This document shows, piece after piece, positions 1 to 32,601 of a stretch of 32,601 bases of DNA. The position numbers and the translations under genes are program-made. Numbering within the stretch: position 1 is the stretch's first letter; each line of letters begins with the position of its first letter. This DNA is from Microcaldota archaeon. Its GTDB lineage: Archaea > Micrarchaeota > Micrarchaeia > Norongarragalinales > JACRGE01. The notes under the pieces are model-generated. The model was given only the letters and a program-made list of their open reading frames with translations. It searched no databases and was not told the DNA's origin. The stretch covers positions 1 through 32,601 of the forward strand of contig JACRGE010000094.1 in assembly GCA_016212465.1 (NCBI GenBank), written 5' to 3'.

Positions 1-1
1 T

Positions 2-697
2 GGAACCTATGTAGTAAAGGCCTCGAAGGAAGGATTCAAGCCCTATTTTGGAGCAGCTACTTTAAGAAACAACCAAGCCCTGCCTTTTTCAGTGATCCTC
101 CAGCCGTTAAGCGCACTTGGTGAAAGCAGCAAGTTGCAGGGACCCGTATTCCAGGGAAGAATAACCAACGCATCAGGCAGTCCAATTCAGAACGTGAGCG
201 TAACTCTCCTAACTTCAATCAATTACTCTGTGGTCGCAAAAAGGAACTCTAATGAACAAGGAATGTTTTACTTTGCAGGAGATGTTCAAACAGGGAGTTA
301 TACCCTATTCTGTGAAAAGCCGGGATTCAAACCATATTACGAAAACATTACCTTGGACCAGAGTTTTCAGGAAAGGAACATCACGATGGAGAAAATCCCT
401 GAAAAGCTGCCAGTGCTTGTCGGCATGGTTTTTGGGCCAGATGGAAAAGGACTTGAGGGAACAATGGTAGCAATTATTGAAACGCGTGACTACAACTACA
501 CTACAAAAAATGGTTCCTTCAGCATTTACTCCAACAAGGTTGAGCGCGGAAAGACTTATACCGTGCTGGCATTCAAGAAAGGATATCTGCCGCAAATAAA
601 GAAAGTCACCATACCCCGGAATGAGACCCAGGTTGCCAAGGTCTATTTCTGGCTCTACAGACTAAGGCTTTTTATGCCAATAATCTCGGTGCACTAG
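2..697 (+). CDS. Surface/secreted protein with carboxypeptidase-regulatory-like (CarboxypepD_reg) repeats, 5' truncated by window edge
   Basis: Frame is open from base 2 upstream of the listed GTG at 92. Repeated motifs GTYVVKASKEGFKPYF, GSYTLFCEKPGFKPYY, KTYTVLAFKKGYLPQI. Confidence 0.75.
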   Translation, partial: GTYVVKASKEGFKPYFGAATLRNNQALPFSVILQPLSALGESSKLQGPVFQGRITNASGSPIQNVSVTLLTSINYSVVAKRNSNEQGMFYFAGDVQTGSYTLFCEKPGFKPYYENITLDQSFQERNITMEKIPEKLPVLVGMVFGPDGKGLEGTMVAIIETRDYNYTTKNGSFSIYSNKVERGKTYTVLAFKKGYLPQIKKVTIPRNETQVAKVYFWLYRLRLFMPIISVH

Positions 698-791
698 ATT
701 CTCTTTTGGTTTTTTGCTTTTTTTCAACAACTGCTACATAATCTTGTTTAAATCCTTGAAATCAATAATCTACTCAGACCACGGTGTGGGT

Positions 792-1676
792 ATGAATCTT
801 GAATTGCTTCGGGTCGTGCTTGCAGTTGGGTTTACTGCTGTTGCAGCATGGCAGGATTGGAAAACGAGTTTCATCGACGACCGGATGACGGCTGCAATGA
901 TTGGTGCAGGAATTGTGTTGAATCTGTTGACCCTTGACTTGAATTTTATAGTCTATAGCCTCGGCATAGCCGGAATCATCTTCGGAATAGGATACTTTCT
1001 TTACCGTACAGGGCAGTTGGGTGGAGGAGACGTGCTGCTTTTCACTGGAATCCAGCTGCTTTTGCCGTATTACCCACTTCAGATTGCAGCATACCTGCCG
1101 ACCTTTTTTGCACAAGTTGTTTCAGCGTATGCAGCACTTAGCTTCTATCCCTTCTTTCTCTCAATTCTTTTGGCAAGCAGTTTCCTCGGGCTGGCTGGAA
1201 CCGCAATCTGGTATACAATCAAATTGCAGGGCAGGAAATTGAAGCCAGATTTTCTTGCAGCTGGTTTGATGGTCTTTCTGGCTGCTGTTGTCTTGTTTTT
1301 GTTGAACTCCTTCGGAGGCTCGAGTGTTTTCCAAATCTCCTTCATAGTAGTTGTGTTCGGCTCAGCAGTTTTCCTTTTCACATTCAAGAAACAGATTACT
1401 GAAGAAATAATCATAAAAAGAGTTTCACTCCCCGAAATAGAGGAAGAGGACGTCATTGCTTTAGAGAAGCTGCCGCCGAAGCTCGTTGAAGAATATGGAT
1501 TGGAGCGCGTGCTCACGAAGAAGGAAGTTGAAAAACTAAAAAAGATAGAAAAAGCAAAGAAGGTTCACTTGTTTCCAGTTTACAAGGTGCTCCCGCGGTT
1601 CGGCCCCTACATACTGGCTGGTCTCGTGTTCTCTCTTCTTTTCGGCGACCTCTTCTTTCTTTTGCTTTACTCTTGA
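792..1676 (+). CDS. A24 family prepilin/preflagellin peptidase
   Basis: Polytopic membrane protein with aspartate motifs DWKTSFID and LGGGDVLLF (GxGD). Internal ATG at 792 (MNLELLRVV) is the likely start rather than 714. Confidence 0.85.
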   Translation: MNLELLRVVLAVGFTAVAAWQDWKTSFIDDRMTAAMIGAGIVLNLLTLDLNFIVYSLGIAGIIFGIGYFLYRTGQLGGGDVLLFTGIQLLLPYYPLQIAAYLPTFFAQVVSAYAALSFYPFFLSILLASSFLGLAGTAIWYTIKLQGRKLKPDFLAAGLMVFLAAVVLFLLNSFGGSSVFQISFIVVVFGSAVFLFTFKKQITEEIIIKRVSLPEIEEEDVIALEKLPPKLVEEYGLERVLTKKEVEKLKKIEKAKKVHLFPVYKVLPRFGPYILAGLVFSLLFGDLFFLLLYS

Positions 1677-2191
1677 CTCGTGCGCTTGAAGACTCTCTCG
1701 CGTTCAGCGTACTTTTCCAAAAAGCCCATGAGCTTGTTTCGTTTTGCTTGCAACCTGCTGCCCAACAGCCTGCCGCGGCGAGCAAGCAGCGTTTTTTCAG
1801 CGCGCTCAAGCCGGGCCCGGTATTTGCGCGAAAAAAACGCGCGAACAGATGCCCAAGGCTTGCGCTTGACGCTGATCTGCGCCGTATATTCGGAGAGAGT
1901 ATTGGAAATGGAAGAAAAAATCTGCGGGTGTCTTTCGTGGATGAAAGAAATCAACTGCTCCAGCTTTTCTCTCTGATGCGGTGTAGAACTTGGCAACAAA
2001 AAGAAGGCAGCAGAGCAAGAGGATTCAACGAGTTTCCTATTCCAAAAGTCGCCTCTGGCGCCCTCTCTGAAGCCCCACAAAACCCCTAGTCTCTTGTTGA
2101 AATCGTCTAACCTGTTTTCTTCAGCAGGAGAGCCAACGCTCAGCGCCTTGTAGGGAAAGAAACGTCTTTCGCGCAGTTTTGGGAATTTCAA
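1667..2191 (-). CDS. Hypothetical basic protein, 174 aa
   Basis: Long ORF starting 4 bp downstream of the rtcA stop on the same strand; Arg/Lys-rich C-terminus; 3' end overlaps the convergent peptidase gene by 10 bp. Confidence 0.6.
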   Translation of the reverse strand: MKFPKLRERRFFPYKALSVGSPAEENRLDDFNKRLGVLWGFREGARGDFWNRKLVESSCSAAFFLLPSSTPHQREKLEQLISFIHERHPQIFSSISNTLSEYTAQISVKRKPWASVRAFFSRKYRARLERAEKTLLARRGRLLGSRLQAKRNKLMGFLEKYAERERVFKRTSQE

Positions 2192-2195
2192 AAAA

Positions 2196-3257
2196 TCACG
2201 TCATTACCTTGAATTTGTTTTCGAAACCAATTCCTTCAACTGATATTATCCCCTGTTTTCCCTTGCTTCCTTCGACGCTGAATTTTACAGGAAGAAACAA
2301 CTCGATGACTTCAATGTCCTTCAAAACATGGTCCGTGATTTCTTCCACTTGAAGAACTGTTTTTCCTCTCGCGAGAGCCGCGTACAGCAGTAGCTGGTCT
2401 GCAAGGTGTTTGTCTACGGCAGCGTTGCTTTCAATAAACTTGAGTAAGTCAACAACCGCATTTTCAGCTACTTTTTCAGCAGGCTTTCCTATTTCCCCAA
2501 GAGAGGAAAAACCAGCTATCGAGTTTTCAAACTCCGCGCAAAGGAACAGCAAACTGCCTTTTCCTACTGACGGCGCGTTCACAACCTCTATTTTCGCGTC
2601 CATTCCTTTTTCCGCAAGCAGCTTCAAAGCAGTTGTTTTCTGCCTCTCTGCAATGTGGGCAGGCAAGTTTGAAATAGCTGAAACACCCCACAGTCTCTTT
2701 AAACCCCCTTTTTCAACCAGTTCAATATTCCTGAATTCATCAACAGGTTCCACAGTCGCATTTACAACCCCGCTGCCCTGCGGGTACCAGCCCCATTTCA
2801 ACGCTTCCAATCCACCGTTGAAACCCATTCTTCCGACGGCAGGAAGAAAAACGTTTTCCAAATAAAGATGCGGGGGTGCAAAGTGCGTGTCGGTTCCCCC
2901 AATTAATTCAATGTGGCTTTTTTCAGGCGCGAACGCCAGCGCGGGAAGCAGGCACTGGAGGATCAAGCCAACGGAGCCAGCAGTTCCTACGTTGAGAGAA
3001 AAGTTGCCTGCCTGGATTTCGCTTGGCTCGAAAACGAGCTCTTTCGAATGCAGTTCCGCTCCCTCAACATCCGCTCCGCAGATTTGCTTCATCGCCTGCA
3101 CTGAAGCCAAATGCTGCCGCTGCAATCCGCCCCGTTCCCTCGCGCCGCGGATGTTCTTCATTTCAAAATGCTGGCCCAGAATGGCGCTGAGTGAAAGCGC
3201 TGTGCGCAGCATCTGCCCTCCTCCTTCTGAGCCGTCTATCTCTATGATATAATCCAC
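2196..3257 (-). CDS. rtcA: RNA 3'-terminal phosphate cyclase
   Basis: IDGSEGGGQMLRTALSLS N-terminus, RGGLQRQHL, and HLADQLLLYAALA catalytic-His region typical of RtcA. Confidence 0.93.
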   Translation of the reverse strand: MDYIIEIDGSEGGGQMLRTALSLSAILGQHFEMKNIRGARERGGLQRQHLASVQAMKQICGADVEGAELHSKELVFEPSEIQAGNFSLNVGTAGSVGLILQCLLPALAFAPEKSHIELIGGTDTHFAPPHLYLENVFLPAVGRMGFNGGLEALKWGWYPQGSGVVNATVEPVDEFRNIELVEKGGLKRLWGVSAISNLPAHIAERQKTTALKLLAEKGMDAKIEVVNAPSVGKGSLLFLCAEFENSIAGFSSLGEIGKPAEKVAENAVVDLLKFIESNAAVDKHLADQLLLYAALARGKTVLQVEEITDHVLKDIEVIELFLPVKFSVEGSKGKQGIISVEGIGFENKFKVMT

Positions 3258-3326
3258 TCCATCAAGCGCATTTGCAATCTACGCCAAACGTAATAATCTT
3301 AGAAGCCAATAAGGATTATCCTTGGT

Positions 3327-3612
3327 TAAGGAGAAAGAAAATAAAAAGGGGTAACGAAGAAAAAAGAAAATAAGGGGGAAAAAACTAAAAAGGAGAGTAA
3401 AAAGGGAGAAATAAAAAAGAAAAACAAATAAAACAAAAAAAGCGAAAGAAAAAAACAAGAAAAAAATTAAGGAAAGAAAAGAGAGTAGATAGAACACTTA
3501 AACTTGAAATAAAGAAAAAAGTAGACCATGTTAAACCGAAGAGTGAAAGAAAAGAAAACTGAAAAAGCAAAAGTAGAAAAATTAATGAAAGAAAAGAAAA
3601 TTGAAGGAAGAG
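3327..3612. repeat. Homopurine-biased low-complexity tract (purines on +, pyrimidines on -)
   Basis: About 290 bp of almost only A and G on the + strand, with isolated pyrimidines; stops in all frames on +. Confidence 0.85.
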
Positions 3613-3616
3613 GGCG

Positions 3617-5965
3617 CTAACCCGCCCTTGCCCTGCGTCTCCTAGGTTTTTTCTCCTCTGTTTCCTCCATTTCTTCCTTTCTCTCTTCAATCTGCGGTGG
3701 CTTCATCAACTCGTAGATAATGTAGAGTATGAGAATGATTGCAATGACGACTACTGCCACGAAAGGAAGTGTTTGCGGGCCAGCTACAACTAGGCCAGTA
3801 ACTGGGATTGGCTGAGTAAGGTTGTATGTTAGGTTGAGCGGCATCAAGCCAACTCCTGAGATAGAGATCTTCCACTCACCATATTCCTTGGTGGGCAAAA
3901 CCAGAACGCCAGACGCATTGGTTTTGGAAAGCAGCGTTTCTTTCTTTGGAGTAATCAGCATCACCCACGCGCCTGGAACGCTTTCAATAACCAAGGAGCT
4001 GTTTTCATAAGAAATCGTTGCATTGATGGGTGCAAGTTTCTTTGCCTCCGCGGGGGTAGTAGTTGTAGTTGCATTTGGACGCCCTTTCACTATAACCACG
4101 ATATCCTTCTTCGTCTCCGTATCCTTTGAAGTGGATTTCAACGTGAGTGTATACCGTCCAATTGAATTAATCGGTGGATTGAGGGCAAGAAATACGGTCT
4201 TTGCCTGAAGCCTCTGCAGGGAAACAAAACTGGGTGTTACGCTCGCCCACTTTACGCCTTCTATGCTGAAAGAGAATGTATTATCAACTTGTCCCGTGTT
4301 TTGAACACTCACGGCGAGAATGTTGGAGGAACATTCGAGTATGGTCGTTTCGTTCGGCGCGCTCATGGCAGAACCATAGCACACACCCTTGGATAAAACG
4401 GAAATATTGATGCACAACTTGTCTGAAATAGCTGGGTTTGTTTCCGATGCAGCTGAGAACTCGAATCCATAGTCCTTTGCGTCTGCGTCGCATACATATA
4501 TGTGTGCATTTACAGCTGCCTTGTAGCCAGCTGGGACGGAGACCTTGGTTTCAGTTAGTTTCAGCCATTCCGGTCCAATGGTTTTCGTCACAATAAAAGA
4601 GTCGTTCTTGGTTCCGAGATTAATGACTTCAATTGGAAGGTTTGCTTCCGTACATGGACACATTCTTCCGCCAGTGCCTGTGAGTTTCACCCCATAACAG
4701 TTTTCAATTGATACCGTAAAATTGGCTGAGGCCTGGGAGTTGGGTGAAGAAGCAGTGAACATGATGTTGCGTTGGCCTGCACCCAGATTAGATAGTAATC
4801 TGAATGTGATTTTCTTGGACTCTCCTTCGTCCAGCGAGACCCTGCTGTCAGAAAGGATTCCTGCAGATGGCTGGTGAGAGATGCTGAACGTGTCCTCTTT
4901 ACCCGTGTTTTTCAGCGTTATCAAAAGCGTTCCTTCCTGGCCCGAGCAAAAAGATTTTTCTCCTTCAGTGGTCAGACTTGATCCGTAGCAGGCTCTGCTG
5001 TTTACCACGAGCATTTCTTCCGCCTTAGAAAGAGGAGACTCTGCGCTCATCTTCACAACGTGCCTGCCAGGATTTGCGGAAATAGTGGTTTCAACAGTCT
5101 CGCTTTTACCCGGCAGGAGCACCACACGCTTCTTTGAGAAAGAGACGATGGAGGAGTTCGCTTTCAAATCAAGCACTTCCTCCGAAAAGCCGTTGTTCGA
5201 GATCTTGAGTTGGATGCTTGAAGGCTTTTCAGAGCAAGCCTGAATCTCGGCACTCGGCAATTCCAGTAAAACCCTTTGACAGTTCCTTATCTCGTAGTTC
5301 AAGTTAATCTGTGCTGAATCCTTGGTCTCCTGTTTGGTTAGCTCATATACCGAAGCCGCCTTGAATGAAAGAAAGTATTTTCCGATGCCGAGGCTCGTTG
5401 AATTAATAACCAAGGGGACAAAGGCTCTGGAACCTGATGAGACATTTACTTTCCTCTTGGTGTACGCGCCCGAAGAGGCATTGCCTGAAAGCAGGATGGT
5501 GTACTCCCTATCCGCTGTCCTGCTTCTGCTTTGGAGCACCAAGGTATACTCTTTTTTCTCCCCATAACACATGGAATACGGCGGAGCCAGTTCAGGATAG
5601 AGCGAGATACAAGGCGTCACAGTCAGGTTTATGGCCGCCGAGCTCTTCTGAGTTTGGGAAGAACCCGTTAGGGTAAAAAGATATTTTCCAGGCGAGGCAA
5701 AGCAATCCGGCGTCAGGAAAACATAAAGAGCTTGCTGCTGCCCGCCAGAGAGCGTAGAAATCTGTGGAGCAACTGCCCCAAAGTTTGCTGGCCCGCTTAA
5801 AAAAAACGAAAACGTCTCTGATGCAGTGCCTTCGTTCAAAACCGTGAAGGGAACACTGGCGGTGTCACAGATGCATGTACCAACTTCACTGTAAGACGGC
5901 GAAATCCCCAAAGCTGAAACCAAAGACAACAGCATTCCCACCCAAGCAAGAAAAATCCATTTCAT
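3617..5965 (-). CDS. Large secreted/surface protein with tandem Ig-like (NEW3/CARDB-like) domains and C-terminal TM anchor
   Basis: Signal peptide MKWIFLAWVGMLLSLVSALG; repeated CYG...LxIxNxG units; C-terminal TM VAVVVIAIILILYIIYEL then charged tail. Confidence 0.85.
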   Translation of the reverse strand: MKWIFLAWVGMLLSLVSALGISPSYSEVGTCICDTASVPFTVLNEGTASETFSFFLSGPANFGAVAPQISTLSGGQQQALYVFLTPDCFASPGKYLFTLTGSSQTQKSSAAINLTVTPCISLYPELAPPYSMCYGEKKEYTLVLQSRSRTADREYTILLSGNASSGAYTKRKVNVSSGSRAFVPLVINSTSLGIGKYFLSFKAASVYELTKQETKDSAQINLNYEIRNCQRVLLELPSAEIQACSEKPSSIQLKISNNGFSEEVLDLKANSSIVSFSKKRVVLLPGKSETVETTISANPGRHVVKMSAESPLSKAEEMLVVNSRACYGSSLTTEGEKSFCSGQEGTLLITLKNTGKEDTFSISHQPSAGILSDSRVSLDEGESKKITFRLLSNLGAGQRNIMFTASSPNSQASANFTVSIENCYGVKLTGTGGRMCPCTEANLPIEVINLGTKNDSFIVTKTIGPEWLKLTETKVSVPAGYKAAVNAHIYVCDADAKDYGFEFSAASETNPAISDKLCINISVLSKGVCYGSAMSAPNETTILECSSNILAVSVQNTGQVDNTFSFSIEGVKWASVTPSFVSLQRLQAKTVFLALNPPINSIGRYTLTLKSTSKDTETKKDIVVIVKGRPNATTTTTPAEAKKLAPINATISYENSSLVIESVPGAWVMLITPKKETLLSKTNASGVLVLPTKEYGEWKISISGVGLMPLNLTYNLTQPIPVTGLVVAGPQTLPFVAVVVIAIILILYIIYELMKPPQIEERKEEMEETEEKKPRRRRARAG

Positions 5966-6192
5966 TTAATCACTTCTACTACTGAGTAGTAATAACAAGT
6001 AATAACAGGAAAAATATATAAACATTTGGGTGCATCCGGACCCACAGGGAAACCAAAAGTTTAGGCGCCCTCAACCGAAAATTACGTCTAGAGTCGAAAA
6101 ACACTTTATTCAAAACCTTAAAACTATGACGTAGGTCTTTTCAACATAGCTTTCGCCTACGCAAAATTATATTAATTGGAGTTTCCCGTAGT

Positions 6193-6408
6193 ATGGTGGT
6201 TGATATGCGAGAGAGGCTTCTGTTGACTGCATTTGTACTGGCCTTGTTAGTTATGGGCGTATTGATCGTCACAGAGTTCAACGAGTTTTCTTCAACCATA
6301 ACCGGCTTCTTTGTTTCCTCAGGTGAAGTACCGTCTGTCTCGCTCGGCCCAAAATCCGAGTTGATTCTAGTTGAGAATCATACGGAGGTATACTACAGAA
6401 TAGAGTAA
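6193..6408 (+). CDS. Small single-TM membrane protein, 71 aa (paralog of the next gene)
   Basis: N-terminal TM and C-terminal motif LGPKSELILVENHTEVYY; TATA-like AATTATATTAA at 6165-6175. Confidence 0.7.
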   Translation: MVVDMRERLLLTAFVLALLVMGVLIVTEFNEFSSTITGFFVSSGEVPSVSLGPKSELILVENHTEVYYRIE

Positions 6409-6450
6409 CATCCGCATACACTTTATTAATTTTCGCCACCTAAGGAAATC

Positions 6451-6678
6451 ATGCAGCTATCTGCGTTAAAGGGATACCAGATTGCTTTCTTGTTTCTTTT
6501 AATCGCGGCAATCTTGTTTCTGAGCATTTACTTCCATTTGATATCCCTTCCAACTGCTTTGATAATCAATCCACAGGAGCCCAGGACAGAACTTGTAGTC
6601 GTCCTTGGGCCACAGACTCAATTGATTGAGGTTGAAAACGGGACTGAAGTCACTTACCCAGATCAAGTCAGTGGCTGA
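6451..6678 (+). CDS. Small single-TM membrane protein, 75 aa (paralog of the previous gene)
   Basis: N-terminal TM and C-terminal motif LGPQTQLIEVENGTEVTY, matching the preceding ORF. Confidence 0.7.
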   Translation: MQLSALKGYQIAFLFLLIAAILFLSIYFHLISLPTALIINPQEPRTELVVVLGPQTQLIEVENGTEVTYPDQVSG

Positions 6679-6691
6679 AGAGGTTGGTTCC

Positions 6692-7462
6692 ATGGGTTTT
6701 GGGAAAGTTGAGAAATACTATAGGCAGAAGCTTGAATCAGATGGAGCAATGCTTTTTTCCTTGATTGACCCAGACAAATGCTTCCTGGAAAACGCACAGA
6801 AGATAGCGAAGCAAAGCTATGAAGGCGGAGCCGACGTGATTCTCGTTGGCGGCAGCATAGGCGCCCAGGGAAGCGTTTTGGATGAAACCGTTAAGATGAT
6901 AAAGGAAGCTGTTCCGCTTCCAATCGTCCTCTTTCCAGGCAATATATCTGGGATCACGACTTATGCGGACGCGATTTATTTCATGTCCCTCTTGAACAGC
7001 AGGGACGTTTATTGGATGAGCACTGCACAAATCCAGGCTGCGCCCGTAGTTGAAAGGACGAGGATAGACGTCATTCCGACTACCTATGTCATCATAGAGC
7101 CAGGTGAAGCAGTTGGCTGGATTGGGAATGCGAACCTTGTTCCAAGAGAGAGGCCGGACTTGGCTTATGCATGTGGCTTGGCTGCAAAGTATATGGGAGC
7201 ACACATCCTCATAACGGATTCAGGCAGCGGCGCACCGCTTCCAGCTCCCTTTAAACTGATTTCAGCGTTTGCGAAGGCCTGTGCACAGGATACGATGTAT
7301 TTCTATGGTGGCGGAGTTAGGACACCAGAGCAGGCAACAGAAGTCATCAAGGCAGGCGCCATGGGCATCCAGGTGGGAGCAGCATTCGAGGAAGAGAAAA
7401 CCCTGGAAAAAGTCAAGAAGATCAGTGAAGCCATCAAGAAGGAAGGCAAGAAAAGGGTTTGA
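6692..7462 (+). CDS. Geranylgeranylglyceryl phosphate synthase (PcrB/GGGPS family)
   Basis: LIDPDK, VGGSIG, PIVLFPGN, YVIIEPGEAVGWIGNA, YFYGGGVRTPEQA motifs. ATG at 6692 preferred over 6626, which overlaps the upstream ORF. Confidence 0.93.
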   Translation: MGFGKVEKYYRQKLESDGAMLFSLIDPDKCFLENAQKIAKQSYEGGADVILVGGSIGAQGSVLDETVKMIKEAVPLPIVLFPGNISGITTYADAIYFMSLLNSRDVYWMSTAQIQAAPVVERTRIDVIPTTYVIIEPGEAVGWIGNANLVPRERPDLAYACGLAAKYMGAHILITDSGSGAPLPAPFKLISAFAKACAQDTMYFYGGGVRTPEQATEVIKAGAMGIQVGAAFEEEKTLEKVKKISEAIKKEGKKRV

Positions 7463-7546
7463 GCAACTCATGCCACTGACAAAAAATATAAAACAATCTT
7501 TGCGACCCTAAACTGGGTAGGAAAAGAAGATGCCTTCCAAGGGGGA

Positions 7547-8065
7547 TTAAACCAAGTATATCCTTTCTTTTGGAAGCATCTCATAGTTGCTTTTGCTGGC
7601 GCAAAAGGCTTTGACTGCATCGTTTATATGCTTCCTGAATTTCCCAAGTGCCTTGGCTCTTTCTGTGACTTCATCAAGGGAGATGGTTTTTCCATCTCTG
7701 AGCTTTTCGTACGCGTTAAAGTGTTCCTCCATGGCTTGAAAGTGTTCCTTGTTTTTTTTAAGTAGCTTTTCAACCTCAGTTACAGAGGAAAGCTTTCCAA
7801 AAGCCCCTGCGTAAATAGGCATTCCTCTTATCCTCGTTACGAGTTGTCCCTCTCTTGTGTCCTTGAGCCTTCCGACCAAAAGCAACGCGGGATGAAATAT
7901 GTAAACCTCTCTCTGCTTTCCTTCCCCGCCCACCATTACAGCTGATTGGTTGAGCAGTTGCTTGAAGCCGATATTCACGCCATGATACATGAGGTAGTTC
8001 TTGAAGGCAGCGGTCTCTACTTCCGTCTCCCTTACCACTATTTTTACAGGATTCATTTTTTCCAT
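7547..8065 (-). CDS. Hypothetical protein, 172 aa
   Basis: Long ORF on the strand of the upstream MgtC-like gene, with coding-like composition. Confidence 0.65.
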   Translation of the reverse strand: MEKMNPVKIVVRETEVETAAFKNYLMYHGVNIGFKQLLNQSAVMVGGEGKQREVYIFHPALLLVGRLKDTREGQLVTRIRGMPIYAGAFGKLSSVTEVEKLLKKNKEHFQAMEEHFNAYEKLRDGKTISLDEVTERAKALGKFRKHINDAVKAFCASKSNYEMLPKERIYLV

Positions 8066-8091
8066 AATAATCTACCCATTATTTAATTATT

Positions 8092-9324
8092 TTAGATTAT
8101 GTAAGCAAGCCAGTAGACGAACAGGGCCAGCAGTGCAGCCAACAACACGGGAAAGAGTTTTCGAGCGTTCTTCGTGCCTATCTTGTAGAATATCAGGCCG
8201 CACTTTACTGCTTGGCTTGAAAGGATCGCGAGAAGCGAGGCTATGACTAGGTCCTGCCTCATGAAGCCCTCTGAGGCAGAGAGAAGAGAAAGATTCGCCA
8301 AGACGGAGGTGGTACTCACTAAACCTCCAAGGATTGCGGAGGAGAAGAGACCAAACAACCCGTATGAAACCGCGGACTCTATTAAAATTGTTACAATAAA
8401 GAAGATGGCTGCGAATTCGAACGTGAATTCCAGGGAAATTGGTTTGCTGGAAAACAATACGCCCTTGAGTGCGATCTGCTTCTTGTAATAGAATGCAAAA
8501 AACAAGAAAACAAACAGCGTAGTTCCAAGGATCGGTGAAACGCTCAATAAAAATGCGGGATTGATTACAGCGAGGATTATGATGTCAGCAAAGATTGCTC
8601 CCGCAGTTGAAAAAAACAAGATCACCCGGATTCCTTCAAAATCCTCTTTTTTTACTTTCTTGAGAAAGTAGGTGACTGTTGCAAGTGACGAGATTATTCC
8701 TCCAAGGAAGGCAGCGTAAACCGCCCCTTTTTCATGCAGGAACTTCACCAACAGATGGGCCGCAAAGCTCACAAGACTGACGAGGACCACGACCACCCAA
8801 AAGAACTGGATCTGAATAGACTGTCCAAGGAACATCACTGGCTCCAGCGGAATCATTGGGTAGATCACGAACGCGAGAATAACGAAGATGAGCGCGTCTA
8901 TTATCTCTTGTTTGGTGACTTTCTTAACAATGGAATGCACCTTGCGGTATTCAACCAACAACGCCACCAAGACTATTGAAAGAAATGCTGCTTCCGTTGT
9001 CCTACCAAGGCTTATCATTATCCCGAGCCCGTATGCGAACGGCAGCATTAAAACAGTTGTTATCCCGTACATCCCTTCTTGCCTGGCTCTATAGAAATAA
9101 AACAATGCAGCCATTGCAGTGATACCTAGAAGGCCAATGACTGGCAGCAGGAAGAATTCGTCTGAGAGCTCAGAGAGCATGGTTCCAAGTAAAGCGGTTA
9201 ACGCAAAGCTGCGCAAGCCGATTGCGCCCTTTGGAAACGCGTGTTCTCTCTCCAAACCAATGAGCCCGCCTATTGCAAGCGCCCAAAAAACTTTTACAAC
9301 AAAATTCAGCATGAGCATACCCAT
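8092..9324 (-). CDS. MgtC/SapB N-terminal plus DUF4010-type polytopic membrane protein
   Basis: ALAIGGLIGLEREH...GLRSFALTALLG motif typical of MgtC/SapB; about ten hydrophobic segments. Confidence 0.85.
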   Translation of the reverse strand: MGMLMLNFVVKVFWALAIGGLIGLEREHAFPKGAIGLRSFALTALLGTMLSELSDEFFLLPVIGLLGITAMAALFYFYRARQEGMYGITTVLMLPFAYGLGIMISLGRTTEAAFLSIVLVALLVEYRKVHSIVKKVTKQEIIDALIFVILAFVIYPMIPLEPVMFLGQSIQIQFFWVVVVLVSLVSFAAHLLVKFLHEKGAVYAAFLGGIISSLATVTYFLKKVKKEDFEGIRVILFFSTAGAIFADIIILAVINPAFLLSVSPILGTTLFVFLFFAFYYKKQIALKGVLFSSKPISLEFTFEFAAIFFIVTILIESAVSYGLFGLFSSAILGGLVSTTSVLANLSLLSASEGFMRQDLVIASLLAILSSQAVKCGLIFYKIGTKNARKLFPVLLAALLALFVYWLAYII

Positions 9325-9404
9325 TTAATTAAGCTACGCCTTTTAAAAATGTAGCCGAAGAGGCTTTGCGCAAATTGATTTTTAAAATTTTTCGGTTCAA
9401 AAGA

Positions 9405-9548
9405 CTCAGTTGAAAATGTTTCCCTCGTAGTTTTATGGTTTTTGTGCAAGTGGAATTCGATGTTAGGCGTGACGTTTGAGGCCAGTAAGCCAAAATACTG
9501 GTTGCGCCTTTTTTCCCTCTAGAAAAAAACCCAAGATTTTCAACTGAG
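9405..9548 (+). ncRNA. Putative structured ncRNA closed by a perfect 13-bp stem (strand inferred)
   Basis: CTCAGTTGAAAAT (9405-9417) complementary to ATTTTCAACTGAG (9536-9548); nested stems AGGCGT 9465-9470/GCGCCT 9504-9509 and GCCAGTA 9481-9487/TACTGGT 9496-9502; TATA-like TTTTTAAAAT at 9379-9388. Confidence 0.45.
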
Positions 9549-9741
9549 CTGGTTCAAAAACTTTTGTAAAAAGCTTAGCTGAATAACTGCAACCAAAAAG
9601 AGTACCTTGAATAAATGTGCTAGCTGAAACAAACTGCAAGCATAAAACCAGAGCGACTGCGATACGAAACCTAGAACGACAGCATAGATACTCATTTAAA
9701 AAAGTTTGTTGTGAGTAAAATAGTAGGCGCCGGTGGGGGAA

Positions 9742-11178
9742 ATGGATTTATTTGAAAAACTGAAGGGTTCTGGCTTCGCCGAAGAAGAGATACGCGAGAA
9801 AATAAGGAAGAAACAGGAGCAGTTCGGCGGCCTGCTGACTGAAGATGGTGCCTTGAGAATCGTTGCAAGGGAAGCGGGTTTCACAGACGAAGAAAGGATA
9901 GAGGAGTTGAGCATAAAAAAACTAAAGGACGCGCGGGCAGGAGAGCGAGTTAATGTGTTGGTGAGGGTTTTGCAGGTGTTTGCGCCAAAGGGATTTGAAA
10001 AAAATGGGAGGCGGGGCAGGGTCTGCAATGTTTTAGTGAGGGATGAAAGCGGTGAAGCCACGCTCGTGCTGTGGAACAAGGATGTAGACGTGGCTGAAAA
10101 CGGGGCAGTTGAAAGAAACGACGTGATTGAAGTCAAGAATGCGTTCGTCAAAAGCGAATCCCCGCTTGAGCTTCATACGAGCCTTCTCACTCAACTGAGG
10201 GTCAAGCTCGAAGGCGATTATGCAGATATTGCGAGGGAGGCGAAGCCTCCGTTGAAAATATCTGATCTCATTGAAGGGATGATGGATGTTGACGTCTACG
10301 GCCGGGTGTTCGACATAAGAGAGGAAAAGGGGTTCGTTACGAACAAAATCAAGAAAAGCGCCCTCGGACCTGAAAAGAAGGAGGGTTTGGTCGCGTCATG
10401 TACCCTCAGCGATTCAACCTCTCAGATGAGGCTAGTGCTGTGGGACAAGAATGCAGAAATTGTGAGGAAGCTGAAGACTGGCGATGCAGTCAAGGTAGAA
10501 AGTGGTTACGTTAAGTTGAATCCACAAACGAACATGCTTGAATTACATGTTGGCTGGAGGGGCCGCGTGTTTGCAAACCCCCGCGCACATGGTCTTGAGG
10601 AAAAGGAGAAGATGCTAGCGGGAATGTACGAGCATCTGAGGATAAGCGAACTCAAGGAAAATGAAAACGCAGTCATTGAAGCAGTGGTGACAGACGTTTT
10701 TGGCGCAAGGCTCCTCAGGAAGTGCTCCAAGTGTGGTGCAACAGTCAAGCCTCCTGCAAAAATCGAGAATGCAGTTGTTGACGAAGGTGAGGCTGGCGAA
10801 TTGCAGGTCCTTGAGGAGGCAAAGTCCCTCAAGGGTGGCGGCCCCAAGGGAGCGGGCCTTAGTGGGAGTAGAGGAGGCGGTAGCCCCTCTGAGGGGAGCG
10901 TGGCTCCCTCATGCGAGTGCGGGAGCACTGAAATCCGCGAGATTCCGATGGCTAGTGCAGTTGTGGACGACGGGTCCGTGCTCCGATGCGTTTTCTATGG
11001 AAAGCAGGCTCTGGATTTGTTAGAAGTCAGAGATTTTGCGGTAGACCCGGAGACAATTCTCCAGCTCAAGAAGGAAGCGTTGCTAGGGAAAAAGCTTCGT
11101 ATGGTGGTTCTTCCAAGGAGAAATCCAATGACGAACGAGCTGGAGTGCGTGGCCAAAGACATCATATCAACCAAGTGA
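9742..11178 (+). CDS. Replication protein A-like OB-fold ssDNA-binding protein with split zinc-finger motif
   Basis: Repeated OB-fold signature ([41 protein letters not shown]); CSKCG ... CECG. ATG at 9742; GTG at 9733 also possible. TTTAAAAAA at 9695-9703. Confidence 0.85.
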
Positions 11179-11201
11179 AGTGGAAAAACACCCCCAAACC
11201 A

Positions 11202-11210
11202 TTTATAAAT
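11202..11210 (+). promoter_or_regulatory. TATA box of radA
   Basis: TTTATAAAT upstream of radA ATG 11282. Confidence 0.6.
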
Positions 11211-11281
11211 CAACGAGGGTTTCTTCTACTAAGAAAGCGAAAATGCCCTTCCCTATAAGGGCTCTTGCGGAAGGTGATGGA

Positions 11282-12313
11282 ATGAAGAATTCGGAAGATG
11301 AGTTTCAAGTGGAGTTGAAGGGAGAAAAAGCCGTTGTTGTGAAAGAAGCACCTGAAAAGAAAAAAGACAAAAAAATTACTTCAGTAAGCGACCTGCCTGG
11401 CGTAGGCGAGGCAACTGCTTCCAAACTACTTGATGCTGGCTATGATTCTCTTGAAGTGCTTGCAGTGAGCATGCCAGAAGAGCTTGCTGAAGTGGCAGGC
11501 ATAGGCGAAGCAACTGCGGTTAAGATTATCAGCGTGGCACGCGAAGCGCTTGAGATGGGTTACGAGACAGGGGATAAGGTACTGGAGAGAAGGAAGGCGA
11601 TTGCAAGGGTTTCTACGGGTTCAAAGGAATTGGATGCGCTCTTGGGTGGCGGAATTGAAACCCAGGCGATCACGGAGACATTCGGAAAATATTCGTCTGG
11701 AAAGACGCAGCTAGCATTCCAACTCTGTGTGAACGCCCAACTTCCGCTAGAAGAAGGAGGCCTTGCAGGAGAGGTTTTGTTCATAGACACTGAAAACACA
11801 TTCAGGCCAGAAAGAATTGTACAGATTGCAGAGGATAGAGGGCTGAATTCGGATGAGATATTGAAGAGGGTTCATGTCGCAAGAAGCTGGAACTCTGCTC
11901 ACCAAATAGTTTTGGTGGATAAGGCCGATGAGATGATAAAGAAACACAACATAAAACTGATGGTAGTTGATTCAGTTACCTCCGCCTTCCGCTCGGATTA
12001 CATTGGGAGGGGAACTCTTGCAGAGCGGCAGCAGAAACTCAACAAGCACCTGCACATGCTCCAGAAGCTTGCAGACGTCTACAACCTGGTAGTGTATATC
12101 ACCAACCAAGTAATGGACCGGCCTGACATCCTGTTCGGAGACCCGACTGCGCCAGTTGGAGGCAACGTGCTCGCACACCAGGCAACCTACCGCGTTTATC
12201 TAAGAAGAAGCAAGGAAGACCGCCGCATTGCAAAACTCGTTGATTCACCGAATCTTCCGGACGGGGAATGCGTTTTCAGAATAACAACCGGCGGGTTGGC
12301 TGACGTTGAGTGA
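11282..12313 (+). CDS. radA: DNA repair and recombination protein RadA
   Basis: Helix-hairpin-helix [18 protein letters not shown]-loop [35 protein letters not shown] track start at 11180 lies upstream of the TATA box, so ATG 11282 is preferred. Confidence 0.95.
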
Positions 12314-12343
12314 TGTGCCATAACCCCTTTAAGGTCCACATCA
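12311..12343. terminator. Stem-loop at radA stop codon in a convergent intergenic region
   Basis: TGATGTG (12311-12317)/CACATCA (12337-12343) with inner CCTTTAAGG, followed by T-rich sequence. Confidence 0.4.
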
Positions 12344-12406
12344 ACCAAATGCTTTTGCTACCTGTTTTCTTTTCGTCAATTAAATGACTAAGCCAGCATG
12401 AAACAG

Positions 12407-13567
12407 TCAGTAACTCATCCGCTTGCCGTATTCCTCGCATTTTTTAACGATGTTCAGTGCGCCGTTCATTTCCTTCTTTGATAAGGCAGAGAGCCTGCTG
12501 ATGTTTCTCAAATGCTTTTCCTTGTTTTGCTTGAGCTTTGAAAGGGTTGCCTCAAACTTATGCAAATGCTTCAACTCAAGGAATTCCCCCAAACCCAACT
12601 CTTTGTATCTTCTTGCATTCGAAAGCTGCTCTGGCTGGGATGCGTCTGGAAGAAGCAGTGCAGGCTTTCCAAACACAATGGATTCTATGATGCCACTGTG
12701 GCCTGCAGGCATGACCAGGAAACCAGCTGCGTTCTGGTACGGCAGGATGTCTGGAAGGAATTTAACGAACTGAGCGCTGGCTATGCGCTCCTCTTTTTCA
12801 GCAAACACGGAGCTTACAATGAAATTGAATTCCCTGTTTTTCGATATTATCTTCTTCAACTCATCGTACTCTCCCCTGCGGAAAGCTTGGCCGCCCATCG
12901 TTACAAGCACACGGGGCTTGGTTGCTCTCCACTCCGCCTTTTTTGGTTTAACCAACGTGGTGAGGGAAAGCGGGCCGATGAATGAAGTCATCTTCTTCAA
13001 GGCATTCTCGCGGGACATGAGCGGCAAGGAAATTGTGTCTGGTGGAGGGAAATCTGGGACCAGGATTTCATCTGAAAAAAAAGGGGGAAGCACGAGTGGA
13101 GCGGTCATCAAGGTGCCTATTGCTCTTTCCTCCAATTCCTCTAGGTCCAACCTGAGTTTTTTGGAAGACTTCTTGTAATAAGACGTTTGGTTGCACACGT
13201 AAAAAGTCGGGAGGCCAAGGCGGTATCCCGCGATTACTGTGGAAATCCTTGAATCGGATATTACCACGTCAGCACGCATCTTCCTCATCCCGGCTGCTTC
13301 CAGCTGAACGGCTTTGAGAAACCTACTGGAAATAGTTGAAGAGGCGATGACCGAACGCAGTACATCCAGCTTGCCTTTTTTTCCGACCATGGTTAATTCA
13401 GGCAGCGTTTCAAAAACAGGCAGACACATGGTACGCAGGCGCTCTAAAGCCGAACCATAGGTGGCGATAATCCCTCCATGCCCGCTTCTCTGGAGTGCAG
13501 TCAATGCAGCCGCCATGCGCGAGGAGTGCCCGAAACCCTCGCCGCAAGCGGAGAGAAACACTTGCAC
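12407..13567 (-). CDS. Glycosyltransferase (GT28/MurG-like, COG1819-type)
   Basis: ACGEGFGHSSRMAAALTALQRSGH N-terminus; PAGHSGIIESIVFGKPALLLPDASQPEQLSNARRYKELGLG nucleotide-sugar binding region. Confidence 0.85.
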   Translation of the reverse strand: MQVFLSACGEGFGHSSRMAAALTALQRSGHGGIIATYGSALERLRTMCLPVFETLPELTMVGKKGKLDVLRSVIASSTISSRFLKAVQLEAAGMRKMRADVVISDSRISTVIAGYRLGLPTFYVCNQTSYYKKSSKKLRLDLEELEERAIGTLMTAPLVLPPFFSDEILVPDFPPPDTISLPLMSRENALKKMTSFIGPLSLTTLVKPKKAEWRATKPRVLVTMGGQAFRRGEYDELKKIISKNREFNFIVSSVFAEKEERIASAQFVKFLPDILPYQNAAGFLVMPAGHSGIIESIVFGKPALLLPDASQPEQLSNARRYKELGLGEFLELKHLHKFEATLSKLKQNKEKHLRNISRLSALSKKEMNGALNIVKKCEEYGKRMSY

Positions 13568-13710
13568 TATCCAATCAACCCAATTCCTTATTTAATGTTT
13601 TTGTGAATAGAACGCGTCCAAATACGCTTGACGAAATTGCATCCGGCTCAAAACGAAGAATTAAAAACAGAAGAAGGTCAAGACCGGAATAGGCTGCCTT
13701 CTGCCACGTC

Positions 13711-14616
13711 CTACCAAGATCTCTGCCCGGTTTGTGGGGGCTGTTGACTATAAGCTGCAGGCATTCCCCCAACTGGCTGGGGTTCTTCAGGTGGTTTCTT
13801 CAAAAATATGTAGAGCACTACACCTATGATCACCGCAACTATAGCAATTACAAGATAAATTATATACTGGTTGTCGTAACCAGTTGGCGGAGCACTTGAC
13901 TGCAGAGTAGTGGTTGGGTTGTTTGTTGAAGTGGTATATGCCGCCCCGCCAGTTCCTTTGTACACGATCTTGAGTGTTTTGTAGGAAAGGGATTGGGGGG
14001 ATGAGTAAACGTAGTCGCTTCCTTCCATCGCATACCCTGTGGGCTCAATGCTTTGAACGCTTCCATGCACCCTTACCCTAACTTCTTTTTGCTGCGCAGA
14101 AACCACGTCATATTTTTGCTGGAAGGTTATGGTGTCACCACTTCTGGCGAGCGAGAATTCGGATTGCCCGCCTGTCTGAGCCAAGTTCTTCAGCTTGTTT
14201 ACATCATCAAAAGAAAGCTTGTACCTTATCGCCAGAGTCCCCTTATCTCCTTCCTCAGAGTACATGCACTCGAGCGTGCTCTTCAACAGGTTCACGGCGT
14301 CCTTCATGTCCTGGAGTTGTCTCTCTTGCGTCTCGTTCTTGTAGCTCGCATTGAAGGACTTGGCCAAGTTGTAAATAGATTCAATCGCGTTCACCGCCGA
14401 GTCAAGGATATCAGTCATCCTCTGTTTGCAATTGCCGATCCACTGGGAGGAAACGTTCGTGGGAGCACCAACGCTGATCTGCTCGTGCCCGTAAGAACCG
14501 TCGCTATACAATTCAATCGTCTCCTTGGTTTCTTCAGGAGTAACTGGAAGCTGCAGACAGCCGAACAAAAACAGTAACCCCCCGCCAATCAGGAACGCAA
14601 AAACAATTTTTTTCAT
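13711..14616 (-). CDS. Putative lipoprotein with C-terminal TM segment
   Basis: N-terminal hydrophobic segment ending LLFLFGC; C-terminal TM YIIYLVIAIVAVIIGVVLYIFL then Pro/Gln-rich tail. Confidence 0.75.
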   Translation of the reverse strand: MKKIVFAFLIGGGLLFLFGCLQLPVTPEETKETIELYSDGSYGHEQISVGAPTNVSSQWIGNCKQRMTDILDSAVNAIESIYNLAKSFNASYKNETQERQLQDMKDAVNLLKSTLECMYSEEGDKGTLAIRYKLSFDDVNKLKNLAQTGGQSEFSLARSGDTITFQQKYDVVSAQQKEVRVRVHGSVQSIEPTGYAMEGSDYVYSSPQSLSYKTLKIVYKGTGGAAYTTSTNNPTTTLQSSAPPTGYDNQYIIYLVIAIVAVIIGVVLYIFLKKPPEEPQPVGGMPAAYSQQPPQTGQRSW

Positions 14617-14688
14617 GTCAATCCCCGAATAGATTAAGTGCTCTAGTTTAAAAACCTGGCGTTAGCTACCTTTGGAAATGTACTTGTT

Positions 14689-14927
14689 CGAGTCGTCTAA
14701 TTTGGTTATTGGAGTCTTTGCGAATTCAGTTTGGTTGCGTTATTTGAGCCGACGCGGTTTACTTCGCGAAACTTCGGACCACGCTCAAGGCAGGCGGACG
14801 GGGAACAATTCAAAATCCTTTGCCTGCATCCAGTGCTTTACTGCAGTAACCCCGTATACCGAGGCCGAACGCAGCATTGGACGACTTAGGGGAAATAGAC
14901 CCGGAACAGATTAGGACACGATTTTTG
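14689..14927 (+). ncRNA. Putative structured ncRNA of unknown class with closing stem and T-run terminator
   Basis: Closing helix CTAATTTG 14697-14704/CAGATTAG 14907-14914 extended by flanking pairs; hairpins TTGAGC/GCTCAA (14744-14788) and GCAGGCGGA/TTTGCCTGC (14790-14827); ACGGGG 14798-14803/CCCCGT 14850-14855; ATTTTTG at 14921; TTTAAAAA at 14647-14654. Confidence 0.5.
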
Positions 14928-14989
14928 CACTTCCACAATCGCATCCATACGGTTCGTCAATCGTCTCTTTATTTGTTACTACCAACAAG

Positions 14990-14998
14990 TTTATAAAT
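14990..14998 (+). promoter_or_regulatory. TATA box upstream of the small membrane protein cluster
   Basis: TTTATAAAT about 50 bp upstream of the first small ORF. Confidence 0.55.
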
Positions 14999-15050
14999 GA
15001 TTATTGCTAGAATATATTACTAAAGTTTAGTGGTAACACAGGTGGCAAGG

Positions 15051-15182
15051 ATGAGGGTTTGTTTGAATACCTTGAAATTATGTGAGTTGCCTGCTTTGCA
15101 AATGAGGCTTACGCAGGCGTTTGGAGTACAGGATTTTTCTTTTGTTTCTCTTAACGGCAACCTCTGGTTGCAACTAAAATAA
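15051..15182 (+). CDS. Putative 43-aa small protein
   Basis: ATG preceded by GGTGGCAAGG; MRVCLNTLKLCELPALQMRLTQAFGVQDFSFVSLNGNLWLQLK. Below the ORF-track length cutoff. Confidence 0.35.
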   Translation: MRVCLNTLKLCELPALQMRLTQAFGVQDFSFVSLNGNLWLQLK

Positions 15183-15193
15183 GGTGAAACTGA

Positions 15194-15307
15194 ATGAAAA
15201 AAATCGTTAAAAAGAGCAAACACAAAGCGACCAAGCATAAAAGCAAAATCCTTGGGCTTGACCTGGTAAAAAAGGGTCTGAAAAAAATCGCGAGCGTCTT
15301 CGCATAA
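15194..15307 (+). CDS. Putative 37-aa Lys-rich amphipathic peptide
   Basis: ATG preceded by AAGGTGAAACTGA; MKKIVKKSKHKATKHKSKILGLDLVKKGLKKIASVFA. 13 Lys in 37 residues. Below the ORF-track cutoff. Confidence 0.55.
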   Translation: MKKIVKKSKHKATKHKSKILGLDLVKKGLKKIASVFA

Positions 15308-15347
15308 TCTCCCTTGATTTCGTTTTTCTAGATGTAATGGTGAAAAA

Positions 15348-15728
15348 ATGCCTGTTGAAAAACTGAGTTACATGGGCATGAAGGACCTCAAGGAACTGAA
15401 GAAGGCGGGGGTCATAAAGGAGCCTACTGAAAGGAAGTTCACCCCTACTCCAATGTTCCTTCCAACTGACACCGGGGGTCTGAACATCGCCAATGTAATG
15501 ACCAGGGAGAGTTTTATTCACCGCAATATTGGAATTTGGTTGGAATGGAGGTTCGCCAGAGTGTTTGCAGTCATATTCGGTGTCATAGCCATATTTTTGC
15601 TTACATACAACTTCGTGCTTGCAGCTGTTGCAGGAGCCGTCGCAGGATGGCTCTACGGCAGGTACGTATGGAGGAACTTCTACATCGTAAACCTGCTTGG
15701 TAGAAGGAAGCTCCTTGAGTCAACATAA
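15348..15728 (+). CDS. Small membrane protein, two-helix hairpin, 126 aa (cluster member 1)
   Basis: Hydrophilic N-terminus, hydrophobic hairpin FAVIFGVIAIFLLTYNFVLAAVAGAVAGWLYG, C-terminus GRRKLLEST; GGTG SD. Confidence 0.75.
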   Translation: MPVEKLSYMGMKDLKELKKAGVIKEPTERKFTPTPMFLPTDTGGLNIANVMTRESFIHRNIGIWLEWRFARVFAVIFGVIAIFLLTYNFVLAAVAGAVAGWLYGRYVWRNFYIVNLLGRRKLLEST

Positions 15729-15805
15729 AGAGAGTAGGAAAGAAAACAGGGATAAAACAAAAGAGAACTGCAGACAAGAAAAAATTGAATGAAAGGGGAT
15801 GCTAA

Positions 15806-16195
15806 ATGCAAACAAGAATAATTCCGCAGGTAAGGAACGTGCACTCTGGTGCCCAGCAGCAGATAAGCGTGCTTGCACGGGACCAGCCTAAAAAAGAAGA
15901 GGAGCGGATGAGCACGTTCCTTCCGGTTGAAGTAAAGCCGGAAGTTCCTCCAAACATGAGGATGTGGACTAGGCTAAAGTATTTGGAAGAGTACTTTGGT
16001 TTCTGGAAGTATGGAAAAATATGCAAGCCGTTGAGTGTCGTATTAGGTGCGTTGGGTGTAGTCGCGCTCGGCGTTTTCCCTCTAGGCGGGTTGATTATGC
16101 TCGCAGTTTCAGGAAGGCTGTATAGTCTGGCGTGGTGGTATGACTTCATTATCTACACCTTCGGTAAGTCAAGGACGCTTGTAATAATAGACTAA
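15806..16195 (+). CDS. Small membrane protein, two-helix hairpin, 129 aa (cluster member 2)
   Basis: RLKYLEEYFGFWKYGK then hydrophobic hairpin and FGKSRTLVIID C-terminus. Confidence 0.75.
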   Translation: MQTRIIPQVRNVHSGAQQQISVLARDQPKKEEERMSTFLPVEVKPEVPPNMRMWTRLKYLEEYFGFWKYGKICKPLSVVLGALGVVALGVFPLGGLIMLAVSGRLYSLAWWYDFIIYTFGKSRTLVIID

Positions 16196-16332
16196 AAAAA
16201 CAAGTACCGGAAAGGAACCGGAGATTAAGGAAAAAGCTAGGAATCAATGAAAACTTAAAAACGGAACACAAAAGCAATAAGTTAAAGCCAAAGTGAAAGT
16301 AACGGCAAAAAAATTAAATAAGGGGACGTGAG

Positions 16333-16578
16333 ATGGCAAGAGACCAAAAGAGCATTGACAAAGCGTTGGAGAACCCTCCATTGATAGTGGAGTGGCTTAG
16401 CATGCTAGAGGACTTTGGGTTAATGGATTTCAGGATAATGGATAAGAAAAAGCACGTTCCTTTCTCTGAAGCCATGAATGGAACCCGGCTTGCTTTCCCC
16501 ATCATTCCTGATTGGCTCGTGTGGCTTATCATAATCATTGGTTTGGTGATGACTGCATTGCACTATAACGTAATATGA
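16333..16578 (+). CDS. Small membrane protein with C-terminal TM, 81 aa (cluster member 3)
   Basis: Hydrophilic N-terminus, single hydrophobic tail IIPDWLVWLIIIIGLVMTALHYNVI. Confidence 0.7.
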   Translation: MARDQKSIDKALENPPLIVEWLSMLEDFGLMDFRIMDKKKHVPFSEAMNGTRLAFPIIPDWLVWLIIIIGLVMTALHYNVI

Positions 16579-16588
16579 GGTTTTGGAA

Positions 16589-16873
16589 ATGGATGTGATT
16601 CCGACAACCGTTGTATCAGACCAATATGATGCGTTTCAGAAGATGCAGACCAGGAGAACCTATTTGGAGAGGTTCATCCCGAACTGGAGGGGGCAGTACC
16701 AGACCCGGCTCTATGCATTCGTTTGTTTAATGCTCGGAGTATTTTTTTTCTCCAACTACCCTGCCATTTCAGTTCTCGCATTCGCTGGAGCAGCATATTT
16801 TTATCAAAGGTGGAAGTTCCACGCGTGGCTCATAACAAGACCAAGGACCTTGTATAGTGCGGACCTCAGGTGA
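16589..16873 (+). CDS. Small membrane protein, two-helix hairpin, 95 aa (cluster member 4)
   Basis: YLERFIPNW; YPAISVLAFAGAAYFYQRW; RPRTLYSADLR. ATG 16589 preferred over the TTG at 16583. Confidence 0.75.
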   Translation: MDVIPTTVVSDQYDAFQKMQTRRTYLERFIPNWRGQYQTRLYAFVCLMLGVFFFSNYPAISVLAFAGAAYFYQRWKFHAWLITRPRTLYSADLR

Positions 16874-16878
16874 ATTAA

Positions 16879-17304
16879 ATGAAGGTAAGCGAACTACGTA
16901 ATATTGCAGAGGCAAAAACCGCGCCAGGGCCTACTGGCGTCAGCCCACAGGAAGAAAAAGTGTATGCTCCGATGTTTATTCCCATGGGCTACCAGAAGGG
17001 CGCGGAAACCATGAGATGCGGTGGCGAGACGGTGCCTGCTCACGTAGCGCATGCTTACACGAGGGGCCAGTTGATGGCGGACTGGGTTGACGCAAAGGAT
17101 AAAACAACCATTGGCTCCATATACAAGTCCTTCTTTCAGGCGGTAGTCTGCTTTGTTGCTGCAGTTCTGTCCTATCTTTTTATAAACATCTATGTCGCAG
17201 GCGTTTTCGCATTCCTTTTCGGCTACTATTGGTCCGAAAGGCTTTTGAACGCGTGCTGGGGCACAGCGTGGTTCCAAGGCAAGTCGGTGATTAGGACGAA
17301 GTAA
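16879..17304 (+). CDS. Small membrane protein, two-helix hairpin, 141 aa (cluster member 5)
   Basis: AGGTGAATTAAATG start context; hydrophobic hairpin; C-terminus FQGKSVIRTK. Confidence 0.75.
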   Translation: MKVSELRNIAEAKTAPGPTGVSPQEEKVYAPMFIPMGYQKGAETMRCGGETVPAHVAHAYTRGQLMADWVDAKDKTTIGSIYKSFFQAVVCFVAAVLSYLFINIYVAGVFAFLFGYYWSERLLNACWGTAWFQGKSVIRTK

Positions 17305-17318
17305 GTTTAGGTGTAAAA

Positions 17319-17384
17319 ATGGAGGTTAAGGAACCGTACAAGAATATGAGGGGGGTTAAGGAAATTGTTCTTAAACGAAGTTAA
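17319..17384 (+). CDS. Putative 21-aa microprotein
   Basis: AGGTGTAAAAATG context as for neighbours; MEVKEPYKNMRGVKEIVLKRS. Confidence 0.3.
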   Translation: MEVKEPYKNMRGVKEIVLKRS

Positions 17385-17428
17385 GTAATGTAGCAGGTTT
17401 AAGGACAATTCCATAGGTTCTCAGGTGA

Positions 17429-17728
17429 ATGAATATGGCGGAATATCCCTACGTAAGAGAAACAACCGTATTCTCTGACGCAGACGACACTTTGCTAGCC
17501 CAAGAAACTAGGTGGGACTATCTTCGCACCCACCTTATCCTCTGGAAGGACTCCATCAGGTTCAAGTGGTACTCCATTATCCTTGCAATCGTTGGAATGG
17601 TTTTCCTGACGATACTCCCGGCTGTCTCCGTGCTTGCCTTCGCTGGAGTCTTTTACTACTACGTGCTGAGGATACAGCGGTTCACCAGGCTCTCCAAGTC
17701 CGTAAGGAAAGTCATCGTAGGCCACTAG
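17429..17728 (+). CDS. Small membrane protein, two-helix hairpin, 99 aa (cluster member 6)
   Basis: AGGTGAATGAATATG start context; LPAVSVLAFAGVFYYYVLR matches member 4; C-terminus LSKSVRKVIVGH. Confidence 0.75.
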   Translation: MNMAEYPYVRETTVFSDADDTLLAQETRWDYLRTHLILWKDSIRFKWYSIILAIVGMVFLTILPAVSVLAFAGVFYYYVLRIQRFTRLSKSVRKVIVGH

Positions 17729-17733
17729 AGAAA

Positions 17734-17874
17734 TCAAGGTCTCTCCCCCCCGATTCTTGAGGTTTCTTCTATCCTCCCTTTCTTTCTGATTTTCGCGCTC
17801 TTTGCCGCGTCTTTAGAGAAGTCCAGGTGTTGTAGGTATCTTCTTCTGCCCGGGCCATTCAACTTCCTTACCAT
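17734..17874 (-). CDS. Putative 46-aa basic small protein
   Basis: MVRKLNGPGRRRYLQHLDFSKDAAKSAKIRKKGRIEETSRIGGERP in an otherwise unexplained 330-bp intergenic region. Confidence 0.35.
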   Translation of the reverse strand: MVRKLNGPGRRRYLQHLDFSKDAAKSAKIRKKGRIEETSRIGGERP

Positions 17875-18057
17875 CCTACTGTTCGGTATTTATCAGCAGC
17901 AGCCAATGCTGTTTAATATTTTCTTGTTTGAAAACGCGCTGTTCTTCTTTTGGGTCATTGGTTTTTCCTGAGATAGTTTTAAATTGTTTTCCGACTACTT
18001 ATATCAGCTTCAATCTCTTTCAGTTGTTTCAGGTTTTAATCAAGCACAGGTGGGAGC

Positions 18058-19641
18058 ATGCCTAGGTTCATTTTCGTAACTGGCGGGGTGCTGAGCTCGC
18101 TCGGCAAAGGAACCTTTACCTCCTCCCTCGCAAAAGTGCTGAAGTCGTCTGGAGTCAATGTCTCGGCTATGAAAATAGACCCCTATTTGAACTGTGATGC
18201 GGGGACCTTGAATCCGTTCGAGCACGGCGAAGTATTCGTGACGCAAGATGGCTTTGAGTGTGACCTGGATTTAGGCACGTATGAGCGATTTCTTGGAATC
18301 TTTGCAAAGAAGGAACAGAACCTCATGATGGGCACGGTTTACAAAACTGTAATAGAAAAAGAGAGGCGGGGCGAATTCCTTGGAAAGACGCTTCAACTGA
18401 TTCCACATGTTACAAATGAGATAAAGTCCCGCATAAAAAAAGCAGCTCAAGTTACTGGTTGTGACGTGCTCGTCGTGGAGATAGGTGGAACGGTGGGAGA
18501 CATCGAGTCTGAGATTGTGCTTGAGGCCATTCGACAGATGAAATATGAAAACCCGAGTGAAGTTCTTTTCATCCACCTTGCTTTGGTTCCAACCATCATC
18601 ACTGGCGAGCAGAAGACGAAGCCCATGCAGCACTCAGTCCGAGCTTTGCTTGCTCGAGGCATAGCACCTGACGCGCTTATAGCGAGGTCAGAGAGGGAGC
18701 TGAAGGAAAAAACCAAGGAGAAGATTGCCTTGTTTTGCAATGTATTACCCGAGGCTGTTTTCAGCTTCCCGAATGTAGAACTTGTATACGAGTTGCCGTT
18801 CATCCTGAGGGACCAAGAAGTGATGAAGCCGATTGCAGAGAAATTTAAACTGGAGCTAAGGGAAATGAACATGAATGAGTGGAAGGCTATTGTTGAGAAG
18901 TTCAAAAGGATGAAGGAAGATAAGTTGATTGGGGTTGTAGGGAAATACGCGACTACGAAGGACACGTACATGAGCATTTTTGAGGCCTTGATGCACGCGG
19001 GCATAAGCAATGGCGTGAAAGTAAAGGCGAATTTGATTGATTCGGAGGAGATAGAGAAAAAACCAGATAAAATAAAACTCAGTGACTATGACGGCTTCCT
19101 GATTCCAGGCGGTTTCGGCGGTCGTGGCACGGAGGGGAAGATTGAGGTAATAAAATACGCGCGTGAAAATGATGTTCCCCTTTTTGGGATATGCTTTGGA
19201 TTCCAGTTGAGTGTGATAGAGTTCTGCAGGAACGTACTTGAATGGCGTGACGCGGCTTCGACCGAGTTTTCTCAAGAAACAACTCATCCTGTCATAGACT
19301 TGTTGCCTGAGCAAAGGAACATCAAGGAATTGGGTGGTACGATGAGGCTAGGAGTCCAGAAAACGATTTTGGATGACGGAACCAAAGCCCTGAACCTTTA
19401 TGGCGAAAAAGAGATTCTGAAGCGGCACCGGCATAGATTTGAGGTGAATCCTGGTTTCATCTCCGATATTGAGAAAGCGGGCATGCGTTTCTCAGGAAAA
19501 AGCGAAGACGGCGTGAAAATGGAGGTCTTGGAATTGAAGAACCACCAGTATTTCCTAGGCAGCCAATTCCATCCCGAATTCGATTCACGGCTTGAAAAAC
19601 CAGAGCCGCTTTTCCATGGTTTAGTGAAGGCAACCCTATAA
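18058..19641 (+). CDS. pyrG: CTP synthase
   Basis: FVTGGVLSSLGKG; MKIDPYLNCDAGTLNPFEHGEVFVTQDG; glutaminase FGICFGFQ and FHPEFDSR. TATA-like ACTTATATCA near 17995-18004. Confidence 0.95.
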   Translation: MPRFIFVTGGVLSSLGKGTFTSSLAKVLKSSGVNVSAMKIDPYLNCDAGTLNPFEHGEVFVTQDGFECDLDLGTYERFLGIFAKKEQNLMMGTVYKTVIEKERRGEFLGKTLQLIPHVTNEIKSRIKKAAQVTGCDVLVVEIGGTVGDIESEIVLEAIRQMKYENPSEVLFIHLALVPTIITGEQKTKPMQHSVRALLARGIAPDALIARSERELKEKTKEKIALFCNVLPEAVFSFPNVELVYELPFILRDQEVMKPIAEKFKLELREMNMNEWKAIVEKFKRMKEDKLIGVVGKYATTKDTYMSIFEALMHAGISNGVKVKANLIDSEEIEKKPDKIKLSDYDGFLIPGGFGGRGTEGKIEVIKYARENDVPLFGICFGFQLSVIEFCRNVLEWRDAASTEFSQETTHPVIDLLPEQRNIKELGGTMRLGVQKTILDDGTKALNLYGEKEILKRHRHRFEVNPGFISDIEKAGMRFSGKSEDGVKMEVLELKNHQYFLGSQFHPEFDSRLEKPEPLFHGLVKATL

Positions 19642-19744
19642 CATCTTCTTTTACTCTTGTTATTGAATGGAAAACCCCTGCATACGTGTTATTAACACTA
19701 ATAGAAAAAATAATTCGTATTCAGTTGTCTGAGTGGGATGCTGA

Positions 19745-20551
19745 ATGAAACACGTAATCCGCATAACGTTTGATGAGCTTTTTTCTCCTGTCCTTGTCTT
19801 CAGGGAAAGTGGATGTTTGGGTGAAATTCGAATAAAGCCTGGTGATAAAGTAGACCTATTGCTTGCCAGAGAACGCCGCTGTATTGGCTTTGTTTCAAAA
19901 GGAGAGTTTAAAGAATGCCCCAGGAAAGCGTTGGTCAAAGGAAAAAAGTGCGCTTCCTGTAACGCAGTCGATGAAGAAACCCCGTGTCTGAAGTGCAATG
20001 GATCAATCTGTCTCGCTGAAGAAGAAAAGAGACTAAAGTGCTCGGAAAAAAATTATTTTGTTTACCTGGCGGCATTCGGGGGAAGCATGTTGAAAGTGGG
20101 GGTAAGCCGGAAAGAACGGCGCATGCGGCGTTGGATAGAACAAGGAGCTGATTTTGCTGTGCGAATTGCTGACGGTCTGGATGGAAGAACCGCGAGAAGA
20201 ATTGAATATGCATTAACTCAACGAGGTTTCGCAAATGCATTGACGGGCAAGCAAAAAATATCCCTGCTGGGTTCAGACAAGAAACGCACGAGAGAGGAAT
20301 TGATTGAAAGGCTTGAGGCTCTAAGGGACTGCTTTCCAGAATTCGCTGAAAAACCAGCGGTTATTGAACTCAGTGAATACTATCCCAAGCTAGAGCACGC
20401 CAAGCCCACTAAAGCACTTGTTGGAAAATCCTTGGGAAATAAAGGTTCACTGCTTTTCCTCGAGCAGGCGGGCGAAACTCGTATCTTTGATTTGGGAATG
20501 GCTGTGGGGAGAATGGTATGTGAAGAAAAGTCCTTGTCTGCTTATCTCTAA
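19745..20551 (+). CDS. DUF2797 family protein
   Basis: Cys-rich CPRKALVKGKKCASCN...CLKCNGSIC then YFVYLAAFGGSMLKVGVSRKERRMRRWIEQGAD. Confidence 0.8.
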   Translation: MKHVIRITFDELFSPVLVFRESGCLGEIRIKPGDKVDLLLARERRCIGFVSKGEFKECPRKALVKGKKCASCNAVDEETPCLKCNGSICLAEEEKRLKCSEKNYFVYLAAFGGSMLKVGVSRKERRMRRWIEQGADFAVRIADGLDGRTARRIEYALTQRGFANALTGKQKISLLGSDKKRTREELIERLEALRDCFPEFAEKPAVIELSEYYPKLEHAKPTKALVGKSLGNKGSLLFLEQAGETRIFDLGMAVGRMVCEEKSLSAYL

Positions 20552-20567
20552 TACTTTGATGCCGTGC

Positions 20568-21809
20568 TTATGCGCGCGAGCGTGCGACCAGCATCTTTCC
20601 AAGTTCAAGCCCCTCCCTCGCCTTTTCCTTGGTTCTTGCCTCGCAGTTTATCCTCACTTTTGTTTCAGTATTTGATGCCCGAATCAAGAGAGTATAATCA
20701 TCGAATACCGCCTTCACGCCATCAAGCGTATAGACGCTTTCTGGGTTTCTTTCTTCAACGAGCGATTTTAATTTATTGAAATCCAGTGCGATATACTCTT
20801 GTTCTATCAGCGTGGTGTTCTTGAATCTGGACGAGAAGACCATGAAATCGCCTGCTCTTGCATTGGACAGCACAGCTGCTGCATATATCCCGTCAGAATT
20901 TGGGGCATGCTTCAAGAATGCAAAGTGCCCACTGCGCTCTGCGGAAAGGTCTGCTCCTTCTGCGATTGCTTCACCGAGCATGTTTGGGTCGCCCACTCTC
21001 GAAACATAGGCTTTGATTCCCAGTCCTTCAATAAAATCGAATACCTCCTGCCTGCAGTCGATGCTCAACACCATTCTGGCGCCTTTCCTCAAGTGGTTTT
21101 CCGCAACGTAAGCGGCAATCACGTCGCCTTCAACGAGGCGGCCTTCGTCTACTATGATCAAACGGTCCGCATCGCCGTCGAATGCGAAACCCACTTCTCC
21201 TTCTTCAATGGTTTTTTCCTTCAAAATTTGCAGCGTTTCGTTCTTTGGTTCAGGTTTGTGGTGCTCGTAAGATGGATCTGGTTCATCGAAGAGCGTCTTG
21301 GGAAAAACTTCTTTAATCGCGCACGCTGCTCCGCCGCATAGGTCAAAGATCCCTTTTTCAATCGAAGGAAGCGAAACGATGTATTCCTTGATTCTCTCAC
21401 TACCGTTTTCCGGCGGCATCTTGTTTTCAATAAGGCACGTTTCTTTAGGACGTTTTTCGAACTCAGCTTTAACAGCGCTCATTTCAGCTTCTGAAAAGTA
21501 AGTTCGGTTTTTGAAGAACTTCAGACCATTGTAATTCGGCGGGTTGTGGGATGCGGTGAAGCTGGCGCCCAATTCTTTTGAATGAAATGCCGTCAAGGGA
21601 GTTGGCACTTTCCCGAGGTACTTTACTTCGCCTTGAAAGCCGCTGCAAAACGCGTTCACGAGCGTTTCGTTGTTGAGCCTGTAGTCCGTTCCGATGACGA
21701 TTGCTCTGCCGATTCTTCTGGTGGCTGCTCCCAAAGAATAGAACCGCTCTTCAGTAATTGTTTCTCCGTAAATTCCTCTGAGGTCGTGCGGTCTGAACAT
21801 AAAGCTCAC
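20568..21809 (-). CDS. glmM: Phosphoglucosamine mutase/phosphohexomutase
   Basis: FRPHDLRGIYGE; TASHNPPNYNGLKF; FDGDADR metal loop. 4-bp overlap with the upstream glmU-like gene. Confidence 0.85.
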   Translation of the reverse strand: MSFMFRPHDLRGIYGETITEERFYSLGAATRRIGRAIVIGTDYRLNNETLVNAFCSGFQGEVKYLGKVPTPLTAFHSKELGASFTASHNPPNYNGLKFFKNRTYFSEAEMSAVKAEFEKRPKETCLIENKMPPENGSERIKEYIVSLPSIEKGIFDLCGGAACAIKEVFPKTLFDEPDPSYEHHKPEPKNETLQILKEKTIEEGEVGFAFDGDADRLIIVDEGRLVEGDVIAAYVAENHLRKGARMVLSIDCRQEVFDFIEGLGIKAYVSRVGDPNMLGEAIAEGADLSAERSGHFAFLKHAPNSDGIYAAAVLSNARAGDFMVFSSRFKNTTLIEQEYIALDFNKLKSLVEERNPESVYTLDGVKAVFDDYTLLIRASNTETKVRINCEARTKEKAREGLELGKMLVARSRA

Positions 21810-23047
21810 TCGCTTAATACATGAATTTCTTTTCCGTCAAATACTGAATTTTCCGGAAGGTTTTCTTTCACGAAGGAATTGGGATAAACACGGGAATTTC
21901 TTCCAATGAGCACCCCGCAGTTTATAGAACAGTTGACGCCTGTTTTGGTTCCCGGCCCGATTGCAGAGCCGAGTTTTTTCCTGCAGGAATCAATCATTTT
22001 TTCGTTCAATTTTACGTGCACGTTCTTTTCGTCAAAGCGTAAATTAGCGACTTTTGTACCCGCACCCAAATTTACATTTTCGCATACAACCGAATCGCCG
22101 ATGTAAGAATGGTGCGCCGCGTTGGTTCCATCCATTATTACAGACGCCTTTACTTCAGAAGAGCCTATGTGGCAGCTTGCGCCGATTACCACTCCTCCTC
22201 GAAGATAGGCGTTTGGCCCGATTACGGTGTTTTCTCCAATGAACGCGTTTCCCTCTATTACAGTGCCGCTTTTTATCACAGCTCCTCTTCCCAAAGAAAG
22301 CTTTCCTTTAATCTTCGCGCCTGCTTCCACGTTTCCTTCAATGGATTCTTCCATCAAATACTCCAAGGCCCATCTGTTCACGTCGATGTAGCTCCAGAAA
22401 TAGCCCAGGCCATTCCAGTACCCATCTGCCCGCACTGCCTTCAACTCGTTTTCAAGCGCGAATGCTTTTTGGCCGTCAGTTAGCTCTAATTCTCCGCGGG
22501 GCGAGGGCTTCAAATCGTGCAAATAATTGAAAAATTCTTTGGGAACGTGGAGGAAGTTGATGTTGATCATGCCCGGGCCGAGGCCAGGTTGTTTCTCAAC
22601 CACATCCAGTATGTTCCCGTTTTCGTATGTCTTGTAAGCGCCCCAAATGCTCCTGTCTTCAACGAACTTTGCTATTGCAAACCAATTCTTTTGCTCCTTA
22701 TACAAATCGAATATCTCTTGGGAATAGGCGTCGTCGCCGTTTAGAATCGTGAAATCTTCATCTACGAATGGTTCGGCTGTCAAAACCGCGTGGCCAGTTC
22801 CCTTCTGTTCCTTTTGCTCTGCGTAAACTATTTTGTCGACGAAAGGCGTTTTCGCAAAATGCTCGATTACGCTTTGCTTTCCTTCTCCTACTACGAGAAT
22901 GATTTTGTTTGCCAGCGGGTATACCATGGAAATGGTCCATTCCAAGAGCGGCTTGTTGAGGACGGGCAGCATGCATTTTTGCCTTCCGTTGGTGATGGGC
23001 CAAAGCCTTGTTCCCTTGCCTGCTGCAAGAATCACGAAGTCAGTCAT
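21806..23047 (-). CDS. Bifunctional sugar-1-phosphate nucleotidylyltransferase/acetyltransferase (GlmU-like)
   Basis: ILAAGKGTRLWPITNGRQKCMLPV plus C-terminal left-handed beta-helix hexapeptide repeats. Confidence 0.88.
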   Translation of the reverse strand: MTDFVILAAGKGTRLWPITNGRQKCMLPVLNKPLLEWTISMVYPLANKIILVVGEGKQSVIEHFAKTPFVDKIVYAEQKEQKGTGHAVLTAEPFVDEDFTILNGDDAYSQEIFDLYKEQKNWFAIAKFVEDRSIWGAYKTYENGNILDVVEKQPGLGPGMININFLHVPKEFFNYLHDLKPSPRGELELTDGQKAFALENELKAVRADGYWNGLGYFWSYIDVNRWALEYLMEESIEGNVEAGAKIKGKLSLGRGAVIKSGTVIEGNAFIGENTVIGPNAYLRGGVVIGASCHIGSSEVKASVIMDGTNAAHHSYIGDSVVCENVNLGAGTKVANLRFDEKNVHVKLNEKMIDSCRKKLGSAIGPGTKTGVNCSINCGVLIGRNSRVYPNSFVKENLPENSVFDGKEIHVLSE

Positions 23048-23089
23048 TGAATTTCACCACCGATTTTCATACTATTTTTTAACTGTTGG

Positions 23090-24862
23090 TTACTTCACAG
23101 TAACGCTTTTCGCGAGGTTCCTCGGCTTGTCTGGGTTGTTTCCTCTCTCGACTGCAGTCCAGTATGCTATGAGCTGGAGCGGAACAGTTGCCAACAGGGG
23201 ATAAAACAATTCCTGAGTTTGCGGCAAGAGAATCGTCTTGTCGTAAGCGGCGTTTTTCAAATCGCTTACTCCAATTATTGTTCCTCCCCTTGCTTTAATC
23301 TCGAGGCCGTTAGAAAGGCAATCACCGTAATTTCCATCCTTTGGATTCAACACCACCGCGGGAATGCCTTCTTCAATGAGAGCAAGCGTGCCGTGCTTCA
23401 ACTCGCCTGCAGGCATTCCTTCAGCGTGGACATAGGATATTTCCTTGAGCTTGAGCGCTCCCTCTAAAGCAATCGGATAGTTGACCCCCCGTCCGATGAA
23501 ATAAACGTGCTGTTTTTTTGCGAAATCCTTTGCAATTTCTTTTATCTGGGGTTCGCTTTCTTCAATCAATTTTTTAATTAAATTTGAAATCTCTTTCAAA
23601 TCTTCTTTTCCTTTTTCAAGCTCGTTCTTCAACGCATAGTGCACGAGGTAAAATAGAGTGAGCTGGGCTACGAATGCCTTCGTGGAAGCAACTCCAATCT
23701 CTGGTCCACAGTTAAGGTAAATCGTTTTCTCGCTTTCTCTCGCGATGCTGCTGCCGACTACGTTAACAATTGAAAAAATCCTCGCGCCCTTTTCCCTTGC
23801 TCTCTTGATTCCTTGAAGGACATCCGCTGTTTCCCCGCTTTGCGAGATTGCAAGCACCAAGTCTCCTTCTTTCAGGAGTTCGACGAAATTCGGGAATTCC
23901 GATGCAATGATGGGCTCCGCCTCAAGACTGTTTTTAGAAAGGAGATACTTTCCTACCAGGGCCGCGTGGTAAGAAGTGCCGCAGCACAACAAGAACACTT
24001 TTCTGAACTTCTTCAGTTCTTCAGCAAACGCTTGGAAAAAGTTTGCTTCCTGCGCAAGCGCATTCCTTGTTGCAGCAGGCGCTTCGTAGATCTCCTTCAG
24101 CATGAAATGAGGCAGCCCTTCTTTCCCGGCGCTTTGCCCGTCCCATTCGATCTGCTGCACTTGCTTCTGGATTGAGTGGCCTTTCCTGAAATCGAAATGC
24201 TTTACGCCCCCTTTGCTCAGAACAGCCAGTTCCCCATCGTTCATAAAAATTGCTTTCTTTGTGGAATGAAGGAACGGAAGGCAGTCACTAGCTGCAAAAA
24301 CACCTTCTTCCGCAATTCCTAAAACGAGAGGCGCTTCGTTCCTTAATGCAATGAGCTTGTCGGGTTCTTTGGAATAAAGCACGAGCAACGCGAAAGAGCC
24401 CTTGAGTTTTTTCGCGCTTTTTTTCACCGCGTCTTCAAACGTCTTTCCATCGTCCATATGCTCTTCGATGAGATGGGGGATCACTTCCGAATCCGTTTCG
24501 GAACGAAAAACATGGCCAGCTGCCCTGAGCTGCTCGCGGAGCTCTGCGTAGTTTTCGATAATGCCGTTGTGCACCACCGCAATCTCTTTCCTGCAGTCCA
24601 GATGCGGGTGCGCGTTCTCTTTGGAAACGCGGCCGTGGGTCGCCCAGCGGGAATGTCCAATCCCTACGCTTCCTTTGAGAGAGGCGAAGTCTTCAACCGC
24701 GTTTATCGCTTCAATTCCTCCAACTCCCTTTCTAACGGTTATTTCGCTGCCCGCGACCGCTATTCCCGCTGAATCATAACCGCGGTACTCCAGCTTCCTA
24801 AGCCCGTTCAACAGAACCGGACCAGCTTCGTTAATCCCTATGTATCCAACAATTCCACACAT
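23090..24862 (-). CDS. glmS: Glutamine--fructose-6-phosphate aminotransferase
   Basis: MCGIVGYIG; LEYRGYDSAGIAV; CGTSYHAALVGKYL; AEGMPAGELKHGTLALIEEG SIS domains. Confidence 0.95.
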   Translation of the reverse strand: MCGIVGYIGINEAGPVLLNGLRKLEYRGYDSAGIAVAGSEITVRKGVGGIEAINAVEDFASLKGSVGIGHSRWATHGRVSKENAHPHLDCRKEIAVVHNGIIENYAELREQLRAAGHVFRSETDSEVIPHLIEEHMDDGKTFEDAVKKSAKKLKGSFALLVLYSKEPDKLIALRNEAPLVLGIAEEGVFAASDCLPFLHSTKKAIFMNDGELAVLSKGGVKHFDFRKGHSIQKQVQQIEWDGQSAGKEGLPHFMLKEIYEAPAATRNALAQEANFFQAFAEELKKFRKVFLLCCGTSYHAALVGKYLLSKNSLEAEPIIASEFPNFVELLKEGDLVLAISQSGETADVLQGIKRAREKGARIFSIVNVVGSSIARESEKTIYLNCGPEIGVASTKAFVAQLTLFYLVHYALKNELEKGKEDLKEISNLIKKLIEESEPQIKEIAKDFAKKQHVYFIGRGVNYPIALEGALKLKEISYVHAEGMPAGELKHGTLALIEEGIPAVVLNPKDGNYGDCLSNGLEIKARGGTIIGVSDLKNAAYDKTILLPQTQELFYPLLATVPLQLIAYWTAVERGNNPDKPRNLAKSVTVK

Positions 24863-24877
24863 GTTCTTACCTCAAAA

Positions 24878-24977
24878 ATGAAAGGCTCCGCCCTAGAGCT
24901 GGATTTTTTTGAAGAGTTCGAGGGAAAGAGGGAGACCAGGCAACGGAACGGAAAACCTCCTTGGGGCTGCCTCTCCC
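24878..24977 (-). promoter_or_regulatory. Structured 5' leader of glmS
   Basis: Minus-strand GGGAGAGGCA (24977-24968) pairs with TGCC-TGG-TCTCCC (24942-24930), with a 3-nt bulge and 25-nt loop; T-rich TATA-like sequence near 24990. Confidence 0.45.
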
Positions 24978-25076
24978 TGCTTCCAGATTATTTAAAAAAA
25001 GCCTCCATTTAATATCCGCTAATGAATTGTTTGGGTTTTTATGAAGAATTTCATAGATTAGTCAGTATTTTCAAGC

Positions 25077-25103
25077 ATAGTATTAAAAATTTTTTCATAC
25101 TAT
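25077..25103. promoter_or_regulatory. Operator-like inverted repeat at the Nudix-HTH promoter
   Basis: ATAGTAT (25077-25083)/ATACTAT (25097-25103) abutting AT-rich TATA region. Confidence 0.4.
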
Positions 25104-25130
25104 TATAATAATTATTAAACTGGTGGTTTT

Positions 25131-25562
25131 GTGGGTGAACGACAATACCCTGAACCAGCTGTAGGCGCGCTGGTGTTGAACAAGAGAAATGAACTGCTTT
25201 TGATAAAGTCCGGCAAGTGGGGTGGGAGATACGTGATTCCAGGCGGGCATGTAGAGTTAGGTGAAACGATTGAGCAGGCTGTAAAACGAGAGGTATTGGA
25301 AGAGGTTGGGCTTCGCGTCAAGGTTTCGGCCTTTCTCATGCTGCAGGAAGCGATTTTTCCGACAGAGTTCCAAAAAAAGAAACATTTTATTTTTTTAGAC
25401 TACGTGTGCGAGGCGCTGGGAGACGAAATAAAAATTGATGAAAAAGAAGCACAGGAAGCAGTCTGGGTTTCACCAAAAGCCGCGCTCAAATTAAATCTAA
25501 ATTCATCTACTAGGAGAGCAGTAATAGAATTTATCCGTGGCAAAACGGAAGTGGTTGAATGA
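25131..25562 (+). CDS. Nudix hydrolase
   Basis: Nudix box GHVELGETIEQAVKREVLEEVGL (Gx5Ex7REUxEExGU). Confidence 0.93.
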   Translation: MGERQYPEPAVGALVLNKRNELLLIKSGKWGGRYVIPGGHVELGETIEQAVKREVLEEVGLRVKVSAFLMLQEAIFPTEFQKKKHFIFLDYVCEALGDEIKIDEKEAQEAVWVSPKAALKLNLNSSTRRAVIEFIRGKTEVVE

Positions 25563-26455
25563 AGGCGAAAATCGTTTTGGACTCGAAGGCGTTGGACACA
25601 GAATTAGTGGAAAGCGGTTCTCTTTCTGTCTTGTCGGAAGACCGGCTCAGGATACTGAAAGCCTTGAATGAGCCAAAATACCCGGCAGAGTTGGCGAAGG
25701 AGTTGAAGATGCAGGTTCAAACCGTCTACTACCATATTCGCCTGTTGAATGAAGCAAAGCTTATTGAACTGGTTGAATACGAGGAAACCGGAGGGGCTCT
25801 TGCAAAGAAATACGTTGCTAAAGGAGACGCACTTTCCATCATTTTGAACGAGAAATGGAAGCCGTTTTCTTTCAGGGCGGGAGTGTCACCTCCAACTCTC
25901 TTAAAGCACTTTATTTCAGGCAATTTTTTTGACGGCAGAATAGTGGTAGGCTCTCCTGATCCGCACGGAAAATACCGTTCCCGTGGTTCAGAATTCTGTT
26001 CCCTTGAATTTGCAATGTACCTCGGAAGTTTTGCTTCCTTTTCCTATCCCCTATTCTATCTAGATACAGAGATTGATGAGCGCATGAAAAAAGATAATCT
26101 GGTTTTGTTCGGCGGGCCAAAGGTGGATACCATAGTCGACGAAATCAATTCCTTTCTCCCCATTTACTTCGAGGAAAAGACTTTCGCGGTGATCTCGAAA
26201 CTCTCCGGAAAGAAATACGAGGAAAACGTCGGAGTGGTTGAATTAATTGACAACCCATTCAACAAAAGCAATAAGATTCTGCTTATCGCGGGTTTGAACC
26301 ACATTTCCACCCGCGTGGCAGTTCTTTCCCTTATAAAGCAACCCAAGAAAATAGAAGGAGGCAACCTCTACAACCCGAAAGTGATTGCGAAAGTGGTTGA
26401 AGGCTTTGATGAAGATGGAGACGGAATCGCCGAAGTTGTTGATATACTAGAGTAA
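25559..26455 (+). CDS. Winged-HTH (ArsR-like) protein fused to a C-terminal S-layer-like domain
   Basis: LSEDRLRILKALNEPKYPAELAKELKMQVQTVYYHIRLLNEAKLIEL wHTH; C-terminal NLVLFGGPKVDTIV...ILLIAGLNHISTRVAVLSL and DEDGDGIAEVVDIL. 4-bp overlap with Nudix. Confidence 0.75.
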   Translation: MKAKIVLDSKALDTELVESGSLSVLSEDRLRILKALNEPKYPAELAKELKMQVQTVYYHIRLLNEAKLIELVEYEETGGALAKKYVAKGDALSIILNEKWKPFSFRAGVSPPTLLKHFISGNFFDGRIVVGSPDPHGKYRSRGSEFCSLEFAMYLGSFASFSYPLFYLDTEIDERMKKDNLVLFGGPKVDTIVDEINSFLPIYFEEKTFAVISKLSGKKYEENVGVVELIDNPFNKSNKILLIAGLNHISTRVAVLSLIKQPKKIEGGNLYNPKVIAKVVEGFDEDGDGIAEVVDILE

Positions 26456-26480
26456 GCTTTTCACTCATCTCAAGGAGCTG

Positions 26481-26609
26481 GTGAAGCGCCTTAAACTCAA
26501 GCAGAATGCAAGCGTCTACGGCGGGATGAAAAAAGCAAAGCCCGGTGGACTGTGGCCTCCGAAAAAATGTTATGGAACCGTTTCAGAGCTTTTGAGGCAA
26601 TACCATTAA
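26481..26609 (+). CDS. Putative 42-aa small protein
   Basis: AAGGAG SD and GTG start; VKRLKLKQNASVYGGMKKAKPGGLWPPKKCYGTVSELLRQYH. Confidence 0.35.
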   Translation: MKRLKLKQNASVYGGMKKAKPGGLWPPKKCYGTVSELLRQYH

Positions 26610-26614
26610 AGCGA

Positions 26615-27025
26615 TTACTTGAACGCTGGTGCTTCATAACGGAATTCCAGGATGGTGCTGTTTTTCTCTACCCGGTAATTGTTCACTCCGACTGGCGCAA
26701 GCTTTCCATTAACATAATACTGCCAAAATCGTCCTTTCTTTGCGTCCTGCTCCAATCCGTTTACTCCAGTTACGAACGCACCCATGCCAGAGTAATATGT
26801 GACGTTAAGCGATGCGGCTTTCTGGAATGCTTCCAATGCAGTCGCTCCCTTTTCAACCTCAACTGTTTTTGTCGTTACCTTTGAGCCGTCGTTTACTGCT
26901 ACGAAGATAATAAGTTTCTCAATGGATTCATTGCCTGGTTGGTTCCTTGTTGCTTCCCCCTTGGTTCCCAGGCATCCGAACAATGCGAGAGAAAGCAAGA
27001 GAAGCAACAGAACCTGATTTTTCAC
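26615..27025 (-). CDS. DUF4430-domain lipoprotein
   Basis: Lipobox LALFGC; WQYYVNGKLAPVGVNNYRVEKNSTILEFRY. Confidence 0.8.
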   Translation of the reverse strand: MKNQVLLLLLLSLALFGCLGTKGEATRNQPGNESIEKLIIFVAVNDGSKVTTKTVEVEKGATALEAFQKAASLNVTYYSGMGAFVTGVNGLEQDAKKGRFWQYYVNGKLAPVGVNNYRVEKNSTILEFRYEAPAFK

Positions 27026-27090
27026 TTATTCACCGCCCAAACAATTTTATAATATCCTGCTTTTAAGTTAATAAACTATTTCAAAAAACG

Positions 27091-27426
27091 GTGGTCTCCT
27101 TGATAAGTTTCTCTGACTTCGAGAAAATGGATTTGAGGGTTGCGAAGATACTGTCAGCAGAGCCTGTTGCTGGAGCCGACAAGCTCTTGAAGTTGCAGGT
27201 TAAAATAGGAAACGAAGAGAGGACGCTGGTTGCAGGTATTGCGAAATACTATGCGCCAGATGCATTGATTGGAAAGAAGATAATCGTGTTGACCAACCTC
27301 GAGCCGAGAAAGATCCGCGGAATCGAGTCCCAGGGAATGCTGCTTGCGGCAGTAAAGGAAGACCTTTCAGAAATCTCGCTGCTGATTGTAGACAAAGACG
27401 TTGAAGAAGGGACAAAAGTTTGCTAG
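27091..27426 (+). CDS. tRNA-binding-domain protein (MetRS C-terminal/CsaA-like OB fold)
   Basis: [28 protein letters not shown]...[21 protein letters not shown] at 27100 is an alternative start. Confidence 0.9.
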
Positions 27427-27619
27427 GCAGGGGCTCAATCTTCTGTCTCAGGCATATTTTGCTAGATGTCGGTGTTCTAACTGGAAGGGGGCCGTCCTAA
27501 ATGCGATTGACGAGATTACTCATGCCATACAAAAAATCTAAAGCAGGAGAATAAAAAAACTCTAATCATGGACACTTTAACTGAAACCAAATGTTTAAAA
27601 TGCGCCTATTGTTATATTA

Positions 27620-27641
27620 CTGACCTAGCATAGGAGGTCAG
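27620..27641 (+). promoter_or_regulatory. Hairpin that sequesters the Shine-Dalgarno site of the downstream ORF
   Basis: CTGACCT-AGCATAGG-AGGTCAG; SD GGAGGT 27633-27638 overlaps the 3' arm; ATG at 27645. Confidence 0.5.
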
Positions 27642-27644
27642 CAT

Positions 27645-28196
27645 ATGGTTAGTTTTAGCTCTCTCATTGGCAAATTCGTGGATTCAAAGAAACCAAAGAA
27701 GAAAAAGCGCGATGAAAAGCGCCAATTGACGCTGGAGCTCAAAAGAGAGTATTTGGACAGGATAAACAACCTGCGTTTTGATGTTACTGAAGAAAACGCT
27801 GACCAGAAGTTCAGGGAGTTCTACGCCCTAGTCCATCAAAGCATGAAACACTTGCTTGACTTGGATTACGAGTGCACCTATGATGAGATGGCACACGAGC
27901 TTGACCAGAAAGATATAAACAGGGAGCTGAAATATGAAATCAAGGCGTTCTTGAAGGACTTGGAGACTGTTGAATACGATTTCCCGGGCTTCATGAAAGA
28001 ACTGACTAAGAAGAAAACGATTAAGAAAGAGCTGGAGAAATACGTGAGGGCCCTGGAGAAAAGGGGCAGGATAACGAGCGAGGAGCTCAGGGGCAAGCTG
28101 GAGCTGCTCATAACACAGGAGGAGATAAGGTCCAAGAAGGATCTGCTGCTTTTGTACATAGACAAATTCTGTCGGTTGCTCAAGGACTTCAAATGA
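27645..28196 (+). CDS. Hypothetical charged helical protein, 183 aa
   Basis: Good GGAGGT SD, Lys/Glu-rich helical composition; convergent with the VWA gene. Confidence 0.75.
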   Translation: MVSFSSLIGKFVDSKKPKKKKRDEKRQLTLELKREYLDRINNLRFDVTEENADQKFREFYALVHQSMKHLLDLDYECTYDEMAHELDQKDINRELKYEIKAFLKDLETVEYDFPGFMKELTKKKTIKKELEKYVRALEKRGRITSEELRGKLELLITQEEIRSKKDLLLLYIDKFCRLLKDFK

Positions 28197-28230
28197 TTTT
28201 CTGCTTTATACGGTTCCGTTCTTTACCTAA

Positions 28231-29169
28231 TCACGGGATTATCCTGTACTTGGTTCCAGAAATCGACCAATCAAAGAACACTAGGAGGAACGACAAAAAC
28301 ACGAATGGCACGATGAGGTTGAGCCTTTCCTTCTTCTGTCCGCTTTCCCTGCCTATTTCAACGAACACTTCATGGAGCTTGTTCGCATCCCCTGCATTGA
28401 AATACGCGCCCTTGCTCTCGCCTGCAATCGTCTTAAGAGTTTCTTCATCGAGCGTGAAAGAGACTTCAGGCAGATTTTCACTGCCTCCTCCGCTTGTCGT
28501 TCCCACACCCACAGTGAATACTCTGACATTGTTGTTTTTTACGTAGTGAACTGCTTCGCTCACTGGTATGCCTACGTTGCTTTGGCCGTCTGTTATGAGA
28601 ATGATTGCCTTGGGTCTGCCTGATTGGAGCAAGACATTGGTTGAAGTGAAGAGAGCGTCTCCGATTGCTGTTCCACCTGCGCTCTGGGGCTGAAGCATGG
28701 AAGCCAAGAGCCTGACTTGGTTGACGTCTGTGGTGAGATTCTTTACTACTGCGGAAACAGATGAAAACGAGACTATCCCTGTCTTAGAGCCAGGCGGTAA
28801 TGAATTGAAAAATGCGTCTAGGCTGCCTTTGACTGCAGAAAGCCTGTCGGGCAGGACGTCCTTTGCAGCCATGCTTCCTGAAACATCGACTGCAACAACC
28901 GCATCAAAGGCGCTTGACTGTATCTCGTAGATTAACGTAGCCCCAGATATCGCCAGCACAAATAATGTGAGTGATGCAACGCGTATACCCAGTAGTACAT
29001 AATTCTTGGGCAAAACCTCGCCGCCAGTGACGCGCTCGATGGCTTCGAAGTTCGCGAACATGAGAGCCCGTCGTCTAACGTGCTTCATGCTGTAGAAGTG
29101 GACGACCACCAAGAGTGGGATGAGCACGAGGAAATACAGGTAAATGGGGTTTTCAAAGGTTATCTCCAT
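28231..29169 (-). CDS. VWA-domain membrane protein (BatA-like)
   Basis: MIDAS DVSGSMAAKDVLPDRLSAVK; flanking TM segments. Confidence 0.9.
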   Translation of the reverse strand: MEITFENPIYLYFLVLIPLLVVVHFYSMKHVRRRALMFANFEAIERVTGGEVLPKNYVLLGIRVASLTLFVLAISGATLIYEIQSSAFDAVVAVDVSGSMAAKDVLPDRLSAVKGSLDAFFNSLPPGSKTGIVSFSSVSAVVKNLTTDVNQVRLLASMLQPQSAGGTAIGDALFTSTNVLLQSGRPKAIILITDGQSNVGIPVSEAVHYVKNNNVRVFTVGVGTTSGGGSENLPEVSFTLDEETLKTIAGESKGAYFNAGDANKLHEVFVEIGRESGQKKERLNLIVPFVFLSFLLVFFDWSISGTKYRIIP

Positions 29170-30044
29170 CGTCTTTTCCTCCGTTCGAAAAACTTGATGA
29201 CCGGCAACACGAAACTTTCATCACTGTTTAACTCTACTACGTCAACTCCACTGTTTATCAGCTTTCCTCTGGTTGCCTGCAGCATCTCCCTGGCGTGCCT
29301 TTCATAGCTTTCACTAATCTTGTCGACGTCCACAAGCAATTGCGCGTTAGAGTAAGGGTCGCTCAACACCATCTGCCCAACCCCCGAAGGCAACGCATTG
29401 TCCCGCGGGTCCCTCACGACGAAGGCAATCATCTCGTACTTTTTAGCCATTATCTTTATATACCGCTCCCAGTCGTTTCCAACGCCTATGAAATCAGAGA
29501 CGATGATGATCAATGCTGATTTCCTCAAAAGCATGTTGAGGTAGACTAAAGCCGGGAGAAGACTGCATTGTTTTCCATAGTTGTTTAGGTCCGTGAGTTT
29601 CCTGATTACGATATAATACTGGCTCAACCCGATTTTCGGCGGGATGAACACGTTCATTTTTTCGTTGAACATCCCAAGCCCAACGCCATCGCCATTGGTG
29701 AGTATCTCAAAGCTTAGGCTAGCCACGAGCTCAGCTGTATATTCGTGCTTAAGTTTTTCGTGGGAGCCGAACTCCATGCTCCTAGAGGAGTCAACTAGGA
29801 AGAAAACGTCGAGATTCCTTTCTTCCACATACTGTTTTACAAGCAGTTCTCCTCCCTTTTGCGAAGCAAGCCAGTCTATGAGGGTTGCGTCATCCGCTGG
29901 AGTGTATGTTCTGTAACTGTCAAATTCTATGCCTCTTCCCTTGAAAACGCTCTTGTAGTTGCCCATGAAGTTGCTTGTCACCAGCCTTTTGGCGACTATC
30001 TCCAGGCTCTTTATCCGCTGCTCCAGGTCCAGTTTCATTCCCAT
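29160..30044 (-). CDS. DUF58 family protein
   Basis: GRGIEFDSYRTYTPADDATLIDWLAS...FFLVDSSRSMEFGS. Confidence 0.9.
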   Translation of the reverse strand: MGMKLDLEQRIKSLEIVAKRLVTSNFMGNYKSVFKGRGIEFDSYRTYTPADDATLIDWLASQKGGELLVKQYVEERNLDVFFLVDSSRSMEFGSHEKLKHEYTAELVASLSFEILTNGDGVGLGMFNEKMNVFIPPKIGLSQYYIVIRKLTDLNNYGKQCSLLPALVYLNMLLRKSALIIIVSDFIGVGNDWERYIKIMAKKYEMIAFVVRDPRDNALPSGVGQMVLSDPYSNAQLLVDVDKISESYERHAREMLQATRGKLINSGVDVVELNSDESFVLPVIKFFERRKRRWR

Positions 30045-30048
30045 GTAT

Positions 30049-31047
30049 TTAAACCACCGGCACCTTTGATATGATTTCAGTTATGATGTCATCGACGTTG
30101 ATGTTTTCAGCCTGACCCTCGTAATTCAACATTATCCTGTGCCGCATCACGTCATGCGCCACTTCCTTCACATCCTCTGGCGTAACGTAATTCCTTCCTT
30201 TCATGAACGCGTTTGTCTTGGAGGCGATAAAGAGCCCAATTGAGGCCCTTGGACTGCCGCCGTAATCAATGTACCTGCCCCGTTCTATATCATATTTTTT
30301 GGAGTGCCTGCTTGCATCAACTATATGAACTATATAATCCTCTATCTCGTCGCTTAGGTAGATCTTGTGCACTGCCTTCTGCATCTCAAAAACGTCACTG
30401 GTTTTGATCGGCTGCTTCAGGTCATAGTCATCAAAACGTTTGATGGTAATGTTTTGTTTCAGTATTTTTTTCTCTTCCTCGACAGTGGGATAGCCCATAG
30501 TGAACTTGAAAAGAAACCTGTCTATTTGAGCTGCAGGCAAAGCATAAACCCCAATGGATTCTATGGTGTTCTGTGTTGCAAGAACTAGGAACGGGCGCTC
30601 CATTGAGTAAGTTTCCTTGCCTATGGTCGTTTTTCTCTCCTGCATCGCTTCAAGCAAAGCGCTTTGCACCTTGGGTGGTGCCCTGTTGATTTCGTCAGCT
30701 AGCACGAAGTTCGTGAAGATGGGGCCTTTGACAACGCTGAACCCAACCTCAGGTGTATAAGTGGTTATACCAACGATGTCGCTGGGGAGCATGTCTGGAG
30801 TGAACTGTATCCTCTTTGACTTGCATCCGTTGACTGCAGCTAGTGAGAGCATCAGCAGCGTCTTCGCTATACCCGGCACTCCTTCAATCAGGATGTGTCC
30901 ATCTGCCAGAAGCCCTCTGAAGACACAGTCTATGGCAGCAGTCTGCCCTACTAGAATGCGGCCCATTTCACTTCTCGCATCTTTTATCTTTGCATGGTAA
31001 GTTGCCACTTCCTTTTTGCTGATTTCTTCACTCGCCTCAACTGCCAT
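30049..31047 (-). CDS. MoxR family AAA+ ATPase
   Basis: EGVPGIAKTLL Walker A; VLADEINRAPPKVQSALLEAMQE; GGSPRASIGL. Confidence 0.95.
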   Translation of the reverse strand: MAVEASEEISKKEVATYHAKIKDARSEMGRILVGQTAAIDCVFRGLLADGHILIEGVPGIAKTLLMLSLAAVNGCKSKRIQFTPDMLPSDIVGITTYTPEVGFSVVKGPIFTNFVLADEINRAPPKVQSALLEAMQERKTTIGKETYSMERPFLVLATQNTIESIGVYALPAAQIDRFLFKFTMGYPTVEEEKKILKQNITIKRFDDYDLKQPIKTSDVFEMQKAVHKIYLSDEIEDYIVHIVDASRHSKKYDIERGRYIDYGGSPRASIGLFIASKTNAFMKGRNYVTPEDVKEVAHDVMRHRIMLNYEGQAENINVDDIITEIISKVPVV

Positions 31048-32601
31048 GAGCCTCCCCTCCCTGAGAACCTTTTTTAGGTTTATGCAACCTCAAATACAAT
31101 AAGACAGTGAACGCCGAAGCAAGGGAAATAATGACAATGACCCCCGTGGTGTTCCAGTCTATTTCCTTAAGTATCATCCCAGTTATTGGGCTTATCCCTC
31201 TTGCTGAAATCACTTTATTGCATCCGTTGATGGCTCTTGCGAGCGTCAGCTTCGCCTCGTCAAATTCGCCTTTTTCTATGTGCGCAGCTGCTTTCTTCAA
31301 AAGCTCGGTCAATTCAAGGCATGCTGGGTTTTCGTTAAACAACTCCGTCGCGAAGTCAAGTGTTTTCTTTACCTCAAGTTTGTCCGTTGAAAGGTATTTC
31401 GCTACCTTTACGGTCAGCTTTGCTGAATCAGACAAGGCAGGGGAATCCACCCCGAGTTTGGTGGTTACGGTGTAAACTCCGCTTACGTTGACAACTGACT
31501 TCAAGTTCATGCTGATGAATTCGCTTTGATTCGGCTTCAATGATGCGATATATGTGAGGTTCAGTCTAGCCTTCAAGTTCTTGTTCCCAGAATCCACTTC
31601 AATCCTGATTCCCTTGAGCTCGACCTTATGGGGATTGACTATCTCTACTGGGACGTCCTTTGATTCATTAATATACATCTCAACTTCTTCAGGCAACTTT
31701 ATCAAACGAGCAGAAATGAGTTTTTCAACTTCAACGGTTTGGTTTTCCACAACCTTGTATGGCACGTTCACCTCTGTCGGCACATAAGTAGTGCCAGTTT
31801 CAGTGCGCGTGACTGTTTGAATTACGCTCTTCGCAGGCTGAAATAGCACCCACCCGCCGTCCAGAGAAGATGTTTCGGCGGTGATGGTTTTTTCTGATGT
31901 GTTCACCGTTGAGTCGACGATGCTCCAAGTGCAATTGCTGACGTTGTTGCATCTGTAAATCTCAAGAGAAGCTTCCGACGTTATGCTTGAGTTTACCGCC
32001 GTGTAATTATAGAAAATAACTGCGCGGGAATAGTTCAAGCTGCTTAATGCATTAAAGCCCACTAGTGCCGTGCGATTGAAAGGCGGCGTCATCGTGCCTG
32101 CGGCTAGGGGCGTATAATTCAACGCTACGCCGTTGCTTGAACTCATTTCATTGAATGAAAAAGACTGGTTACTCGTATTGACGAACAAAGTGTAATTCCC
32201 GGCAGGGAGGTCAGTGTTTATTGACGTGGCTCCGACCGCGATTGTTGCTCCGCTGCAGACATCCGCCAAAGACATGTTGGCCGCGCCTTCGGAAGTGAGG
32301 CTATATGTTGTTGGGCTTGATCTTACGTAGAATCTGTTGGTTGAGCTCCTTGCCTGGTAGTATGTGTCTGCGGCAGTTCCATTCAAGGTGTATGTTCCTG
32401 CGTCAGGCGTGCTTATCCGGTAGATGTTGTAGTATATGTGGTTAGCGTTATCAGTGCTTGTTTCGTTTGGTAGGATGTTGGCTGTTGTTCCGTTGGGATA
32501 GGTTATGGTGAGGTTGATTGCGTATGCTGTGGTGTTTAGTTTGGTTGTGAAGTTTATTACTGTTTCTTCTGATGCGAGTTTATAAGTGTGGTTGCTGCAC
32601 A
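31037..32601 (-). CDS. Surface protein with CARDB/NEW3-like domains and C-terminal TM, 5' truncated at window edge
   Basis: Frame stays open beyond the listed TTG at 32386 to the right edge; many N-x-T/S sequons; C-terminal TM VIVIISLASAFTVLLYLRL. Confidence 0.8.
   Translation of the reverse strand, partial: CSNHTYKLASEETVINFTTKLNTTAYAINLTITYPNGTTANILPNETSTDNANHIYYNIYRISTPDAGTYTLNGTAADTYYQARSSTNRFYVRSSPTTYSLTSEGAANMSLADVCSGATIAVGATSINTDLPAGNYTLFVNTSNQSFSFNEMSSSNGVALNYTPLAAGTMTPPFNRTALVGFNALSSLNYSRAVIFYNYTAVNSSITSEASLEIYRCNNVSNCTWSIVDSTVNTSEKTITAETSSLDGGWVLFQPAKSVIQTVTRTETGTTYVPTEVNVPYKVVENQTVEVEKLISARLIKLPEEVEMYINESKDVPVEIVNPHKVELKGIRIEVDSGNKNLKARLNLTYIASLKPNQSEFISMNLKSVVNVSGVYTVTTKLGVDSPALSDSAKLTVKVAKYLSTDKLEVKKTLDFATELFNENPACLELTELLKKAAAHIEKGEFDEAKLTLARAINGCNKVISARGISPITGMILKEIDWNTTGVIVIISLASAFTVLLYLRLHKPKKGSQGGEAHGS

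Follow-up and report, generated by a model that had tools for sequence, protein, structure and literature searches.

Several described families of small membrane proteins share features with the gene cluster analysed here. The CURT1 proteins occur as several paralogues in one organism (CURT1A-D), have two transmembrane (TM) helices along with cytoplasmic helices, and have been described as semireticulons whose oligomerisation has been suggested (PMC9950537). In reticulons, paired hydrophobic hairpins are thought to be wedges (PMC9950537, PMC3918113). The reticulon homology domain is eukaryotic, spans about 200 aa and carries two hairpins per chain. A short two-TM membrane subunit is also what defines the likeness of the cluster to VirB3/TrbD (PF05101). 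MscL is a protein of about 100-140 aa with two TM helices and both ends inside; it has a longer outer loop and forms a homo-oligomer.

The original prediction placed six same-strand ORFs of 81-141 aa at positions 15348-17728 of the window (the whole stretch of 32,601 nucleotides that was analysed, from a Micrarchaeota MAG of about 1.2 Mb in 104 contigs, which by its relatives, LFW-144_1 among them, is taken to belong to the order Ca. Norongarragalinales), and these coordinates are borne out. The genes, and a candidate promoter ahead of them, are as follows.

14990-14997, + strand: TATA-box-like pattern match, TTTATAAA, candidate archaeal promoter of the operon
15348-15728, + strand: P1, helical-hairpin membrane protein of 126 aa, with orthologues in 26 complete clusters and profile homology to P5 and P2
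15806-16195, + strand: P2, helical-hairpin membrane protein of 129 aa, with profile homology to P6/P4 (E 5.9e-18)
16333-16578, + strand: P3, protein of 81 aa with an LEDxG...LPD motif and one C-terminal TM helix
16583-16873, + strand: P4, P6-like hairpin protein of 96 aa, an additional copy
16879-17304, + strand: P5, protein of 141 aa with a long N-terminal tail followed by a hairpin
17429-17728, + strand: P6, hairpin protein of 99 aa

The start of P4 is likely the ATG at 16589, which is favoured over the TTG at 16583, and that of P6 is likely the ATG at 17435; an internal start is possible in P2 at 15908. The TATA-like pattern occurs eight times in the window, counting both strands, versus 1.7 matches expected by chance. 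Scans for sigma-70 type promoters and for terminators, a kind of scan whose coverage archaeal promoters fall outside, returned nothing above chance. Upstream and divergent lies an LppM-domain lipoprotein-like gene (13711-14616, - strand), and CTP synthase lies downstream (18058-19641, + strand). The operon leader also holds a strongly basic ORF of 37 aa (15194-15307, + strand) with a ribosome-binding-like site; conservation in relatives was looked for, and was absent, both for this ORF and for a 21-aa ORF between P5 and P6.

One architecture had been attributed to five of the members, and sequence and profile homology agree on this for P1, P2, P4, P5 and P6. Using hhalign, P5 was aligned with P1 (E 3.6e-18), P2 with P6/P4 (E 5.9e-18), P2 with P1 (E 1.4e-10) and P5 with P6 (E 5e-8), showing common ancestry of these five proteins at the level of their sequence profiles. 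Profile comparison of P3 with the other members gave no evidence of homology. In the paralogues an invariant or nearly invariant Arg precedes the first helix. A near-invariant Arg or Lys stands 5-8 residues before the C-terminus, and the few residues beyond it are particular to each family: LLEST/LLEGT in P1, LVLVD in P2, KGKALxxT in P5 and VMIGH in P6. In the window, P1 ends in ...RRKLLEST and P2 in ...SRTLVIID. The YL-E/R...W motif proposed to precede the membrane holds in part: in the form [T]R-x-x-[YF]-L...W it is clear in P2, P4 and P6, whereas it is varied in P1 (R-x-x-F) and leaves only the Arg in P5. Similarly, the single C-terminal TM helix described for member 3 is present in the P3 of the window, together with the conserved LEDxG...LPD segment, but the P3 orthologues of family f7 have two hydrophobic segments.

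A tree of 108 sequences separates P1, P2 and P5 each by a single branch (support values of 74, 99 and 99, respectively), and P6 nearly so, needing two changes; the inner branching is uncertain because the alignment is short, with only 90 columns. Since each paralogue is set apart in this way, or nearly so, the duplications are older than the families of the order: the ancient paralogues P1, P2, P5 and P6 had already separated when the order began to diversify.

Structure prediction upheld the two-helix hairpin for the two members P5 and P6. AlphaFold2 modelled antiparallel helices at residues 78-101 and 104-130 of P5 and at residues 26-60 and 62-88 of P6 (numbered from ATG 17435), with hairpin-core confidence above 90, a turn of 1-2 residues and N-terminal tails that are mostly of low confidence. 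The charge-free stretch, both legs together, has a median of 33 residues in P1, 27 in P2, 35 in P5 and 33 in P6. Two full passes through the membrane would normally take more residues than this, and P2 falls the furthest short. In a simple flank-charge scan that merges both helices into one segment, K/R exceed D/E on both sides of the hairpin, except on the N flank of P5 before TM1; by the positive-inside rule both ends should therefore be inside. The paralogues are thus predicted to be N-in/C-in, with an outer loop of few residues that is almost absent. Small residues are found in TM2 of the hairpins. By AlphaFold2 and the charge pattern, the cluster proteins are predicted to have the layout of CURT1, that is, a tight two-TM hairpin with both tails on one side. 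A CURT1-type N-terminal amphipathic helix was also looked for; amphipathicity of the pre-TM helix is weak to moderate in P6 and P2 and absent in P1.

A two-TM, N-in/C-in layout in paralogous subunits that are kept as a full set might alternatively be read as a hetero-oligomeric channel or transporter, in which the subunits would form a ring of MscL-like topology with each at a fixed position. The cluster proteins resemble MscL in size, in their two TM helices and in their predicted N-in/C-in ends, though the MscL loop is longer and MscL is homo-oligomeric. However, polar residues are not conserved inside the helices of the cluster proteins, and no significant fold match to channels was obtained. 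The MscL profile PF01741 has no match at the cluster, and genome G001 encodes an ordinary MscL elsewhere. We consider a channel or transporter unlikely.

No His or Cys that might mark a cofactor site is conserved in the paralogue alignments. Most of the near-invariant positions hold Arg, Tyr, Gly, Trp, Pro or Ala, and P2 has one Glu among them. This bears on the idea that the proteins are lineage-specific subunits of an energy-transducing membrane complex, which would account for the abundance of small hairpin subunits, for their interfacial Trp and aromatic residues and for faint sequence and structure matches to chains of cytochrome oxidase and respiratory supercomplexes. Those matches are insignificant (E above 1), ligand residues are lacking and no catalytic gene is conserved nearby, making such a role highly unlikely.

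Several f4 and f8 genomes encode P2 and P5 proteins whose N-terminal tails abound in His and Gly (for example, HGGGHGGHAPH), and these tails are possibly metal-binding. Examples are located as follows.

L065:10498-10986, L066:8819-9262 and L077:15587-16228: His/Gly-rich tails, P2 and P5 of f4/f8 genomes

When ORFs were assigned with iterated HMMs, P1-P2-P3-[P4]-P5-P6 was found complete, on one strand and colinear in 26 of the order's 30 genomes, one of which (G019) has a strongly diverged copy, so that the gene-order conservation at issue in the original prediction is indeed present among related archaeal genomes. The core operon P1-P2-P3-P5-P6 has the same order in all 26 complete loci, and wherever the cluster occurs P3 invariably sits between P2 and P5 or P4. 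In two further genomes the cluster is split or cut by contig ends: both halves lie at contig ends in G001, and in G026 P5-P6 occupy a contig of 1.9 kb. The remaining two assemblies are incomplete, with one weak relative only in G005 and no cluster member found in G022. No lone subunit in an uninterrupted locus was seen in the 30 genomes, unless the weak relative in G005 is counted. A single-sequence search recovered P5 in 26 of the 30 genomes. With profiles, P5 was found in 28/30 genomes of the order versus 0/217 genomes from other orders of the class, and P6/P4 in 29/30 (one of them weak) versus 0/217. The additional P6-like copy (P4 type) is confined to families f1 and f2 (the window, G001, G008, G016 and G012), and in G012 it follows P5 instead of preceding it. 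Neighbouring genes are often separated by just 1-16 bp, and several genomes have 4-bp overlaps; dN/dS of about 0.04-0.4 for all five core genes, where estimable, reveals purifying selection. The ORFs are therefore real genes and not chance ones, given their colinear orthologues in 26 complete loci and the low dN/dS.

Two observations concern individual genomes. In G005 the weak P4/P6 relative (E about 1e-5) and another membrane-like ORF lie side by side (L166:1215-1751, - strand, and 746-1237, - strand) in a neighbourhood of mevalonate-pathway-type genes; this relative may represent the cluster in reduced or relocated form. In addition, L068 (G017, family f4) and L069 (G012 contig 41, family f2) carry almost the same cluster, yet a diverged copy belonging to G012 itself is present on its contig 50, which points to a misbinned contig in one of the two MAGs.

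Searches of Pfam, NCBIfam, PHROGs, PADLOC and PDB sequences returned scattered weak matches only, none of which was common to orthologues, and the PADLOC models of anti-phage defence had no match to the cluster. No relative of the cluster proteins was found among IMG/VR viral contigs, phages and plasmids, and no Foldseek match to a solved (PDB) or viral (BFVD) structure reached an E below 0.001. Likewise, such a cluster is not mentioned in the passages on Norongarragalinales of PMC12892359 and PMC8561730. In these profile searches and in structure comparison with PDB and BFVD the protein families have no relative, so the complex that they would form is probably one not described before. Thus, on examination, the members neither proved homologous to separate unrelated families nor lacked co-conservation. 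The same searches bear on a viral source. Short hydrophobic two-helix hairpins in several paralogues bring to mind domesticated virion membrane proteins, for example the hydrophobic hairpin coat proteins of spindle-shaped viruses, but the failure to find a convincing PHROGs match, a relative in IMG/VR contigs, phages or plasmids, or a significant BFVD fold, along with a stable chromosomal context by RadA and CTP synthase in several families, makes this origin exceedingly improbable.

The reading that we favour, at a probability of roughly 0.36, is that the cluster encodes an obligate, order-specific complex of hairpin proteins with a structural role, bending or scaffolding the membrane. That it encodes one obligate hetero-oligomeric membrane complex is in itself probable, because full sets stay together and the paralogues keep their identity and order. 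A hetero-oligomeric membrane complex had indeed been suggested, and nearly all-or-none retention, fixed order, tight gaps with 4-bp overlaps and four ancient paralogues all speak for it. The complex would reside in the cytoplasmic membrane and be specific to Ca. Norongarragalinales. Each hairpin would insert N-in/C-in with almost nothing outside, and the paralogues would occupy defined adjoining positions in one assembly, packed through the small residues of TM2 and the cytoplasmic tails, with P3 as a further, non-homologous subunit. The assembly would bend or scaffold the membrane as semireticulon (CURT1-like) hairpin proteins do, with no catalysis.

A structural, membrane-shaping role for the complex is a tentative proposal, based on modelled structure and on analogy. 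It is suggested by short paired hairpins with small-residue TM2 and no polar loop, by the absence of conserved catalytic or ligand residues together with several paralogues as in CURT1 (PMC9950537), and by a link to the S-layer in one family (see below). In being short and paired, the predicted hairpin of the cluster resembles published wedge segments of reticulons and CURT1 (PMC9950537), and small two-TM proteins with several paralogues per organism are likewise seen in CURT1/CAAD (PF14159). In contrast to CURT1/CAAD, the cluster proteins are encoded in one fixed-order operon, have a common Arg/C-terminal signature and are accompanied by the non-homologous P3; membrane curvature is predicted from shape only, and channels and accessory subunits can contain tight hairpins too. 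In five genomes the PF14159 CAAD profile, searched at E up to 10, did not match the cluster and had only weak matches elsewhere, and Pfam scans of the members gave no CAAD match. Whereas the reticulon homology domain has two hairpins in each chain, the cluster proteins have one each, and no Pfam match to that domain was found among the members.

More specifically, the complex might be a membrane-shaping coat of four or five positionally distinct paralogous hairpin subunits that arose at the root of the order, a version that we hold to be doubtful. If true, these cells would have an archaeal counterpart of the reticulon and CURT1 systems that helps to define their envelope. As a duplicated set in fixed order that is nearly order-wide and was not found outside the order, the cluster should be important to the cells that carry it. 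For a lineage of DPANN archaea, the order has lipid and nucleotide biosynthesis that is predicted to be unusually complete (PMC12892359); an order-specific membrane machine may therefore bear on how the envelope works. With five or six genes in about 2.4 kb, the cluster offers a small target for the study of archaeal membrane architecture.

The genes surrounding the cluster were also informative. A secretion or pilus platform had been offered as an example of what the complex might be, and the cluster proteins could accordingly be accessory membrane subunits in a machine for secretion, pili or translocation; its motor would then be encoded elsewhere. Small two-TM proteins do recall VirB3/TrbD, and PMC8561730 reports type IV pili for LFW-144_1, the type MAG of Ca. 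Norongarragalina meridionalis. However, the VirB3 profile PF05101 has no match at the cluster genes, which speaks against the VirB3/TrbD likeness as kinship, and the neighbour tables contain no VirB4-like ATPase or other T4SS gene beside the cluster and no conserved adjoining ATPase, prepilin, peptidase or conjugation gene. A secretion or pilus platform did not find support in these results, and we regard accessory subunits of such a machine as quite unlikely.

In 12 loci a CTP synthase gene of the same strand lies downstream of the cluster, and a RadA or RadA-like gene lies upstream in several. An ancestral link to CTP synthase was considered and rejected: small membrane genes of this kind are missing from the CTP synthase loci examined in other orders, and for this reason the vicinity looks like a stable chromosomal place and not a functional link. 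In G011 only, the cluster is immediately preceded by two FtsZ genes with the same orientation (L067:5830-8195, + strand).

In family f4 the cluster is divergent to an S-layer gene at a distance of 300-520 bp in 8/8 genomes with enough upstream sequence, the identity of this gene being confirmed by the PF05124 profile in two of the eight. This arrangement raises the possibility of an S-layer associated envelope platform, a complex that would anchor, export or space the S-layer lattice, and the absence of a C-terminal TM anchor from the S-layer proteins would fit such a role. Codon usage fits as well: among the local genes of f4, none or almost none is closer to the S-layer gene than the cluster, and in the window's genome it is very close to the S-layer gene, which sits on another contig. 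This closeness is weaker in G007 and absent in G001, and the adjacency itself is seen in one family (f4) only. Moreover, PF05124 is class-wide (125/148 genomes) whereas the cluster is order-specific, so the adjacency is a local feature and not a co-occurrence, and almost nothing of the cluster proteins is predicted to be exposed outside. An S-layer platform is, in our estimation, also an unlikely account of the cluster. The cluster may be an envelope scaffold, as named in the original prediction, with a divergent S-layer gene in one family and yet a predicted outside loop of few residues. Codon usage gives a mixed picture of high expression: the sign is striking in f4 loci, and genome-wide it is supported for the window's genome but fades in G007 and disappears in G001; the ribosomal-protein reference had little power in this comparison.

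Apart from the cluster, the window encodes a 298-aa protein (25559-26455, + strand) in which an ArsR-type HTH (PF12840/PF01022) is fused to a partial S_layer_C match, covering the C-terminal half of PF05124 (E 4e-10). Proteins of about 300 aa with the same partial PF05124 match are found in many Micrarchaeia. This is an unexpected instance of a DNA-binding protein having a domain in common with the S-layer protein.
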